From Leadbettera azotonutricia ZAS-9 (GTDB lineage: Bacteria > Spirochaetota > Spirochaetia > Treponematales > Breznakiellaceae), in NCBI RefSeq assembly GCF_000214355.1, contig NC_015577.1:1054001-1118000 (forward strand): DNA of 64,000 nucleotides, read 5' to 3'. Position 1 is the stretch's first letter; the number at the start of each line of letters is the position of its first letter. Below, piece after piece: positions 1 through 64,000 of this stretch. The translations under genes and the position numbers were made by a program. The notes under the pieces are model-generated. The model ran no database searches and had not been told where the DNA came from. It saw only the letters and a program-made list of their open reading frames with translations.

Positions 1-1
1 A

Positions 2-418
2 ATAGCGAAAAAGAACGCCGCCCTCAATGGGGTAAGCGAAAAAATTGCTACCCTGGAGTCCGATGTTTTTGAGTATCTCAGGGGGGCCGAACACAGGAAA
101 GAGCGTTTCGACCTCGTCATCCTCGATCCTCCGGCCTTCGCCAAAACCCACACATCCCTGAACGACGCCCTGAGGGGCTACAAAGAAATCAACCTCAGGG
201 CCCTTGGGATACTTAATCACGGCGGCATACTGGTAAGCTGTTCCTGCAGCCACGCCCTGGACGAGGAAAGGTTCAGGCGGGTGATTGCTGAAGCCGCGGC
301 GGATGCCGGGCGGCGGCTCATTGAACTGGATTTGAGGCGGCAGAGCCCGGATCATCCGATACTCGTTGGCTATGGGGAATCCCTCTACCTTAAAGCAGGC
401 TTTTACCGGGTCATATAG
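2..418 (+). CDS. Class I SAM-dependent rRNA methyltransferase (RlmI-like), C-terminal part
   Basis: Only the last 138 codons are present; the gene enters from the left edge in frame 2 and ends at TAG 416-418. The visible part is the end of a Rossmann-fold methyltransferase. It has the acidic strand and catalytic-loop motif FDLVILDPPAFAK, followed by GGILVSCSCSHALDEERF and the closing beta-hairpin. The order and spacing match the RlmI/RlmK family, which methylates cytosine C5 in 23S rRNA. The N-terminal PUA and SAM-binding parts are outside the window, so the exact target nucleotide cannot be judged. The next gene starts 94 bases later behind its own promoter. Confidence 0.8.
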   Translation: MAKKNAALNGVSEKIATLESDVFEYLRGAEHRKERFDLVILDPPAFAKTHTSLNDALRGYKEINLRALGILNHGGILVSCSCSHALDEERFRRVIAEAAADAGRRLIELDLRRQSPDHPILVGYGESLYLKAGFYRVI

Positions 419-421
419 GGC

Positions 422-450
422 TTGCACTATTCAACAGGCTTCGGCATAAT
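422..450 (+). promoter_or_regulatory. Predicted sigma-70 promoter of the antiporter gene
   Basis: TTGCAC (422-427), a 17-base spacer and CATAAT (445-450). A transcript would begin near 457, giving a leader of about 55 bases before the ATG at 512, with GGAGG just upstream of that start. This is a motif reading only. Confidence 0.5.
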
Positions 451-511
451 ATTCCTATAAACGCGATAGTTTTCTAAGCTTTTCATAGCTTTTCAAGACA
501 TTGGAGGATAT

Positions 512-2605
512 ATGCCGGAAACTGAATCGGTAACCGAGATTATGGCAATGCTGGCGCTGCAGCTGGGGATCATCCTTTTTGCGGTGCGTTTTTTTGGCCG
601 CATGGTCAAACGTGTCGGGATTCCCCAGGTTTTAGGGGAGCTTTTGGCTGGGGTTGTCATCGGGCCTTATGCCCTGGGGGGCTTGCATTTCCCCGGGTTC
701 CCCCAGGGTGTTTTCCCCCTTGGCGCAGGCACCTTGGCGGTGAGCACCGAGCTTTATGCTTTTGCTTCCATTGCTTCCATTATACTTCTTTTTGCATCGG
801 GGCTTGAGACCGATATCGGCCTCTTCCTTCGCTACTCTCTGGCGGGGGGCGTTATAGGCATAGGGGGGGTGATTTTCTCCTTTGCCTTTGGGGATCTTGT
901 GGGGGTGTTTTTCATCCCGGGGTCGACTTTTATGAGCCCCCAAAATCTCTTTTTAGGGATACTTTGTACTGCCACTTCTGTAGGCATTACCGCCCGGATA
1001 CTTTCGGATCAGAAGAAGATGGATTCCCCTGAGGGGGTGACCATTTTGGCCGCTGCGGTTTTCGATGACGTGCTGGGCATCATCGCCCTTGCTGTGGTGC
1101 TGGGCGTTGTGGCGGTTATCACAGGGCATGGGGTTGCGGGAGCCGATTCCCTGAACGGCCTCCTCATCCTTGCTATTGCAGGGAAGGCTTTTGGCATATG
1201 GCTTGGCTTTACCGCCCTTGGCCTTGTCTTCTCAAAACACATTGCCAATTTCTTAAAGATTTTTAAGCATAGTTACGATTTTTCGATTCTTGCCCTGGGT
1301 ATTGCATTGCTCCTGGCAGGGGTTTTCGAAAAACAGGGCCTGGCCATGATCATAGGCGCTTATATCGCAGGGCTTTCCCTTTCCAAGACCGAAATTGCCC
1401 CGGTGATCCAGGAAAGGATACATGGGCTTTATGAATTCTTCGTTCCTGTCTTTTTTGCCGTCATGGGCATGATGGTAAATGTGAAAGAGATCATGGCGCC
1501 TCCGGTGCTGATCTTCGGCGCGCTTTATACTGTAGCAGCAATACTTTCAAAGGTCATAGGCTGCGGAGGACCCGCCCTGCTTCTTGGCTTTAACGGCAGG
1601 GGGGCGCTTCGCATAGGAACTGGAATGGTGCCCCGCGGCGAAGTAGCCCTCATTATAGCGGGCATTGGCCTGGCGTCGGGCATACTGGATCAGAAGATAT
1701 TCGGCGTTGTTATACTTATGACTTTGGTCACCACCCTTGCAGCTCCTCCTCTTTTAAGTGCAACTTTACGAATTCCCGGTACAGGAACCCGAAAGCCCGT
1801 CAAGGGGGACGAATCGGCTTCCACAACTTGGGAATTTATTTCCGATGAAATTGCAGATCTTGTTGTGGATACTCTTCTTAAGGATCTCAAAAACGAGGGT
1901 TTCTATGTTCAGATGTTGAATATAGATGAAGGACTCTCCCAGGCCCGTAAAGACGATATCTCCCTGTCTATAACGGAAGAAGAAAGCAATGTTACCATCG
2001 AGACTGCCAGGACCGACATGCCTTTTGTAAAGACTGCGGTTTACGAAGTTATCCTGAGGCTTAATGATTCTATACAAAAGCTCAAGGATTCTTCTGATCC
2101 CCGGCAGATGAAAAAAGGGCTTTTGGATAAGGATGGCCGTACCAGCGCGGATCTCCTCTCCCTGGTTACGCCACAATGTGTTTCCCTCGACCTTAAGGGC
2201 GAAACCAAAGACGCAATAATTGCCGAACTGGTAGAAATACTGTCAGTCCAGAACAAACTCCTCAACAAAGAGGCAGCCCTGATTGATGTGCTGGATCGTG
2301 AAAAAACCATGAGTACAGGCATGCAGCATGGCATTGCCCTTCCTCATGCAAAAACCAGTGGTGTGAGCGACCTTGCGGTAGCAGTGGGGATAAAAAAAGA
2401 AGGCATAGATTTTGAATCCGCCGACGGCGAAAAATCCCGGGTTTTTATACTGTTGCTTTCCCCGAGGAAAACTTCAGGCCCCCATATCCAGTTCCTTGCT
2501 GCCATAGGTACGGTTCTTAAAGATGATGATGTGCGAAAGGCCTTGATAGAAGCCCAATCGAAGGAGAAGGTGGTGAGCCTTCTGCAGAAGGGGAAAGCTG
2601 GTTAA
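512..2605 (+). CDS. Cation:proton antiporter (CPA2/Kef type) with C-terminal PTS EIIA domain
   Basis: A 697-residue membrane protein. Residues about 1-420 hold roughly a dozen hydrophobic segments typical of the monovalent cation:proton antiporter-2 family, which exchanges Na+ or K+ for protons across the inner membrane. Residues about 430-545 form a soluble linker. Residues about 555-697 are a PTS EIIA type-2 (fructose/PtsN-like) domain with the active-site motif GIALPHAK; the phosphorylatable histidine is about His612. The fusion suggests that phosphate received from HPr switches the transporter, and the HPr and HPr-kinase genes lie 6 kb away on the other strand (inference). The start is an ATG 6 bases after GGAGG. 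The gene converges on mntP. Which ion is moved cannot be read from the sequence. Confidence 0.85.
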   Translation: MPETESVTEIMAMLALQLGIILFAVRFFGRMVKRVGIPQVLGELLAGVVIGPYALGGLHFPGFPQGVFPLGAGTLAVSTELYAFASIASIILLFASGLETDIGLFLRYSLAGGVIGIGGVIFSFAFGDLVGVFFIPGSTFMSPQNLFLGILCTATSVGITARILSDQKKMDSPEGVTILAAAVFDDVLGIIALAVVLGVVAVITGHGVAGADSLNGLLILAIAGKAFGIWLGFTALGLVFSKHIANFLKIFKHSYDFSILALGIALLLAGVFEKQGLAMIIGAYIAGLSLSKTEIAPVIQERIHGLYEFFVPVFFAVMGMMVNVKEIMAPPVLIFGALYTVAAILSKVIGCGGPALLLGFNGRGALRIGTGMVPRGEVALIIAGIGLASGILDQKIFGVVILMTLVTTLAAPPLLSATLRIPGTGTRKPVKGDESASTTWEFISDEIADLVVDTLLKDLKNEGFYVQMLNIDEGLSQARKDDISLSITEEESNVTIETARTDMPFVKTAVYEVILRLNDSIQKLKDSSDPRQMKKGLLDKDGRTSADLLSLVTPQCVSLDLKGETKDAIIAELVEILSVQNKLLNKEAALIDVLDREKTMSTGMQHGIALPHAKTSGVSDLAVAVGIKKEGIDFESADGEKSRVFILLLSPRKTSGPHIQFLAAIGTVLKDDDVRKALIEAQSKEKVVSLLQKGKAG

Positions 2606-2610
2606 TATCT

Positions 2611-2634
2611 GCGCTTAAGCGTGCGTTTAAGCGC
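2611..2634. terminator. Inverted repeat between convergent genes, possible bidirectional terminator
   Basis: GCGCTTAA (2611-2618) and TTAAGCGC (2627-2634) form an 8-bp perfect inverted repeat around an 8-base centre. It lies directly after the antiporter stop and overlaps the mntP stop. There is no clear T tract on either side, so the terminator role is tentative. Confidence 0.4.
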
Positions 2635-3235
2635 TTAGGAGATGCTCTAAAAGTATCTTGGCGCCAATGCCTATGAGTACGAGGCCCCCGGCGATTTCGG
2701 CCCATTTCCCCAACAGGGGGCCTATGAGGCGGCTTGCTTCAAAGCCGATCATGCAAACCAGGAATGTTACTATCCCTATGCCCATGGCAGGCAGCCAAAT
2801 AGTATTTCCAAGAAGGCTGAACGAAAGCCCCACAGCAAGGGCGTCAATGCTTGTGGCAATCGAAAGGCTCAACAGGCAGGGCATGCTTCTGATATCGCTT
2901 TTGTCTTTGCATTTGCAGTCGGAATTAACAGTAATACTGTCATCATTAGTACTAGTATCTTTTTTGATTTCTCTTGCGCCTTCAACAACCATTTTCCCGC
3001 CTATGAATGCCAAAAGCCCAAATGCTATCCAGTGATCAAAATTTTTAATATACGATGCAAAAGAATAGCCCAAATACCAGCCTGCTACGGGCATAATAAA
3101 CTGGAAAAGACCGAAAAAAAGGGCAGCCCTCAGGGCATGGTATGGTTTTAATCCTTTAATGGTTATACCCGAACTTACCGAGATGGCAAAGGCGTCCATG
3201 GATAGGCTGAGGCCTATGAGTATAATTGAGGCCAT
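2627..3235 (-). CDS. mntP: MntP-type manganese efflux pump
   Basis: A 202-residue protein with six hydrophobic segments in two halves. The paired motifs LSMDAFAISV near the N-terminus and ATSIDALAVGLSF in the middle are the signature of the MntP (YebN) family, inner-membrane exporters of Mn2+. The two aspartates are the conserved intramembrane acidic residues. The central loop (about residues 95-120) is polar and holds a short Cys/acid-rich stretch, SDCKCKDKSD, that might bind metal (inference). It is the last gene of the leftward string that begins with hprK and follows holA by 7 bases. No manganese riboswitch is visible in that short gap. Length is close to the family's usual 185-200 residues. 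Confidence 0.85.
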   Translation of the reverse strand: MASIILIGLSLSMDAFAISVSSGITIKGLKPYHALRAALFFGLFQFIMPVAGWYLGYSFASYIKNFDHWIAFGLLAFIGGKMVVEGAREIKKDTSTNDDSITVNSDCKCKDKSDIRSMPCLLSLSIATSIDALAVGLSFSLLGNTIWLPAMGIGIVTFLVCMIGFEASRLIGPLLGKWAEIAGGLVLIGIGAKILLEHLLSA

Positions 3236-3242
3236 TGCCAGC

Positions 3243-4223
3243 TTATCTCCTCAATGCAGGCTGCAAAGCCAGGCCGTGTATTTTGCAAAGGTACGTATCC
3301 ATCAGAATCTGCCTGGGGAAAGAAGATTCAGAGCGCAAGAGCGCGTCATATTCAGCGGTGAGGGAAAGGAAGGTGTCGGCTGCCTCGGAATTGTAGCGCC
3401 TCCCTGCATCGGTGTAGTTCCGTTTTGCCTGGGGCGATTTAATGAAGAGCCTTTCTAAAGCCCCGTCGCTGCCTGCGCCTTCTTCAACCAGGTTAATATA
3501 ATCCCTGAACTGCCTGAAGCACCAGGCAAGGCCCGCCAGGATTGTTTGGGGCTCTACCTTTGCAAGGAGCATGGTATGGAGGGATTCAACGCTGCGGCTT
3601 AGATCCCCCGAAGCAATGCGGGCAAAGAGGGTAAATGCGGATTCCTCCCTGGTGTGGGAAAGCCATTTTTCGGCTTCTTCGCTCCCTATCTCCTTGCCCT
3701 TTTCCAAAAAAAGTGTAAGCCGGGTACATTCTTGATCTAAAGCATGGGTATTGTTTTCCACCAGTTCCAGTATAGTCCCTATGCCATCGTTGTTGATGCG
3801 GAAACCTTTGGCCCTGAAGAAGTTGGCCACCCAATCAACCTTACGGGATTCCGAAAGCTCCCAAAAAACTTTTTTTGCATCCCTGGGCACTGCATCTTCA
3901 AGCCCTTTGGCGAGTTTGGTTTCTTCGGAGATAAGAATGAGGGTGGTGTTGTCCTGGGGGGATGCCATGTAGGAAGCGAGGAGATCTACCTCGTCCTTTT
4001 TTTTGATGGCGTCGGCATTCTTGATGAGAAAGAGGCGGCTTTCTGCAAAGAGGGAGCCGTTGCGCATGGCAGAGACCATGTCGGATACCGGCGTTTCGCC
4101 GGCATAGTAAACCGACTGTTCCAGAGGGGAACCCCCGCCATCGGCTGAAAGCTGTCTTTTTATTTCGTCGATGGCGGCCTGCTTTTCGCCGGTCTCAGTC
4201 CCCAGGAAGATCCTCGAGTTCAT
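3243..4223 (-). CDS. holA: DNA polymerase III subunit delta
   Basis: A 326-residue protein matching HolA, the clamp-loader subunit that opens the beta sliding clamp. Visible family features are the N-terminal SRIFLGTETGEKQAAIDEI, the middle segment LFLIKNADAIKKKDEVDLL, and the C-terminal collar region with TILAGLAWCFRQFRDY. As usual for delta, it lacks a working Walker A motif. Its ATG overlaps the lexA stop by four bases (ATGA), so the two are probably translationally coupled. Sharing a transcript with lexA would couple a clamp-loader subunit to the SOS regulator's own expression (inference). Confidence 0.88.
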   Translation of the reverse strand: MNSRIFLGTETGEKQAAIDEIKRQLSADGGGSPLEQSVYYAGETPVSDMVSAMRNGSLFAESRLFLIKNADAIKKKDEVDLLASYMASPQDNTTLILISEETKLAKGLEDAVPRDAKKVFWELSESRKVDWVANFFRAKGFRINNDGIGTILELVENNTHALDQECTRLTLFLEKGKEIGSEEAEKWLSHTREESAFTLFARIASGDLSRSVESLHTMLLAKVEPQTILAGLAWCFRQFRDYINLVEEGAGSDGALERLFIKSPQAKRNYTDAGRRYNSEAADTFLSLTAEYDALLRSESSFPRQILMDTYLCKIHGLALQPALRR

Positions 4224-4846
4224 GCTCTAATGGGGTTCTCGTAGGAGCGTATGATATGGGCCAGCTTGCCCAGGATTTTCACATCCCTGCTGCAGTAGAT
4301 GGGGGGGTATTTGGAGTTCTCGGGCTGAAGCCTGATCCTGGAGCTTTCTTTATAGAAGGTTTTAAGGGTCACTGCGTCATTCATGGCGACCACCACGATA
4401 TCGCCGTTGCGGGCGGTGTTCTGCTGCTCTATGACAGCCACATCACCGTCCATGATGCCTGCGCCTTCCATGGAGTCGCCCCTCACCCGCAGGGCAAAGT
4501 AGCCGTTCTTCTTTTTGAGCATGGTTCGGGGCAGTTTTATGGCCCCGTCCTGGTTTTCCTCGGAAAGTATGGGCTTTCCGGCAGCCACGGTACCCAAAAC
4601 AGGAACCTCCATGAAGTTCCGGTCCTCCTCAGGGATTTTGTTGACCAGTTCCATGGTGCGGGACTTTTTGTCCCCTTGCTTGAGAAGGCCCTTTTTCCTC
4701 AGGGCAATGACGTGATCGTGGGCGCCTTTGACGGAGATCTCAAAGTTGTCTGCCAGTTCCCTGATGGTGGGCGGGTAGGCGTGAGCATGAATGTACTCCG
4801 CGATGAAGGACAATACTTCCAATTGACGGCTTGTCGGTTCTTTCAT
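4220..4846 (-). CDS. lexA: LexA repressor, SOS regulator
   Basis: A 208-residue LexA. Residues 1-65 are the winged-helix DNA-binding domain (TSRQLEVLSFI, then PPTIRELADNF). The Ala-Gly cleavage site is A89-G90 in GTVAAGKPI. The S24 protease dyad is Ser125 in RGDSMEGAGI and Lys162 in DAVTLKTF. All residues needed for RecA-stimulated self-cleavage are therefore present. The start ATG has GAGGAA 7 bases upstream. It sits 10 bases after the NtrC-like gene and overlaps holA, so lexA appears to be transcribed as part of a longer string; no clear LexA operator is visible in the 10-base gap. Confidence 0.92.
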   Translation of the reverse strand: MKEPTSRQLEVLSFIAEYIHAHAYPPTIRELADNFEISVKGAHDHVIALRKKGLLKQGDKKSRTMELVNKIPEEDRNFMEVPVLGTVAAGKPILSEENQDGAIKLPRTMLKKKNGYFALRVRGDSMEGAGIMDGDVAVIEQQNTARNGDIVVVAMNDAVTLKTFYKESSRIRLQPENSKYPPIYCSRDVKILGKLAHIIRSYENPIRA

Positions 4847-4856
4847 CGTATGTTCC

Positions 4857-6248
4857 TCAATCCTTGTTCGCCGGAATGGCGATTTTGTATTTTTTCAGTT
4901 TGGCATGGAGGTTTGAAGGGTAGATGCCTATGGCCTCCGCTGTCTTGGATATTATACCATGGTTCTTGAAAAGTTGGAACTCCAAATAAAGCTTTTCGAA
5001 GAATTCTTTTGCGGTATTGAAGTCCTTATCCAGCAGGCCTTTAAGGGCCAGGGTTTCATCAAGGGCCTGCTCCCCGGCTTGCCCGGGGGCTTGGCTCAGG
5101 GCATCTTTCTTAAGGAATTCAGCCGCTGTCTCTGCCCCAACTTTGCCCCCTGAATACATGACCGCAATCCTCTCCGCAAAATTCTTAAGCTCCCTGACAT
5201 TCCCGGGCCAGCTGTAATCGCCGAGCATGTCCAGCGCCTCCTTTTCAAATTCGACTGCATCGGGACTCAGCGCCTCGAGGAAGTGGAAGAGCAGGAAAGG
5301 TATGTCGCTTTTCCTCTCCCTTAGAGAGGGAAGCCTTATGGGTATGACATTGAGCCTGAAAAAAAGATCCTGCCTGAACTTGCCTTCAGCGCAAGCCCTT
5401 TCGAGATCCTTGTTGGTGGCTGCCAGAATCCTCACATCCACGTTGATGGTTTCTTCGCCCCCCAGGCGCTCGATCTTCTGCTCCTGTATTGCCCGCAGCA
5501 CCTTTGTCTGGGCCGCAAGGCTCATGTCGCCTATTTCGTCCAGGAAGAGGGTGCCCCCGCTGGCGGTTTCGAAGCGGCCCTTGCGTATTGCCGATGCATC
5601 CGTGAAGGCCCCTTTTTCGTGCCCGAAGAGTTCGCTCTCTATAAGCGTTTCAGGGATGGCTGCGCAGTTGACCTCTACAAAGGGTTTGTCCGCCCTGGGG
5701 GACAGCCGGTGTATGGTCCGGGCGACTACTTCCTTGCCTGTGCCGTTTTCGCCTGAGATGAGAATGCGGGCTTCGCTTATCGCGGCCTGGTTGACAAGGG
5801 CCTTCACCTTTTCCATTTCCGGCGAGGCGCCTATGAGTTCATCCCTGGGCACTTTCTTTTTTAACGCATGGTTCTCTTCCCGCAGCTTATGCAGGGCAAG
5901 AGCGTTGCGGCAGACTGTCAGAACCTTGTCCAGGGAGAGGGGCTTTTCAAGAAAGTCAAAAGCCCCGAGCTTGACGGCCCGTACTGCCATATCCACATTG
6001 GCATGGCCTGAGATCATGACAACTTCTACCTGGGGCCAGTTTTTGTGTATCGTGTCCAGCGCTTCTATGCCGCCCATGCGGGGGAGGAGCACATCGAGGA
6101 ACACAAGGGAGATATTTTCTTTTTCGAGGATTTCGATGCCCAGTACAGCATCCTCGGCGGTAAAGACCCGGTAATGCTCGTCCTCAAGTATGGACGCAAG
6201 GGTGCGGCGAATTCCAGGCTCATCGTCGATTATTAAAATGTGGGTCAT
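4857..6248 (-). CDS. Sigma-54-dependent response regulator (NtrC/NtrX family)
   Basis: A 463-residue, three-domain activator. A receiver domain (1-120) carries DDE at 8-10, the phospho-acceptor Asp52 in VFLDVLLPRMGG, and Lys102 in the EKP motif. The AAA+ domain (about 138-370) has Walker A GENGTGKE (167-173) and the sigma-54 contact loop GAFTDA (213-218). The C-terminal Fis-type helix-turn-helix ends in NLHAKLKKYKI. It activates transcription from sigma-54 promoters after phosphorylation. Its ATG overlaps the end of the histidine kinase gene by four bases, so the partner kinase is the upstream gene. The regulated process is not evident. Confidence 0.9.
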   Translation of the reverse strand: MTHILIIDDEPGIRRTLASILEDEHYRVFTAEDAVLGIEILEKENISLVFLDVLLPRMGGIEALDTIHKNWPQVEVVMISGHANVDMAVRAVKLGAFDFLEKPLSLDKVLTVCRNALALHKLREENHALKKKVPRDELIGASPEMEKVKALVNQAAISEARILISGENGTGKEVVARTIHRLSPRADKPFVEVNCAAIPETLIESELFGHEKGAFTDASAIRKGRFETASGGTLFLDEIGDMSLAAQTKVLRAIQEQKIERLGGEETINVDVRILAATNKDLERACAEGKFRQDLFFRLNVIPIRLPSLRERKSDIPFLLFHFLEALSPDAVEFEKEALDMLGDYSWPGNVRELKNFAERIAVMYSGGKVGAETAAEFLKKDALSQAPGQAGEQALDETLALKGLLDKDFNTAKEFFEKLYLEFQLFKNHGIISKTAEAIGIYPSNLHAKLKKYKIAIPANKD

Positions 6249-8002
6249 GGCTCCTTTGCCTCATAAGAGTTTTCGTCGGTGGGCAGGTCGATATAAAAGG
6301 TGGTCCCTGTCCCCCGGGCTGAATCAAACCAGATAGCGCCGCCGTGCTCGTTTACGATACGCTCCACTATGGGGAGCCCAAGGCCGGTACCTGATTTTTT
6401 TGTGGTGAAGTAAGGCGTAAAGATGTTTTTTGCGTCCTCTTCGGAAATGCCCTTGCCCGAATCCCTGATGCTGAGCCTGCAATAACGGCGGGCCTGTTTT
6501 TTTATGAGGTCGGTGCGAATCTCAATGAGCCCCGTGCCTTCCATGGCGTCTATGGCATTGATGATAAGGTTGGTAAGTATTTGGCCCAGCCTGTGCCGGT
6601 CTATTTTGATGGAGATCCCCTTTTCCACATTGCCAATGTCAAAGTCCACCCCGGGGTGGGAAGCCCTATAGGGCTCAATCGCCTCTTCCGCAAGCCCCCG
6701 GATTTCTGTCCATGACCGGGATGGTTCCATAGGTTTTGAAAGGGTGCGGAATTCGGTGAGCAGGGTGGCGAGACCCTCGGTCTCCTGTATGATGGCCAGC
6801 ATGGAGTTTTCGAGGATCTCCCCGATTTTTTCGGGCTCATTCTGCCAGCGCCTCAGCATCCGCTCGGCAGAAAGCCTTATGGGGGTGAGGGGGTTTTTTA
6901 TCTCGTGGGCGAGCTGCTCTGCCATAGTCTGCCAGATGGATATTTTTTCTGTCTTCACCAAAGCCGCACGGGAATTTTCAAGCTCCCTCACCATTGCGTT
7001 AAAGGAACGCACTAAAAGCGCGAGCTCGTCCCCTTTTCGCGGCAAAATCTGTATGGAAAAATCCCCTTCTGTTACCTTTCGTGTTGCTTCGGTAAGATTC
7101 CTGATGGGGGATGTTATCCGCCTTGCAAACGAGAAGGCAATGATCAATGTCATGAGTATGGCAGGGAGGAAGAACACGCCGTAGTAAAAGACAAGAAGCC
7201 TTTCGATATTGTACTTGATTGAATCAATGATCAGAAAACGGGCTCTTTCGTTCTCGATGGTTTCAAGGTCGCGGTTAAAGCCTTCCCTAAGGCGCCATGT
7301 GATTACCCTGATATGATCCGCATCCGGATTCAGTACGTAGCGTATGACATCGGCATCCCGGGGAAGCTCCCTGGGGGCAAAACCCTGCTGGCGCAGGGGA
7401 GGGGATGGGAGCCTTAGGCTTTCATCCCCCAGGAAATCCCTTTCGGCCCAGATGCCGCCGGCCCTTAGGCTAAAGTCCTGTATGCCCGATACTTCCCTTG
7501 GCAGTGTTTGGGCTTCCGAATTTTCTGCAATATCAAAATCCCCGTTCCTGACCTTGGCTTCGAGCTTTTCCATATTAAGCGAATACGTATCCATTGCAAA
7601 ACCCTGGGCTGCGTCCATTGCGGAATCCACGTCAATGGTTCTCCAGAATTTGAGAAGTTCCCCTACTGCGAGGTTTGTGAGCAGCACTACGGGCATTGCG
7701 GCCAGCACAACAGTGATGACAAAGTAGAACACGAGTTTTGCCTGGAACCTGCCCCAGGGGAGCTGGCCCACAAAGTCCCTGGCCATGTCCATAATCGAGA
7801 CAGCGAGAAAAACCAGCAGCACCGCAGGGATAATGAAGAAGGCCATGAGGCTTTGCGGCTCCGGTATGCTGCCTGTTTCAAGAAGGCTTGAGATGGTGGA
7901 TCGGAAAAAGAGTATGGTCAGGACTGTGAGCAAAAGATAGATGAGCACCAGGCCCTGAACGTTTATGATGGAATATTTTGGATGGGTTCTGCGGTTCTTC
8001 AT
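6245..8002 (-). CDS. Membrane sensor histidine kinase, NtrY-like
   Basis: A 585-residue kinase. There are two hydrophobic segments near 15-33 and 52-70, another pair near 90-110 and 270-292 bracketing a sensor region of about 160 residues, then a HAMP domain (about 292-345). The HisKA domain has the phospho-acceptor His366 in LAHEIKNPLTPI. The ATPase domain has N and G boxes NLIINAIDAME, DSGKGISEE and GTGLGLPIVERI. The architecture resembles NtrY, but the signal is unknown. Overlaps at both ends (4 bases with ptsH upstream, 4 bases with the regulator downstream) indicate tight coupling with HPr, hinting that carbon or nitrogen status is the input (inference). Confidence 0.88.
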   Translation of the reverse strand: MKNRRTHPKYSIINVQGLVLIYLLLTVLTILFFRSTISSLLETGSIPEPQSLMAFFIIPAVLLVFLAVSIMDMARDFVGQLPWGRFQAKLVFYFVITVVLAAMPVVLLTNLAVGELLKFWRTIDVDSAMDAAQGFAMDTYSLNMEKLEAKVRNGDFDIAENSEAQTLPREVSGIQDFSLRAGGIWAERDFLGDESLRLPSPPLRQQGFAPRELPRDADVIRYVLNPDADHIRVITWRLREGFNRDLETIENERARFLIIDSIKYNIERLLVFYYGVFFLPAILMTLIIAFSFARRITSPIRNLTEATRKVTEGDFSIQILPRKGDELALLVRSFNAMVRELENSRAALVKTEKISIWQTMAEQLAHEIKNPLTPIRLSAERMLRRWQNEPEKIGEILENSMLAIIQETEGLATLLTEFRTLSKPMEPSRSWTEIRGLAEEAIEPYRASHPGVDFDIGNVEKGISIKIDRHRLGQILTNLIINAIDAMEGTGLIEIRTDLIKKQARRYCRLSIRDSGKGISEEDAKNIFTPYFTTKKSGTGLGLPIVERIVNEHGGAIWFDSARGTGTTFYIDLPTDENSYEAKEP

Positions 8003-8265
8003 TCCTCTGAAAATTTCGATTCAAAAAGGCGGACAATGGCCTCGAGGGCTTCCTTCTCGTCTTCCCCTTCGGTGATGATATTGAGTTCGGTGCCATAGGC
8101 TGCCCCCAGGGTCAGGATACCCATGATGGACTTGCCGTTGATCCTGTCGCTGCCCTTCTCAATATAGATGGAAGATTTAATGTCTTTCGCGATCTCCACC
8201 AGCAATGCTGCGGGCCGGGCATGAATGCCAGCGCGGTTGGAAATGGTAACTCTTTGCTGCATCAT
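7999..8265 (-). CDS. ptsH: Phosphocarrier protein HPr
   Basis: An 88-residue HPr. Taking the ATG at 8265 as start places the two phosphorylation sites at the canonical numbers: His15 in AGIHARPAA (the site used by enzyme I) and Ser46 in GKSIMGI (the site used by HPr kinase). A longer reading frame exists upstream but has no homology, and AGGGG lies 7-8 bases before 8265, overlapping the hprK stop. It follows hprK and overlaps the start of the histidine kinase gene by 4 bases. No enzyme I or sugar permease is present in the window, so a regulatory rather than sugar-uptake role is possible. Confidence 0.93.
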   Translation of the reverse strand: MMQQRVTISNRAGIHARPAALLVEIAKDIKSSIYIEKGSDRINGKSIMGILTLGAAYGTELNIITEGEDEKEALEAIVRLFESKFSEE

Positions 8266-8276
8266 TTTTGAATCCC

Positions 8277-9266
8277 CTAGATTATATCTTCGCTGCCGAA
8301 GTACACAGCCCTGGCATTGTCGCTCTCTATCCATTTAAGGATATTCTTGTTGAATTCCCTGGCCGCATTGTAGCCCATCTTCTTGAGCCTTTCGTTCATG
8401 GCGGCAGTTTCTATAATGATGGGGATATTGCGCCCCGGCTTTACCGGAATTTCAAGCTTGGGGATATTGACCCCCAAAATCTCCATGTACTGTTCCTCGG
8501 TGCCTATGCGGTCGTAGTTTTTTGACGCATCCCAAATTTCGAGTTTGACAACAAGCTGAATCTGCTTTTTGTCCCTGATGGCGCCAATGCCGTAAAGGTG
8601 GGTCACATTGATTATGCCAAGGCCCCGTATCTCCATGTGGTGGGCGATGATTTTATTGGCCCCTGTCCCCATGAGTATATTGCCCGACACGCAATGGATC
8701 TCCACAACATCATCGGCTACGAGGCGGTGGCCCAGCTTGATGAGTTCCAGGGCCGTCTCGCTCTTGCCCACCCCCGAATCCCCAAGTATGAGGATGCCCA
8801 GGCCGTACACTTCGGCCAGCACCCCGTGTATGCTCTGCCTGGGGGCAAAGACATCCGAAAGGATTCGCATGATGCGGGCGCTGAATTCGGCAGTGGAAAG
8901 GTCGGTCTGGAGTATGGGGCATTGGGAAGCTTCGGCCTCCCTGAAAAACATCTCCCCCGGCACGAGGTTATGGGTGAAAATGCAGCAAGGTATGGCATAG
9001 GTAAACATCTGCCTGATGGTCTCCACTTTGCCATCCTCTTCAATCTTGCGGAGATATGCCACTTCGCCCCTGCCGTAAACCTGAAGGCGGTTGAAGGCAA
9101 ATGAATCGAAAAAGCCGGAAAGCGCCAGGCCCGGGCGGTTAAGGTCGGGTATGCTGATTTCCCTGGTCAAACCCTTTCGTCCACCTATGCAGCGGAGGTT
9201 GAGGGAGTTGTGCTCCTTCAAATCCAGGTCCAGGAGATCAAGAACAGTGAAGCACTTTTCAGCCAT
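8277..9266 (-). CDS. hprK: HPr kinase/phosphorylase
   Basis: A 329-residue bifunctional enzyme that phosphorylates HPr on Ser46 with ATP or pyrophosphate and removes that phosphate. The catalytic half shows HGVL near 147, Walker A LGDSGVGKSE (161-170), the LVADDVVEI strand with its catalytic aspartates (182-190), and the HprK signature EIRGLGIINV. It is the first gene of the leftward string and lies immediately before ptsH. The start ATG at 9266 has no Shine-Dalgarno sequence; instead a -10 box ends 5 bases before it, suggesting a leaderless message. Confidence 0.93.
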   Translation of the reverse strand: MAEKCFTVLDLLDLDLKEHNSLNLRCIGGRKGLTREISIPDLNRPGLALSGFFDSFAFNRLQVYGRGEVAYLRKIEEDGKVETIRQMFTYAIPCCIFTHNLVPGEMFFREAEASQCPILQTDLSTAEFSARIMRILSDVFAPRQSIHGVLAEVYGLGILILGDSGVGKSETALELIKLGHRLVADDVVEIHCVSGNILMGTGANKIIAHHMEIRGLGIINVTHLYGIGAIRDKKQIQLVVKLEIWDASKNYDRIGTEEQYMEILGVNIPKLEIPVKPGRNIPIIIETAAMNERLKKMGYNAAREFNKNILKWIESDNARAVYFGSEDII

Positions 9267-9271
9267 AGTAT

Positions 9272-9301
9272 ATCATAATCAAAAGGGCTTAACTGTTTCA
9301 A
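9272..9301 (-). promoter_or_regulatory. Predicted hprK promoter abutting the start codon
   Basis: On the minus strand: TTGAAA (9301-9296), an 18-base spacer, TATGAT (9277-9272), then only 5 bases to the hprK ATG. Transcription would start at or within the start codon. It lies back to back with the promoter of the amino acid transporter. Confidence 0.5.
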
Positions 9302-9306
9302 GGTAC

Positions 9307-9335
9307 TTGCATAATCTTCTCTGAATTTGTATATT
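9307..9335 (+). promoter_or_regulatory. Predicted promoter of the first amino acid ABC operon
   Basis: TTGCAT (9307-9312), a 17-base spacer, TATATT (9330-9335). It would produce a leader of about 25 bases containing AAGGGG before the ATG at 9367. Confidence 0.55.
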
Positions 9336-9366
9336 TATGCGGTATTTTGCATAAAAAGGGGTGTAC

Positions 9367-10089
9367 ATGATTCGGCTAAAAGGGGTATGCAAATCCTTCG
9401 GCTCTCTCAAGGTACTGAAGGATATAAATCTCCACGTCCGCGAAGGCGAGAAGGTCACGATCATCGGCCCTTCGGGTTCGGGGAAGAGTACCCTCATACG
9501 CTGTATTAATGCTTTGGAAGAGCCCACCGAGGGCGAGGTGTACCTTAACGGCGAGCGCCTGCTCCATTCTAATCATGTTCAACTGGTGCGGGCCAACTGT
9601 GCCATGGTTTTCCAGCAGTTCAACCTCTATCCCCACATGAATGTTCTGCAGAACATCACTTTGGCGCCCATCAAGCTCCAAAAGATAGCAAAACCGGAGG
9701 CGGACGAAATCGCCTACCACTACCTTGACGTTGTAGGTCTCAGGGACAAGGCTTTGGCTTACCCGGCGACCCTTTCCGGGGGGCAGCAGCAGCGCATCGC
9801 CATTGCCCGCGCCCTTGCGACAAGGCAGAAGATCCTTCTGTTTGATGAACCTACATCGGCCCTGGACCCTGAAATGGTTCAGGAAGTCCTGGACGTTATG
9901 ATAAAGCTTTCCAAAGAGTCCATCACCATGGTGGTGGTAACCCACGAAATGGGCTTTGCCAGGCAGGTTGCCGACAGGGTTATCTTTTTGGACAACGGGG
10001 TGCTCGTTGAAGAAGGCCCCCCCGAAGTGTTTTTTGAGCATCCAAAAAATGAGCGCACTATTGCGTTCTTAAGCAAAATTTTGCGTTAA
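9367..10089 (+). CDS. Polar amino acid ABC transporter, ATP-binding protein (GlnQ type)
   Basis: A 240-residue ATPase, starting at the ATG 5 bases after AAGGGG rather than the GTG two codons earlier. It has Walker [10 protein letters not shown], the Q-loop in [12 protein letters not shown], the signature LSGGQQQR, Walker [14 protein letters not shown] and the switch histidine in VVTHEMGFA. This is the standard GlnQ/HisP form that powers import of polar amino acids. It is the first gene of a four-gene operon with a binding protein and two permeases, the full complement for one importer. Confidence 0.93.
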
Positions 10090-10103
10090 AAAGGAGTGAA
10101 AGA

Positions 10104-10907
10104 ATGAAGTTAGCGAGAAAATTGGCATGCGCAGCTTTGATTCTGACGGTTGCAGCCGGTGCGTTATTCGCCGGCGGCAGTTCACAAACAAGTTCGACGG
10201 GCAGCCCGCTGGACTCAATCAAGGCCCATGGGGTGTTGCGGGTCGGGGTAAAATCCGATGTTCCCGGGTTCGGTCTTCTCAATCCCGATCGGGGCCTTTA
10301 CGAAGGCATGGAAATCGAGCTTTCCAAGCTCATCGCCAAGGAGATCTTCGGGGATGCTTCGAAAATCGCCTTTACGCCGGTTACCGCGAAGACAAGGGGT
10401 CCCCTTCTGGACAACGGCGACATTGACTTTGTCATTGCCACCTTCACCGTAACCGAAGAAAGGAAACTCACCTACAACTTCTCGTCGATTTATTACACCG
10501 ACGGCGTAGGCATCCTGGCTAAAAAAGCCGCGGGCTATACCAGCCTGAAGGATCTGGACGGCAAGACCTTTGGTGTCGCCCAGTCCGCCACAAGCCGGGC
10601 CGCCATTCAGGAAGGGGCCGACAAGATCGGCGTCAAGGTGAGCTTTGCCGAATTTGCCACCTACCCCGAGATTAAGGCCGCCCTGGATTCAGGCCGCGTT
10701 GACGCCTTTTCGGTGGACAAGGCCATACTCAGAGGCTACCTGGATGACACGGTCTTCCTCCTCCCCGATACCTTTGCCCCCCAGCCCTATGGTGTAGCCA
10801 CCAAGCTGAACAACAAGGCCCTGGCAGCCTGGGTTGATGGGCTTATCGTTAAATGGCTTGCCGATGGTACCGTCGCCGGGCTTATCAAACAGTTTAACCT
10901 GCAGTAG
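10104..10907 (+). CDS. Amino acid ABC transporter, periplasmic substrate-binding protein
   Basis: A 267-residue binding protein of solute-binding family 3. Residues 1-23 are a signal peptide ending in LFAGGSS, with no lipobox cysteine, so it is probably cleaved by signal peptidase I and soluble in the periplasm. The mature part starts with GVLRVGVKSDVPGFG and contains GMEIELSKLIA and the hinge motif ATFTVTEERK, as in glutamate/aspartate or glutamine binding proteins. The ligand is not certain. It lies 14 bases after the ATPase gene. Confidence 0.9.
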   Translation: MKLARKLACAALILTVAAGALFAGGSSQTSSTGSPLDSIKAHGVLRVGVKSDVPGFGLLNPDRGLYEGMEIELSKLIAKEIFGDASKIAFTPVTAKTRGPLLDNGDIDFVIATFTVTEERKLTYNFSSIYYTDGVGILAKKAAGYTSLKDLDGKTFGVAQSATSRAAIQEGADKIGVKVSFAEFATYPEIKAALDSGRVDAFSVDKAILRGYLDDTVFLLPDTFAPQPYGVATKLNNKALAAWVDGLIVKWLADGTVAGLIKQFNLQ

Positions 10908-10925
10908 TCCGGGTTTAGCGGAAGC

Positions 10926-11645
10926 ATGAACGGGCCGTTTGCAGCGCTGCGCTGGGTTTTCCTCTGGAGGGACAAGTCCGCCTTTTTGGAAGGCTTTGGG
11001 ATGACTATCCTTGTGTCCCTGGGCGCCCTGCTTCTGGCCCTGGCATTGGGCATCATTTTCGGGCTCTTTTCGACTTCCGCTAAAAAAGCATTGAAAGGCA
11101 TCGCCAGGGTTTTTGTTGAATTTTTTCAGAATACCCCCCTGGTGGTGCAGGTTTTTTTTGTGTACAACGCTTTGCCCTATGTGGGGATAAAGCTCGATGT
11201 GTTTTCCATAGGCATGCTCTGCGTAGGCATCTACCACGGCGCCTATGTTTCCGAAGTGGTCAGGGCAGGCATCACTTCCATACCCCGGGGTCAGATGGAC
11301 GCGGCCCGTTCCCAGGGTTTTTCCTATCTCCAGGCCATGCGTTACATCATCCTGCCCCAGACGGTCACCATAGTATTGCCGCCCCTGGCAAACCAGGCGG
11401 TCAACCTCATCAAGAACACCTCGGTTCTTGCCCTCATTGCGGGGGGCGATCTTATGTACCGTGCCGACAGCTGGGCGTCCAACGGAACCCTGAGTTACGG
11501 CCCCGCCTACATTGTTACCGGCCTGCTGTACTTCCTCCTCTGTTTCCCCATGGTTACCTGGGCGAGGCGCCACGAAGTAAAGATTAAGAACCGGGATATT
11601 CAGGCACACCCTGCCGAGGGCGCTGCCGCAGGAGGCGCAAAATGA
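10926..11645 (+). CDS. Amino acid ABC transporter permease 1
   Basis: A 239-residue inner-membrane permease of the His/Glu/Gln/Arg family. It has about five membrane segments and the EAA loop around GQMDAARSQGFSYLQAMRYIILP, which contacts the ATPase. The following PPLANQAVNLIKNTSVLALI stretch is family-typical. Its stop overlaps the next permease start by four bases, so the two half-channels are coupled and probably form a heterodimer. Confidence 0.9.
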   Translation: MNGPFAALRWVFLWRDKSAFLEGFGMTILVSLGALLLALALGIIFGLFSTSAKKALKGIARVFVEFFQNTPLVVQVFFVYNALPYVGIKLDVFSIGMLCVGIYHGAYVSEVVRAGITSIPRGQMDAARSQGFSYLQAMRYIILPQTVTIVLPPLANQAVNLIKNTSVLALIAGGDLMYRADSWASNGTLSYGPAYIVTGLLYFLLCFPMVTWARRHEVKIKNRDIQAHPAEGAAAGGAK

Positions 11646-12334
11646 GCCCCCAGGTTTTTGCCGATCTCTTTAGCCCTGCCAATGTCAGGTACATACTGGC
11701 AGGACTGCGCACCACCCTCCTCATTTCGATAGTGACCGTGCTGCTCAGCGTTTTTTGGGGTTCGGTGCTTGCCCTGCTAAGGAATTACGGAAAGAAAACC
11801 CTCGGCCGCTTTGCTTCTATTTATATTGAAATTTTCCGCAGCACTCCTTTGCTGCTTTGGATATTGATCTGCATATTCATGCTTCCCTTTGGGAACGCCC
11901 TTATCCGGGGCACCCTGGGCCTCACCCTTTATACTTCGTCGGTTATTGCGGAAATAGTCCGGGGCGGCCTTAACTCGGTGGAGAAGGGCCAGTTTGAAGC
12001 AGCCCGTTCCCAGGGCTTCAGCTTTTTCCAGACCCTCTTGTACATTGTGCTGCCCCAATGCTTTATGCGGATTGTCCCATCTTTGATGAGCCAGATCATC
12101 ACCACCATCAAGGACACTTCGTTCTTTGCCCAATTCGCTATTGCGGAATTTTTCTTTAATTCCAAACAGCTCATGGGCATTATCTCCAAAGATACGGTTG
12201 TTACCAGCGCCCATATTTTTGTCCTTTACTGTTTTATCGCCCTGGTGTATTTCGTAATCAACTTTGCCCTTTCCTGTATAGTCCGCAAACTTGCGCGGAA
12301 CGAGCAGAGCCTTTCGCTCCATCCGGAGCAGTGA
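11642..12334 (+). CDS. Amino acid ABC transporter permease 2
   Basis: A 230-residue permease paralogous to its upstream neighbour. It shows the pore entry motif FRSTPLLLWI and the EAA loop GQFEAARSQGFSFFQTLLYIVLPQ. It is the last gene of the operon. About 400 bases without a confident gene follow. Confidence 0.9.
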   Translation: MSPQVFADLFSPANVRYILAGLRTTLLISIVTVLLSVFWGSVLALLRNYGKKTLGRFASIYIEIFRSTPLLLWILICIFMLPFGNALIRGTLGLTLYTSSVIAEIVRGGLNSVEKGQFEAARSQGFSFFQTLLYIVLPQCFMRIVPSLMSQIITTIKDTSFFAQFAIAEFFFNSKQLMGIISKDTVVTSAHIFVLYCFIALVYFVINFALSCIVRKLARNEQSLSLHPEQ

Positions 12335-12485
12335 CCTAAATTTAAGTTCAACAATTTATTATAAGGACACGAAGGACAGAAAGGGGAAGAGAAATAATTA
12401 GGGACGAGCGGGAAAAAATTGCCAATTAAAGATAGGATAAGGCGGATAGCCCTCTGATCTTTTCCTCTTCCTGAATTTTCGATAC

Positions 12486-12536
12486 TCATCTTATCTGATG
12501 AATTTGCCGAATTAAATTCATCTTATCTGATGAATT
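12486..12536. promoter_or_regulatory. Pair of operator-like palindromes, one helical face
   Basis: The sequence TCATC-TTATCT-GATGA occurs twice, at 12486-12501 and 12519-12533, exactly 33 bases apart (about three helical turns). The second copy extends to AATTCATC (12515-12522) and GATGAATT (12529-12536) around the same TTATCT centre. Duplicate palindromes at a helical interval look like a dimer-binding operator. The only downstream gene candidate is the small membrane protein at 12747, with a 114-bp repeat inserted in between. The rest of the 12335-12566 interval shows nothing recognisable. Confidence 0.35.
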
Positions 12537-12566
12537 CAAAAATTACTGTTTTTTTGCGGGTTTATT

Positions 12567-12680
12567 CGTGGCGAGGGGGTTAATACCCCGCCCCTTGGGG
12601 CGGTTAAAAAGGTATTAAGCCCCGAGTCCAATTCCTTAAGAGAACAACATACCTCGCGGCTTGCCGCGGGGTTGTTGATT
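12567..12680 (+). repeat. 114-bp palindromic element, copy 1
   Basis: Identical base for base to 40450-40563, and related to a diverged copy at 41687-41800. It is preceded by TTTATT, as are the other two copies. It contains a large hairpin, TTAATACC / GGTATTAA enclosing CCGCCCC-TT-GGGGCGG, and a second hairpin, CCTCGCGGC-TT-GCCGCGGGG, flanked by AACAA / TTGTT. One reading frame (starting CGT GGC GAG) is open over all 38 codons; the other two contain stops. The hairpins with TT loops resemble ends of IS200/IS605 or REP-type elements, but no transposase lies in the window. It is in intergenic DNA here. Confidence 0.85.
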
Positions 12681-12699
12681 CGTGGCGATGTTGTTGATT
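12681..12699 (+). repeat. Collapsed tandem remnant of the 114-bp element
   Basis: Directly after copy 1, the first 8 bases of the element (CGTGGCGA) are joined to its last bases (GTTGTTGATT). This looks like a second tandem copy whose inside has been deleted, leaving only the ends. It supports the element boundaries drawn from the other copies. Confidence 0.55.
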
Positions 12700-12746
12700 T
12701 TTTCTTGTTTGCGGATTAAGTTTAGAGCAACAACAGGAGATTGCCC

Positions 12747-12986
12747 ATGTTCAGCGATGAATTAAAAAGCCTTCTCATTAAGGTGATCACTTCCTGGCAG
12801 GTACTGACCGTGACAGGGGTGCTTGTGGTCTATATCTTTCTCGTGAATTATGTTGCCCGTCTTTACCACCGCAATAAGCCCATTCCCATGCCCAAACCGG
12901 GCAAGGGGAAGGAAGCCGCTCCCGGAGCCGCAGCCCCTGAGCCTGGCTCGGGAGACGAACTGGAATTGGAAGAGAAAGGGGAGTAG
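12747..12986 (+). CDS. Small single-pass membrane protein of unknown function
   Basis: A 79-residue product if started at the ATG 6 bases after AGGAGA; a TTG two codons earlier is less likely. Residues about 13-35 (SWQVLTVTGVLVVYIFLVNYVA) are one membrane segment, followed by a basic stop-transfer RLYHRNK. The cytoplasmic tail is rich in Pro, Ala, Lys and then acidic residues, ending DELELEEKGE. It resembles the small accessory membrane proteins common in spirochaetes, but I do not recognise a family. The good ribosome site and the charge layout support a real gene. Confidence 0.6.
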   Translation: MFSDELKSLLIKVITSWQVLTVTGVLVVYIFLVNYVARLYHRNKPIPMPKPGKGKEAAPGAAAPEPGSGDELELEEKGE

Positions 12987-13047
12987 GTAGGACGCGGTCA
13001 TGACTAGTTACGCACGGTTTAACCGGAGTATGGCGTAACAGGAATGC

Positions 13048-13076
13048 TTGAAAATTTGCCAAAAATTCTGTATTAT
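13048..13076 (+). promoter_or_regulatory. Predicted promoter of the Rpn-family gene
   Basis: TTGAAA (13048-13053), a 17-base spacer, TATTAT (13071-13076), followed by a short leader with AGAGGT before the ATG at 13094. Confidence 0.5.
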
Positions 13077-13093
13077 CCAAATCAGAGGTATAC

Positions 13094-13969
13094 ATGAGCG
13101 CAAACCGGGAACACAAAGACAGCGTATTCACCTGGTTTTTCAGCGAACCTGACGCATTGCGTGAACTGTACAGCGCCCTGGAAGGGGTGTACCTGGACCC
13201 CTCTGTCCCCATTACGATAAATACCCTTGAAAGCGTTATCTTTGAGGGGAGAGTGAACGATATTTCCTTTGTCATTGCCGACAAGGTGGTAGTCCTGATA
13301 GAGCACCAGAGTACCATAAATAAAAATATGCCCCTCAGACTGCTCATGTATATCGCTGATGTGTATAAAAAGATAACCGGGGAAGAAGATATATACCATT
13401 CGAAGTTAGTACCCATTCCCTGCCCCGAGTTTATCGTCCTGTACAACGGCATCGATGAATATGATGACGAAAAAATTCTCAAACTTTCAGACGCCTTTAT
13501 GGACGCTTCATCCATAGGGCTTGCCAATGACAAGAAGCCGCCATTGGAACTCACGCTCAAGGTATACAATATTAACCAGGGCCGCAATAAGCCTATAATC
13601 GCAAAATGCCAAAAACTTGACTGGTATAGTACCTTTATTGCCAAAATACGCGAATACAAAAAAGAAACCGGAAAAGACAAGGCCGGTACAATGGAAGCCG
13701 TAAAAAGGGCTGTCCGGTTCTGTATAGACCATGATATCATAAAAGACTTTTTGAAATCACATTCTACGGAGGTAATGAACATGTTAGTAACCGAATGGAA
13801 TTGGGACACCGCCCTTAGGGTCCGGGAGGAGGAAGGCCGGGAGGAAGGAGAACAGCGGAAAGCTAAAGAAGTTGCCAAAAACGCCCTTAATGAGGGCTTG
13901 TCTATTGGAATAATCCAAAAGTTAACCGGTCTTGATACAGAAACCATACAGAGTCTGTCTGCGGAATAA
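13094..13969 (+). CDS. Rpn-family (PD-(D/E)XK) recombination-promoting nuclease / transposase-like protein
   Basis: A 291-residue protein of the Rpn / PD-(D/E)XK 'transposase' family that is multicopy in treponemes. The N-terminal part reads HKDSVFTWFFSEPDALRELY. The nuclease core is NDISFVIADKVVVLIEHQST, giving the D...E-x-Q variant of the catalytic signature. The middle has PCPEFIVLYNG and the end is a charged helix EEEGREEGEQRKAKEVAKNAL followed by IIQKLTGLDTETIQSL. Known members stimulate RecA-independent recombination. It has its own promoter and AGAGGT ribosome site. A short remnant of a second, related gene tail follows the stop. Confidence 0.8.
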   Translation: MSANREHKDSVFTWFFSEPDALRELYSALEGVYLDPSVPITINTLESVIFEGRVNDISFVIADKVVVLIEHQSTINKNMPLRLLMYIADVYKKITGEEDIYHSKLVPIPCPEFIVLYNGIDEYDDEKILKLSDAFMDASSIGLANDKKPPLELTLKVYNINQGRNKPIIAKCQKLDWYSTFIAKIREYKKETGKDKAGTMEAVKRAVRFCIDHDIIKDFLKSHSTEVMNMLVTEWNWDTALRVREEEGREEGEQRKAKEVAKNALNEGLSIGIIQKLTGLDTETIQSLSAE

Positions 13970-13999
13970 ATTATGCTTAATGCCAGCGAACCTTCGGTT

Positions 14000-14020
14000 C
14001 GATGGAATTGGGACACCACC
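14000..14020 (+). pseudogene. Remnant of a second Rpn-family gene tail
   Basis: Just after the intact gene, the bases at 14000-14020 read R-W-N-W-D-T-T and match the NWDT segment near position 13795-13815 of the gene (E-W-N-W-D-T-A). Fifteen or so identical bases recur, then similarity stops. This looks like debris of a neighbouring paralogue after recombination or deletion. It is short, so chance similarity cannot be excluded. Confidence 0.35.
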
Positions 14021-14057
14021 CGATTTATCAATGTACAATTCCACTTAATATCATCCT

Positions 14058-15620
14058 TCATCTCAGCACCCTCAGCTTATTCTTCCACAAAAAATTCCTT
14101 GATATAACAATTTTCTTCTGCTTCTTGAGATTCCTGAGCAGCTCCATGGCCTCGCTGTCGGAACAGTTAACCGCCGGGTTTGAAGCGATAAGGGAGGCCG
14201 CTTCCCCCATGGTGTATCTTCTCTGGTTCCGGCGTATAAAATCCCACACGGAGCGGACTTCCCGCAGTTCATCCGAGGCATTGCTCTCGCAGACATCGCA
14301 GCAGTCGGATTCGGGGGCAGTGCCATTGCTGTCGTAATTGAGAAGTTTGAGGAGATTTTCGCGTCTGCAGCTATCGGTGCAGTGGGCATAAGCGAGAAGC
14401 GCCCGGATTCGGCTGCGGTCGGCTTCGGTTTTGGCCCTGCGGAGCTGCCCTTCATCTTCCGGCCCCCAGAGAAGGAAAGCATGGGACTGCTTCCCGTCTC
14501 TTCCTGCCCGTCCGGATTCCTGGAGATAGGCCTCCACCGAAGGAGGGCAGTCCCGGTGGATCACGGTGCGTATGTCGGCTTTGTCGACCCCCATGCCATA
14601 CGCGCAAGTCGCAATCAATACACCGCCGGGGCTTCCAAAAAACCATTTTTCGACGGCTGTCTTTTCCGGCCTTGAGAGACCGGCATGGTAAAATTTGATT
14701 TCCCTTTCAGAGAGCCCGTTCCGAAGATAGCGGGCAAGGTTTTCGGTTCCTTTTCTTGAGGAGCAAAAGACTATGGCCGGCCTTTCGTATTTTGCAAGAA
14801 GATCCCTCACCGCCAAATCCTTGAGTATGGCCCCTCTGGCCGAATACGAGATGTTGCTCCTGTCGGGATTCCCGATGATGCGCCGTGTGCCCGTTTCCCC
14901 TTCTTTTACCCCAAAGATGTACTTTTCAATCTTTTCCAGCACCGGCGCGCTGGCAGTGGCGGTAAAAGCCGTAACCAGGGGCCGGCCTGCAGCCTCGATA
15001 ATTTCCCCAATCCTGAGGTAGCTGGGCCTGAAGCTTTCACCCCATTCGCTTACAGTGTGGGCTTCGTCAATCACCAGATGAATCAGGCCGGCCTTGCCCA
15101 GTTCTTCCATCACCTGGGGCGTGAGGAGCACCTCGGGATTGGCGATAATGAAGCGGCTCTCACGGGATCGGATTTTTGCCCAAATTTCGGCCCTCTCTTC
15201 CCTGCTCTGGCCCCCGCGGAGCGTTACCGGCGCAAAACCCTGGGGCATTTCCTTGAGCCGCCGTTCCTGGTCCGCCATGAGGGAGAGTATGGGGTAGATC
15301 ACCAGGGTGGGCCCGTCAAGGAGCATGGCGGGCAGCTGGAAGCAGAGGGATTTCCCGGCCCCTGTGGGGAGTATCACTATCTGCCTCCCCAGGCTTTCCG
15401 CATCGCTTTCGTCAAGAGGAGAGCCTGTGTCTTCTTCCGGGGCCTCGCCGAACCCGCCGGGCCATTTTATCCCAATCCCCCGGGATGCCGCCGCTTCCAG
15501 TATGTTGGCTATCACAAGCCGCTGGTATGGGAAGAGGTAGGACATCCCGAAGAATTCCTTCAGGGCCCTGCCCAGAGGGTCGGGTATCTCAATTTTTTCT
15601 GTTGCGTCAACTGTTTCCAT
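14058..15620 (-). CDS. RecQ-family ATP-dependent DNA helicase, short form
   Basis: About 520 residues from the ATG at 15620; another in-frame ATG lies at 15653. I chose 15620 because homology begins soon after, at ALKEFFGMSYLFPYQ. Helicase motifs: Walker A ILPTGAGKSLCFQLPA, DEAH in VIDEAHTVSEWG, TAFTATA, and motif VI ESGRAGRDG. Four zinc-binding cysteines follow (C..C near CTDSCRRENLL and CCDVC). There is no HRDC domain, unlike the longer RecQ at 34172. An insert of about 35 residues lies between motif 0 and Walker A. RecQ helicases unwind DNA 3' to 5' in repair and recombination. It is transcribed toward the Rpn-type gene. Confidence 0.82.
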   Translation of the reverse strand: METVDATEKIEIPDPLGRALKEFFGMSYLFPYQRLVIANILEAAASRGIGIKWPGGFGEAPEEDTGSPLDESDAESLGRQIVILPTGAGKSLCFQLPAMLLDGPTLVIYPILSLMADQERRLKEMPQGFAPVTLRGGQSREERAEIWAKIRSRESRFIIANPEVLLTPQVMEELGKAGLIHLVIDEAHTVSEWGESFRPSYLRIGEIIEAAGRPLVTAFTATASAPVLEKIEKYIFGVKEGETGTRRIIGNPDRSNISYSARGAILKDLAVRDLLAKYERPAIVFCSSRKGTENLARYLRNGLSEREIKFYHAGLSRPEKTAVEKWFFGSPGGVLIATCAYGMGVDKADIRTVIHRDCPPSVEAYLQESGRAGRDGKQSHAFLLWGPEDEGQLRRAKTEADRSRIRALLAYAHCTDSCRRENLLKLLNYDSNGTAPESDCCDVCESNASDELREVRSVWDFIRRNQRRYTMGEAASLIASNPAVNCSDSEAMELLRNLKKQKKIVISRNFLWKNKLRVLR

Positions 15621-15772
15621 ATCCTCTATATGGCATTGGGATGCAGGACGCATTGGAATTTGCTTCGATTTTTTAGCATTTCCTCTTGGAATAGCCAAAA
15701 AGCGGGTAATGGATCCATTTGTATATATATTCAACAAATTGCATAAAAATACAAAAACCCTTCGTTCTTTCA

Positions 15773-15801
15773 TTGACGGGGAAAATCGAAAGGGGTATAC
15801 T
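15773..15801 (+). promoter_or_regulatory. Predicted promoter of the second amino acid ABC / ior operon
   Basis: TTGACG (15773-15778), a 17-base spacer, TATACT (15796-15801). A start near 15808 would give a leader of about 20 bases containing AGGAGG before the ATG at 15829. Confidence 0.65.
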
Positions 15802-15828
15802 CTATTCACTTGAATTATAGGAGGAAAT

Positions 15829-16644
15829 ATGAAAATCAAGGCAATTGTTTTGGCTGCTATTGCAGCCCTGGTTCTCTCGGGAGCGGTTTACGCAGGTGGC
15901 GGCAGCCAGTCGTCAGGCGGGCTTACCCTTGAGAAGGGCACCCTTACTGTGGGCATGGAAATCGGGTATCCCCCCATGGAGTACTATGCCGATGATGGCA
16001 AAACCCCCATCGGGTTTGACGTGTCCATGGCAAAGGCCTTGGCGGCGAAAATGGGGCTCAAGGTCAAATTTGTCGATACTGCTTGGGACGGGATTTTTGC
16101 GGGGGTGGATACCAGCAAGTACGACTGTATTATGTCGTCGGTAACTATAACCGATGCCAGGAAAGCAGCCCATAATTTCACCAAGCCTTATGTGGGGAAT
16201 GCCATGGCTCTGGTGCTCCTCAAGAATAGCGCGATCAAAGCCAAGAATCCCAGCGAGCTTGTCGGGCTTGGCGTGGCGTATCAGGAAGAAACCACTGCGG
16301 ATTTCTACATGACCGATCTTGCGGCCAAGGGCCTTAGGTTCACACCCTACGAGTACGACAAAGTGATGTACTGCTTTGACGAATTAAAGCTCGGGCGGGT
16401 GGATGCCATTGTCACTGATAGCCTCGTGGCGGTTGATTATGTCGCTCCTGCGGACAGCCCCTTCGAGATCGTGTGGCAGGGCCCTGCTGATGAAGTTTTC
16501 GGCATCTGCCTCAAGAAGGGAAACGACGCCCTCACCGCCGAGCTTGACAAGGCGCTGGACGCCCTCTTTGCCGACGGCACTATGCTCAAGATTTCCAAGG
16601 AGATCTTCGGCGGCGTGGATATGGTCAGCGCTGCAAGGAATTAA
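15829..16644 (+). CDS. Amino acid ABC transporter, periplasmic substrate-binding protein
   Basis: A 271-residue family 3 binding protein. The signal peptide ends VYAGGGS, again with no lipobox cysteine. The mature part shows the family pattern: LTVGMEIGYPPMEYY, GFDVSMAKALAAKMG, DTAWDGIF and the hinge SSVTITDARK. It has a strong Shine-Dalgarno AGGAGG. It is the first gene of the operon with a single permease and an ATPase. Aromatic or other amino acids are possible ligands because iorAB follow (inference). Confidence 0.92.
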   Translation: MKIKAIVLAAIAALVLSGAVYAGGGSQSSGGLTLEKGTLTVGMEIGYPPMEYYADDGKTPIGFDVSMAKALAAKMGLKVKFVDTAWDGIFAGVDTSKYDCIMSSVTITDARKAAHNFTKPYVGNAMALVLLKNSAIKAKNPSELVGLGVAYQEETTADFYMTDLAAKGLRFTPYEYDKVMYCFDELKLGRVDAIVTDSLVAVDYVAPADSPFEIVWQGPADEVFGICLKKGNDALTAELDKALDALFADGTMLKISKEIFGGVDMVSAARN

Positions 16645-16658
16645 GGGAAAACCAAAAC

Positions 16659-17336
16659 ATGGATACGCTGCAAAAGATACTCTCATGGGTGCCTCCGCTT
16701 TTGGGGGGCGCCAGAGTCACTATCGGACTCACGCTCCTCGCCGTTTCGGCAGGGGTTATATTGAGCCTCTTCCTCGCCCTGGGGAAGATGTCAAAATATA
16801 AGTGGGTCAACAAATTTTGCAGCGCCTATATTTTCTTTTTTCGCGGCACTCCCCTTTTAATGCAGCTTTACTTTATCTATTACGCGCTGCCCCTGATGCT
16901 GCCTGTCTTCATCATCAGGACGGGGGATCAGTTTTTTGATCGTTTTATCCCGGCTTTTATCGCTTTTGCCCTGAACTCTGCTGCCTATTGCGCGGAGATA
17001 ATCAGGGCGGCGATTCAAAGCATTGACAAGGGCCAGTTCGAGGCTTCCCGTGCACTAGGGCTTTCTTATCCTCTGACTATGAGTCTTGTGGTCGTGCCCC
17101 AGGCCATACGGCGCCTCATACCGCCTATTGGAAACGAATTTATCATGGTTCTTAAAGACGCATCATTGGTGTCCATGATAGCCCTCGTGGATATTACCAA
17201 AGCTACGAGAAATATCGAAGGTTCAACCCGTTCCGCCCTGGTGTATATTCCTGCAATGATACTTTATCTCATCATTACTGCGGTGTTTACTTTTGCCTTC
17301 CATAAGCTGGAGAAAAAGTATTCTGTTTACGAATAA
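16659..17336 (+). CDS. Amino acid ABC transporter permease
   Basis: A 225-residue permease with about five membrane segments, pore motif FRGTPLLMQLYFIYY, and the EAA loop GQFEASRALGLSYPLTMSLVVVPQ. A single permease gene in this operon implies a homodimeric channel, unlike the two-permease operon at 10.9-12.3 kb. It lies 14 bases after the binding-protein gene. Confidence 0.92.
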   Translation: MDTLQKILSWVPPLLGGARVTIGLTLLAVSAGVILSLFLALGKMSKYKWVNKFCSAYIFFFRGTPLLMQLYFIYYALPLMLPVFIIRTGDQFFDRFIPAFIAFALNSAAYCAEIIRAAIQSIDKGQFEASRALGLSYPLTMSLVVVPQAIRRLIPPIGNEFIMVLKDASLVSMIALVDITKATRNIEGSTRSALVYIPAMILYLIITAVFTFAFHKLEKKYSVYE

Positions 17337-17351
17337 GGGGCCGGTAAAATT

Positions 17352-18110
17352 ATGTCAATGGTAAAAACTGTAGGGATCAATAAATCCTTCGGGCAGTTGA
17401 AAGTTTTAAAAGACGTGTCCCTTACGGTGGAGCAGAAGGAAGTGGTCTGCATTATAGGCCCTTCGGGGGCCGGCAAGTCCACCTATCTCCGTTCCCTCAA
17501 CAAGCTCGAACAGATCGATGACGGACAAATTTATATAGAAGACAAGCTCCTCTTTGACTGCAAAGACGGGGTGAATCATGTCAAAATGCCGGCTGCGGAG
17601 CGGAATAAATCGCTCCTTGAAGTGGGAATGGTTTTTCAGCGCTTCAACCTTTTTCCCCATAAGACTGTATTGGAAAACGTGATGCTTGCCCCTGTCCATG
17701 TACGCAAGTACCCTGACGGGGAGGCCAAGCAAAAAGCCAAGACCCTTATCCACAGGGTAGGGCTTGCGGATAAACTCGACTCCTATCCTTCCCAGCTTTC
17801 GGGTGGGCAGCAGCAGCGGGTCGCCATTGCCCGGGCCCTTGCCATGGAACCCCGGATCATGCTTTTTGATGAACCCACGAGCGCCCTTGATCCTGAATTA
17901 GTAGGAGAAGTGTTGACTGTCATGAAGGGCCTTGCCAACGACGGCATGACTATGCTGGTGGTAACCCATGAAATGGGTTTTGCCAGGGAGGCGGCGGACC
18001 GGGTAGTGTTTATGTGCGATGGTTCCATTCTTGAGATAGCCAGCCCCAGTGAGATTTTCAGCAATCCCCGGAATGACAGGACCCGCCAATTTTTGCAGAG
18101 TGTATTATGA
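17352..18110 (+). CDS. Amino acid ABC transporter, ATP-binding protein
   Basis: A 252-residue ATPase with Walker [10 protein letters not shown], signature LSGGQQQR, Walker [14 protein letters not shown] and the switch histidine in VVTHEMGFA. Compared with the ATPase at 9367 it carries an insertion of about 15 residues (around [12 protein letters not shown]) before the Q-loop, as seen in HisP-like forms. Its stop overlaps the iorA start by four bases, which ties amino acid uptake to iorAB expression. Confidence 0.93.
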
Positions 18111-20137
18111 AAAAATTGCTTATGGGCAATGAAGCTATTGCCCTGGGGGCTCTGCGCGCCGGTGTTTCGATAGTTACCGGTTATCCCGGTACCCCTTCCA
18201 CGGAAATTCTTGAAACCATTGCCCGGGAGGCAAAAGTTTCCGGGAGCCGCGCTTCCCGTGCTTATATTGAATGGTCGGTGAACGAAAAAGCAGCGTTGGA
18301 ATTAGCTGCAGGCGCTGCCTGTTCAGGCGCCAGGGTTTTGGTAACCATGAAGCAAGTGGGCCTCAATGTTGCGTCAGATCCCCTTATGAGCTTGAATTAT
18401 CTGGGTGTTTCGGGCGGCATGGTGGTTGCTGTCGCGGATGATCCCGGCCCTATCTCGTCCCAGACCGAACAGGATACCCGCCGTTTTGGCCTCTATGCAA
18501 AGATCCCTGTTTTCGATCCATCAACCCCGGAAGAAGCCTATCTTATGATAGCCGATGCCTATAACTGGTCTGAACGCTATGGACGCCCGGTGATTCTGCG
18601 CCCTACTACCAGGGTTTGCCATAGTTATGCTTCAGTAGAAATACTGCCGGATCTTCCCCAAAAGCCCCCGGCTGGTTTTGACAAGGCAGAGGGCCGCTGG
18701 GTGATCTTCCCCAATTTATCCTACCGCAGCCATATCAAGATTGAGGAAGGCCTCGTAAAGATGGGCGAGGGTTTTTCCGCTTATTTTGGAAATCAGCTAA
18801 TTGGCGACAAAGCCCCTGCCGAAGAAGGAGACGACCCTGTCCAGGCGCCAACATTGGGAATAGCCACAGGAGGCGTGAGCTATGCTTATGCCATGGAATT
18901 CCTTGATCCTTTGCCGCCCCAGGCAAAGCTCCTCAAAGTGGGGACCTTCCCGTTTCCTGCCAGCCTGGCCCTCAAATTTTTGAACGGCCTTGATGAAGTG
19001 CTGGTAGTGGAAGAATTGGACCCTGTCATAGAAGATGAACTTGTGCGCCTCTGCGGCATCAATCAGCTTAAAATTACGATACGCGGAAAGAGGAGCGGTG
19101 ATATGCCCAACGCAGGGGAGAATGCCCTTGCGTCTGTGGGGGAAAAAATCGAGTCCTTTTTGAAGCGCAAAATATGGGTGAATATTTCCGATCTTGATAA
19201 AGAGGAGCTTCCCGAAACCACCCTTTCCGCATCGGGTTTGTCCCCGGCGTTTGCTTCCCTCTCCGAAGTGCCCCCCGCAGCCCTTGCGGCGGCCGCTGCT
19301 GCTGCCGCTGTTGCCTCAGGGCCACCGCCCCCTGAAGCCCCGCCCCTACCCGTAAGGCCGCCGGTGCTCTGCGCTGGCTGCCCCCATCGGGGCAGTTTCT
19401 TCGCAGTAAAAGAGGCAGTGCGCAAATACGCCAAAGGCAGAAAAGCTGTTTTTTCGGGCGATATAGGCTGCTATACCCTGGGCAATGCCCAGCCTCTTGA
19501 TATGGTAGACACCTGCCTCTGCATGGGCGCGGGCATTACCATGGCCCAGGGAATTAACCGCGCCGAGGCCCTCAAGGGAAATTCCGACTCTCTTAACTTT
19601 GCCTTTATCGGTGATTCTACCTTTTTCCACACCGGCATACCCGGCATAGTCAACGCAGTTTACAACAAAGCCGATATCATCATCGTTGTGCTTGACAATT
19701 TTACTACCGCCATGACAGGCAATCAGCCCCATCCGGGTATGGGCAGGAACGTTTTAGGAGCTGACGCTGAAAAGATCAGTATCCCTGCGGTAATTTCGGC
19801 ATTAGGTGTAAAAGCAATAGAGAAGGTCAATCCTTTTGATATTAAAACTGCGGATTTAGCAGTAAAAAGTTTAATTGAGAAATCCGGCGTCCGTGCCATT
19901 GTCTTTGAAGGCCCTTGCATTGCGGTGAGTAAAAGTGTTAGTCCGTGTATTGTAGATACCGCAAAATGCACAGGCTGCCAGAGCTGCATAAAAAAACTCG
20001 GATGCCCTGCGATTTCTATCCAGCCTGTCAGCGCAGGCGCTAAGCTAAAAGCATTGATTGACCCGGTGCTTTGCACAGGCTGCGGGATTTGCAAAGAAAT
20101 CTGTGCATTCGGAGCTATCGGGGGAGCAGCCTTATGA
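18107..20137 (+). CDS. iorA: Indolepyruvate:ferredoxin oxidoreductase, alpha subunit
   Basis: A 676-residue alpha subunit. It oxidatively decarboxylates arylpyruvates made by transamination of aromatic amino acids to aryl-acetyl-CoA, reducing ferredoxin. The N-terminal pyruvate-binding domain starts [25 protein letters not shown]. The TPP-binding domain has [19 protein letters not shown] and DNFTTAMTG. The C-terminal module holds two 4Fe-4S motifs, [14 protein letters not shown] and [11 protein letters not shown]. Between the halves (about residues 384-420) is an odd hinge: a run of alanines followed by a proline-rich stretch. Its ATG overlaps the ATPase gene and its stop overlaps iorB. Confidence 0.93.
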
Positions 20138-20751
20138 TATTTAACTGTCTCATCACCGGTGTCGGCGGCCAGGGAACAGTGCTTGTATCCCGCCTCATAG
20201 GAGATGCCGCGATCGCAAAAGGGCTTGATGTCCGCGGCTCCGAAACCATAGGCATGGCACAGCGGGGTGGCAGTGTGGTAAGCCACATACGCATAGGCGA
20301 GAATATCCATTCCCCCCTCATTCCCACCGGCAAAGCGAATATCATCATTGCATTTGAACCCGCAGAAGCCGTGCGGGTCATTCACTTCCTGGCCCCCGGC
20401 GGCCGCATGATTGTTCTGGACAGGGGCGTTATGCCCGTATCCAGCTCCCTTGGCAAAACACCTTATAAGCCCGCCGAAATGATCTCCTATCTCAAAGCTG
20501 AATTCAGCCGCCCCAAAGAGGATCAGGTTGCCCAGGCAGGCGATGAGGATCGGCTCATCATAATTTCCGGCGATGAGCTGGTAAAGAAATGCGGCGACCC
20601 AAAAGTGCTTAACACAGCGCTGCTCGGAATTGCGCTGGAAAAGAAATTCTTCCCCTTTAGCGCTGCGGACATGCTCGATGTTTTGAAGAAGCGGACTCCG
20701 GCCAAATATTTGGAGATTAATATGAAAGCCTTGGGGCTGGGTAGAAGCTGA
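20134..20751 (+). CDS. iorB: Indolepyruvate:ferredoxin oxidoreductase, beta subunit
   Basis: A 205-residue gamma/beta-type subunit, starting at the ATG that overlaps the iorA stop (ATGA). The N-terminus NCLITGVGGQGTVLVSRLIG is the CoA- or nucleotide-binding glycine motif of 2-oxoacid oxidoreductase gamma domains. GSETIGMAQRGGSVVSHIR is strongly conserved in IorB. It completes the enzyme with iorA. It is the last gene of the operon; paaK behind it has its own promoter. Confidence 0.92.
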   Translation: MIFNCLITGVGGQGTVLVSRLIGDAAIAKGLDVRGSETIGMAQRGGSVVSHIRIGENIHSPLIPTGKANIIIAFEPAEAVRVIHFLAPGGRMIVLDRGVMPVSSSLGKTPYKPAEMISYLKAEFSRPKEDQVAQAGDEDRLIIISGDELVKKCGDPKVLNTALLGIALEKKFFPFSAADMLDVLKKRTPAKYLEINMKALGLGRS

Positions 20752-20771
20752 CGGTATTTGCGATACTCCGG

Positions 20772-20800
20772 TTGACAAATCTGTTTAGCTATTGTATCTT
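20772..20800 (+). promoter_or_regulatory. Predicted paaK promoter with consensus -35 box
   Basis: TTGACA (20772-20777), a 17-base spacer, TATCTT (20795-20800). AGGAG lies before the ATG at 20832. Confidence 0.65.
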
Positions 20801-20831
20801 TACATAGAAACATCAGATTCAGGAGTGCCCC

Positions 20832-22067
20832 ATGCAAATGACTTCCGATATGCTCGCTAAAATACAGAAATCCATCAAAGCCGCCATGAAGGGCAGCTTT
20901 TACAAGCAGCGCTTCAAAGGCCTCAATGCAAAGGATATACAAAGCCGGGAAGATTTTGAAAAGCTTCCCCTTTCCGACAAGGAGGATCTGCGGGATGCTT
21001 ACCCCCTGGGGCTCCTGGCGGTGGATGACGAAAAAATCGTCCGCATACATTCGTCCTCAGGGACAACCGGAACCCCGGTGATCATCCCTTATACCCAGAA
21101 GGATGTTCACGATTGGGCTGTGATGTTTAAGCGCTGTTATGAAACCGCCGGCATCACCCCAAAGGACAGGATACATATAACCCCAGGCTATGGGCTCTGG
21201 ACAGCAGGCATAGGCTTCCAGCTTGGGGCAGAGCTTCTCGGGGCTATGGCTATACCCATGGGTCCGGGAAATACGGACAAGCAGATAAAAATGATGGAAG
21301 ATCTGAGGTCCACGGTTATTTGCGCCACTTCTTCCTACGCCCTGCTTCTGGCTGAAGAAATCGAAAAGCGGGGAATCAAGGATAAGATTTGCCTAAAAAA
21401 AGGCGTCATAGGTTCTGAACGCTGGGGCGACAAGATGCGGAAGCGGATTGCCAATGAACTTGGCGTGGAGCTTTACGATATTTACGGGCTTACGGAAATC
21501 TATGGTCCCGGCATCGGCATCAACTGCTCACACCAGAGCGGCATGCACATGTGGACCGATTTCTTTTACTACGAGATCATCAATCCCCATACGGGCGCCC
21601 AGGCAGAGCCGGGCGAAATCGGCGAAATTGTCATTACCACCCTCTGCAAGGAAGGGGCACCCCTCATTCGTTATCGCACCCACGATCTTACCCGGGAGAT
21701 TTCAGGCGACTGCCCCTGCGGCAGTCCCTTCCCCCGCATTGACGCAATCCTTGGCCGATCCGACGACATGGTCAAGGTTAAGGGGACCATCATTTTCCCG
21801 GGCAAGGTTGACGAGCTGCTCTCTTCCATTTCCGATGTCTCAAGCGAATACCAGATCCAGATTGATCACCTCAATGGCAGGGATATACTCAACCTCTTTT
21901 TTGAAACCAAGCTTTCCGGTAAGCAGGAGAGGAAAAATTTGGAGAAAATTGTAGAGGAGGCTTTTAAGGAAAAGATTGGCCTCACCCCCAAACCTATGGC
22001 TGTTGGAATGGGCGAGCTTCCGAGGAGCGAGAAAAAATCAACACGGATTTTCGACAACCGGTATTAA
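20832..22067 (+). CDS. paaK: Phenylacetate-CoA ligase
   Basis: A 411-residue adenylate-forming enzyme. It has the P-loop-like SSSGTTGTPVIIPYTQ, the adenylate-binding YDIYGLTEIYGPG and the hinge GRSDDMVKVKGTIIFP. It interconverts phenylacetate (or another aryl-acetate) and its CoA ester. Next to iorAB it probably releases aryl-acetate while saving the thioester energy as ATP, the usual arrangement in amino acid fermenters (inference). Its 3' end converges on the liv operon. It is slightly shorter than typical PaaK (about 430 residues). Confidence 0.88.
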   Translation: MQMTSDMLAKIQKSIKAAMKGSFYKQRFKGLNAKDIQSREDFEKLPLSDKEDLRDAYPLGLLAVDDEKIVRIHSSSGTTGTPVIIPYTQKDVHDWAVMFKRCYETAGITPKDRIHITPGYGLWTAGIGFQLGAELLGAMAIPMGPGNTDKQIKMMEDLRSTVICATSSYALLLAEEIEKRGIKDKICLKKGVIGSERWGDKMRKRIANELGVELYDIYGLTEIYGPGIGINCSHQSGMHMWTDFFYYEIINPHTGAQAEPGEIGEIVITTLCKEGAPLIRYRTHDLTREISGDCPCGSPFPRIDAILGRSDDMVKVKGTIIFPGKVDELLSSISDVSSEYQIQIDHLNGRDILNLFFETKLSGKQERKNLEKIVEEAFKEKIGLTPKPMAVGMGELPRSEKKSTRIFDNRY

Positions 22068-22093
22068 GCTGCCGGCTGAGGGGATGAAAGTCG

Positions 22094-22834
22094 CTAGCCC
22101 CCGAGGTATGCCTTCTTCACGTCAGGATTGGCTGCAAGCTCATCGGAGCTTCCCTGCACAATTATCTCCCCGGTCTTAAGCACATAGCCCCGGGATGCGA
22201 ATTCCAGAGCCACTTTGGCGTTCTGTTCCACTACCAAAATTGTAATATGCTTAATTTGATTTAACTGCCGCAAAGCCCTGAACATTTCGTACATCAGCTT
22301 GGGCGCAAGGCCCATGCTCGGTTCGTCCAGCATAATAAAATTGCTGCCTGTCATAAGGGCACGGCCCACTGCAAGCATCTGCTGTTCGCCGCCGCTTAAA
22401 AGTTCGCCCCGCTGTTTGCGGCGTTCTTCGAGCCTGGGGAAAAGGCTGTACACCATTTCTACAGTCTCGGCATTGATGACCGCTTTGTTCACCTCTTTCC
22501 TGTTGGGGTAGGTAGCTATTTTGAGGTTTTCTTCCACTGTGAGATTGCCGAAAATATGGCGCCCTTCGGGAACCAATGCCATCATATGGCGCTGGACCAG
22601 GGTGTGGGGCTCTGTTTTAAGCATGCTTAAGCCCTCGTAGAGTATGTCTCCTCCTGTAACCACCGGGGCCTCGGGGCGGGGGAGGCGGGCAAGGCTCGCA
22701 AGGGTTGATGTCTTTCCGGCACCATTTGCGCCAATGAGGGTGACAATTTCACCCTTGTCGATGTTGAAAGAGATGCCATGGAGGACTTCGATATTTCCAT
22801 AGGAAACTTTCAGATCTTTTACTTCCAGCAGCAT
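22094..22834 (-). CDS. livF: Branched-chain amino acid ABC transporter ATPase
   Basis: A 246-residue ATPase with Walker A GANGAGKTST, signature LSGGEQQM and Walker B FIMLDEPSMGLAPKLM. The last motif and the short C-terminus are typical of LivF. It is the last gene of a five-gene leftward operon: binding protein, livH, livM, livG, livF. It lies 9 bases after livG. Confidence 0.92.
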   Translation of the reverse strand: MLLEVKDLKVSYGNIEVLHGISFNIDKGEIVTLIGANGAGKTSTLASLARLPRPEAPVVTGGDILYEGLSMLKTEPHTLVQRHMMALVPEGRHIFGNLTVEENLKIATYPNRKEVNKAVINAETVEMVYSLFPRLEERRKQRGELLSGGEQQMLAVGRALMTGSNFIMLDEPSMGLAPKLMYEMFRALRQLNQIKHITILVVEQNAKVALEFASRGYVLKTGEIIVQGSSDELAANPDVKKAYLGG

Positions 22835-22843
22835 GTCCTTCCC

Positions 22844-23617
22844 CTAAATTGTTCCGTCCCCTAGGTACGCATTGATCACCTTGGGGTTGCTCTTAATTTC
22901 CGCCGGCGAACCGCTGGCTATCTCTTTGCCAAAATCAATGACGGTGATCTTTTCGCAGAGTGTCATTATTACTTCCATTTGGTGTTCTATCATCCAGATT
23001 GTAAGGTTGAATTTGTCATGAATCCAGCGTATGTAGTCGATTAATTCAATGGTGTCCGCTGTGGAAAGACCCGCCGCCGGTTCATCGAGCATGAGGAGAT
23101 CGGGCTGAAGCGACAAAGCCCTGGCAATTTCCACCCGGCGTTGAATGCCATAGGGAAGATTCTTGGGGTATTCCATCGCCAAATCGGCAAGCTTGAAAAC
23201 CTCAAGCAATTCCATGGACGATTTCTTTATTTCTTCTTCCCGCTTCTTGTACTTTTTTGTGTGGAGAAAGGCGTCAAGCACGCCATACCCTAAACAGTAA
23301 TGCTGCGAAATCCGGATATTGTCCAGTACGGTCATTTCGCTCCAGAGCCTGATATTCTGAAAAGTACGGCCTATCTTCATGGCCGCAATTTCGTGGGGCT
23401 TTTTGGCGTTGATCCTTTTACCATGAACCAGAATATCCCCTTCCGAAGGGATATAAAAACCGGAAACAAGGTTAAAAACCGTGGTTTTCCCCGCGCCGTT
23501 AGGGCCTATAAGCCCTACGATTTGCCCCCTTTCAAGGCTCAGGTTGATATCGGTCAGGGCCTGCAAGCCCCCAAAGCGGTGGGTCAGGCTTTTGATTTCA
23601 AGATGGTTTTCCATCAT
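22844..23617 (-). CDS. livG: Branched-chain amino acid ABC transporter ATPase
   Basis: A 257-residue ATPase with Walker A GPNGAGKTT, the LivG-type Q-loop RTFQNIRLW, and Walker B LLMLDEPAAGLSTAD. The C-terminus SNPKVINAYLGDGTI is the LivG hallmark. The signature is atypical, LPYGIQRRVE, as is common in this branch. Its start overlaps the livM stop by four bases. Confidence 0.92.
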   Translation of the reverse strand: MMENHLEIKSLTHRFGGLQALTDINLSLERGQIVGLIGPNGAGKTTVFNLVSGFYIPSEGDILVHGKRINAKKPHEIAAMKIGRTFQNIRLWSEMTVLDNIRISQHYCLGYGVLDAFLHTKKYKKREEEIKKSSMELLEVFKLADLAMEYPKNLPYGIQRRVEIARALSLQPDLLMLDEPAAGLSTADTIELIDYIRWIHDKFNLTIWMIEHQMEVIMTLCEKITVIDFGKEIASGSPAEIKSNPKVINAYLGDGTI

Positions 23618-24660
23618 TGCCTCCCCTTATTGGCTTTCCGGGCTTTAAATTTGTCTATCAGCTGCGGTAGTTCTTTGTTTCCCATAAGCCCTTCGGGCCT
23701 GAATTGCATAAGAAGGATTAACAGTAAAGGTATCACTACCCATTTGAATATCTGCAACGGTCTCATGGCTTCCAAAAGGAAGGTGAACAGTATTGCTGCG
23801 AACACAGATCCCGTGAGGGAACCCATGCCCCCAAGGTAAACCATAACCATTCCCTCGGTGGATTTCATGATATTAAACGAAGCGGGGTTTATAAAGCCAA
23901 GCTGATGCGCGAACAAAGCGCCGCCTATGCCAGCGAGACCCGAAGAAAACATAAATGCCAAAAGCTTCATTTTATTGGTATTAACGCTCATTATTTCTGC
24001 GGATATTTCATCGTAGCGAATGGTGGAAATTCCCTTTCCCAGTACCGAACCCATGAGGCGCCTTATGGCGACTATGCAGACAAGCACGAAGATCATAACC
24101 CAAAGGAACATCCAGGCTATGGGAATTGTATCTGTCATTGCAAAGATAGTCCCTTTCATTCCCATAAGACCCCGGCTTCCGCCTATGGGTTCAAGGTTGT
24201 TTATGGCAGTAACAATAATATAATTCGCTGCTAAAGTTATGATGGCAAGGTAATCATCCCTGGTCTTAAACGAAGGGATTGCAATGATAAGGCCCATTAT
24301 CGCTGCCGCAATGCCGCCAATGAGCACTATCACCGGAAAAATGATGAAAGACACCTGGGGCGGGAACAAGGCGGAGCCGGTGAATTTATTCTCGTTAAAA
24401 CAGATGAGGGATAGTACCGAAGATACATAAGCCCCAACAGCCATAAAGCCCGCATGGCCGCAGGAAAATTCCCCCATATAGCCGTTTACAATATTCAAAC
24501 TTGACGCGAAAATGATATTGATACCCACTGATATTAAAACGCTCTGAACATAGGGATTGAGAACCCCAAAAGAAGCAAGGGCAGTGAGTAGTACCATTGC
24601 TGCGATAATTACAATAATAATTGTAAGAGGTTTTTTAGTGTTGCTGTTTAATTGCTGCAT
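23614..24660 (-). CDS. livM: Branched-chain amino acid ABC transporter permease
   Basis: A 348-residue permease with eight or more membrane segments. The NGYMGEFSCGHAGFMAVGAY motif (around residue 60) and the ATPase-contact region near NIMKSTEGMVMVYLGGMGS identify LivM. It pairs with LivH to form the channel. It lies 7 bases after livH. Confidence 0.92.
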   Translation of the reverse strand: MQQLNSNTKKPLTIIIVIIAAMVLLTALASFGVLNPYVQSVLISVGINIIFASSLNIVNGYMGEFSCGHAGFMAVGAYVSSVLSLICFNENKFTGSALFPPQVSFIIFPVIVLIGGIAAAIMGLIIAIPSFKTRDDYLAIITLAANYIIVTAINNLEPIGGSRGLMGMKGTIFAMTDTIPIAWMFLWVMIFVLVCIVAIRRLMGSVLGKGISTIRYDEISAEIMSVNTNKMKLLAFMFSSGLAGIGGALFAHQLGFINPASFNIMKSTEGMVMVYLGGMGSLTGSVFAAILFTFLLEAMRPLQIFKWVVIPLLLILLMQFRPEGLMGNKELPQLIDKFKARKANKGRQ

Positions 24661-24667
24661 AATAACC

Positions 24668-25579
24668 TCATATCTTGGTACTTTTGGCGAAGCCGAAGAA
24701 ACCGGTAGGCTTAATCACCAGGATTATAAGGAGGATGACAAAGGACACAAGGTCTTTGAAACTTGAGGGAAAGAAGGCCGCAATGAAGATTTCAATGAAG
24801 CCCAGGATGAAGCCGCCCAGAAAGGCACCGGATATTTCGCCAATGCCGCCAACAACTGCGGCGATAAAAGCCTTCCAGCCTATGGTCATCCCCATATAAG
24901 GATCCAAAACCGGGTAAGACATGCCAAACAGTATCCCCGCGACAGCCGCAAGGCTTGAACCTAAAGCAAATGTAAAAGTAATAACCCTGTTCACCGGTAT
25001 CCCCATGAGGGGAATGGCGAACTTGTCATACGATATGGCCCTCATGGACATGCCGAAAACTGTTTTTTTCACAATGAATTGCAGTACGCCAAAAACCACG
25101 AAGGCGGCGACGATAACCAATACTTTTAAATTGGTCAGGGTAACCGGCCCGAAATTCCAAAGTTCTTTTTGCAGAATGTCGGGGAAGCGCCTTGAGCTTG
25201 CGCCCAGGAAAGCCAGGTTCCCGTTTTCAAGGATAAAACCAACCATCAAGGCGGTAATAACCACGTAAAGCCGGTTGACTCCCTTCTTGCGCAGGGGCCT
25301 GTAAGCTACCCGTTCAATAGTGACACCCACCAAGGCAGTTGCAATCATGGTGAGTATCAGTGTTGCTACAAAAACAACAGAGCCCCCGCTTACGAATGTT
25401 GAAAGCAGGGCGCTGGCAATAAAAAACGCGATGTAACAGGCGGTCATAAAAATATCGCCGTGTGCAAAATTGATGAGCCGCAGCACCCCGTATACAAGAC
25501 AGTACCCCAGGGCGATCATGGAATAGAAGCTGCCCCATTGGAGGGCATTAAAAATATTCTGTAGAATGGTCGCCAGCAT
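24668..25579 (-). CDS. livH: Branched-chain amino acid ABC transporter permease
   Basis: A 303-residue permease beginning with the LivH pattern NALQWGSFYSMIALGYCLVYGVLRLINFAHGD. About eight membrane segments follow, with YMGMTIGWKAFIAAVVGGIG as the coupling region. It lies 18 bases after the binding-protein gene. Confidence 0.92.
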   Translation of the reverse strand: MLATILQNIFNALQWGSFYSMIALGYCLVYGVLRLINFAHGDIFMTACYIAFFIASALLSTFVSGGSVVFVATLILTMIATALVGVTIERVAYRPLRKKGVNRLYVVITALMVGFILENGNLAFLGASSRRFPDILQKELWNFGPVTLTNLKVLVIVAAFVVFGVLQFIVKKTVFGMSMRAISYDKFAIPLMGIPVNRVITFTFALGSSLAAVAGILFGMSYPVLDPYMGMTIGWKAFIAAVVGGIGEISGAFLGGFILGFIEIFIAAFFPSSFKDLVSFVILLIILVIKPTGFFGFAKSTKI

Positions 25580-25597
25580 GGGATACCGTCTCTTACA

Positions 25598-26764
25598 CTA
25601 CATGCTGGTTACATATTCGAATTCGCCCGCGTCGTTTACCCGTACAACCACTGCTGGTTTTTCGGGATCGCCGTTGGCGTCGAAGGTCATCTTTCCGGTA
25701 ATGCCGTCAAAATTCTTCATTGTGGCAATGGCGTTTTTGATGCCGTCGCGATCGGTCTGGAGATTGCCGGTAATACCCGCAGTCTGAATGGCCTGAAGTA
25801 TGATGTGGATGGAATCATAGGAAAGGGCGGCTACATCGTCCGGAGTATAGCCATAAGCAGCCTTGTACTTGTCGATGAAGGCCTTGGTTGCGCCTACAGC
25901 GCCAGCAGCGGCATAGTGGGTGGTGAAATAGTAGCCTTTTACAGCGCCGTTGCTCAACGAGACGAGATCAGCGGAACCCCAGGAATCGCTTCCCAGTATG
26001 GGCTTGTTGCCCCAGCCGAGATCCTTGGCCTGGGGAATGATGAGGGCTACGTGGTTGTAGTAGTCGGGCAGGTAGAGGAGGTCTGCGCCGGCATTGATGA
26101 TCCTGGTGAGCTGTACCGAGAAATCCTGATCCTTCTGGCCGAAGCTTTCGAAGGCTACTACAGAACCTGAACCATTGGATTTGGTCCAGCTGTCCCTGAA
26201 GAGTTCAGCCAGGGTTTTGGAATAGTCGTCATCCAGGTTATAGAGGATGGCGGTTTTCTTGGCCTGGGGGAACTGGCTTCCGGCAAAATTTACTGCCGCA
26301 GGAGCCTGGACAGGATCCAGGATACAGGCGCGGAACACGTAGGGCCTGTTCAGGGTAACCGCAGGGTTTGTGGCCCAGGGGCTGACCATGGGGGTACGAT
26401 TTTCATTGTTCACCTGGCCCGCAGGAATGGCGCGTCCTGAACCACAGGGGCCCATGACTGCCAGAACCTGATCTTGCACTACGAGACGGAGGGCAGCCTG
26501 CACAGCCGAGTCAGCCTTGAGCTCGTTGTCTACAATGACGAACTGGACTTTGTATTTTTTTCCTTTTACATCCAGGCCGCCTGCAGCCTCTAGCTCTTTC
26601 TGAACAATTTCGGAAGCGTACTTGGCGCCCTCGCCGACTTTTGGCGAGTCCCCGGTGAGAGGGATATTGAGACCGATTTTAATAGTCTGATCGCTGCCGC
26701 CGCCCGCCATTACCATGGACAGGGACAACAGGAGAAGACATCCTGCAATCAATACCTTTTTCAT
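25598..26764 (-). CDS. Branched-chain amino acid ABC transporter, binding protein
   Basis: A 388-residue LivJ/K-type periplasmic binding protein. I start it at the ATG at 26764: AAGGAG lies 7 bases before, and a signal peptide follows directly, ending VMAGGGS without a cysteine. The mature part begins IKIGLNIPLTGDSPKVGEGA and includes VMGPCGSGRAIPAGQ, as in amide/hydrophobic amino acid receptors. It leads the liv operon behind a clear promoter. The precise ligand (Leu/Ile/Val or other) cannot be read. Confidence 0.9.
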   Translation of the reverse strand: MKKVLIAGCLLLLSLSMVMAGGGSDQTIKIGLNIPLTGDSPKVGEGAKYASEIVQKELEAAGGLDVKGKKYKVQFVIVDNELKADSAVQAALRLVVQDQVLAVMGPCGSGRAIPAGQVNNENRTPMVSPWATNPAVTLNRPYVFRACILDPVQAPAAVNFAGSQFPQAKKTAILYNLDDDYSKTLAELFRDSWTKSNGSGSVVAFESFGQKDQDFSVQLTRIINAGADLLYLPDYYNHVALIIPQAKDLGWGNKPILGSDSWGSADLVSLSNGAVKGYYFTTHYAAAGAVGATKAFIDKYKAAYGYTPDDVAALSYDSIHIILQAIQTAGITGNLQTDRDGIKNAIATMKNFDGITGKMTFDANGDPEKPAVVVRVNDAGEFEYVTSM

Positions 26765-26798
26765 TTTTTTCTCCTTTTTCAAAAATGATTGATAACCT

Positions 26799-26827
26799 AT
26801 CATAGTGAAAAAGAGGAAGTTTGGCAA
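26799..26827 (-). promoter_or_regulatory. Predicted liv operon promoter
   Basis: Minus strand: TTGCCA (26827-26822), a 17-base spacer, TATGAT (26804-26799), about 35 bases before the ATG at 26764. Confidence 0.6.
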
Positions 26828-26891
26828 GTATGTTTATACAAATTTGAGATAAATTCTGTATATTTTGCCAAAAACGTGTATATTTATGCAC

Positions 26892-27326
26892 CTAGATAAA
26901 GTACATATAGGATTCATCCGGGTCTACAGTTCCAATTACCGAAGCAAGGTTCTTGCGGTCTATAACATTCGCTATACGTTCGTTAAGGCGATCAAAGATT
27001 GTGGTGCGTATGCAGCGTTGGAGCTTGGTCTCTTTTGCTCCCGGCAGGGGAGGATCTACAACCAGCATATCCCCCTCAAGCATCCTGAGGGCTTCCCCTA
27101 TGATGATATCCTGGGGGCTTTTGGCAAGGGCATAACCCCCCGAGGCTCCCTTGACGGAGCGTATAAGCCCCGCCCTGCGGAGTATGACCGCCACTTGTTC
27201 CAGGTAGCGTATGGATATTTTCTGCCGTTCGGCTACGCTTGCAAGGGAAACATGGGGTTCACTGCTGTGTTCGGCCAGATCTATCAAAAGCCTGATGCCG
27301 TAACGCCCCCGGGTTGAGATTTTCAT
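26892..27326 (-). CDS. Rrf2-family transcriptional regulator without Fe-S cysteines
   Basis: A 144-residue winged-helix regulator: MKISTRGRYGIRLLIDLAEH, then SIRYLEQVAVILRRAGLI and the wing GASGGYALAK. Only a single cysteine lies in the region where IscR has its cluster ligands, so it resembles CymR-type members that act without an Fe-S cluster. Its ATG overlaps the stop of a second Rrf2 gene. In other bacteria CymR represses cysteine and methionine interconversion genes, which fits the two PLP enzymes upstream (inference). Confidence 0.85.
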   Translation of the reverse strand: MKISTRGRYGIRLLIDLAEHSSEPHVSLASVAERQKISIRYLEQVAVILRRAGLIRSVKGASGGYALAKSPQDIIIGEALRMLEGDMLVVDPPLPGAKETKLQRCIRTTIFDRLNERIANVIDRKNLASVIGTVDPDESYMYFI

Positions 27327-27754
27327 ATAGCATACTCCACTTGATCCAGGGTTTCATACGCCTTGGCTAAGTCCGCCAGGGTGACGGCATCCACGCAGTC
27401 GTTGATCTCTTTGTAGAGTTCAGCCCAGGTGTGCTGGCTCATGCAGTCCTTTGCCATGGGGCACAATTTGGATTTAACGCAATCAACCGGTTCGAGGGCG
27501 CCCTCAACTGTCCGGAGTATCTCCCCAACAGTGATTTTTTGGGGCGCCCTGCCGGGAAGGTAGCCCCCCTGGGGTCCCCTTATGCCCTGGACTATGCCCG
27601 CTTTTCGCAGGGGTATGAAGAGCTGCTCCAGATACCCGTCAGAAAGCCCGGTGTTTTCTGCAATTGCCCTGGTGGAAGTGTACTCCCCCTCGGGAAGGAG
27701 GGCCATGTAGAGGAGGGCTTCAAGCGAATAGCGGCCTTTGGTTGAAATTCTCAT
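27323..27754 (-). CDS. Rrf2-family transcriptional regulator with IscR-type cysteines
   Basis: A 143-residue Rrf2 protein: MRISTKGRYSLEALLYMALL, DGYLEQLFIPLRKAGIV and wing RGPQGGYLPG. It keeps three cysteines spaced C-x5-C-x5-C (DCVKSKLCPMAKDC), the same spacing as the [2Fe-2S] ligands of IscR, so it may sense Fe-S or redox state. It overlaps the PLP enzyme gene upstream and the second Rrf2 gene downstream by four bases each. There is no isc or suf gene in the window. Confidence 0.87.
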   Translation of the reverse strand: MRISTKGRYSLEALLYMALLPEGEYTSTRAIAENTGLSDGYLEQLFIPLRKAGIVQGIRGPQGGYLPGRAPQKITVGEILRTVEGALEPVDCVKSKLCPMAKDCMSQHTWAELYKEINDCVDAVTLADLAKAYETLDQVEYAI

Positions 27755-28950
27755 TTTTTTATTCCTTTTTTAAACGCTTCTGTCAAATCGGCAACGAGGT
27801 CATCGGGATCTTCTATGCCCACCGAGAGGCGCATGAGCCTGTCGTTAACCCCCGCCTGAAGCCTCATGGCCTCGGGTATGGCGCCGTGGGTCTGCACCAG
27901 GGGATAGGTGATGAGGGATTCCACGCCCCCCAGGCTTTCTGCAAAGAGTATGAGCGAAACATTCTTGAGCAGGGAGGGCACATCGGCAATATCCTTTAAA
28001 TAGAAAGAAATCATGCCTCCAAAGCCCCGGGACTGCTTTTGACTCAACTTGTATTGAGGATGATCCTCAAAGCCCGTATAGAAAACCCTCTCCACTTTTT
28101 CGTGGCCCCGCAGCCAATGGGCAAGAATTTTGGCATTCTTTTCGTGCTTTTCCATGCGCAAGGGGAGGGTCTTCATGCCCCGCAGCACAAGCCATGAATC
28201 AAAGGGGGATAGGGTGGCGCCCTCGCTTTTCTGGGCATTCCGCAGTTCCTCTTCAAGATCGTCCCGGGAATGGACAATGAAGCCCGAAAGGGTATCGTTA
28301 TGGCCCCCCAGGTATTTGGTACCGCTGTGGATCACCAGGTCAGCCCCACAATCCAGGGGGTTTTGCAGCCAGGGGGAAAGGAAGGTATTGTCCACCAGGA
28401 GATGGCCGCCCCGCCTGTGCATGAGTTCCGCGCAGGCTGCAATATCCGTAACTTTCATCATGGGGTTCGAGGGAGTCTCGATAAAGATAGCTTTTGTTTC
28501 AGGCCGCAGGGCTTCTTCAACTTTTTTGAAGTCGCTCGTATCCACCCATGAAAAAGAAAAACCGTACCTGCCGTAGTAATCGTTGAAAAGCCGGTACGTG
28601 CCGCCGTAGAGATCCTCGGACACAATGAGGTGATCCCCGGGCTTGTAGAGCTTGATAGCCGCCGAGATAGCCCCCATGCCTGTCGCAAAGGCCAGGCAGT
28701 ATTTGCCGTGTTCAGCCAGGGCAAGGGTCTTTTCAAGCTCCTGCCTTGTGGGGTTGATGCAGCGGGAATAATCGAATCCCGTGGTTTCCCCAAGACCCGG
28801 GTGCCTGAATGTGGCGCTCTGGTAGATGGGGGTGCTGACAGCGCCGGTCTGGGGCTCAAAGAAATCCGCCCCCCGTGCCAGTACCGTATCCAGGGATAAG
28901 GGCCGGGAATTGCCTGTGCCTCTTACAGGTTTACAGTTCGTGTCCTTCAT
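27751..28950 (-). CDS. Trans-sulfuration PLP enzyme (cystathionine gamma-synthase/lyase family)
   Basis: A 399-residue Cys/Met-metabolism PLP enzyme. Family marks are GFDYSRCINPTRQELE, the substrate/PLP region ATGMGAISAAI, EDLYGGTYRLF, TPSNPMMKVTD and the PLP lysine in VIHSGTKYLGGHND. These enzymes make or split cystathionine or homocysteine; the exact reaction cannot be decided from motifs. It is followed by two Rrf2 regulators with four-base overlap, and preceded by a paralogue 37 bases upstream. Confidence 0.85.
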   Translation of the reverse strand: MKDTNCKPVRGTGNSRPLSLDTVLARGADFFEPQTGAVSTPIYQSATFRHPGLGETTGFDYSRCINPTRQELEKTLALAEHGKYCLAFATGMGAISAAIKLYKPGDHLIVSEDLYGGTYRLFNDYYGRYGFSFSWVDTSDFKKVEEALRPETKAIFIETPSNPMMKVTDIAACAELMHRRGGHLLVDNTFLSPWLQNPLDCGADLVIHSGTKYLGGHNDTLSGFIVHSRDDLEEELRNAQKSEGATLSPFDSWLVLRGMKTLPLRMEKHEKNAKILAHWLRGHEKVERVFYTGFEDHPQYKLSQKQSRGFGGMISFYLKDIADVPSLLKNVSLILFAESLGGVESLITYPLVQTHGAIPEAMRLQAGVNDRLMRLSVGIEDPDDLVADLTEAFKKGIKK

Positions 28951-28987
28951 GAGGGGAACCTCCTCACCGTGTTCGTCGGATGAGTGT

Positions 28988-30148
28988 TCATGCTAAAGCC
29001 TCGTCAAAATCAGCGATAAGGTCGTCCGGATTTTCCAGCCCTACAGAGATACGGATAAGGGTATCGGTGATGCCCAGCCTTTCCCGTTCGTTTTGGGGTA
29101 TGGAAGCATGGCTCATTGCCACAGGGTACGAAGCTATAGTCTCCACCCCTCCAAGACTCACCGCAGCTGCTGCCAGCTTCACAGTGCCCAGGAATTTCCG
29201 GGCCTGCTCAAGTGTTTTGGTTTTGAATGAGAACACCGCCCCTGCGCCCGATGCCTGGGCGTCGTTAACCTGCTTGCCGGGATGATTTTCCAGTCCCGGA
29301 TAATAGACAGCTTCCACGTTTTTATGGGAAGAAAGCCAGGCAGCGATTTTTTTCGCCCCCTTCTCCTGGGCTTCAAGCCTCACCTTAAGGGTTTTGATCC
29401 CCCGTATCACAAGCCACACATCCCAGGGCCCCGGCACAGCGCCGAAGCCGTTCTGCACCGCGTAAACCTGCTTGCCCAGCTCTTCGGTTTTCGTTACCGC
29501 CAGGCCCGAAATTACATCGCTGTGGCCCCCCAGGAATTTGGTGGCTGAGTGGATCACGATGTCAGCCCCAAGCTCGATGGGCCTTTGGAGCAGGGGCGTC
29601 ATAAAGGTATTGTCTACTATAGAAATAAGCCCAGCTTCCTTTGCAATCGTAAAACAGGCTTTGAGATCCGTTATCTTGAGGAGGGGATTCGAGGGGGTTT
29701 CAAGGAATATCGCCTTTGTATTTGGCCTGATTGCCTTTTTCACATTTTTTGAATCCGAAGCATCCACAGGGGTCATTTCAAGGCCCCATCTTTTATAGAA
29801 GGTATTGAGTATGCGCCAGCTTCCACCGTAGATATCCTCGGCCGCCACGATGTGGTCCCCGGCCTTGAAAATTCCCAAAACCGAAGAAACTGCCGCTATC
29901 CCGCTGCCAAAGGCGAAACCACGGGCGCCCCTTTCAAGGCTGGCAATGGTTTCTTCCAGGGCCTTGCGTGTAGGATTCCCGGAACGGGCATAGTCATACT
30001 CCTGGGGGGATACTGAGCCTGAATCGATAGCGTCCTTATAGGCATTCCCCTGATCAAAAGTAGAAGTCTGGTAGAGGGTAACCCCCAAAGCGCCGGTTGT
30101 TGGATCAGCCTCGTGGCCGTTGTGTATCAGTAAAGTCCCAAAATCCAT
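28988..30148 (-). CDS. Trans-sulfuration PLP enzyme, paralogue
   Basis: A 386-residue paralogue of the next gene. It has YDYARSGNPTRKALE, FGSGIAAVSSVLG, EDIYGGSWRIL, TPSNPLLKITD and the PLP lysine in VIHSATKFLGGHSD. It may be cystathionine gamma-lyase, gamma-synthase or methionine gamma-lyase; a pair of such genes suggests two steps or directions of cysteine/methionine exchange. It leads a four-gene unit with the two Rrf2 regulators at the end. Confidence 0.85.
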   Translation of the reverse strand: MDFGTLLIHNGHEADPTTGALGVTLYQTSTFDQGNAYKDAIDSGSVSPQEYDYARSGNPTRKALEETIASLERGARGFAFGSGIAAVSSVLGIFKAGDHIVAAEDIYGGSWRILNTFYKRWGLEMTPVDASDSKNVKKAIRPNTKAIFLETPSNPLLKITDLKACFTIAKEAGLISIVDNTFMTPLLQRPIELGADIVIHSATKFLGGHSDVISGLAVTKTEELGKQVYAVQNGFGAVPGPWDVWLVIRGIKTLKVRLEAQEKGAKKIAAWLSSHKNVEAVYYPGLENHPGKQVNDAQASGAGAVFSFKTKTLEQARKFLGTVKLAAAAVSLGGVETIASYPVAMSHASIPQNERERLGITDTLIRISVGLENPDDLIADFDEALA

Positions 30149-30177
30149 GAATCCCCCAGAAAATTATTCCTAGTGTA

Positions 30178-30206
30178 ATTGTAGGATATAATTGGGAAAA
30201 AGGCAA
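30178..30206 (-). promoter_or_regulatory. Predicted promoter of the trans-sulfuration / Rrf2 unit
   Basis: Minus strand: TTGCCT (30206-30201), a 17-base spacer, TACAAT (30183-30178). GGGGGA precedes the ATG at 30148. The 20 bases between -10 and start are A/T rich and could hold an Rrf2 operator, but no clean palindrome is visible. Confidence 0.55.
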
Positions 30207-30221
30207 GTCTAAATTTCCGGT

Positions 30222-31700
30222 TCAGCCAAAAACCGCGCCGAAATCGCGGCAGAGGTATTGAACAGCCCTGCGTCCGGTGATCAAGGCCACCGGCATTCCG
30301 CCTGGCGGCTGTATCCGCTGGCCGGCAAAGTACAAGCCCTTGATCTTTTTTGCCTTGCTGGGATAGATGGTCCGCCGGTGCCCCGGCGGGGTAATGGTCA
30401 TCCAGGAACCGTGATAGGTTCCGCAGAAACGCTCGTAGGTAAGCGGAGTGGCTACATCCCAGGTCTCTGCCTTGCCCTTGATCAGGGGGAACCGTTCCTC
30501 CAGCCGGCTTAATACTGCTTCAAAAAGTTCCCTCTTTCTCTGATCGTACGCCCCCTGTTCCCGGGCGTTTTTCCAATAGTCATAGGTATCGACAGAGATG
30601 CTGCTGGTTATTGCCGTGCAGCCTTTGGGTGCGTATTCGGGATATGGGGCGTAATTATTCAGGTTCAGATGATTGATAGTGAAGCCCCCGAATTCGAAGG
30701 GCTTTTCCAGGGGAAACACCATGGTCTCAGGCAAACTGGAGAGATCCGCCTTGACCCCTATGCTGATAAAGGTGTTGACGATGAGAGTTGTCTCCCTGCA
30801 GCGCAGGATATCCGCCCAGCCTTCGTGCAGGGGGGCCTCAAAAAGAGTGTCCACCGCGGCCAGGGTATCGGCAGCGACTATCACCGCATCGGCCGGAATG
30901 ATCCCGTCTTTGGTTTCGACCCCGGCGGTCCGGCCGTCCTTCACCAGCACCCGGTTTGCCTTTGTGTTGCAGCGGAGTATCCCCCCCGCCTTGACAAAGC
31001 GGTCGGCCATGTTCTGTATCAGTTTAAGGGAACCTCCCTCTATATAACCGCCATCCCCGGACATGAAACAGCTCAGGATAAAAAACAGCGAAAGCGCGTC
31101 ATAGCCGGGATTCACTGTTTTCAGCAGGAGCAGCCGGATGGCAGGGCTGCGGAAACGCCGCGCATAGTCCCCCGCAGAAATCCTGCCTAACGCGATGATG
31201 CGGGGCAGCAGGGAAATTGCCTTAAGGGCGACTTTGCGGAGCCCCGGCGCTTTCTCCCGCACCTTTAGCCCGGGGATATCCCTCACCGGAATGCCAAAGC
31301 CGCGAAACCGCCTTATATCACGGCACATCTTTTTAATCAGCGGAATATCCTCGGGGGATACAGCAGAGAGATGCTCCTCAAACTCTTTTACATCCCGGTG
31401 CATGGCTGCCCGCTTTCCGTCATATTCGCAGACCAGAAAGGGATCGGTATTAAAAATTTTTGTTCCTTCATTAAGGGCGCCCACCTCCTTCCAGAGTTTG
31501 TTGTGGGACTTTTCAGGCCCTGATCCGTTCAGCCAGTGCATGCCTCCTTCAAAGAGGTAGCCATTCCGCCGCCATGCAGTGCAGTTCCCCCCTGGAATAG
31601 CGTGGGATTCAACAATGGTAACATCGAATCCGCTTTTTCTGGCGTAAATGCCCGCCGACAGCCCCGCAATCCCCGCCCCGACAATTATAACTTTTTTCAT
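30222..31700 (-). CDS. FAD-dependent oxidoreductase, phytoene desaturase/CrtISO-like
   Basis: A 492-residue flavoprotein. The N-terminal Rossmann motif KKVIIVGAGIAGLSAGIYARKSG is followed by the FAD-binding ESHAIPGGNCTAW. The C-terminal FAD segment is LYFAGQRIQPPGGMPVALITG. The family covers carotenoid desaturases, isomerases and all-trans-retinol saturase-like enzymes. No carotenoid genes lie nearby, so the substrate is unknown. The MFS transporter gene ends only 9 bases upstream of its start, so they may share a transcript. Confidence 0.75.
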   Translation of the reverse strand: MKKVIIVGAGIAGLSAGIYARKSGFDVTIVESHAIPGGNCTAWRRNGYLFEGGMHWLNGSGPEKSHNKLWKEVGALNEGTKIFNTDPFLVCEYDGKRAAMHRDVKEFEEHLSAVSPEDIPLIKKMCRDIRRFRGFGIPVRDIPGLKVREKAPGLRKVALKAISLLPRIIALGRISAGDYARRFRSPAIRLLLLKTVNPGYDALSLFFILSCFMSGDGGYIEGGSLKLIQNMADRFVKAGGILRCNTKANRVLVKDGRTAGVETKDGIIPADAVIVAADTLAAVDTLFEAPLHEGWADILRCRETTLIVNTFISIGVKADLSSLPETMVFPLEKPFEFGGFTINHLNLNNYAPYPEYAPKGCTAITSSISVDTYDYWKNAREQGAYDQRKRELFEAVLSRLEERFPLIKGKAETWDVATPLTYERFCGTYHGSWMTITPPGHRRTIYPSKAKKIKGLYFAGQRIQPPGGMPVALITGRRAVQYLCRDFGAVFG

Positions 31701-31709
31701 GTGTTCCTT

Positions 31710-33008
31710 TTAATTTCCTTTGCTCTCAGCCTCGGCGGGGCTCCCCGCCTCTCCGGCCGAGACCCCGCCCATGACGAAGAAGGCAATGAGCATGCAGACA
31801 GCGGCAAAGATGAAGATGCCCTCATAGCCTGCAATGTCTATCACAAGGCCGGTGATAGGCGGCGCGAGTATGGCTGCGCTTTGGCTAAAGGTGTAGTAAA
31901 GCCCTGTGTAAATCCCCATGGTGCCGAAGCTTGCCATTTGCCAAAGCATGGGGAAGGAATTGACCACCACCCCAATCCACACAGCCCCGTAAATAAACAT
32001 TAGGGAAAGAAAAAACACCAGAGCCCCCGAACTTCCTGTCAGCCCCAAAAGGGCCGCCGCAGGACTGCAAAGAGGGATAAGGCACAGGACAAAAGTAAGG
32101 ATAAAAAGGCTGTGGCGTATGTAATTCCGCCTTCCTATTTTGTGGGCCATGTAGCCTGTGGGGATCGCCATGGCGGCCCCTGCAATGCCCGCAACACCCT
32201 GGGCAAGGGCAGCGTTGCCCTCGGAAACCTTCAGGGATTCCACCATGTAAAGCCCGAGGAAAGGCTTAAGCCCCTCATAAGCCATGAACCAGAAAAAGAG
32301 CGCCATAAGTATGCGCGGCACCGATGCGTTATTCCCGGAGAACGCTTGCCTGATGGAAGCAAGCATGGGCACGTTTTCTTCCGCCTCGCCTTCGGGCAGT
32401 TTTTCCCGCACAAAAAGGAGCAGCACTGCCACTGCGGCAAAAATGCAAAAGGCGGAAATGAGGAAGGGGAGTTCCGTGTCCCTGTTCATCATGGGCGCCA
32501 GGATCAATGTGCCTATGATGAGGCCGAAGCCGCCCATCATGTTGATCACCCCGTTGGCTTCGGAACGAAAAACCCCTGGTATGGTGTCGGGCATGAGGGC
32601 TACCACAGGACCCCTCACGGAAGTTTTAAAAATGTTGAAGACAAAGAGCAGGACAATCAAAGCCCAGAGCGAAGATGCCGCCGACAGCGGTATAAGGGCA
32701 AAGAGTATGCCCGCAATGGGGAGCATCACCGCGATAAAAGGCATGCGCCTGCCAATGCGCGTCCTGGTGCGGTCGGACCAGACGGATACCAGGGGGATAA
32801 GAAAGAGCTGGAGTATGTTGTCCAATGTCATGATCCCGCCCACTGCGGCATTTGAATTGATGTACCGTCTTAAGAACATGGGGACATAGGTATCGTACAG
32901 GGGGTCCATAAGGCCCATGGTGAGAAAACCAAACCCAATGAGCATGGTCAGCCCCAGATAGCCTCTAAATCCTCTTTCTTTTTCTTTCACCGGATCAGTA
33001 TACCTCAT
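31710..33008 (-). CDS. Major facilitator superfamily transporter
   Basis: About 432 residues from the ATG at 33008 (an in-frame TTG two codons upstream is less likely). It has about twelve membrane segments. The first loop has DPLYDTYVPMFLRRY, and the loop 2-3 motif VSVWSDRTRTRIGRRMPFI is the GPH/sugar:cation symporter or LacY-like form of the MFS A-motif. The substrate cannot be told; sugar or glycoside transport is a guess. It diverges from ychF with only 24 bases between start codons, so the two promoters overlap. It may be cotranscribed with the FAD oxidoreductase. Confidence 0.8.
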   Translation of the reverse strand: MRYTDPVKEKERGFRGYLGLTMLIGFGFLTMGLMDPLYDTYVPMFLRRYINSNAAVGGIMTLDNILQLFLIPLVSVWSDRTRTRIGRRMPFIAVMLPIAGILFALIPLSAASSLWALIVLLFVFNIFKTSVRGPVVALMPDTIPGVFRSEANGVINMMGGFGLIIGTLILAPMMNRDTELPFLISAFCIFAAVAVLLLFVREKLPEGEAEENVPMLASIRQAFSGNNASVPRILMALFFWFMAYEGLKPFLGLYMVESLKVSEGNAALAQGVAGIAGAAMAIPTGYMAHKIGRRNYIRHSLFILTFVLCLIPLCSPAAALLGLTGSSGALVFFLSLMFIYGAVWIGVVVNSFPMLWQMASFGTMGIYTGLYYTFSQSAAILAPPITGLVIDIAGYEGIFIFAAVCMLIAFFVMGGVSAGEAGSPAEAESKGN

Positions 33009-33021
33009 TGTCAATTGCTGA

Positions 33022-33027
33022 TATAGT
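33022..33027 (+). promoter_or_regulatory. -10 box directly before the ychF start
   Basis: TATAGT ends 5 bases before the ychF ATG and no Shine-Dalgarno sequence is present in the 24-base gap. The same A/T core can serve the divergent MFS gene on the other strand. A good -35 box is not evident. This is consistent with a leaderless ychF message. Confidence 0.4.
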
Positions 33028-33032
33028 GAATC

Positions 33033-34163
33033 ATGGCTCTGAACTGCGGTATTGTAGGACTTCCCAACGTAGGGAAGTCCACCATTTTTTCGGCTTTAAG
33101 CTCCGCCCCTGCGGAAGCTGCCAATTATCCCTTTTGCACGATCAATCCCAACTTCGGCATTGTGGATGTCCCCGATTCCCGGCTTGCGAAACTCACGGAG
33201 CTTTTCAAGCCTGCCAAAACCATTCCTGCCTCAGTGGAATTTGTCGATATAGCCGGCCTTGTCAAAGGCGCGTCAAAGGGCGAGGGCCTGGGAAACCAGT
33301 TCCTTTCGCACATACGGGAAGTTTCTGTCTATGCCCAGGTGGTGCGCTGTTTCGACGACCCGGACATAATACACGTGAATAACAAGGTTGATCCCGAGTC
33401 CGACATGGAGACCATCAACATAGAGCTTGCCCTGGCCGATCTCGACACTCTGCAGAAACGCCGCGAACGGGCCGACAGGGCCCTCAAAGTGCAGGCCAAG
33501 CCTGAACAAAAGGCAGCCGAAACAGTCCTCTCCGCACTGGATAAAATCGGGCCGGCCCTCGAAAACGGCAAGCCCGTCCGCTCCGTGGATCTGACTGACG
33601 ATGAAAAGGCTGCCATCTACGACAGCCACTTTATCACCGCAAAACCCCAGATCTATGTCTGCAATGTTGACGAAGCGGGCATGAAAGCCCTGGCAGCAGG
33701 CAGTCTCGGCGCAAACCCCTACACTGCGCTGGTGCAGAAGCGGGCAGAAGCGGAACATTCAGCAGCCGTTGCCATTTGCGGCAAATTCGAGGCTGAGCTT
33801 GCAGCCATCGACGATCTCGAAGAAAAGCTTGCGTTCCTCGAAGAATTGGGACTCAAAGAATCGGGGCTTGCCTCGCTTATCCATTCAGTGTATCGGCTTC
33901 TGGGCTTGCGTACCTTCTTTACTGCCGGCGCCGACGAATGCAGGGCATGGACTATACACTCAGGCGACTCGGCCCCCAAAGCCGCAGGGGTCATCCATAC
34001 GGATTTTGAAAAGGGCTTTATTAAAGCCGAAGTGTATTCCTACGATGATATTGTCAAATACGGAACCGAAGCGAAGATCAAGGAAGCAGGGAAGTACCGC
34101 ATCGAAGGCAAGGAGTACATAGTCCAGGATGGCGATGTGATGTTCTTTAAATTCAATGTCTAG
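33033..34163 (+). CDS. ychF: Ribosome-associated ATPase/GTPase YchF (Obg family)
   Basis: A 376-residue P-loop protein: G1 GLPNVGKST, switch regions through [11 protein letters not shown]3 [10 protein letters not shown], then the coiled-coil and C-terminal TGS domain ([14 protein letters not shown] and [10 protein letters not shown]). YchF binds ribosomes, prefers ATP and acts in stress responses. The family is usually about 363 residues. The start follows a -10 box by 5 bases, with no ribosome site, suggesting leaderless translation. RecQ follows 8 bases after its stop. Confidence 0.93.
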
Positions 34164-34171
34164 AACAAGCT

Positions 34172-36130
34172 ATGGCACTGAGCAAGCATAAGGTACTGGA
34201 AGATTTTTTTGGCTTTAAATCCTTCCGCCCAGGCCAGGAAGAAACCATAGATGCCGTACTCGCAGGCAGGGATGTTCTTGCGATAATGCCCACCGGGGCG
34301 GGCAAGTCCCTCTGTTATCAGATACCGGCCCTTATGCTTCCGGGGCTGACCATCGTAATATCCCCCCTTATTTCATTAATGAAAGATCAGGTCGAGGGCC
34401 TTAAAGATTCAGGCGTCCAGGCTGCCTGCCTTAACAGTTCAATCAGCCCTGCTGAATACAACGAAACCATGGACAGCATCCTTGCAGGAAAACTCAAGCT
34501 CCTCTATATTGCACCCGAACGGCTTCAGAGGGCCGAGCTGCCCCGTTTTGCGGCAGGGCAGGGCATACCCCTTGTGGTGGTGGACGAAGCCCATTGCCTG
34601 TCCCAGTGGGGCCATGATTTCAGGCAGAGCTATCTGGATATCGCGGGTTTTATCAAAAGCATAAAGCCCAAGCCGGTTACCGCCGCATTCACCGCCACCG
34701 CTACGCCAAAAGTGCGTGAAGATATAATAACACTTTTGCGCTTAAAAGAGACTAATGATGACAAGGGCGCTTTCATCATTACCACTGGTTTTGATCGCCC
34801 CAATCTTTATTTTGAAGTGCAAAAACCCGGCAAGAACGGATGCGCCTCAAAAGACAAAAACACTGCCCTCCTGGACTGCCTGAAAACCAGGACCGATAAA
34901 AGCGGCATCATCTACTGCGCAACCAGGAAAGCAGTGGAAGAAGTGTGGGATCTTCTCTTAAGGCGGGGCTTCGGTGTCACCCGGTACCATGCAGGACTTG
35001 GCGATGCGGAGCGGAAGAAAAACCAGGATGACTTTCTCTATGACCGCAAGCCCATCATCGTCGCAACCAACGCTCTTGGCATGGGCATTGATAAATCCAA
35101 TGTTTCCTTTGTGATTCACTACAACATGCCCAAAAACATCGAAAGCTATTACCAGGAAGCAGGAAGGGCGGGTCGTGACGGCGCCCCCGCAGACTGCATA
35201 CTTCTTTACAGCGGACAGGATGTAAAAATAAACGAGTTCCTTATTGCCAGAAGCGACGAGGAAAGCAATGAATCGAACCCCGATCTGGTAGAGCACAACC
35301 TTGAACTCCTCAAGCAAATGACCTACTACGCTACGGGGAATGGCTGCCTCCGCCAAAGGCTGCTTTCATATTTCGATGAGCAATCACAGGGTTATTGCGG
35401 AAACTGTTCCAACTGCCTCACTGCTTTCGACGAGGTAGATATCAGCCTCGAAGCCAGAAAAATTATTTCCTGCGTATACAGGCTTAAGCAGCGGAACAGG
35501 GCTTTTGGCAAGGTCATGATCATCGATATATTGAAAGGCAGCAGAAGCGAAAAAGTAGTTTCCCAGGGTTTCGATACCCTCAGCACCTGGGGGATCATGC
35601 GGGAGGCTTCCGCCCATAGAATCCGCGCCATACTAGACTGGCTTGTCGAAGAAGGCTATCTCCTTCAAAGCGCCGGGGAGTATCCGGTAATAGAGATGGG
35701 AATCAAGGCGGGGGATTTTCTTAAAGGGAGCAAGCCGCTCATGATGATGCTTGCCAAAGAAGCCCCTCCCCGGGAAATCCCTTTCCGGGAAAAAGCAAAG
35801 GCGGCGGAAAAGCCCGGGGCCTGGGAAAACGCGGATGCAGGTGTACGCACAAAAACTGAAGAAAGCCTTGCGGAAAGCTCCTTTGACGAAGCCCTCTTCG
35901 CAAAACTCAAAGAGCTGCGCAGACAGCTTGCCGCCAAAGAAGGCTTCCCCGCCTATATTGTTTTTTCCGACGCTTCCCTGCGGGACATGTGCAGGAAGCT
36001 GCCCAAAACCCTTGAGGAATTCCCCGGGGTGAGCGGGGTAGGGCAGGTAAAGACAGGGAAATACGGCCTACCCTTTACCAGTTTGATACGGGAACATTGT
36101 TCCGCCAATGCGGAACCTGATGAAAATTAA
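34172..36130 (+). CDS. recQ: ATP-dependent DNA helicase RecQ
   Basis: A 652-residue full-length RecQ: motif 0 FFGFKSFRPGQEE, Walker A MPTGAGKSLCYQIPA, DEAH in VVDEAHCLSQWGHDFR, TAFTATATP, motif VI EAGRAGRDG, zinc-binding cysteines ending YCGNCSNC, a winged-helix region, and a C-terminal HRDC domain (about 580-645, ending EEFPGVSGVGQVKTGKYG). It unwinds DNA 3' to 5' in recombination and fork repair. It starts 8 bases after ychF, so the two are probably cotranscribed. The window has a second, shorter RecQ at 14058. Confidence 0.92.
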   Translation: MALSKHKVLEDFFGFKSFRPGQEETIDAVLAGRDVLAIMPTGAGKSLCYQIPALMLPGLTIVISPLISLMKDQVEGLKDSGVQAACLNSSISPAEYNETMDSILAGKLKLLYIAPERLQRAELPRFAAGQGIPLVVVDEAHCLSQWGHDFRQSYLDIAGFIKSIKPKPVTAAFTATATPKVREDIITLLRLKETNDDKGAFIITTGFDRPNLYFEVQKPGKNGCASKDKNTALLDCLKTRTDKSGIIYCATRKAVEEVWDLLLRRGFGVTRYHAGLGDAERKKNQDDFLYDRKPIIVATNALGMGIDKSNVSFVIHYNMPKNIESYYQEAGRAGRDGAPADCILLYSGQDVKINEFLIARSDEESNESNPDLVEHNLELLKQMTYYATGNGCLRQRLLSYFDEQSQGYCGNCSNCLTAFDEVDISLEARKIISCVYRLKQRNRAFGKVMIIDILKGSRSEKVVSQGFDTLSTWGIMREASAHRIRAILDWLVEEGYLLQSAGEYPVIEMGIKAGDFLKGSKPLMMMLAKEAPPREIPFREKAKAAEKPGAWENADAGVRTKTEESLAESSFDEALFAKLKELRRQLAAKEGFPAYIVFSDASLRDMCRKLPKTLEEFPGVSGVGQVKTGKYGLPFTSLIREHCSANAEPDEN

Positions 36131-36157
36131 AGATTTTTCGGCAATTAAAGATTTTTC

Positions 36158-36186
36158 TTGACCTCCACAAAATTCAGGGTAATAAT
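36158..36186 (+). promoter_or_regulatory. Predicted promoter abutting the cyclic-nucleotide-binding gene
   Basis: TTGACC (36158-36163), a 17-base spacer, AATAAT (36181-36186), then 7 bases to the ATG at 36194. Transcription would begin at the start codon or a base before it. Confidence 0.5.
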
Positions 36187-36193
36187 TAATAGC

Positions 36194-36643
36194 ATGATAG
36201 AACCAACAGCCCTTCAGCGTTATTCCCTATTCGGCGGTCTTCTCAAGGAACAGATCGGCAAGATCCTTCCTTTTATGGAATATGAAAGCTATGCTCCAGG
36301 CGAATGCATTATTGCGGAAGGCGTGTGCAATGATCGAATCCGCTTTATCCTCGAAGGCAGGGTGGCAGTGGTAAAAGGAGGACTTATTCTCTACGAATTC
36401 GGGGAAGGTGATGAGTTTGGCGAGATGGAGGTCCTGGACATTATGCCCTCTGTTGCCGCAATCAATGCCATGCTCCCCACCACCGCCATATCCATCTCGA
36501 ACAAAGCGCTCCACCAAATTTACAAAGCCGACATCAGCATCTTCTCCATGCTCATCATGAATCTTGCCCGGGATCTCTCCCGTCGGCTCCGCAAAATGGA
36601 CGAAAAAGTAGCAAGCGAATCGCCATTCCTGGAGTGGAGTTAA
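36194..36643 (+). CDS. Stand-alone cyclic-nucleotide-binding domain protein (Crp/Fnr sensor fold without HTH)
   Basis: A 149-residue protein. It is almost entirely one cNMP-binding beta-roll: LKEQIGKILPFMEYESYAPGECIIAEG, the turn RIRFILEGRVAVV, and the phosphate-cassette-like region GDEFGEMEVLD followed by the C-helix ISIFSMLIMNLARDLSRRLRKM. There is no DNA-binding domain, so it should work as a ligand-sensing partner rather than a classical regulator. The start at 36194 was chosen because homology begins there; the upstream in-frame codons lie in the promoter. No clear ribosome site exists. Confidence 0.8.
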   Translation: MIEPTALQRYSLFGGLLKEQIGKILPFMEYESYAPGECIIAEGVCNDRIRFILEGRVAVVKGGLILYEFGEGDEFGEMEVLDIMPSVAAINAMLPTTAISISNKALHQIYKADISIFSMLIMNLARDLSRRLRKMDEKVASESPFLEWS

Positions 36644-36676
36644 GCAAAGAAGAAATTCCAACCCCAAAGGCGCGCA

Positions 36677-36733
36677 AAGCCGCACGAAGGAAGAGAAGAA
36701 AAACCCCCAGTCTTTTTAAACTTTGTGCGGCTT
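36677..36733. terminator. Long-loop inverted repeat between convergent genes
   Basis: AAGCCGCAC (36677-36685) and GTGCGGCTT (36725-36733) are 9-bp perfect inverted arms about 39 bases apart, lying between the convergent cyclic-nucleotide-binding gene and pckG. It could act as a terminator on either strand, but there is no adjacent T tract. Confidence 0.3.
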
Positions 36734-36757
36734 CACGGCAGAAAATCTTATATTCTC

Positions 36758-38593
36758 TTACACCCCGAGGCGTTTCTCGATGGCGTCCAACTCGTCGTAG
36801 AGTTCTTTGGGCATCCTGTCGCCGAATTTGGGATAGTGGTTCTTACGGACATCGGCGATTTCTTTCTTCCATCCTTCGATATCCACGGAACAGAGTTCCT
36901 TCATCACCGCGTCGCTGACGCCTTTGGGGGCATCGATGGTGCCGGGTTTGGGGAGGTTGCCGATGGGGGTCTCGACGCAGTTGTCCTTGCCGTCGCAGCG
37001 GTCAAAGACCCAGGCGAGGACGCGGCTGTTTTCGCCGTAGCCGGGCCACATGAACTTGCCCTCAGCATCCTTGCGGAACCAGTTGACGAAGAATATCTTG
37101 GGAAGCTTGTCAGCCTTGCCGTCAGCATCGGCTTTCTTTCCAATGTTGATCCAATGCTTGAAGTAGTCGCCCATGTGGTAACCGCAGAAGGGCAGCATGG
37201 CGAAGGGGTCGCGGCGTACCTGGCCTACCTGGTCGGAAATGACTGCGGCAGTAACTTCCGAACCTGTGATCGAACCCATGAACACGCCATGAATCCAGCT
37301 CTTTGCCTGGTTCACCAGGGGAATAGTTGAGGGGCGGCGGCCGCCGAAGAGGAAGGCGGAAATAGGCACCCCTTTGGGATCTTCCCATTCCTTGGCGATA
37401 CAGGGGCACTGCTTTGCAGGGGCGGTAAAGCGGGCATTGGGATGGGCGATTTCTTCGCCCTTGGGGCTCTTGTCGGTCTGGGGGGCAGGCTTGGTCTGGC
37501 CCTTCCAGTCGATGACGGTTTTGCCGGGAGCGCCGTGGCCGATCTGTTCCCACCAAATGTCGCCGTCTTCGGTAAGACCGCAGTTGGTGAAAATGGTATT
37601 CTTGGCTGCCGCTTCCATGGCGTTAAAGTTGGAATCGTTGTTTGTGCCGGGGGCAACGCCGAAGAAACCCGCCTCGGGGTTAATGGCGTAGAGGCGCCCG
37701 TCGGCGCCAGGCTTCATCCAGGCAATATCATCCCCCACGGTCTCGACCTTCCACCCCGGAAGGGTAGGTATGAGCATGGCCAAGTTGGTCTTGCCGCAAG
37801 CTGAGGGGAAAGCGCCGGTAACGTATTTGACTTCGCCGGAGGGATTGGTCAGCTTGAGGATGAGCATGTGCTCCGCAAGCCAGCCTTCGTCCCGGGCCAG
37901 AACCGACGCGATACGGAGGGCCAGGCACTTCTTGCCGAGCAGAGCGTTTCCGCCGTAACCCGAGCCATAGGACCAGATTTCGCGGGTATCGGGGAAGTGG
38001 GAGATGTACTTGTCGTCCATGGGGGCGCAGGGCCACTTGCCGTTGTCTTTTTCGCCGGCAGCCAGGGGCTTCCCGACCGAGTGGTAACAGGGCACGTAGA
38101 AGCCATTGGACCCCAGAACATCCAGGACCTTGGTCCCGACACGGGTCATGATGTGCATGTTTGCCACGACATAGGGGGAATCGGTGATCTCGATGCCGAT
38201 TTTGGCAATGTCCGAACCCACAGGGCCCATGGAGAAGGGGATGACGTACATGGTGCGCCCCTTCATGCTGCCCTTGTAAAGGCCGGTCATGGTCTCCTTG
38301 AGCTTCGCGGGATCAACCCAGTTGTTGGTAGGGCCGGCATCGCTTTCGCTCTTGCTGGCGATATAGGTGCGGTTCTCGACACGGGCCACATCCGAGGGGT
38401 CGGAACGGAAGAGGTAGGAATTGGGCTTCTTTGCCAGTTTGGTGGCAAGTCCCGCTTTTACGGTAATGTCGATCATGCGGTCGTATTCCGACTGGCCGCC
38501 TTCGCAAACTTCGACTGAATCGGGGGTCATAAGGGCGACAGCTTCATCGACCCACTTTTTGAGACCCGCATGCTTAAGATCTTGAACTTTCAT
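36758..38593 (-). CDS. pckG: Phosphoenolpyruvate carboxykinase (GTP)
   Basis: A 611-residue GTP-type PEPCK that interconverts oxaloacetate and PEP. Landmarks are the kinase-1a P-loop [13 protein letters not shown], the kinase-2 region VGDDIAWM, the substrate loop [12 protein letters not shown], and the PEPCK-specific [27 protein letters not shown]. Length matches the family (about 600-620). AAGGAG lies 7 bases before the start, behind a strong promoter. In fermenters this enzyme often runs in the CO2-fixing direction (inference). Codon use is strongly C-ending and G-ending, suggesting high expression. Confidence 0.95.
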
Positions 38594-38628
38594 GAGAACT
38601 CCTTAAGATTTATGTAACTATACACCTA

Positions 38629-38657
38629 ATTATAGTAGAAATCGGGATTTTTGCCAA
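38629..38657 (-). promoter_or_regulatory. Predicted pckG promoter
   Basis: Minus strand: TTGGCA (38657-38652), a 17-base spacer, consensus TATAAT (38634-38629), with a leader of about 30 bases carrying AAGGAG. Confidence 0.65.
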
Positions 38658-38664
38658 TAGGCGG

Positions 38665-40362
38665 CTAAAATCCGTATCCTATGCCGACTGAAAAGAAGTT
38701 TTCACCCCCTGCGCCGAAAAACCAGTTGTGTCCAAAGTCTGCCTGGACAAACAGTCCGGGAACCGCCGCTGTGGTGAACATCAGGCCACCCTTAACAGAG
38801 AAGTCAAAGTGTACTTCAAAGGCTGAATCTACTTGATAGCCCCAACTGTCAGTTGTTGCAGGGGTATCCATCTTTGCAAACCCGAATCCGCCGTCCGCAA
38901 AGGGGAGCAGCGCAACGGCGCCAAGCCGTATGGGGATATAGAACCCGAGAGTACCCTCCAGCTGGAAATAGTGCGGCGCCGGGGCATAGTTGATATTTAC
39001 GCCGTAGAGTACATAGCTGCCCCCGCCCTTCAGGCTGGCAGTAAAGGCCGATCCGGTATCGAAGAGCTTGGTGTATCCGACATAGATGAGCAGGCTGTAA
39101 TCGGTACGGAGCCTCTTGTCCTGTTCCTGCTTTTTCTGCTTGGCGTCTATCAGGGTTTTGTCGCCGCTCACTACCTCTCCGAAAGAATCCATGCGCCAGA
39201 TTCCATACTCCTTGACCCATTCGGACTTAACCGTTTTGTCATTTACATTGAATGAAACGGTATACCCGCCCTTATAGTTTGATTCAATGGAATCCAGGCT
39301 GACATTCATTGATCCCGATTTGGTGCGCATGGAATTTTCAATGAGCCAGGCAACACCGGCGCTCATGCCATCCACAGGGTTATAGACGAATTCATTGATA
39401 ATGGCTTCCTTCACGCTGGGAGGGGCCTTGTCCCACATTTCATCCATGGAATATTCAGCGTTCTGGGCTGAACAGGCCGCAGTGAGATATTCTGCGATGT
39501 GGCCATAAACCGCGTGATTTGCCTTGAGACCTTTTATAAAACCGGCAACTCTTTTTTCGATGGCCTCCCTGTCGTTAGCCGGTTCCTTGCTTAAGGCAGC
39601 CTGCAGAAAGGTTTTTACCGTATCCAGAGGGATGGAATAATTGGCGGCCTGCCTCCCATAAGCAGATCTCGTATTGATACCCGCTACCGCGTAGCCTGTG
39701 GGAACTCCCGCAAGAGTCACAAGGAGGGGCCCGCCTGAATTGCCCGGATCAATCTGGGCAGTGTGCTGAATAAAGGGGCCTATGGTCTCATCATCGTTTC
39801 CCGTAGGAAGCCGTACTCTCACATTCGAGATGGTTCCCCTGCTGAACTGCCATATAGCGGTGTTTCCCAAACCGGGAAAACCTGCGGCAAATACATCTTC
39901 CCCTTCATCCAGAATTTTTTCATTAAAAGCCAGCCCCTGGCTAAAAGGCTTGGCCCCGGCATCAAACATAAGGAGGGCAATATCATTCTCCTCATCTGCC
40001 ATAAGCACTTTGAGATTATCGTAGCTGATCTTGGCGCCGTCCTGTTTTTCAAAGGAGATGGAGAGCGAATCGGACTGCCTGATTACATGGTTATTGGTAA
40101 TAATATAGCAGGCGCCGTCGGCGTCCACATACGCAAAGCCCGAACCGCTCAGGCCCTTGAGGTACTCATCAACACTTTTGGCAGCTTTGGTGTAACCCTT
40201 TTTTTCAAATTCACTTTTCCATTTGCCCATGTAGTCCACAACATCTTTGTGGTAGTGTATGCTGATAAGTCCCACATAATCCCTTAAGGCTCCGGCCTGG
40301 GCAAAACCGAAAGAGACACTGCCAAAGGCCAATAGCAAAGAAAGAATGAATTTACGGTACAT
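38665..40362 (-). CDS. Secreted trypsin-like serine protease with C-terminal outer-membrane-type domain
   Basis: A 565-residue protein with a signal peptide (1-21, ending FGFAQA). Residues about 70-255 are a trypsin-like (HtrA/Tsp-like) protease with the triad His92 (ITNNHVI), Asp127 (ENDIAL) and Ser209 (DPGNSGGPLL). There is no PDZ domain. Residues about 340-400 form a small beta domain. The last 170 residues alternate polar and hydrophobic residues with many Gly/aromatic turns and end in a terminal Phe (FFSVGIGYGF), as in outer-membrane beta-barrels. The protease would thus be tethered at the outer membrane, in the periplasm or outside (inference). It is a stand-alone gene. Confidence 0.75.
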   Translation of the reverse strand: MYRKFILSLLLAFGSVSFGFAQAGALRDYVGLISIHYHKDVVDYMGKWKSEFEKKGYTKAAKSVDEYLKGLSGSGFAYVDADGACYIITNNHVIRQSDSLSISFEKQDGAKISYDNLKVLMADEENDIALLMFDAGAKPFSQGLAFNEKILDEGEDVFAAGFPGLGNTAIWQFSRGTISNVRVRLPTGNDDETIGPFIQHTAQIDPGNSGGPLLVTLAGVPTGYAVAGINTRSAYGRQAANYSIPLDTVKTFLQAALSKEPANDREAIEKRVAGFIKGLKANHAVYGHIAEYLTAACSAQNAEYSMDEMWDKAPPSVKEAIINEFVYNPVDGMSAGVAWLIENSMRTKSGSMNVSLDSIESNYKGGYTVSFNVNDKTVKSEWVKEYGIWRMDSFGEVVSGDKTLIDAKQKKQEQDKRLRTDYSLLIYVGYTKLFDTGSAFTASLKGGGSYVLYGVNINYAPAPHYFQLEGTLGFYIPIRLGAVALLPFADGGFGFAKMDTPATTDSWGYQVDSAFEVHFDFSVKGGLMFTTAAVPGLFVQADFGHNWFFGAGGENFFSVGIGYGF

Positions 40363-40449
40363 GTTTTCCTCCTGACAGGATAAACATATTATGACTATAT
40401 TTTTAATTTCTTTGGAAGCCTGTTAGAATTAAAAAGGGCTGAATTTATT

Positions 40450-40563
40450 CGTGGCGAGGGGGTTAATACCCCGCCCCTTGGGGCGGTTAAAAAGGTATTA
40501 AGCCCCGAGTCCAATTCCTTAAGAGAACAACATACCTCGCGGCTTGCCGCGGGGTTGTTGATT
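40450..40563 (+). repeat. 114-bp palindromic element, copy 2
   Basis: Identical over all 114 bases to copy 1 at 12567-12680, and again preceded by TTTATT. Flanking DNA differs on both sides, so the borders are CGT at the left and GATT at the right. It lies between the promoter region of the protease gene and a 21-bp tandem repeat. Perfect identity of two copies 28 kb apart suggests recent movement or gene conversion. Confidence 0.88.
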
Positions 40564-40627
40564 CATTTTTTTGAACCCGGTGTTGATATTAAAAGGCCGG
40601 ATTGGGGTTTTGGAAGAGCCGGCTTTT

Positions 40628-40858
40628 CGTCTATTTGAGAGCCCGGTTCCTCTATTTGAGAAAATGGTTTCCCTGTTTTATAAACCGGTTTTTCTTCTTC
40701 ATAAAACCGTTCCTCTGTTTTATAAACCAGTTCCTCTTTTTAAGAAAGCGGTTTTTCTGTTTCAGGAATCGGTTAGTCTTTTTTACGAACCGGTTACACT
40801 TTTTGCGGATCCATTGGCTCTTTTTTATGAACAGGTTTCTCTTTTAACAGATCGAGCG
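40628..40858 (+). repeat. Eleven-unit degenerate 21-bp tandem repeat
   Basis: Eleven consecutive 21-base units with a pattern close to CCTCTTTTTTATAAACCGGTT. Because 21 is a multiple of three, two forward frames stay open; one reads as heptads of the form (P/S)LFYKPV. The open frame at 40571-41122 begins with TTG right after the 114-bp element, has no ribosome site, and its last third is antisense to the well-supported gene at 40976. I therefore list it as a repeat and not as a gene. The interval 40363-40975 holds no other confident gene. Confidence 0.8.
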
Positions 40859-40975
40859 CACATTTTTGAATATCAGCTGACCCCCGGAGAACCGATATCG
40901 GTGTTCCGGGAGCCAGATTTGCTGCCCCGTGCATCCATTGGGGAATCCGGGGCAGCAAGGGTTACGCTTGAAATG

Positions 40976-41473
40976 TTACCTGGATGCTGCGCTTTCTTCC
41001 CCGTCTGTGGGTTTTTTCTTGCGCCTGTTTTGCGGGAACCTTGTCGTAAGTTCCTCGTAGATCGCTTTGGCCCCGGGAATGTCCTGCTGGGCAGCATCCT
41101 TTGCAGAACGATAAATGGTTAATGAAGCCTTGTAGGCTTCGCTGCCTGCCGCCATTATTGTATCGTCCAGGCCCTCTTCCAGCTGCCGTATGGAATTCGC
41201 CAGGCCCCACAGCCCGTGGGCATCGGCAAAGTCCTTGTCATACTCGTTCATGTCCAGATAAGGCGGGACAAAATTGAGGTTCTGCTTGGCATATTCGTGG
41301 GCTTTTTCCACGAAGCTGAGGGTTTTTTGCCCCATTTTGGGCAATCCGTGCCGTTCCCCGGGGGTCAGCGCGAGGAGATAAGGCTTCAATGAGCTTAACG
41401 CTTCATCAATAGCCTTCTGAGCCTTGTTCAATACCGCTGCTGGTATTGCTTTTACGTGACAAGTAGGTTTCAT
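40976..41473 (-). CDS. Conserved hypothetical protein, all-helical
   Basis: A 165-residue protein started at the ATG at 41473, which has GGAGG 8 bases upstream; a longer reading frame adds eight codons with no ribosome site. Sequence is helical and charged, with KMGQKTLSFVEKAHEYAKQ, NFVPPYLDMNEYDKDFADA and LEEGLDDTIMAAGSEAYKASLTIY. I recognise the pattern from uncharacterised proteins of gut bacteria, but know no function. The C-terminus is basic then acidic. It stands alone. Confidence 0.7.
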   Translation of the reverse strand: MKPTCHVKAIPAAVLNKAQKAIDEALSSLKPYLLALTPGERHGLPKMGQKTLSFVEKAHEYAKQNLNFVPPYLDMNEYDKDFADAHGLWGLANSIRQLEEGLDDTIMAAGSEAYKASLTIYRSAKDAAQQDIPGAKAIYEELTTRFPQNRRKKKPTDGEESAASR

Positions 41474-41659
41474 ACTTGTATCCTCCGATGGTACCATGTA
41501 CCTGAATTTTATATTATTAAAATACTCATATATTTAAAAAAAACAAAGCGAATTTTGCAATTTTTTTATTTTTTTTATGCCTAAATTTCTATTGACTTCT
41601 ATAGGAATTAGTCTAACTGTTAACTATTTATTCACTAAACTACTCAAGGAGAAACCAGG

Positions 41660-41926
41660 ATGAAAAAGGGGAAACTATTTTTTATTCGTAGCGAGGGTAC
41701 ATACCCCGCCTCTTGGGGCATTATAAAGGGTATGTACCCGAGTCTAATACCTTTAAAGAACAACCATACCCCGACCGCTCTGCGGTGGGGTTGGTTGATT
41801 GGGGTCATTGTATTATTGTCTTTGGGAGGATGTTTGATGACTCCCAAAGTATTTGACGATACTCTATGGTATATACCGTTTAAGGCTCAAAACACACGGA
41901 TTGACTTTGTTCCCTTTGAAGACTGA
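41660..41926 (+). CDS. Small lipoprotein with an in-frame 114-bp element inserted in its signal peptide
   Basis: An 88-codon reading frame with AAGGAG 8 bases before the ATG. Codons 1-9 (MKKGKLFFI) and codons 48 onward (GVIVLLSLGGCLMTPK) make a perfect lipoprotein signal peptide with lipobox LGGC when joined directly. Between them lie exactly 38 codons contributed by the 114-bp palindromic element. The original product would be about 50 residues. As it stands the hydrophobic stretch follows 47 residues of new sequence, so export and lipidation are doubtful, though an uncleaved or internal signal is possible. The mature part is TPKVFDDTLWYIPFKAQ and is not recognised. Confidence 0.65.
   Translation: MKKGKLFFIRSEGTYPASWGIIKGMYPSLIPLKNNHTPTALRWGWLIGVIVLLSLGGCLMTPKVFDDTLWYIPFKAQNTRIDFVPFED
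41687..41800 (+). repeat. 114-bp palindromic element, diverged copy 3, in frame inside a gene
   Basis: Same length, same TTTATT flank and same GATT end as copies 1 and 2, but with many substitutions. The first hairpin's outer stem is GGGTACATACCC / GGGTATGTACCC here against TTAATACC / GGTATTAA in the others, and the second hairpin is CAACC..CCCC..ACCGC / GCGGT..GGGG..GGTTG. The left part is 4 bases shorter and the right part 4 bases longer than in copy 1. Only the first frame is open, and the host gene uses it. Confidence 0.82.
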
Positions 41927-41938
41927 ATAGGTGATTTC

Positions 41939-43144
41939 TCACCCCTTCAGCCTCGCCAGCCTTCTGCATGCCTCTTCGATATCCGCCCGGTGTCCAAAAG
42001 CCGAGAAGCGTATAAAGGACTGGCCCGCAGGCCCGAAGCCCGAGCCCGGCGTGGTAACCACCTGGCATTTTTCGAGTATCTCCGCAAAGACTTCCCAACT
42101 GTCCCTGCCGGGGAACCGTGCCCAGATGTAGGGCGAATTGTCCCCGCCCACACAGGCAATGCCAAGGCTTTGCACGGCTTCCCTGATGAGTTTTGCGCTG
42201 CCGAGATAAAAGTCGCAGAGTTCCTTCATTTCCTTGACGCCTTCGTCATCCAGGGCGGCCAATGCACCCCATTGGGCTATATTGGAAGCGCCGTTAAAAA
42301 TGGTGCCGCAGATCCGGGCCCAGTCGGCATTGACGCTTTCGCCCCCCGCATACTTGAGCTCTTTGGGGACTATGGTCCAGCCAAGGCGCACGCCGGTAAA
42401 GCCCGCTGGCTTCGAGAATGAATTAACTTCAATGGCGCATTCCCGTGCGCCCTCAATTTCGAATATGGATTTGGGCAGATTGGGGTCCCGCACATATTCT
42501 GCGTAGGCCGCGTCGAAGATAATTACAGTTCCTTTTTCCTTTGCGGCCTTCACCAATTCTGTTAATTGCACCCTGTTGGCTACAGCCCCTGTGGGGTTAT
42601 TGGGGGAACAAAAATAAAAGATACTGTCCGAGGGGAGTTTTGAAAGATCAGGAAAGTAATTATTTTCCGCTGTGCAGGGAAGGTACGCAATGCCTTCGTA
42701 TCCTGTCCCTGTCCATCCGTTTGCGGCGCCGATGAGCACCGACCCGTCCACATACACCGGGTATGAAGGGTCCTGTACCGCAACTTTAGTGCCTGCCCCA
42801 AAGAGAAGCTGGAGCCTCCCGATATCGCACTTGGCGCCGTCAGAAATAAATACTTCGTCTGGAGCAAACTTTCCCTGGTAAAACACTTTGGAAATCCGCT
42901 CCCGCAATTCAAGAAAGCCTTCGTCGGTATAGCCCAGGTAGCCTTCAACAGTGCCCAGCCTTTTCGCGCCTTCCGTAAGCCCCTTGTCAATATGGGGCAG
43001 TATGGGTTCGGTGGTGTTCCCCACCCCAAGGCTTATGATCTTTGCCTCCGGATGGGCCGCCGCGAATTCCCTTCGCCTCTTGGCGATTTCCGGGAAGAGA
43101 TAGCCTGCTTTAATGTTGGCAATGCACTTGTTCCGCTTAATCAT
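41939..43144 (-). CDS. dapL: LL-diaminopimelate aminotransferase
   Basis: A 401-residue class I/II aminotransferase. I start it at the ATG at 43144 (AAGGAG 6 bases before), giving the DapL N-terminus NIKAGYLFPEIAKRR and GVGNTTEPI. The PLP lysine is in EVNSFSKPAGFTGVRLGWT; other marks are FCSPNNPTGAVANR and FDAAYAEY. It converts tetrahydrodipicolinate straight to LL-diaminopimelate, bypassing the acylated route, and is common in spirochaetes. It has its own promoter and lies downstream of lysA. Confidence 0.93.
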   Translation of the reverse strand: MIKRNKCIANIKAGYLFPEIAKRRREFAAAHPEAKIISLGVGNTTEPILPHIDKGLTEGAKRLGTVEGYLGYTDEGFLELRERISKVFYQGKFAPDEVFISDGAKCDIGRLQLLFGAGTKVAVQDPSYPVYVDGSVLIGAANGWTGTGYEGIAYLPCTAENNYFPDLSKLPSDSIFYFCSPNNPTGAVANRVQLTELVKAAKEKGTVIIFDAAYAEYVRDPNLPKSIFEIEGARECAIEVNSFSKPAGFTGVRLGWTIVPKELKYAGGESVNADWARICGTIFNGASNIAQWGALAALDDEGVKEMKELCDFYLGSAKLIREAVQSLGIACVGGDNSPYIWARFPGRDSWEVFAEILEKCQVVTTPGSGFGPAGQSFIRFSAFGHRADIEEACRRLARLKG

Positions 43145-43161
43145 ACTCTTCTCCTTGCATA

Positions 43162-43190
43162 AACATACATACAAAAGATTTTAACCGCAA
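43162..43190 (-). promoter_or_regulatory. Predicted dapL promoter
   Basis: Minus strand: TTGCGG (43190-43185), a 17-base spacer, TATGTT (43167-43162), about 18 bases before the ATG. Confidence 0.45.
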
Positions 43191-43206
43191 AGTAAAAGAA
43201 AAACTA

Positions 43207-44481
43207 TTAGAATTCCTTTACCCCGTTTAAGTCTATTGTTGCGAAGTAGTCTTCCACTGTCTCTGCTCTGCGTATCTGCTTGATAGTACCATCGCTGCGA
43301 AGCAATAGTTCTCCGCAGCGGAGTTTGCCGTTGTAGTTGAATCCCATGGCCCTGCCGTGGGCGCCTGCATCGTGGATTACCACAAAGTCGCCGGTGTTCT
43401 CGCTGGTGCATATTTTAGGGAGTTTGCGCTGGACTGCGAATTTGTCGTTGTTCTCGCAGAGGCTGCCTACCACATCGTAAGTTTCGGTGAGCGGGGCGTT
43501 TTCCTTGCCTGGTATGGTGATGTGATGGTATGCCCCGTAGAGAGCGGGGCGCATGAGGTCGGCCATGGAGGCGTCCAGGGCTATGTATTCGCGGTAGATA
43601 TGTTTGGAATGTATGGCCCTGGCGACGAGCCAGCCGTAAGGGCCGGTGACGGGCCTTCCGTATTCGGTGTGGATTTCGAGTTTGAGCCCCGAGGGGGCAA
43701 CGATTTCATCGTAGAGCTTTTTTAGGCCCGAAGCCAAACTGTCCCAGCTGACGGCTTCCTGCTCGGGTTTGTAGGGTATGCCGAGGCCCCCGCCGAGGTT
43801 TACGAATTCTATGCCTATGCCGGTTTTGTTTTTTATCTCTACTGCAAGCTCAAAAAGGAGGCGACCGGTTTCGAGGTGGTAGTCGAGGCTGAGTTCGTTG
43901 GAGGCTACCATGGTGTGGAGGCCGAAGCGTTTCACTCCCTTTTGCTTCAGGAGCTTGTACCCGTCGAAAAGCTGTTCCCGGGTAAAGCCGTACTTGGCTT
44001 CTTCGGGCTTGCCGATGATGGCATTGCCTTCCTTGAGAGGGCCGGGGTTATAGCGGCACGAAACCAATTCGGGGAGGCCGCCGGCAAGGCTTTTTTCCAC
44101 ATATTCAATGTGGGTAAAATCATCAAGGTTGATGATGGCCCCAAGTTCCCTTGCTTTGATGTACTCCTTTGCGGGGGTCTCGTTGGAAGTGAGCATGATC
44201 GCTTCTGTCTTCATGCCTGACATATCCGCGAGGAGCAGCTCGGGCAGGCTGGAGCAATCCGCGCCAAAACCTTCACTTTCGAGGATTTTCAGGATGTAGG
44301 GATTTGGCAGGGCCTTTACCGCGAAATGCTCTTTGTAACCGGGAAACACCGAGAAGGCTTTTTTAATGGCCTGGGCGTTTCTTCGAATGGCCGCCTCGTC
44401 GTAAACATAAAAGGGTGTGGGGTACGTCTTTGCCAATTCTTCAAGCTGCGCCCTGGTGAGGGGAAAAGACTTTACGCTCAT
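43207..44481 (-). CDS. lysA: Diaminopimelate decarboxylase
   Basis: A 424-residue fold-III PLP decarboxylase that makes lysine from meso-diaminopimelate. The PLP lysine is in HFAVKALPNPYIL, with GLHTMVA, the glycine loop FVNLGGGLGIPY, and the C-terminal dimer-interface pair SLCENND and YNGKLRCGELLLR. Two positions differ from the textbook family: the EPGR motif is EYGR, and CESGD is CENND. These match a divergent LysA branch, so I keep the assignment but note the related decarboxylases that act on other amino acids. Its start overlaps the asd stop by four bases. Confidence 0.85.
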   Translation of the reverse strand: MSVKSFPLTRAQLEELAKTYPTPFYVYDEAAIRRNAQAIKKAFSVFPGYKEHFAVKALPNPYILKILESEGFGADCSSLPELLLADMSGMKTEAIMLTSNETPAKEYIKARELGAIINLDDFTHIEYVEKSLAGGLPELVSCRYNPGPLKEGNAIIGKPEEAKYGFTREQLFDGYKLLKQKGVKRFGLHTMVASNELSLDYHLETGRLLFELAVEIKNKTGIGIEFVNLGGGLGIPYKPEQEAVSWDSLASGLKKLYDEIVAPSGLKLEIHTEYGRPVTGPYGWLVARAIHSKHIYREYIALDASMADLMRPALYGAYHHITIPGKENAPLTETYDVVGSLCENNDKFAVQRKLPKICTSENTGDFVVIHDAGAHGRAMGFNYNGKLRCGELLLRSDGTIKQIRRAETVEDYFATIDLNGVKEF

Positions 44482-45578
44482 GAAATGTATCCTTTGCTTT
44501 TTAGCAGTTCCGCGTTTAATATGCCGCCACCTGCCGCGCCGCGCACGGTATTGTGGGAGAGGCCCACGAAACGGAGGTCGAAGATGTTGCAGGGGCGTAT
44601 GCGGCCCACGCTTACCGCCATGGCCTTGTCGGCGTCCCGATCTTTGCGGGGCTGGGGCCTGTTGTTTTCTTCCCTTATAATGATGGGCTGTTTGGGCGCC
44701 ATGGGGAGATTCAGCTCCTGGGGGAGGCTTTTAAAGTCGGCCCAGATTCTTTTCACTTCTTCTATAGAAGGCTTCCTGTCGCCGAACTCCAGGGAGACGC
44801 AGGCTGTGTGCCCGTCAATCACCGGCACCCGGTTGCAGTGGGCGCTGATCTTGGGGAAGGCCGCGTTCACAAAAGCACCGCCTTCGATGGCGCCCAGGAT
44901 TTTGAGTGGCTCCTGCTCGGATTTTTCTTCCTCTCCGCCTATGTAGGGCACCACGTTGTCTATCATGTCGATGCTGGCAGGGCCAGGGTAGCCTGCGCCT
45001 GAAACCGCCTGCATGGTGGTAACAATGAGCCGCTTGATTTCATAGCCTGCGCGAATCAAGGCGTACACCGGTGTTGTATAACTTTGTATCGAACAGTTGG
45101 GCTTTACCGCGATAAAGCCCTTGTCCCAGCCCCGCTTTTTTCTCTGGGCAGGAATGATGTCCGCATGATGGGGGTTGACTTCGGATATAAGCACCGGCAC
45201 GTCGTCTGTCCACCGGTGAGCGGAGGCATTGGAGATAACCGGAATGCCCGCCGCGGCATAGCTGTCTTCAAGCGCGCGGATTTCATCCTTCCCCATTTCG
45301 AGGGCAGAGAAAACAAAGGCGCAGCTGCCCGCTTTGGCTGCGGCCCTGGCCTGGGAAACATCATTTGCATCGGCAACCACAAGTTCCCCTACAGAGGGCG
45401 TGTATGCCCTGGCAAGCTGCCATCTGCCGTCTACGGCTTCTTTGTATTTTTTGCCGGCGGATCGGGGGGAAGCCGCCACAAAACGGACTTCAAACCAGGG
45501 GTGATCATTGAGAAGGGCAATGTAATTCTGCCCGACCATGCCGGTGGCGCCCAGGACACCTACGGGGATCTTGTTCAT
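44478..45578 (-). CDS. asd: Aspartate-semialdehyde dehydrogenase
   Basis: A 366-residue enzyme of the archaeal/fungal-type ASADH branch. It has the NADP-binding GVLGATGMVGQNYIALL, the catalytic cysteine in KPNCSIQSYTTP, and the active-site histidine region NRVPVIDGHTACVSLEF. It reduces aspartyl phosphate to the semialdehyde that DapA uses. AAGGAG precedes the ATG. It overlaps lysA by four bases. Confidence 0.92.
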   Translation of the reverse strand: MNKIPVGVLGATGMVGQNYIALLNDHPWFEVRFVAASPRSAGKKYKEAVDGRWQLARAYTPSVGELVVADANDVSQARAAAKAGSCAFVFSALEMGKDEIRALEDSYAAAGIPVISNASAHRWTDDVPVLISEVNPHHADIIPAQRKKRGWDKGFIAVKPNCSIQSYTTPVYALIRAGYEIKRLIVTTMQAVSGAGYPGPASIDMIDNVVPYIGGEEEKSEQEPLKILGAIEGGAFVNAAFPKISAHCNRVPVIDGHTACVSLEFGDRKPSIEEVKRIWADFKSLPQELNLPMAPKQPIIIREENNRPQPRKDRDADKAMAVSVGRIRPCNIFDLRFVGLSHNTVRGAAGGGILNAELLKSKGYIS

Positions 45579-45664
45579 CGGAAACTCCTTAAAGCTGATA
45601 GCATTTTAGCGGGAAAGGGCATGCAAGTATAGACGCGAAGCGGATCGAGGTTTTAAAATGGGCT

Positions 45665-46126
45665 ATGGCTCCAAATAGAAATCAAAGCCCCGAAGAATTC
45701 TGGCTGGAATATGAAAAGCAGATAGGCGAAAAAGTTCTTGCCTTTTCGCTGGGGCAGTACGTATCGGGCTGGGCAGACGAAGACAGTCCCTTTTGGGGCC
45801 TCCTCATAGCCACAGCAGGCGGCTTCCGGTTTCATCATTTTCCCAACGAAAATTGGATCTCGGCGGCTGTCAGAATCACCAGAGGCGGGGATGGCCCCAA
45901 AGAAGTTGCCATGTTTATCCCCAAAGAAAAAATCGTCTCGGTGGAGATAAAGGCCGAAAAATCTTTTCTGAAGAGGCTGTTCTTTTCCCGCCCTCCCCGG
46001 CTTGTCATTCATTATGCCAATGACAATGGGGAGGAGGCTGTGTTTGTCGCAGAGGGGGATGAAAAGGTCAGGACGATTGCGGAAAAACTTACGGCTTTAG
46101 ATGCCCTCCAAATTACACCGTCTTAA
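45665..46126 (+). CDS. Hypothetical protein, PH-like or regulatory fold possible
   Basis: A 153-residue soluble protein on the opposite strand to the lysine genes around it. No signal or membrane segment. It reads NQSPEEFWLEYEKQIGEKVLAFSLG, GLLIATAGGFRFHHFP, and a strand-rich middle with IPKEKIVSVEIKAEKSFLKRLFF, like a small beta-barrel binding membranes or nucleotides, but I do not recognise a family. Its end overlaps the end of dapA by 14 bases. It splits the lysine cluster into two transcripts. Confidence 0.6.
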   Translation: MAPNRNQSPEEFWLEYEKQIGEKVLAFSLGQYVSGWADEDSPFWGLLIATAGGFRFHHFPNENWISAAVRITRGGDGPKEVAMFIPKEKIVSVEIKAEKSFLKRLFFSRPPRLVIHYANDNGEEAVFVAEGDEKVRTIAEKLTALDALQITPS

Positions 46127-47018
46127 TCCCCAGCCCATGCATGGCGGTTTTAAGCGCTTCTTCGCTTGCCCCGGAAATGGGTCCCAGGGGAAGGCGCGTA
46201 GGCCCGCCGGGCAGTCCTGCCCATGTTAGCGCCAGCTTGATGGGCGCAGGATTGGTTTCGATAAATGCTGCTTTGACAAAGGCAAGGAGTTCAAAATGAA
46301 GCTTCCTGCCTTCTTCGTAATCCCCGGCAAGGCAGGCCCTGCACAAGGCTTTAACCTTTGCGGGGACCAGGTTTGAAACAACCGATATAACCCCGTCGCC
46401 CCCCAAAGCCATGAGGGGAAGGGCCATGGCGTCATCGCCCGAAAACACCGTAAAGGGGTTGGCAGTGTTTCTGCGGGGCACAGCGATAGAATTGATGATG
46501 TCCCCTATCTGCCCAAGATCCCCGGACGATTCCTTGACACCTGCTATGCCGGGAATTTTGGCTATCCTTTCCATCAATGACGCAGGTATGTTCCTCCCCG
46601 TCCTTGAGGCGATATTGTAAACCACCACAGGGATGCCCACAGCGGCGGCAGCTTCAAAATGGGCGGCAAGCCCCGAATCATTTGGCTTGTTGTAATAGGG
46701 GGTTACCACCAGCGCCGCGTCCGCCCCCAGATCCTTTGCCCGCTTGGTATAAGCGACCATGTGCCTGGTATCGTTTGAACCAGTCCCTATGATGACGGGG
46801 ACCCTTCCCTTAACTTCTTCTACTGCGATTTTGATGAGCTTTTCTTCCTCGTCTTCGTCCAGGGTGGGGTTCTCCCCGGTAGTGCCCAGGGGAACCAGGC
46901 CGTCAATGCCCTGTTCAATCTGAAAATCGATGAGCTGCCGGAAACCGTCATAATCAACGCTGCCGTCTCCCTTCATGGGTGTTACCATGGCTGTAAAAGC
47001 GCCCTGTAACTTTATCAA
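46113..47018 (-). CDS. dapA: 4-hydroxy-tetrahydrodipicolinate synthase
   Basis: A 301-residue TIM-barrel enzyme condensing pyruvate with aspartate semialdehyde. Motifs: GAFTAMVTPM, PLGTTGENPTLDEDE, the catalytic tyrosine in VVYNIASRTG and the Schiff-base lysine in IAGVKESSGD. The start overlaps the dapB stop by four bases. The lysC-dapB-dapA order gives one transcript for the first steps of the pathway. Confidence 0.95.
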   Translation of the reverse strand: MIKLQGAFTAMVTPMKGDGSVDYDGFRQLIDFQIEQGIDGLVPLGTTGENPTLDEDEEEKLIKIAVEEVKGRVPVIIGTGSNDTRHMVAYTKRAKDLGADAALVVTPYYNKPNDSGLAAHFEAAAAVGIPVVVYNIASRTGRNIPASLMERIAKIPGIAGVKESSGDLGQIGDIINSIAVPRRNTANPFTVFSGDDAMALPLMALGGDGVISVVSNLVPAKVKALCRACLAGDYEEGRKLHFELLAFVKAAFIETNPAPIKLALTWAGLPGGPTRLPLGPISGASEEALKTAMHGLGIKTV

Positions 47019-47800
47019 TTTATGCTCCTGTTAAGAATATCCGCCAGCACATCATCCATGGTGTAAACACCGCTTCTTGAACCCAGCCATTCAGCTGCCA
47101 AAATCGCCCCTGCTGCCAGCCCTTCCCGGTTCCGTGCTGTATGGGTGATCTCAATGGTATCGGCCTGGGAATCGAATACAAGGGAATGAACCCCCGGCAC
47201 AGATCCTGCCCTGAGGCTTGCAAAATGCAATTCATCCGCCCGGGGCGGCCTGTCAAGTTTATCGTAAACCGCTTTTGTCTTCCGCTTCATGCGGGAAAGC
47301 ACTTTTTCTGCCAACGTGATGGCTGTCCCTGACGGGCTGTCCGCTTTTTTGTTATGGTGGACCTCGAAGCCTCCCACGTCATATTCGGCAAAGGGATCAA
47401 AAAGGGAAGCCGCATGGGCAGCAATCAGGTAAAAAAGATTCACCCCCAAAGAAAAATTCGAGGCCCAAAGCAGCGAAGCCCCCGCGGCATTCACCGCCGC
47501 GGTAATCTCAGGCAGTTTCGCGTACCAGCCTGTAGTCCCCACTGTTACCGGTATTTTATGCTCCGCAAGGAATTTGATGTTCTCAGGCGCAGTATCGGGC
47601 CTGGTAAACTCGATAGCCCCATCCGCCTGCCCCAATCCGCCCTTAAGCGCTTCCGCAAGCGACCCGTAAACCGGGGCTCCCGAGTCCGCCGTTCCCTTTA
47701 CAAAAGGATCGATTACCGCAGCAATGCTGTGCCCTTTCTCCAGTGCCCGGGCTTCCAGGATGCGCCCCATCTTTCCGTATCCAACCAATGCCAGCTTCAT
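47015..47800 (-). CDS. dapB: 4-hydroxy-tetrahydrodipicolinate reductase
   Basis: A 261-residue reductase with N-terminal nucleotide-binding LALVGYGKMGRILE, the substrate motif EVHHNKKADSPSGTA, and TVGTTGWY. It reduces the DapA product to tetrahydrodipicolinate. It lies 9 bases after lysC and overlaps dapA. Confidence 0.94.
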   Translation of the reverse strand: MKLALVGYGKMGRILEARALEKGHSIAAVIDPFVKGTADSGAPVYGSLAEALKGGLGQADGAIEFTRPDTAPENIKFLAEHKIPVTVGTTGWYAKLPEITAAVNAAGASLLWASNFSLGVNLFYLIAAHAASLFDPFAEYDVGGFEVHHNKKADSPSGTAITLAEKVLSRMKRKTKAVYDKLDRPPRADELHFASLRAGSVPGVHSLVFDSQADTIEITHTARNREGLAAGAILAAEWLGSRSGVYTMDDVLADILNRSIN

Positions 47801-47809
47801 AAAGTCCCC

Positions 47810-49150
47810 TTATATTTTCCCTTCAAAGAAATCCCCATGCAGGGCTTTTACAACTTCCGCAGCTTCGCTGTCATCGACAATAAAGGAGATATTCACTTTG
47901 CTGGCCCCCTGGGAAACCATTTGCACTCTTACACCTAATAATTCGCAGGTACGGAAAGAGCGGGCCAAAATTTCCGAGGATCTCTGCACATTGCCAATAA
48001 TAGTGACAATGGCCTTGCCGGTTTTTATGTCTATGCTTGCAATGCGCGCAATATCCTTTTTAAGCACTGTAAGATCGTGAACCGCGTCCAGGGTAAGGGA
48101 TACCGACACCTCGCTGGTCGCTACCATGTCCACCGAAAGGTTGTGCTTCGCGAAGCACGAAAAAACCTCGGCCAAAAACCCGTACTGGCCCAGCATGCGG
48201 GTAGACACAATATCCACCAGGGTGACATTCTTGCGGGAAGTAATGGCCTGGATGGGGCTTACCTTTTTCCCCAATGTAGAAACAATGCGCGTTCCCGGGG
48301 CGCTTGGATTATAGGAATTCTTGACCAGCACCGGAGTGCCTGTTTTTATGCAGGGCTGCATGGCCCGGGGGTGCAGCACCTGTGCGCCAAAGTAGGCAAG
48401 CTCGGCGGCCGCCTCGTAGGTTACCATCTCCACGGGCTTCGCCTCTTTTACCAGCCTCGGGTCGGCAGTGAGTATGCCGTCCACATCCTTCCAGACCTGG
48501 GCTTCCTCAGCCTTGCAACTTGCGGCAATCATGGTGGCCGAAAGGTCCGATCCGCCCCGCCCCAAAGTAGTGATATTGCTGTTCACATCCTGGGCGATAA
48601 AACCCGTAACCACAGGCAACACACCCTCTTCGACAAGGGGCAGGATTTTTTCGGGAATAAGTTCCCAGCTCTCTTTGATAAGTTCAGCCTGGGTAAAGCT
48701 GGAATCCGAGATAAAGCCCAGATCCCAGGCGTCAAAAGCCCTGGCGTTAATATGGATACTTTCGAGATACGCAGACGCAACGCGCACCGAAAGCCTCTCC
48801 CCAAAGGACACAAGGTAATCCTTGGTCCTGGGCGTCAATTCCCTGATAAGCGAAATCCCCGAAAGGAGGCTCTTAAGCTCAGCCAAAAGAGGCTCTATAT
48901 CTTTCTGCGCCCTTGCCGGCAGTTTAAGTTCTTTGATAGTAGCAAGATGGAGCTGTTCAACCCTCTCCACCGACACCGTGCCCTTGCGGAACGCGTCATT
49001 GGCCGCTTCAAGGAGGTGATCCGTCGTATCCCCCATGGCCGAAAGCACCAGCACGGGCTTCCTTTCCAGCTGGGTCTTCACGATCTCCGCCATATGCCGG
49101 AGCCGTTCCGCGTTCGCCACGGAACTCCCCCCAAACTTCATCACAATCAT
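47810..49150 (-). CDS. lysC: Aspartate kinase, monofunctional
   Basis: A 446-residue aspartokinase: IVMKFGGSSVANAERL, the phosphate loop GRGGSDLSATMIA, DVDGILTADPRLV, and two C-terminal ACT domains (about 310-446) that normally bind lysine for feedback control. It commits aspartate to lysine (and threonine/methionine). It heads the lysC-dapB-dapA unit. The ATG sits 6 bases after a consensus -10 box and lacks a Shine-Dalgarno sequence. There is no room for a lysine riboswitch in a leader. Confidence 0.94.
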   Translation of the reverse strand: MIVMKFGGSSVANAERLRHMAEIVKTQLERKPVLVLSAMGDTTDHLLEAANDAFRKGTVSVERVEQLHLATIKELKLPARAQKDIEPLLAELKSLLSGISLIRELTPRTKDYLVSFGERLSVRVASAYLESIHINARAFDAWDLGFISDSSFTQAELIKESWELIPEKILPLVEEGVLPVVTGFIAQDVNSNITTLGRGGSDLSATMIAASCKAEEAQVWKDVDGILTADPRLVKEAKPVEMVTYEAAAELAYFGAQVLHPRAMQPCIKTGTPVLVKNSYNPSAPGTRIVSTLGKKVSPIQAITSRKNVTLVDIVSTRMLGQYGFLAEVFSCFAKHNLSVDMVATSEVSVSLTLDAVHDLTVLKKDIARIASIDIKTGKAIVTIIGNVQRSSEILARSFRTCELLGVRVQMVSQGASKVNISFIVDDSEAAEVVKALHGDFFEGKI

Positions 49151-49156
49151 GGAGGC

Positions 49157-49185
49157 AGTATATAAAAAACTGTATAAATATGCAA
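49157..49185 (-). promoter_or_regulatory. lysC promoter, predicted to give a leaderless mRNA
   Basis: Minus strand: TTGCAT (49185-49180), exactly 17 bases, TATACT (49162-49157), then GCCTCC and the ATG. Transcription should start at the A or T of the start codon. GCCTCC is the complement of a Shine-Dalgarno, not one. Confidence 0.65.
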
Positions 49186-49304
49186 CTTTGGATGAGGGGC
49201 GCAGAATACGCCCGAAGGAACCCCTAATTATGGAAGGTTTTTGATAATACTACAGGCTACGCATTCATCAATGCCGGGATGGCGGTATTTCAGCGGGTCA
49301 TACA

Positions 49305-49329
49305 AATATTCAGCTTAAAGCTGAATATT
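49305..49329. promoter_or_regulatory. 25-bp perfect palindrome, operator-like
   Basis: AATATTCAGCTT and AAGCTGAATATT (12-bp arms) around a single A. It lies about 90 bases before the broken toxin-antitoxin pair, so it could be that operon's operator. The lysC promoter is 120 bases away on the other side. The remainder of 49186-49419 contains no gene. Confidence 0.45.
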
Positions 49330-49353
49330 GCTGTTGCATCCTCTAAAACCATA

Positions 49354-49370
49354 GGCATAGCCTCTATGCC
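49354..49370. other. Short hairpin upstream of the toxin-antitoxin remnant
   Basis: GGCATAG, loop CCT, CTATGCC: a 7-bp stem with a three-base loop. No T tract follows, so its role is unknown. Confidence 0.35.
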
Positions 49371-49419
49371 CAGAGTGTAGTATATTCAAGGTGTGGTTGA
49401 TGAGGTACGGTGGTGATGA

Positions 49420-49598
49420 ATGATTATTCTTGATTCTGCGCGAAAACACGGCATAGCGGATCTTGATATGCTGGCGGTCATCGCGGAGCCCTATGTAATT
49501 GCCGAATTACGGGAAGCGCCAGCGGACAGTTTTTTGTCATACATGCGGATTTGATAACGCGAAAAAATGAAAAACTTCTTGAGGAGGTAGTGAAATGA
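49420..49598 (+). pseudogene. Broken toxin gene of a toxin-antitoxin-like pair
   Basis: The ATG at 49420 opens MIILDSARKHGIADLDML, the N-terminus of a small uncharacterised toxin-like family that begins SARKHGI and ends with VIHAD. The frame runs into TGA at 49552-49554 after 44 codons. The family's C-terminus, VIHADLITRKNEKLLEEVVK, is present in the +2 frame from 49536 to its stop at 49596-49598. The middle of about 30 codons is missing and the frame is shifted, so this is an internally deleted gene. Its old stop still overlaps the antitoxin ATG by four bases. Confidence 0.6.
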
Positions 49599-49807
49599 GT
49601 GATGATGCACGGGTGATTTGGAAAAAGGGCGGGGATCCAATGCCCGGCAAGGCCCAGCATGTGGTTGACGCGGCGCGGGGTGAACTGCTACTGAAAACAT
49701 TGCAGCTGCCGGAAGGGGTTGAAAACACCCTCAGATATAACGCCGATAAAGACGCGCAATCGGTTAATGACTATGTTTCCCGCATCCTGGTCGAGCGTTT
49801 AATATAG
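49595..49807 (+). CDS. Antitoxin-like small protein, partner of the broken toxin
   Basis: A 70-residue protein with GAGGAGG 8 bases before the ATG, overlapping the old toxin stop. It begins MSDDARVIWKKGGDPMPG and ends in a helical segment with SVNDYVSRILVERLI. Similar short acidic-then-helical proteins accompany the SARKHGI toxin family. The gene is intact although its partner is not. The 129 bases to the next gene contain nothing recognised. Confidence 0.6.
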   Translation: MSDDARVIWKKGGDPMPGKAQHVVDAARGELLLKTLQLPEGVENTLRYNADKDAQSVNDYVSRILVERLI

Positions 49808-49936
49808 GCGCCTATGCTTTCTTTAATTAAGAAGTGCATCTCATCCCTCCATCGGAACTTATACCCCTATAGTCAGCTCTTGGTCAAATTATTCTCCTGC
49901 TAGCAAGCTCTCCTTCCCTCATGCTAAGCTCCCCCT

Positions 49937-51910
49937 ATGATTGCCGAAAAAAGCCTCGTCATATATAAATCCAAACCTGCCCTGGTTGTAGCGGCAGGCG
50001 ATAAAATAGACATCTCTGTCCTTGGCGGCGAAAAGCTCAAAGTCCGCGAGAAGGATATCGAGCTTATCCATCCCGGCCCCTGCACCCTGGCTGAACTCAA
50101 CACCGAAGCCCTAAGCCGCCTATTGGCAGCAGGGGATGCAAAAGGCGCCTGGGAACTGCTCGAGGGAGGGGGAGATGTTCCCCTCAGGGAATTGGCCGAG
50201 TTGGTTTATGGCGAATTTACACCCACCGCGGCCTGGGCGGCGTATAGCCTCATCCTGGACGGCCTCTATTTTACAGGGAATGCCGGGGCCGTAAAACCCA
50301 GGCCTTCCTCCGAGGTTGAGGCTGATGAAAAAAAGCGGGGCGAAAAGCAGAGGGAGGCTGACGAGCGGGCGGCGTTTTTTGAGAGGCTTAAAAAAGCAGC
50401 TGCCCCCGGGGCTGATGGTTCGCAGGCACATACCCTATCCGGGGACGTGCAGCCGGAAAATCCTTTGGTCGAGGGCGACAGGCGCTACCTGCAGGATGTG
50501 GAAGCCCTGGCCCTGGGTAGGACCGACAAGAGCCGCACTTTAAAGGAATTGGGCAGGAGCGAGACCCCCCAGGAGGCTCACAGGCTGCTCCTTGCCGCAG
50601 GGGTATGGACAGTGTGGGACAATCCCCACCCCAGCCGCTTCGGGCTTTCGCTTCAATCCGCAAAGATCATTCCCGATCCTGCCCCCGACGAGGACAGGCT
50701 GGATCTTACCCATCTTAAATCCTATGCCATAGACAATGCCTGGAGCGACGATCCTGACGACGCGGTTTCTCTGGAAGGGCCGGAAACCTCAGCCGAGCTG
50801 CGTAGCAGCGAAGGTTCCCCTACTGACAGCCAGGGGCGGCTTGTCCTTTGGGTTCATGTGGCCGATCCTGCAGCCAGCATAAAGCCCGGCAGTCCTGCGG
50901 ATCTCGAAGCCCGGGGCAGGGGCGCTACTCTGTATGTCCCCGAAGGCAGCGCCAGGATGCTGGCCCCCGAGGCCCTTCCCTTGTTTGCCCTGGGGCTTGG
51001 CGCTGATGGGATTTGCCCTGCCCTTTCCTTCAAAATCGTGCTTAATGCGGCCTTTTCCATTGTGGAGACTGAAATAATTCCCTCAAAAGTGAAGGTGACG
51101 CGCCTCACGTATGAAGAGGCCGATAATCTTGAGGGCGGGGAACTGGCCGGCCTTTTTGCCCTGGCTGCGCGCAACACGGAACGGCGGCTGGATACGGGGG
51201 CCATACTCATCGATCTGCCCGATGCCCATATCCATGTGCATCTTGATAAAATCATTTCGCAAAACAAAGTTTCTGTTGAAGCCCTCGTCCCCCGCAAATC
51301 CGCTGACATGGTCAGGGAGTGCATGGTTCTGGCAGGGGAGGGGGCGGCCCGCTGGGCTTTGCGGAACAAGGTTCCTTTCCCCTTCGTCGGGCAGGAAGCG
51401 GGGGAGCTTCCCGAGGAGCGGCTTGCAGGTTTGGCCGGGGCTTTCCAGCTCAGGCGGTGCATGAGGCCCCGGACGCTTTCGGCCAAGCCTGCGATCCATT
51501 GGGGCCTGGGGCTTGACGAGTACACCCAGGTCACCAGCCCCCTGCGCCGTTACACCGACCTTCTTTGCCACCAGCAGATTAGGGCTTTTCTCAAGGGCGA
51601 GGCTTTGCTTTCCGAGGAGGAAATACTCCTCAGAGTGGGCGCTGCGGAGGCGGCGGCTTTCGCGGCCGGCAGGGCCGAGCGGGCATCGAAGGCCCACTGG
51701 ATGGGGGTCTATCTTCTGGACAAAAAAGGCTCTGAATGGGAAGCCATAGTGCTGGATAAAAAGGGCGGCAAAGCGGTAGCAAGCATCCCCGCCCTGGGTC
51801 TTGAAACCCAGGTGGGCCTTAAAGGGGATGTCGGGCCCAATGATTCCATAACCCTCGCTTGCGGCTCTGCAAGGATACCCGAGGGGGAGGTCAATTTTAC
51901 TGTTTTATAG
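49937..51910 (+). CDS. RNB-domain exoribonuclease (RNase II/R family)
   Basis: A 657-residue protein. The RNB catalytic domain spans about 250-590, with the acidic cluster in AIDNAWSDDPDDAVSLEG, LWVHVADPAASIKPG, and the late block YTQVTSPLRRYTDLLCHQQI. These enzymes degrade RNA 3' to 5'. The N-terminal 250 residues are not clear cold-shock domains, and the C-terminal S1 domain looks short. The ATG at 49937 has no ribosome site (CTCCCCCT precedes it). Its stop overlaps the end of the next gene on the other strand by 14 bases. Confidence 0.82.
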   Translation: MIAEKSLVIYKSKPALVVAAGDKIDISVLGGEKLKVREKDIELIHPGPCTLAELNTEALSRLLAAGDAKGAWELLEGGGDVPLRELAELVYGEFTPTAAWAAYSLILDGLYFTGNAGAVKPRPSSEVEADEKKRGEKQREADERAAFFERLKKAAAPGADGSQAHTLSGDVQPENPLVEGDRRYLQDVEALALGRTDKSRTLKELGRSETPQEAHRLLLAAGVWTVWDNPHPSRFGLSLQSAKIIPDPAPDEDRLDLTHLKSYAIDNAWSDDPDDAVSLEGPETSAELRSSEGSPTDSQGRLVLWVHVADPAASIKPGSPADLEARGRGATLYVPEGSARMLAPEALPLFALGLGADGICPALSFKIVLNAAFSIVETEIIPSKVKVTRLTYEEADNLEGGELAGLFALAARNTERRLDTGAILIDLPDAHIHVHLDKIISQNKVSVEALVPRKSADMVRECMVLAGEGAARWALRNKVPFPFVGQEAGELPEERLAGLAGAFQLRRCMRPRTLSAKPAIHWGLGLDEYTQVTSPLRRYTDLLCHQQIRAFLKGEALLSEEEILLRVGAAEAAAFAAGRAERASKAHWMGVYLLDKKGSEWEAIVLDKKGGKAVASIPALGLETQVGLKGDVGPNDSITLACGSARIPEGEVNFTVL

Positions 51911-52796
51911 GAAGGGTCCAGACTATGCCGCCGTGGAACTGGAAAAGGAAGGTTTTCTTTCCGGGATCTTTCATATCCCCTGCGCTCCAGGCATAAAGGG
52001 GCATCTCCCCGCCCAAAAATACCTTAAACCCCGGTACGATGGTATAGGTCATTTCAAGGCCCATGAACAAAGCTTTGAATTCATCGGACTCTGTGTTTTT
52101 TTTCACCAGGCTGTAATCAGAATAGGATCGGGAAAGGTTTTGGTAGCCAAAATCCACCTGGATAGTATAGGGCACATTTTTGGTAAACACATTGGCCCTG
52201 AAAAAGTAGCGCCTCACGGCGTCTTCTGTCAAACTCTCGGATTTTTCAAGCTCTGTATGCTTTTTTGTTTCCAAATTGAAAGAGCAAATTACATAGGGCA
52301 CCCAAAAGCCCAGGCTCACGTTCCGGGTATCCTGGGCGTAGTCCCCCGGGTCTTCCAGGATGCCCCCCAAGGTCGAAGAAGCCTTAAGATCCAAAAAGAT
52401 GATGCCCGGGAAATTGAGGCTCATGCCTACCGCAGCGCCCGGAACGAGTATGGAATCTTTGTTGTTGAGCAGCCCCATAAAAGGGCCCATTTCCAGGTAA
52501 AGAAAACGCAGCTTGTACCCCATGTTGGCGTATACGCGGTTCCTTAGTATGGGGTCCCGTTCATAGCCGCCGTTATAGAAAATAGCGCCCCCAATATCCC
52601 CGGAAATTTCAGCTTTGATAAGGGGGAATATTTGGGGCTTAAACGCCAGGGCTTCGCCGCCCAGGGTGGATGTCCTTTCATCATCAAAGGCAATATTCCC
52701 TGCCCCTCCGCTTAGCTCCAAATCCAGAGCGCCCGCAAATATCGGCACTATAAGGAACAGAATCGAAAAAAGAACGATTGTTTTGTTTTTTGTCAT
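51897..52796 (-). CDS. Outer-membrane-type beta-barrel protein, hypothetical
   Basis: A 299-residue protein with a signal peptide (1-22, VLFSILFLIVPIFAGA, cleavage before LDLELSG). The mature part alternates strands rich in aromatic and glycine residues, such as AIFYNGGYERDPILRNR and LFLGGEMPLYAWSAGD. It is probably an outer-membrane or periplasmic beta-barrel. I do not recognise a family. It lies 2 bases after a similar gene on the same strand, probably in one transcript. Confidence 0.65.
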   Translation of the reverse strand: MTKNKTIVLFSILFLIVPIFAGALDLELSGGAGNIAFDDERTSTLGGEALAFKPQIFPLIKAEISGDIGGAIFYNGGYERDPILRNRVYANMGYKLRFLYLEMGPFMGLLNNKDSILVPGAAVGMSLNFPGIIFLDLKASSTLGGILEDPGDYAQDTRNVSLGFWVPYVICSFNLETKKHTELEKSESLTEDAVRRYFFRANVFTKNVPYTIQVDFGYQNLSRSYSDYSLVKKNTESDEFKALFMGLEMTYTIVPGFKVFLGGEMPLYAWSAGDMKDPGKKTFLFQFHGGIVWTLPIKQ

Positions 52797-52798
52797 GG

Positions 52799-53950
52799 TT
52801 AGAATGCCGTCCTGACCCCGATGAATAGCTCAAAAGCCTCTGTGGGAGGGTCAAAATCCAGGATGTTGACACGGATTTTTGCATCCCAAAGGAGCCCGGA
52901 AGCCGCAAAGCTTAAAAAAGGCGAAATAAAGAGGGAAAAATCGTCCATCCCATCTATTTTAAGGCCCATGGTGGTCTCGAGGCCGCCGGAAAAGCCGGTT
53001 TCCGGCCTTCCAAGGTAGAATCTTATGTTAAGATCCACTTTTCCCTTTTCCTCAGCGGTCTTAATATGGAGATATTCCACAGGATGGTAGAAGAAGGTTA
53101 CATTGAGCCCGCCTTTTTCAAAGCGCAGCCGGGGCTCCATGAGGAAAAACAGATTGTCTATGCCGAATTTCGAATCTGCATCCCAGCCCGGTATTCCCCC
53201 TTGCAGAAGGAATTCCATGCCCTTGTTGGAGCTGAAATGGGCCAAGACACCGGCTCGCAAATTGACATCCAGATCGCTGGTCAGAGAGCTTCCCCCAAAA
53301 AATTCAATTTTGGTATTTTCATTGTTGATAAGCACACGGAAATCGCCTGAATAATGAATTTCCCCGTTGTCAAAAGTGGGGGTAAACTGATTGCTTCCAA
53401 GGAAGTTGTACGTAAAATCTTCATATAAATAGAACATAGGGACCACATTCCCCCACTTGGTCAGCGCAACAGAAAGGCCTGTGCCCCTGGCGCTGTGTAT
53501 GCCGTTGTAGCGCCGGTTTATGTCGCCCCCTATCCCTTCAGGGAAATAGAAGAAGCCCCGGTAGGTTGTCCCAATGGGGGCAATGCCAAAGCGGTCCGAG
53601 AATTCGTCCCCCGAGCAAAAATCATCCCCTGCGCCCAAAAAATAGGTCAGTTCCAGGGGCAGATCGAAAAGATCCCGAGCCCTGGCCTTGGCAATCCTGA
53701 AGTTTAGCGCCGAGAAAGGGCCAGCTGCAGGATCCATAAGATCCAGGGTCGCAAAATCGAACCCTAAAAGGATCCCATACTTGTATCCCCCGGTGAGGGA
53801 CAGGTCTGCTGAAATTGCAGAAGACAACACAAAATCGCCATCCTCAACCCGGCCCCTGGTAGCCATCTCCAAGCGGGGAACGGTAAATTCAGCAGCCCCA
53901 AGCACGCTTAAGGCGCCGGCAAGAAGAACCGCGGCAATAATTCTTTTCAT
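52799..53950 (-). CDS. Outer-membrane-type beta-barrel protein, hypothetical
   Basis: A 383-residue protein with a signal peptide (MKRIIAAVLLAGALSVLGAAE). The mature part consists of amphipathic strands, for example YGILLGFDFATLDLMD and RLRFEKGGLNVTFFYHP, and ends with phenylalanine (IGVRTAF), as outer-membrane barrels do. It and the next gene may form a surface pair. It diverges from cheA, with 110 bases between the starts. Function unknown. Confidence 0.65.
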   Translation of the reverse strand: MKRIIAAVLLAGALSVLGAAEFTVPRLEMATRGRVEDGDFVLSSAISADLSLTGGYKYGILLGFDFATLDLMDPAAGPFSALNFRIAKARARDLFDLPLELTYFLGAGDDFCSGDEFSDRFGIAPIGTTYRGFFYFPEGIGGDINRRYNGIHSARGTGLSVALTKWGNVVPMFYLYEDFTYNFLGSNQFTPTFDNGEIHYSGDFRVLINNENTKIEFFGGSSLTSDLDVNLRAGVLAHFSSNKGMEFLLQGGIPGWDADSKFGIDNLFFLMEPRLRFEKGGLNVTFFYHPVEYLHIKTAEEKGKVDLNIRFYLGRPETGFSGGLETTMGLKIDGMDDFSLFISPFLSFAASGLLWDAKIRVNILDFDPPTEAFELFIGVRTAF

Positions 53951-54024
53951 AAATTTATATTATCAGAAACTGTATGTTTATACCAAGGGAGTACCCCTTT
54001 TTTAAAGCTTTCTTTTTCCCTATC

Positions 54025-54050
54025 TTGACGTAAGACGAAATGTGTATAAT
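54025..54050 (+). promoter_or_regulatory. Putative cheA promoter with doubled TATAAT
   Basis: TTGACG (54025-54030) and TATAAT (54045-54050); a second TATAAT sits at 54055-54060, touching the ATG. The spacing to the first box is short (14) and to the second long (24), so the -35 match is uncertain. No Shine-Dalgarno sequence lies before the start. Confidence 0.4.
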
Positions 54051-54060
54051 CTATTATAAT

Positions 54061-56433
54061 ATGAGTGATTATCTTGATCCTAATAACGAGGAACTCCTCA
54101 AAGACTTTTTCAGCGAAGCCCAGATGCAGGTTGATACCCTGGAGCAGAACGTCCTGGTCCTTGAGAACGAGGGTGCCAACAAGGACGCGGTAGACGAGAT
54201 CTTCCGCGCGGCCCACACCCTCAAAGGCGGTTCGGCCACAGTGGAGATGATGGAGCTTTCCCATTTTACCCACATGGTGGAAGATGTGCTTGACGCCATA
54301 CGTTCGGATCAGCTGGCGGTCAATGAGGATGTGGTCGATACACTCCTGGCAGCTATAGATATCATCAAGGCCATGCTGGAACAGCGCATGAACGGCGCAG
54401 TTTATCAGGGAGACACTTCGGAGATGGAAAAACGCCTCGAAGCCCTGATACCCGAAAGCGCCAAGGGCAAAAAGGGCTCTGTAAAAAAACCGGCGCCAAA
54501 ACCCGCTGTCCCAGCCCCGGTCGCCGCCGCTCCGGCGGCAGCCGCCCCTGCCGCAGGGGCGCTGGCCGGCCTCACGGAGCAGGAATTCCAGGAACTCAAG
54601 GATTCAGTGGAAGGCGGCTTGCCCATCTACAAGGTCTCGGTGCGTTTCGACGAGAATAGCCTTATGAATACCGTGGGCGGCATTCAGGTCTACGCAGCCC
54701 TTAAAGGCACGGGCACAGTTCTTAAGACCACTCCGGAATTTGAGCAGCTCTACGAAGACAACTTCTTTCCCCAGGTAGACTATTATTACGCCACAAAAAA
54801 GACTGCCGAAGAAATCCGCAAATACGTGATTATCCCCGATGTGTCCCTTGGCGCGGATATTACGGATATTTCCAATGCGGCCCCTGGGTCTAAACCTGCC
54901 GCAGCTCCGGCTCCGGCCGCTCCTGCGCCTAAACCTGCTGCGGCTCCGGCAGCTTCGGCCCCCGTGGCAGCGGCCCCGGCCCCTGCGGCGCTAAAACCGG
55001 CTTCTGCCGGCGCCTCGGAAGACGCCAAAAAGGCAGGCAAGGAAGCGGGCTCTATACTCAGGGTGGATTCCAAGCGCATCGACGATCTTCTCAACCTTGT
55101 TTCAGAGACCGTCATCACCAAGGCAACCTTCAACCAGATCAACAACCAGTTCAACGAGATGGTGAACCAGCTTCACGTCCTTGAGTCGCAGTATCGCGAA
55201 AAAATCAAAAGCCTCTTCGACAGCCTCCCTGGTTATCTCGAAGGCATACAGGGCGGCAAATCCGTCAAAGACGTGCGCAAGGAAATGGGCGACGAATACG
55301 GGGATATCTTCTCCATTTTCGACGAATTCGAAACCGATATGAAAACCAATGTGGGCAAGTTCCGCTCCACATCGCAGAACCTGGGCCGCATCACCGGCGA
55401 ACTTCAGGAAGGGGTCATGCGCATCCGCATGGTTCCCATCAGCCAGATTTTCAGCCGATTCCCGCGCCTTGTGCGGGACCTTTCAAAATCCCTCAATAAA
55501 AAGATCAATTTGGTAATCGAGGGCGAAGAGACCGAGCTTGACAAGTCGGTCATCGAGGATCTCCTCGACCCCATTATGCACTCGGTGCGTAATTCCGTTG
55601 ACCACGGCATCGAAGATCCCGATGTCCGCAAAGCGGCGGGCAAACCCGAAGAGGGCATGGTGATCCTCAAGGCGAGCAACGAAGGGAACATGATCGTCAT
55701 CGAAATCAAGGATGACGGCAAGGGCATCGATGTGGAGGCGGTCAAGGCCAAGGCGGTGGAGCGGGGCCTTATCTCCCCCAACAAGCTCCTTACCGATACC
55801 GAAGCCTTCCAGCTCATCTTTGAGCCCGGCTTTTCCACCGCCAAAGCCATCACTGCCATCTCGGGCCGCGGCGTGGGGCTCGACGTAGTGCGCCGCCAAA
55901 TCGACAAGCTCAACGGCACGGTTACGGTAAGCTCCGAGCATGGCAAGGGCACCACCTTTACCATCAAGCTGCCCCTCACCCTGGCTATTATTCAGGGCCT
56001 CCTGGTGCGGGTGGGCACGGAAATCTACTCCATACCCATTACCTCGGTCATCGAGAGCCTCAGGGTCAAGCCCGAAGAGGTGCGCATGATAGACAACTAC
56101 GAGGTTTTCAATATCCGCAGCGACGTGGTTTCGCTCTTAAGGCTCAACAGGCTCTTTGGCATCAAGACCGAGGAGCACCAGGATTACAACTTCATCGTTA
56201 TCGTCGGGACCGCCGAAAAGAAGATGGGCTTCATGGTGGACAGCCTTATAGGCGAGGAAGATGTTGTTATCAAACCTTTGCGGGATCAGTATACCAATTC
56301 CCCGGGCATTGCGGGGGCGTCGATTTTAGGGGACGGCTCAGTGTCCCTCATTATAGATGTGAGCCAGCTTCTCGAGCTTGGGCTTAAGAAGGAAATGGAG
56401 ACCCGCCGGATTAGGGAAGCCTCCATAAGGTAA
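54061..56433 (+). CDS. cheA: Chemotaxis histidine kinase CheA
   Basis: A 790-residue CheA, starting at MSDYLDPNNEE. P1 (1-110) has the phospho-acceptor His52 in FRAAHTLKGGSATVE. A P2-like domain lies about 185-275, bounded by two Ala/Pro-rich linkers (about 150-175 and 285-330). P3 dimerisation is about 340-475. The P4 ATPase has NSVDHGIEDP, DDGKGID and GRGVGLDVVRRQ. P5 (CheW-like) is about 655-780. It phosphorylates CheY under receptor control. It leads cheA - CheW/CheR - cheX. An earlier in-frame start is ruled out as it falls in the promoter. Confidence 0.94.
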   Translation: MSDYLDPNNEELLKDFFSEAQMQVDTLEQNVLVLENEGANKDAVDEIFRAAHTLKGGSATVEMMELSHFTHMVEDVLDAIRSDQLAVNEDVVDTLLAAIDIIKAMLEQRMNGAVYQGDTSEMEKRLEALIPESAKGKKGSVKKPAPKPAVPAPVAAAPAAAAPAAGALAGLTEQEFQELKDSVEGGLPIYKVSVRFDENSLMNTVGGIQVYAALKGTGTVLKTTPEFEQLYEDNFFPQVDYYYATKKTAEEIRKYVIIPDVSLGADITDISNAAPGSKPAAAPAPAAPAPKPAAAPAASAPVAAAPAPAALKPASAGASEDAKKAGKEAGSILRVDSKRIDDLLNLVSETVITKATFNQINNQFNEMVNQLHVLESQYREKIKSLFDSLPGYLEGIQGGKSVKDVRKEMGDEYGDIFSIFDEFETDMKTNVGKFRSTSQNLGRITGELQEGVMRIRMVPISQIFSRFPRLVRDLSKSLNKKINLVIEGEETELDKSVIEDLLDPIMHSVRNSVDHGIEDPDVRKAAGKPEEGMVILKASNEGNMIVIEIKDDGKGIDVEAVKAKAVERGLISPNKLLTDTEAFQLIFEPGFSTAKAITAISGRGVGLDVVRRQIDKLNGTVTVSSEHGKGTTFTIKLPLTLAIIQGLLVRVGTEIYSIPITSVIESLRVKPEEVRMIDNYEVFNIRSDVVSLLRLNRLFGIKTEEHQDYNFIVIVGTAEKKMGFMVDSLIGEEDVVIKPLRDQYTNSPGIAGASILGDGSVSLIIDVSQLLELGLKKEMETRRIREASIR

Positions 56434-56457
56434 ATGGCAGAATAAAAAGGAAATGGC

Positions 56458-57807
56458 ATGGCAGCAATCATAAAAGATCTGGCTCAGCTCAATGCGGAGC
56501 TTCAGGAACAAAAAGACCGGGCAGACACTGTAGACTTCAAAATGGTCACTTTTTCACTGGGCGGGAAGGACTACGGTGTGGACATCATGAACGTCAAGGA
56601 AATCGCCAAGGCGGATAAATTCACCTTTGTCCCCAATGCGGCATCCTTTGTGCGGGGGGTCTACAACCTCCGGGGCGACATCATTCCCATCATCGATCTC
56701 CGGCTCTTCTTTCACATCCCCCAGGACAGGAAAGCCGACGGCCTTGAGAATATGCTCATACTCAGTATAGAAGACCGTGTCTACGGCACTATCGTGGACA
56801 AGATCGACAAAGTCGTGGGCATCAATACCGAAAACATTCAGCCACCCCACCCCATATTCGGCGACATCAATATCAAGTTCATCAGCGGGGTAGTGGAGAA
56901 GCAGGGGGATCTTTACGTCATTCTTGACGTGATCCGCATCTTCTCCCAGAAAAAAGAAGAGGAAGTCAAGCCCGCGTCGGCAAGCATAGGGGCTGCGATT
57001 TTCGGCGCCCCTGCCGCCGCAGACGCTGTCCAGCCTTCTGCGGCAGAAGACGCCGCTGCCGTGGCTGCCTTTGCGGACACCAATATAGGCTTCATCAAAG
57101 AGAGCCTTCTGGCGCTCAGAAAATTCCACCCCACAGGCGTCAACGAGGAGTGGATACGCAAGCGTTTTGCCGACTGGAGCGGGACCAGGAGCGGCGAGGA
57201 ACTCCAGCTGAAAAACGAGAGAGACGCCGACGAGTACCTTTCGAGCTTCTATTCCCCCGATGCAGGCCGCTTCTGGAGCGACGATTATGCGTCTGCGGTC
57301 AAGAGCTATCTCCCCGAGCTGAGCTCGAACAATGTGCAGGTTTGGGACATTGGCTGCGGAAAGGGCTATGAAACTTTTTCGTTTGCATGTATACTCAAAA
57401 CTCGGTATCCCGATGGGCATATCAAGATATGGGCCAATGACAATGATATTATGGCCATATCCCAGGCAACCAACATGGTCTTTGACCTTGAGGATGTGCC
57501 TGAATATTGCAAGGGCTTTATGATCAAGGGCCGGACAGGCTATAGTTTCAATCAGGCTGTCAAGGATTCAATCGTTTTTGAATACCACGATGTCCTGAAC
57601 GACAACCCCCTGCCGGATCTGGACATTATCCTGGCCAGGGATATAGTATCATTCCTGCAGCCCCAGGATCAGATTAAAGTGCTCTCCGGTTTCGGGGAGA
57701 AGCTCAAGGATCGGGGCATTGTTTTCCTGGGCAGGAACGAGGTTATGTCCGATGACAGCTATAGGGCTGTGGGCAACGAGCTTGTGTCTGCCTTTGTGCG
57801 CAATTGA
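56458..57807 (+). CDS. CheW-CheR-like fusion, chemotaxis coupling protein
   Basis: A 449-residue fusion. Residues about 22-165 are a CheW coupling domain (KMVTFSLGGKDYGVDIMNVKEI, AASFVRGVYNLRGDIIPIIDLR). A variable Ala-rich linker spans about 170-205. Residues about 215-449 resemble CheR methyltransferase, with the SAM-binding VWDIGCGKGYETFSF and ILARDIVSFL. This fusion is known from treponemes and is a spirochaete signature; the CheR-like part in such proteins is thought to help build receptor arrays in thin cells. The SAM motif differs from classical CheR (AGCSTGEE), so catalytic activity is uncertain. Confidence 0.88.
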   Translation: MAAIIKDLAQLNAELQEQKDRADTVDFKMVTFSLGGKDYGVDIMNVKEIAKADKFTFVPNAASFVRGVYNLRGDIIPIIDLRLFFHIPQDRKADGLENMLILSIEDRVYGTIVDKIDKVVGINTENIQPPHPIFGDINIKFISGVVEKQGDLYVILDVIRIFSQKKEEEVKPASASIGAAIFGAPAAADAVQPSAAEDAAAVAAFADTNIGFIKESLLALRKFHPTGVNEEWIRKRFADWSGTRSGEELQLKNERDADEYLSSFYSPDAGRFWSDDYASAVKSYLPELSSNNVQVWDIGCGKGYETFSFACILKTRYPDGHIKIWANDNDIMAISQATNMVFDLEDVPEYCKGFMIKGRTGYSFNQAVKDSIVFEYHDVLNDNPLPDLDIILARDIVSFLQPQDQIKVLSGFGEKLKDRGIVFLGRNEVMSDDSYRAVGNELVSAFVRN

Positions 57808-57844
57808 GATTTAATGTCGGGTACATTATGAAAGGAGCGAATGT

Positions 57845-58330
57845 ATGAGAGTTGAATATATCAACCCCTTTGTTGAAGCAGCTTTTAACGTGCTTAAGGA
57901 AGTTTTGAACACCGAGGTTAAACGGGGGGATTTGTTCCTTAAATCCTCTTCCATGCAGATCATGGGCGTTGCGGCCATGGTGGGCCTTGCCGGCGACGTA
58001 GAAGGCCGGGTCCTTTTTGATATGAACAAGGAAACCGCCCTTTTCGTGGTCAGCGCCATGAACGGCGAAGAATTCAAGACTATGGACGAAATGGCCAAAG
58101 CCACCATCCAGGAACTGGCCAACATGATCACCGCCCAGGCGGTTACGAAGCTCCACGACCTGGGTTTCAAATTCGATCTTACCCCGCCCGCCCTTTTTAC
58201 CGGCGATAACATGGAAGTCGCTACCAACATGGGCAAGGACGTTGAAGCCCTCATAGTCCCTATGCAGCTGGGCGTTGGCGGCAAGAGCGGCAAAATCGAG
58301 ATCAACGTCGTTATCCGCGAGCGCGCTTAA
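57845..58330 (+). CDS. cheX: Chemotaxis phosphatase CheX
   Basis: A 161-residue CheX, which dephosphorylates CheY-P. The E-x-x-N active-site motif is in IQELANMITAQA, and a second conserved helix is in MRVEYINPFVEAAFNVLKE. A ribosome site GGAGCG lies just before the start. In related treponemes a cheY gene follows; here a tRNA-Val comes next and no cheY is visible in the window. Confidence 0.9.
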   Translation: MRVEYINPFVEAAFNVLKEVLNTEVKRGDLFLKSSSMQIMGVAAMVGLAGDVEGRVLFDMNKETALFVVSAMNGEEFKTMDEMAKATIQELANMITAQAVTKLHDLGFKFDLTPPALFTGDNMEVATNMGKDVEALIVPMQLGVGGKSGKIEINVVIRERA

Positions 58331-58364
58331 GCATAGCTAAATACCGGAAGATTTAAGAATATCC

Positions 58365-58438
58365 GGGCGGTTAGCTCAGATGGTTAGAGCATCAGTATGA
58401 CACGCTGAGGGTCGGCCGTTCGATTCGGCCATCGCCCA
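58365..58438 (+). tRNA. tRNA-Val (GAC)
   Basis: 74 bases. Acceptor GGGCGGT pairs with ATCGCCC; D stem GCTC/GAGC; anticodon stem TCAGT/GCTGA with loop ATGACAC, so anticodon GAC; T stem GGCCG/CGGCC with loop TTCGATT. CCA is not encoded. Confidence 0.93.
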
Positions 58439-58472
58439 AACCCGCAATCCTTTGGGGCTGCGGGTTTTTTTT
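58439..58472 (+). terminator. Intrinsic terminator after tRNA-Val
   Basis: AACCCGCA pairs with TGCGGGTT around a 12-base loop and is followed by an uninterrupted T run. It ends the tRNA-Val transcript and possibly the chemotaxis operon. Confidence 0.85.
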
Positions 58473-58530
58473 GCCCTGCGCCATTGCAGACAGGCCCGAA
58501 ATGCCGAAAATAAATAGTGAAGGACAGTAT

Positions 58531-59376
58531 ATGGCTAAAAAACGCCTCCTTGCGGCAGCATTCTTCATTCTTTCCCTCCCCCTTTTTGCCCAAAGCGGCC
58601 TTAAAATCACTGTGGAAGAAAAGGACGGCGCCCTTACCATCATAAGCTCCCAGGGAAGCGTCAAAGAGCTTGTCATCCCCGGCGCCATTAACGATATGCC
58701 TGTTACTGCCATTGGCGAAGGGGCCTTTACCCGCAGGGGCCTTGCCAGCGTGGTCATTCCCGACAGCGTGGCCGAAATCGGCGCCCAGGCTTTTTCTTTT
58801 AACGAGCTAAGCACCCTGGTCATCGGGAATAACGTGACCACCATAGGCCAAAAGGCATTTTTCTCCAACAGGCTCGAGGCTGTCACCATAGGAAACGGGG
58901 TCACGGCTATAGGGATGGGGGCCTTTGCCTCCAATAACCTTGCCGAAATCGCCATACCAGAATCGGTTACCGATATAGGCGCTTACGCCTTTTTTTACAA
59001 CAAGCTCCGCACCCTCCGGATACCCGACGGGGTTGCTTCCCTGGGGGAAGGGGCTTTTTCCACCAATATGCTCCATACCCTGGTCATCGGGGGGGCGGTG
59101 GCCAAGGTGGGGGACGGGGCCTTCTACAATAACCGTCTCACCAGCATCACCATCCCCGCCAGCATCACAGAAATGGGCAAAAAAGTCTTCGAAAGCAGGA
59201 TAACCAGGAAATCCTCCCAGCCAGTAGTGGATTATGTGGACGATAAGGGGGCTGTGCTCTATACTACGGCCAATAATTTCGACACCTACTACAGTTCCAC
59301 CGGCAACAAGAGCGGAAAATACACCTTTACCCGTGAAGAAGGCTGGAAGCTGGAAGAGCCGGCAAGCTCGCCTTAA
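58531..59376 (+). CDS. Secreted leucine-rich repeat protein (BspA/LRR_5 type)
   Basis: A 281-residue protein started at the ATG at 58531 with AAGGA 7 bases upstream. A signal peptide (1-21, ending LPLFAQ) is followed by about seven 23-residue repeats of the BspA type: IGEGAFTRRGLASVVIPDSV, then IGAQAFSFNELSTLVIGNNV and so on. Such proteins are common in treponemes and often mediate surface binding. The last 60 residues (VVDYVDDKGAVLYTTANNFDTYY) are a separate tail shared by treponemal LRR proteins. It is monocistronic, between two terminator/promoter sites. Confidence 0.85.
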   Translation: MAKKRLLAAAFFILSLPLFAQSGLKITVEEKDGALTIISSQGSVKELVIPGAINDMPVTAIGEGAFTRRGLASVVIPDSVAEIGAQAFSFNELSTLVIGNNVTTIGQKAFFSNRLEAVTIGNGVTAIGMGAFASNNLAEIAIPESVTDIGAYAFFYNKLRTLRIPDGVASLGEGAFSTNMLHTLVIGGAVAKVGDGAFYNNRLTSITIPASITEMGKKVFESRITRKSSQPVVDYVDDKGAVLYTTANNFDTYYSSTGNKSGKYTFTREEGWKLEEPASSP

Positions 59377-59478
59377 GGAGACGAGCCTGCTGTTCCTGCA
59401 AGGCGATTGTATTCGGGGCAAACCCCTCGGCACGAACAATGGGGAATTAATTTTTTCGCTTTCCCGCCTTCTACCCAC

Positions 59479-59507
59479 TTGACTATTTATTGTCCCCTTG
59501 CTATCTT
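59479..59507 (+). promoter_or_regulatory. Predicted promoter of the tRNA-rpmG-secE-nusG-ribosomal operon
   Basis: TTGACT (59479-59484), a 17-base spacer, TATCTT (59502-59507), about 30 bases before tRNA-Thr. Confidence 0.65.
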
Positions 59508-59536
59508 ACTTGGACGTTGTAAAATCAGCGTTTTAT

Positions 59537-59609
59537 GCCCTTGTAGCTCAGTTGGCAGAGCATATCCATGGTAAGGATAAGGTCATCAGTTCGATTCTGA
59601 TCGAGGGCT
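59537..59609 (+). tRNA. tRNA-Thr (GGT)
   Basis: 73 bases. Acceptor GCCCTTG pairs with CGAGGGC; anticodon stem TATCC/GGATA with loop ATGGTAA, so anticodon GGT; T loop TTCGATT. CCA is not encoded. It is 22 bases before rpmG, as in many bacteria. Confidence 0.93.
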
Positions 59610-59631
59610 GCTAACCCTGACGGAGGAAGAT

Positions 59632-59805
59632 ATGGCGAGTAAGAAGACAGCAGTAGAGTTGGTAGCGCTCCAGTGCAGCGAATGCAAGCGGAAGAACTAC
59701 ACTACCCAGAAAAACCGGCGGAACACCCAGGATAAACTGGAGTTTAAAAAGTACTGCCCCTTTGACCGCAAGCATACTGTGCACAAAGAGACCAAGGTAA
59801 AGTAG
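59632..59805 (+). CDS. rpmG: 50S ribosomal protein L33
   Basis: A 57-residue L33: [18 protein letters not shown] then [21 protein letters not shown]. It keeps the zinc-binding cysteines C-x2-C near residues 15-18, but the second pair is reduced to a single cysteine in KKYCPFD. GGAGGA precedes the ATG. It lies between two tRNA genes in the classic rpmG-secE-nusG arrangement. Confidence 0.95.
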
Positions 59806-59831
59806 AGATTTTCCCTTAGGGAAAGTATCCA

Positions 59832-59904
<73 letters not shown>

Positions 59905-59931
59905 AGCAAATTTATGATATGAGAGGATGGC

Positions 59932-60111
59932 ATGGGCAAAATTGTTCAGTTTATAAAAGAATGCTACGCTGAACTCAGGAAGGTCATCTGGCCAAGCCGG
60001 GATGATGTGGTCAGCTCTGTCAAGGTTGTTATTGTTTCCACCGTTATAATTGCCGCAGTTTTAGGATTGGTGGATGTGCTTCTGCTCCTTGGGGTGCAGG
60101 CGATCTTTTAA
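59932..60111 (+). CDS. secE: Preprotein translocase subunit SecE
   Basis: A 59-residue SecE with the amphipathic helix KECYAELRKVIWPSRDDVV and one membrane segment VVIVSTVIIAAVLGLVDVLLLL. It clamps SecY in the translocon. AGAGGA lies before the ATG. nusG follows 17 bases later. Confidence 0.95.
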   Translation: MGKIVQFIKECYAELRKVIWPSRDDVVSSVKVVIVSTVIIAAVLGLVDVLLLLGVQAIF

Positions 60112-60128
60112 CAGGGAAAAGGATTAAT

Positions 60129-60686
60129 ATGGCTACGGGCTGGTATGTCCTCCATACCTATTCGGGGTACGAGAATAAAATAGACAAAACTATCCGCATG
60201 ATGATCGATCACGGCGAGCTGGATAAGGAGATCGTGCGGGATGTGAAGGTGCCCTCAGAGGAAGTGGTGGAAGTCCGGGACGGCAAAAAACGTACCCAGA
60301 GCCGCAAGTTCCTCCCGGGCTACATACTGATAGAAATGGACCTTCCCGAAAGGGAATGGAAGGATACAACTTCCAAGATCCGCAAGATTCAGGGGGTTAC
60401 CGGCTTTGTAGGAACCCCTGCTGACAGGCGGCCCAGCCCCCTTACCGGGGACGAAGCCAGGGGGATTTTGCAAAAGTCCGGGGAAATGAAGGGCGAAAGG
60501 CCTGTTAGGGCAAGGCAGTCCTTTGCCCCGGGCGAGCAGGTTAAGATCGTAGACGGCCCATTCGAGTCTTTTACGGGAACTATAGAGGAAGTGAACCAGG
60601 AGAAGAGCAAGCTCAAGGTGATGGTAGGCATATTCGGCCGCAACGTCCCTGTCGAGGTTGACCTCCTCCAGGTTGAGAAGGTGTAA
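60129..60686 (+). CDS. nusG: Transcription antitermination factor NusG
   Basis: A 185-residue NusG: NGN domain (GWYVLHTYSGYENKIDKTI, LPGYILIEMDL, GVTGFVG) and C-terminal KOW domain (GEQVKIVDGPFESFTGTIEEV). It binds RNA polymerase and Rho or S10. Length matches the family. Confidence 0.95.
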   Translation: MATGWYVLHTYSGYENKIDKTIRMMIDHGELDKEIVRDVKVPSEEVVEVRDGKKRTQSRKFLPGYILIEMDLPEREWKDTTSKIRKIQGVTGFVGTPADRRPSPLTGDEARGILQKSGEMKGERPVRARQSFAPGEQVKIVDGPFESFTGTIEEVNQEKSKLKVMVGIFGRNVPVEVDLLQVEKV

Positions 60687-60723
60687 AAAACGCCGCGTGC
60701 GTTCATATAGTGGGAGAGGTTTT

Positions 60724-60757
60724 GTTTCCGGCAGGAAGCCTGGCTTCCAGTGGAAAC
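60724..60757 (+). promoter_or_regulatory. Leader hairpin before rplK, candidate L1 autoregulatory site
   Basis: In the 133-base gap between nusG and rplK: GTTTCC ... GGAAAC encloses a perfect GGAAGCC-T-GGCTTCC hairpin with short internal loops. In many bacteria L1 binds an rRNA-like fold at this location to repress rplK-rplA; whether this hairpin does so is inference. Confidence 0.5.
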
Positions 60758-60819
60758 CTTGGATCTCGCTAGATTAGTCGGGTTTTGTCCCAGGCTAAGC
60801 ATACCACGAAGGAGATTTT

Positions 60820-61251
60820 ATGGCAAAGAAAAAGATTGCCACGTACATCAAGCTGCAGTGCCCTGCGGGAAAAGCCACTCCGGCCCCGCCCGTCGGCCCT
60901 GCCTTGGGACCTCACGGCGTCAGCGCCCCCCAGTTTGTCCAGCAGTTCAACGACAGGACAAAAACCATGGAACCGGGGCTCGTGATTCCGGTGGTCATCA
61001 CCGTCTATGTGGATAAGTCATTTACCTTCATCCTCAAGACCCCTCCGGCTTCGGTGCTTATCAAGAAAGCCATTGGCTTGGACAAAGGATCCCCCGAGTC
61101 CCACAAAACCAAGGTGGGCAAGCTCCCCAGGGCCAAGTGCGAGGAGATCGCCAAACTGAAGATGCCCGATCTTTCGGCCAATGATGTCGAGGCTGCCATG
61201 CGCATTATCGCCGGCACCGCCCGGTCCATGGGCGTGGAGGTGGAAAAATGA
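60820..61251 (+). CDS. rplK: 50S ribosomal protein L11
   Basis: A 143-residue L11: [22 protein letters not shown] is the proline-rich N-terminal signature, and the RNA-binding C-terminal domain ends [22 protein letters not shown] precedes the ATG. Its stop overlaps rplA by four bases. Confidence 0.96.
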
Positions 61252-61931
61252 AACACGGAAAAAAATACCGGGAAAGCATCAAAAAATACAATCCCGAAAG
61301 CTCCTACGAGCTTAAAGAAGCCCTTGCCCTTGTAAAGACGATGGCCTTTGCCAAGTTCGACGAAACCGTGGACCTCTCGGTCAAGGTGAGCCTCAAGAAG
61401 AGCCAGTCTGTCAGGGATACCGTGGTTCTCCCAAACCAGTTCAGGGGCGAAAAGAAAGTCCTGGTTTTCTGCAAACCCGAAAAAGAGAAGGAAGCCCAGG
61501 AAGCCGGTGCCGCCTTTGTGGGCGCCGACGACCTCATCGAAAAGGTGAAGGGCGGTTGGACCGATTTTGATATCGCCGTAGCCACCCCTGATATGATGAA
61601 AGACGTTGGCAAACTTGGTATGGTGCTGGGCCGCAAGGGCCTCATGCCCAACCCCAAGACCGGTACAGTAACCTTTGACCTCAAAGGCGCTTTGGCCGAA
61701 CTGCGGAAGGGCCGGACCGAATTCAGGGCTGACAAGACCGGCGTTGTGCACCTGGCAGTGGGAAAAGTCTCCATGGAGCCTGAAAAGGTTGCCGAAAACG
61801 TCCAGATCGTAGTGAGCGAAATCAACAGGAAGCGGCCTGCGGATGCCAAGGGCGATTTCCTCCAGTCCATTTCCGTAGCTTCCACTATGGGTCCCGGCGT
61901 ATGGGTGACTGCTGCAAAGGAAGGAGAATAA
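61248..61931 (+). CDS. rplA: 50S ribosomal protein L1
   Basis: A 227-residue L1 with [18 protein letters not shown], the [15 protein letters not shown] signature and C-terminal [14 protein letters not shown]. It binds 23S rRNA and, in many bacteria, its own mRNA leader. Confidence 0.96.
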
Positions 61932-61932
61932 C

Positions 61933-62481
61933 ATGGCCATAGTCGCTAAAAAAATACAGGATATCAAGGTAAAGTCCATCAATGAGCTCAAAGATGCCTT
62001 CCAGGCTGCGCCTGATTTTATCTTTGCCGATTACCGCGGCCTTACGGTCGGACAGATCACCGGCCTCCGCAAACTGCTCCGCAACAAGGGCGCTGAATTC
62101 AAGGTCGTCAAGAACAATTTTGCCCGCATCGCCTTCGAGCAGCTTTCCGCCCCCGATGTGTCGGGCTACCTTACAGGTCCCACGGCGGTAACCATTTCCC
62201 CCAAGGACGCCAACGAAGTCGCCAAGATACTTTTGGATTTCACCAAGGAAAGTCCGGCCCTCAAAGTCAAGGGCGGTCTTGTGGGCCAGTCGGTCTACGA
62301 CGCAAAACAGGTTGAGGCTTTCTCCAAGCTCCCCGGAAGGCTCGAGCTTATCTCTATGTTGATGTCGGTGATGAACGGTCCTGCGAGAAACCTCGCCGCC
62401 GCCCTCAACGATATCCCTTCACGGCTGGTGCGTACCGTCAAAGCCATTGCCGACAAAAAGGCAGAGGGCGGCGCAGCTTAA
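61933..62481 (+). CDS. rplJ: 50S ribosomal protein L10
   Basis: A 182-residue L10 with the N-terminal rRNA-binding part FIFADYRGLTVGQITGLR and the C-terminal helices that hold L7/L12 dimers (LSMLMSVMNGPARNLAAALN). It begins one base after rplA, so there is no upstream L10 leader; the 131 bases behind it hold hairpins instead. Confidence 0.95.
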   Translation: MAIVAKKIQDIKVKSINELKDAFQAAPDFIFADYRGLTVGQITGLRKLLRNKGAEFKVVKNNFARIAFEQLSAPDVSGYLTGPTAVTISPKDANEVAKILLDFTKESPALKVKGGLVGQSVYDAKQVEAFSKLPGRLELISMLMSVMNGPARNLAAALNDIPSRLVRTVKAIADKKAEGGAA

Positions 62482-62508
62482 TTTTTGCGATAAACCTTCA
62501 GGCTTCCG

Positions 62509-62566
62509 GGAAACCAAACGGTTTCCGCTGCCATTCCTGTCGGTTTGATATACCGGGTCCGCCCGG
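62509..62566 (+). promoter_or_regulatory. Two hairpins in the rplJ-rplL gap
   Basis: GGAAACC-AAAC-GGTTTCC (62509-62526) and CCGGG-TCCG-CCCGG (62553-62566), both perfect stems with four-base loops, in the 131-base gap before rplL. They may protect the message end or regulate the higher rplL yield needed for four copies per ribosome (inference). Confidence 0.45.
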
Positions 62567-62612
62567 CTGTGTTTCGTATGAGACGCAAGATGTAATTTAA
62601 GGAGAAGATAAT

Positions 62613-62993
62613 ATGGCAACGAAAGAAGAGATTTTGGATTCGATTGCTTCCATGACTGTCCTGGAAGTTTCCGAACTGGTAAAAGCTATGGAAGAGAAGT
62701 TCGGCGTTTCCGCCGCCGCGCCCGTAGCTGTCGCCGCTGCCGGCCCTGCCGGAGCCCCCGCAGAAGCTGTGGAGGAGAAGACGGAATTCAATGTAATTCT
62801 CAAAGCCTTTGACGATTCCAAGAAGATCGCAGTAATCAAAGAAGTCAGGGCAGTTACCGGCCTGGGACTCAAGGAAGCCAAAGACCTTGTCGAAGGCGCT
62901 CCCAAGCCCCTCAAGGAAAATGTTTCCAAGGACGAAGCTGCAAAGATCAAGGAGTCAGTCACTGCCGCCGGCGGTACGGTTGAAATCCAGTAA
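62613..62993 (+). CDS. rplL: 50S ribosomal protein L7/L12
   Basis: A 126-residue L7/L12: N-terminal dimerisation domain ([20 protein letters not shown]), an Ala/Pro/Gly-rich hinge (about 35-55) and the factor-binding C-terminal domain [30 protein letters not shown] precedes the ATG. Confidence 0.96.
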
Positions 62994-63060
62994 ATTTTTG
63001 CGGGAGCCTCAGCCGAGGAACAACGCGGCGAAGGTTCCCATCCGGAAGACAGTTTATTTG

Positions 63061-63119
63061 CCACGAGTCGCACGAAGGGCGTGAACCGGAAGAAAAGGTT
63101 CGCGCTTTTCGTGGTTTTT
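63061..63119 (+). terminator. Terminator-like hairpin between rplL and rpoB, candidate attenuator
   Basis: CCACGA (63061-63066) pairs with TCGTGG, enclosing a second helix AAGGGCGTGAACC / GGTTCGCGCTT, and is followed by TTTTTG. It sits 26 bases before rpoB. In other bacteria partial termination between rplL and rpoB lowers polymerase synthesis relative to ribosomal protein; this hairpin fits that role (inference). Confidence 0.65.
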
Positions 63120-63145
63120 GTATTTTAATAAGATAGGGGGAAGGA

Positions 63146-64000
63146 ATGGCAAAAGCAAAGACCATTACCAAGAGGACGTACATTGGCAAGGAAATTCAGG
63201 ATGTTATGGAGCTGCCGACTCTCATAGATATCCAGACTTGTTCCTATGAACGTTTTTTGCAGTGGGACAAAATCAGGAGCAATGAGAAGCCAAACCTCCA
63301 GGGCCTGGAAGAAGTTTTTCAATCTATCTTCCCCATCGAAAGCCCTAACAACGATATGCGGCTGGATTATGAGTATTACTCCCTTGATACAGGCAACATA
63401 AAATTCAACGAGCAGGAATGCAAGCAAAAGGGCCTGACCTATTCAGTCTCCCTCAAGGCAAGGGTGAACCTTTACTTTGTCGGGACCGGCGAAATTCGCC
63501 AGAAAGATATTTACATGGGCGACATCCCCATTATGACGGAACGGGGGACCTTTATTATAAACGGCGCCGAGCGCGTTGTGGTTTCACAGATTCACCGTTC
63601 ACCGGGCGTTATCTTCAGCCATGAGAAAGGAATTTACTCTTCCAGGATCATCCCCTACCGGGGGTCCTGGCTCGAATTTGAAATAGATCAAAAGAAAGAA
63701 CTCATCTACGCCAAAATAGACAGGAAGAAGCGCATACTTGGAACAATATTCCTCCGTGCCCTGGGCTATGGAAGCAGAGAAGAAATTATCCGGGCTTTCT
63801 ATAGGGTCGAGACCCTGAAAGTAAAGGATGATAGAGAGACGAGGGAAGAATTCTCCGGGAAAGTGCTGGCATCCGCAATATGGGTCGTGGGGAATGATCC
63901 TGAAGACAAGGAGAACAAAAAAAAGCTCTACCGCGCTGGGGACAAGCTCCATCCGCACGATGTGGACGAACTTTTGGCCAATGGCGTAGGGTCCATAGAA
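63146..64000 (+). CDS. rpoB: DNA-directed RNA polymerase beta subunit, N-terminal part
   Basis: The first 285 codons of rpoB; the gene continues past the right edge. The start MAKAKTITKRTYIGKEIQDV follows GGGGGAAGGA. Recognised segments include IQTCSYERFLQWD near the N-terminus, the DIYMGDIPIMTERGTFIINGAERVVVSQIHRSPGV block, which is diagnostic for the beta protrusion, and GSWLEFEID leading into the lobe. Catalytic and rifampicin-binding regions lie outside the window. Confidence 0.96.
   Translation, partial: MAKAKTITKRTYIGKEIQDVMELPTLIDIQTCSYERFLQWDKIRSNEKPNLQGLEEVFQSIFPIESPNNDMRLDYEYYSLDTGNIKFNEQECKQKGLTYSVSLKARVNLYFVGTGEIRQKDIYMGDIPIMTERGTFIINGAERVVVSQIHRSPGVIFSHEKGIYSSRIIPYRGSWLEFEIDQKKELIYAKIDRKKRILGTIFLRALGYGSREEIIRAFYRVETLKVKDDRETREEFSGKVLASAIWVVGNDPEDKENKKKLYRAGDKLHPHDVDELLANGVGSIE

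Follow-up and report, generated by a model that had tools for sequence, protein, structure and literature searches.

A dispersed two-hairpin element in frame within a predicted lipoprotein signal peptide of Leadbettera azotonutricia, and related insertions in Treponema-like bacteria

The window (the whole stretch of DNA analysed, 64,000 nucleotides of the Leadbettera azotonutricia ZAS-9 genome) contains a short open reading frame without a match in a Pfam search, whose features are listed in Table 1 together with other copies of the repeat that interrupts it. The initial annotation had proposed that bases 41687-41800 are a mobile element that contributes 38 codons in frame, and this is borne out by the dispersed copies of the sequence and by the boundaries that these copies share. 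Excision at the family's own boundaries leaves 50 codons (MKKGKLFFIGVIVLLSLGGCLMTPKVFDDTLWYIPFKAQNTRIDFVPFED) and restores, as had also been suggested, a lipoprotein signal with an LGGC lipobox. The de-inserted N-terminus (MKKGKLFFI/GVIVLLSLGGC..., the slash marking the junction) possesses a basic n-region, a hydrophobic core, the lipobox and a Shine-Dalgarno sequence, all features used to recognise lipoprotein signals. The start codon and Shine-Dalgarno sequence are untouched by the insertion, in agreement with the annotation. The insert has a single stop-free frame in its orientation, encoding the stretch RSEGTYPASWGIIK..., and extends the n-region from approximately 9 residues to approximately 45 in the 88-residue form, with positive charge still located beside the core.

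Table 1. Features of the interrupted reading frame and copies of the element in the window.
Feature	Position in window	Strand	Remarks and basis
Shine-Dalgarno sequence AAGGAG	41646-41651	+	8 nt ahead of ATG at 41660; sequence
88-aa ORF (50-codon lipoprotein-like ORF plus 38 element codons)	41660-41926	+	stop codon 41924-41926; translation
Target hexamer TTTATT (codons Phe-Ile), retained 5' of the insert	41681-41686	+	TT(T/G)ATT also precedes other copies
Mobile element, 114 nt, open in frame 0, TTGATT end (Leu-Ile)	41687-41800	+	repeat comparison, covariance model
Left hairpin (approximate limits)	41689-41746	+	fold z -4.8; covariation
Right hairpin ACAACCATACCCCG...GGGGTTGGTTG (approximate limits)	41760-41797	+	fold; covariation
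Hydrophobic core and lipobox GVIVLLSLGG-C	41801-41833	+	translation; null test
Remainder of predicted mature lipoprotein, 30 codons past Cys	41834-41923	+	translation
Sister copy, A type, with target hexamer, apparently intergenic	40444-40563	+	covariance model
Sister copy, A type, with target hexamer, apparently intergenic	12561-12680	+	covariance model
Decayed family copy, near tRNA genes	59357-59440	-	covariance search, 26.8 bits, E 3e-4

When the host genome (3,855,671 bp, a single contig) was searched with the window insert, 13 matches were found, itself included (12 further), and the A-type copy at 40444, which is 78% identical to the window insert, gave 32 matches. Nine A-type copies are 99-100% identical, and the genome contains approximately 17 full-length copies. 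The covariance model scores the window copies at 41681-41800, 12561-12680 and 40444-40563 between 129 and 132 bits. Copies are alike over TT(T/G)ATT/CGTNGCGAG...GGTTG(G)TTGATT/ and divergent beyond these ends, and the boundaries are therefore fixed independently of the host gene. The element forms two near-terminal hairpins and has no terminal inverted repeats; an extra small hairpin is present in longer copies. In a first alignment analysed with RNAalifold, 8 of the 20 base pairs show double changes, and in a larger alignment fitted to the model, in which 96.4% of cells are paired, compensatory changes are observed in 15 of the 20. Infernal searches revealed the family in the genomes of 27 of 59 relatives, and carriers identified by name include Treponema vincentii and Treponema socranskii, besides termite-gut MAGs. 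Carriage by phages was considered and rejected, the exact element pattern being absent from IMG/VR. A literature search that took in few subscription papers yielded no account of a family of this kind in Treponema. Coding selection on the element was considered and rejected, as differences by codon position (628/487/554) show no excess at third positions. Since the family lacks a coding signature, the element codons are regarded as passengers, and the 38 codons of the window are not conserved protein sequence.

Some further repeats are found around the copies. Directly after the copy at 12561 lies CGTGGCGATGTTGTTGATT (12681-12699), which resembles a second copy with an internal deletion, and the TTGATT end of the element seems in this case to be usable as a fresh target. 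Another dispersed sequence, CATCTTATCTGATGAATTCAAAAAT, is located beside several element copies (window positions ~12519-12543; also at L110 and L113). The region at ~40600-40850 of the window is of low complexity, with degenerate short repeats that read as KPV or LFYxPV-like motifs in translation.

Treponema-like bacteria repeatedly gain protein sequence from mobile DNA, as in-frame copies in other genes reveal. The in-gene reading frames considered here (L095, L217, L208, L357, L427 and L385) were chosen with domain or orthologue support after de-insertion, and counts of in-frame copies are not an unbiased sample, because early screening sought open frames. For example L095, which lacks a Pfam match and which we read as GNAT-like, contains DVKTG-FI(44 codons)E in contrast to DxKTG-S-IE in its relatives, the 44 codons being absent from these exactly at Ile-Glu. 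The insert in a serine acetyltransferase (L217) is absent from 12 aligned congeners, and in an FGE-like protein of genome G048 (L208) the copy is located directly past the signal peptide. In PurL (L357, JAITEW010000172.1) an in-frame copy occupies the linker between synthetase and glutaminase within a 1336-aa open frame, and further in-frame copies are found in an AraC regulator (L427) and a Mutator transposase (L385). There is one clear out-of-frame case, a 115-nt copy that breaks a PDDEXK_2 (PF12784) gene (L194, G037:C1:2065272-2065392).

Forward-orientation copies are present in five further signal peptides (L345, L341, L219, L159 and L216), and most of the in-frame copies listed here, in genes and in signal peptides, have uninterrupted relatives. 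The lipoprotein L345 reads MFRKNALI-insert-RNAFSLFVVFTLVMGVLLFAGC, as opposed to MFRKNALLRNTFSLFAVFALVIGALPLVGC in genome G189, with near-identical flanking DNA. Three relatives of L341 are intact, as are the paralogues of L159, and relatives of L219 possess uninterrupted lipoprotein signals. L337 (JAITBE010000053.1) appears to be another lipoprotein with a double insertion, in which a first element and a truncated second one in tandem lead into the lipoprotein core LAGLLLIAALVVLCSGC. The initial annotation had seen in the window a clear picture of the gene before and after insertion; such a picture is provided by sister copies in signal peptides with intact relatives, but not by the window locus itself. 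Hydrophobicity is kept at these sites because TTTATT encodes Phe-Ile in frame and the element end encodes Leu-Ile. Around 1% of the target hexamers in the host genome lie in signal peptides by a fixed rule; under a rule that differs somewhat, about 6 of 157 full copies do so, and an enrichment of element copies in signal peptides is suggestive only. On a more speculative view, to which we give rather little credence, the Phe/Leu-Ile target and the Leu-Ile end would make insertion into signal peptides self-repairing, exported proteins would repeatedly receive new n-regions, and the mover would be a non-Y1 single-strand or RNA-based one.

We consider it quite probable that the window locus represents the insertion of a mobile element, moving in a manner similar to IS200/IS605, into a small orphan lipoprotein gene. 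A non-autonomous two-hairpin element would have entered this gene at codons 8-9, immediately 3' of TTTATT, through the joining of a specific strand of replicating DNA to a short TTGATT-like target that is not duplicated. A further TTGATT would be supplied by the right end of the element itself. Only the basic n-region would be lengthened, with lipobox and hydrophobic core left intact, and the 88-aa precursor would presumably be translated and still exported. It is somewhat unlikely, in our estimation, that the gene is real but altered or broken by the insert, through restart at an ATG or TTG in the element or failure to export the long precursor. An in-frame ATG is indeed present inside the window insert, and L216 and L159 each have an ATG within the element ahead of a short signal peptide (MTRVLF.. 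and MRRVFLFV..), making an internal start within the element a real alternative in these two cases. However, the original start in the window still has its Shine-Dalgarno sequence, and L345 likewise retains its own start and Shine-Dalgarno sequence.

The mode of insertion resembles that of a known class of transposons. TT(T/G)ATT is kept at the left flank and repeated at the right end of the element, with no target duplication, and the homologue of the FGE-like gene L208 in genome G088, a 91%-identical relative, has an unfilled site in which TTGATT occurs once. With strands assigned from a replication terminus near 2.3 Mb, as located by GC skew, 15 of 17 full-length copies (p=0.002) and 31 of all 39 copies (p=3e-4) are on the lagging-strand template strand; the bias is weaker for partial copies (16/22, p=0.05), and was not evident by eye in genome G037. 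ISDra2 integrates 3' of TTGAT on the lagging strand without target duplication (PMC8612924), and the Treponema element works like such an IS200/IS605 single-strand transposon. We do not file it as a member of that family because neither a Y1 transposase in the host genome nor a Y1 locus with matching ends in relatives was found. Searches for Y1 transposase (PF01797) at E<=0.001 gave no match in the host genome or in the element-bearing genomes G026, G037, G040 and G048, and the element ends are absent from the Y1 loci examined in relatives. Among the loci examined, none was a longer element that shares these ends and encloses a gene, and the only indication of TnpB in the host genome is a single weak domain match, below the family cut-off and with no element ends around it. 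The mover is presumably an HUH-type enzyme. The Y1-rich genomes G027, G023 and G013 (61, 28 and 22 matches) contain no element copies or weak ones only; Y1 load and element load therefore do not go together.

It is unlikely that the element moves instead via RNA, by reverse transcription in the manner of a group II intron. The conserved single-stranded sequence and covarying stems are compatible with a functional RNA, the Y1 enzyme was not found in several hosts, and some group II introns likewise favour the lagging-strand template. Against this, the presence of TTGATT at both target and right end without duplication is the pattern of ISDra2, and Rfam contains no family that matches the element.

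A further question is whether the 50-codon reading frame was a gene at all. No homologue of the 50-aa protein was found in 59 relatives, 120 family genomes and GTDB contigs, and the empty site that the initial annotation proposed to find in an orthologue from a close relative was sought in the same collections and not found; nor was any relative encountered that has the locus and lacks the lipoprotein. Weak matches (L048-L051) were inspected as possible orthologues and dismissed as chance. The neighbouring 173-aa gene and dapL, used as markers of synteny, occur together in no locus examined outside the host genome. As no homologue or empty site is available at this locus, we infer its earlier state from the element boundaries, the rarity of the signal and the sister copies, and the 50-codon frame, which is too short for a coding-potential test, was probably a working gene. 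Had the element instead fallen in intergenic DNA beside a coincidental lipoprotein signal, the lack of homologues would be expected, and copies in this genome are mostly intergenic or in doubtful reading frames. We nevertheless regard this as unlikely, since comparable insertions are known at the signal peptides of conserved genes and the signal itself is rare. A fixed rule for lipoprotein signals (Shine-Dalgarno sequence, basic n-region, hydrophobic core and lipobox) was applied to both strands of 184 kb of the genome; the de-inserted site is the sole strict lipoprotein signal in this sample, and 0 of 321 other TT(T/G)ATT hexamers lie in one. The rule was drawn up after the site was known, so this null test gives a measure of rarity and not an unbiased p-value, and a chance origin of the de-inserted signal is unlikely.

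It is scarcely credible that the ribosome bypasses the insert to yield the original protein: strong hairpins, and identical ATT codons where take-off and landing could occur, would suit such a mechanism, but these codons are accounted for by the mechanism of insertion, and bypassing would not call for the open, in-frame state of the in-gene copies with the best support.

The Rickettsiales are the best-known source of in-frame palindromic elements. In a Treponema-wide family with exact boundaries, the young identical copies and the empty sites in relatives provide datable gains of protein sequence from mobile DNA, and a reason why these can be tolerated is suggested by the insertions in signal peptides. 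The missing mover of the element is a separate question from that of protein gain.

Several known systems share features with this family. The element resembles IS200/IS605 transposons such as ISDra2 in favouring the lagging strand and in lying 3' of a short, fixed target that is not duplicated; the target pentanucleotide is nearly the same as that of ISDra2 and the insertion geometry identical, but neither tnpA nor tnpB is present between its ends. The PATEs of Haloquadratum are derived from IS200/IS605 and have near-terminal palindromes without terminal inverted repeats (PMC3119063), as does the Treponema element, which differs in its repeated in-frame insertion into genes and in its host, where searches revealed neither a Y1 transposase nor a full-length IS whose ends match. 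ERIC and Correia/NEMIS are small mobile elements that may be fused in frame to ORFs, some being predicted to add signal-peptide motifs, but reports on them describe duplicated targets and terminal inverted repeats (PMC2229807), neither of which is seen here. Rickettsia palindromic elements (RPE) and their Wolbachia counterparts are dispersed, hairpin-forming sequences of ~100-150 bp that add internal in-frame codons to unrelated protein genes (PMC10969869, PMC2229807). The Treponema element is likewise short, hairpin-forming and dispersed, and as a palindromic repeat in frame in several unrelated protein genes with element-free homologues it corresponds to the pattern by which RPE are recognised. 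It differs in its phylum, its two separate hairpins, its strand bias and its defined target TT(T/G)ATT without duplication, and several of its insertions are in signal peptides, whereas RPE are found mainly in housekeeping enzymes. Likened by description, the Treponema family appears to be a real spirochaete counterpart of RPE that has been captured in export signals repeatedly, as an analogue and not as a member.
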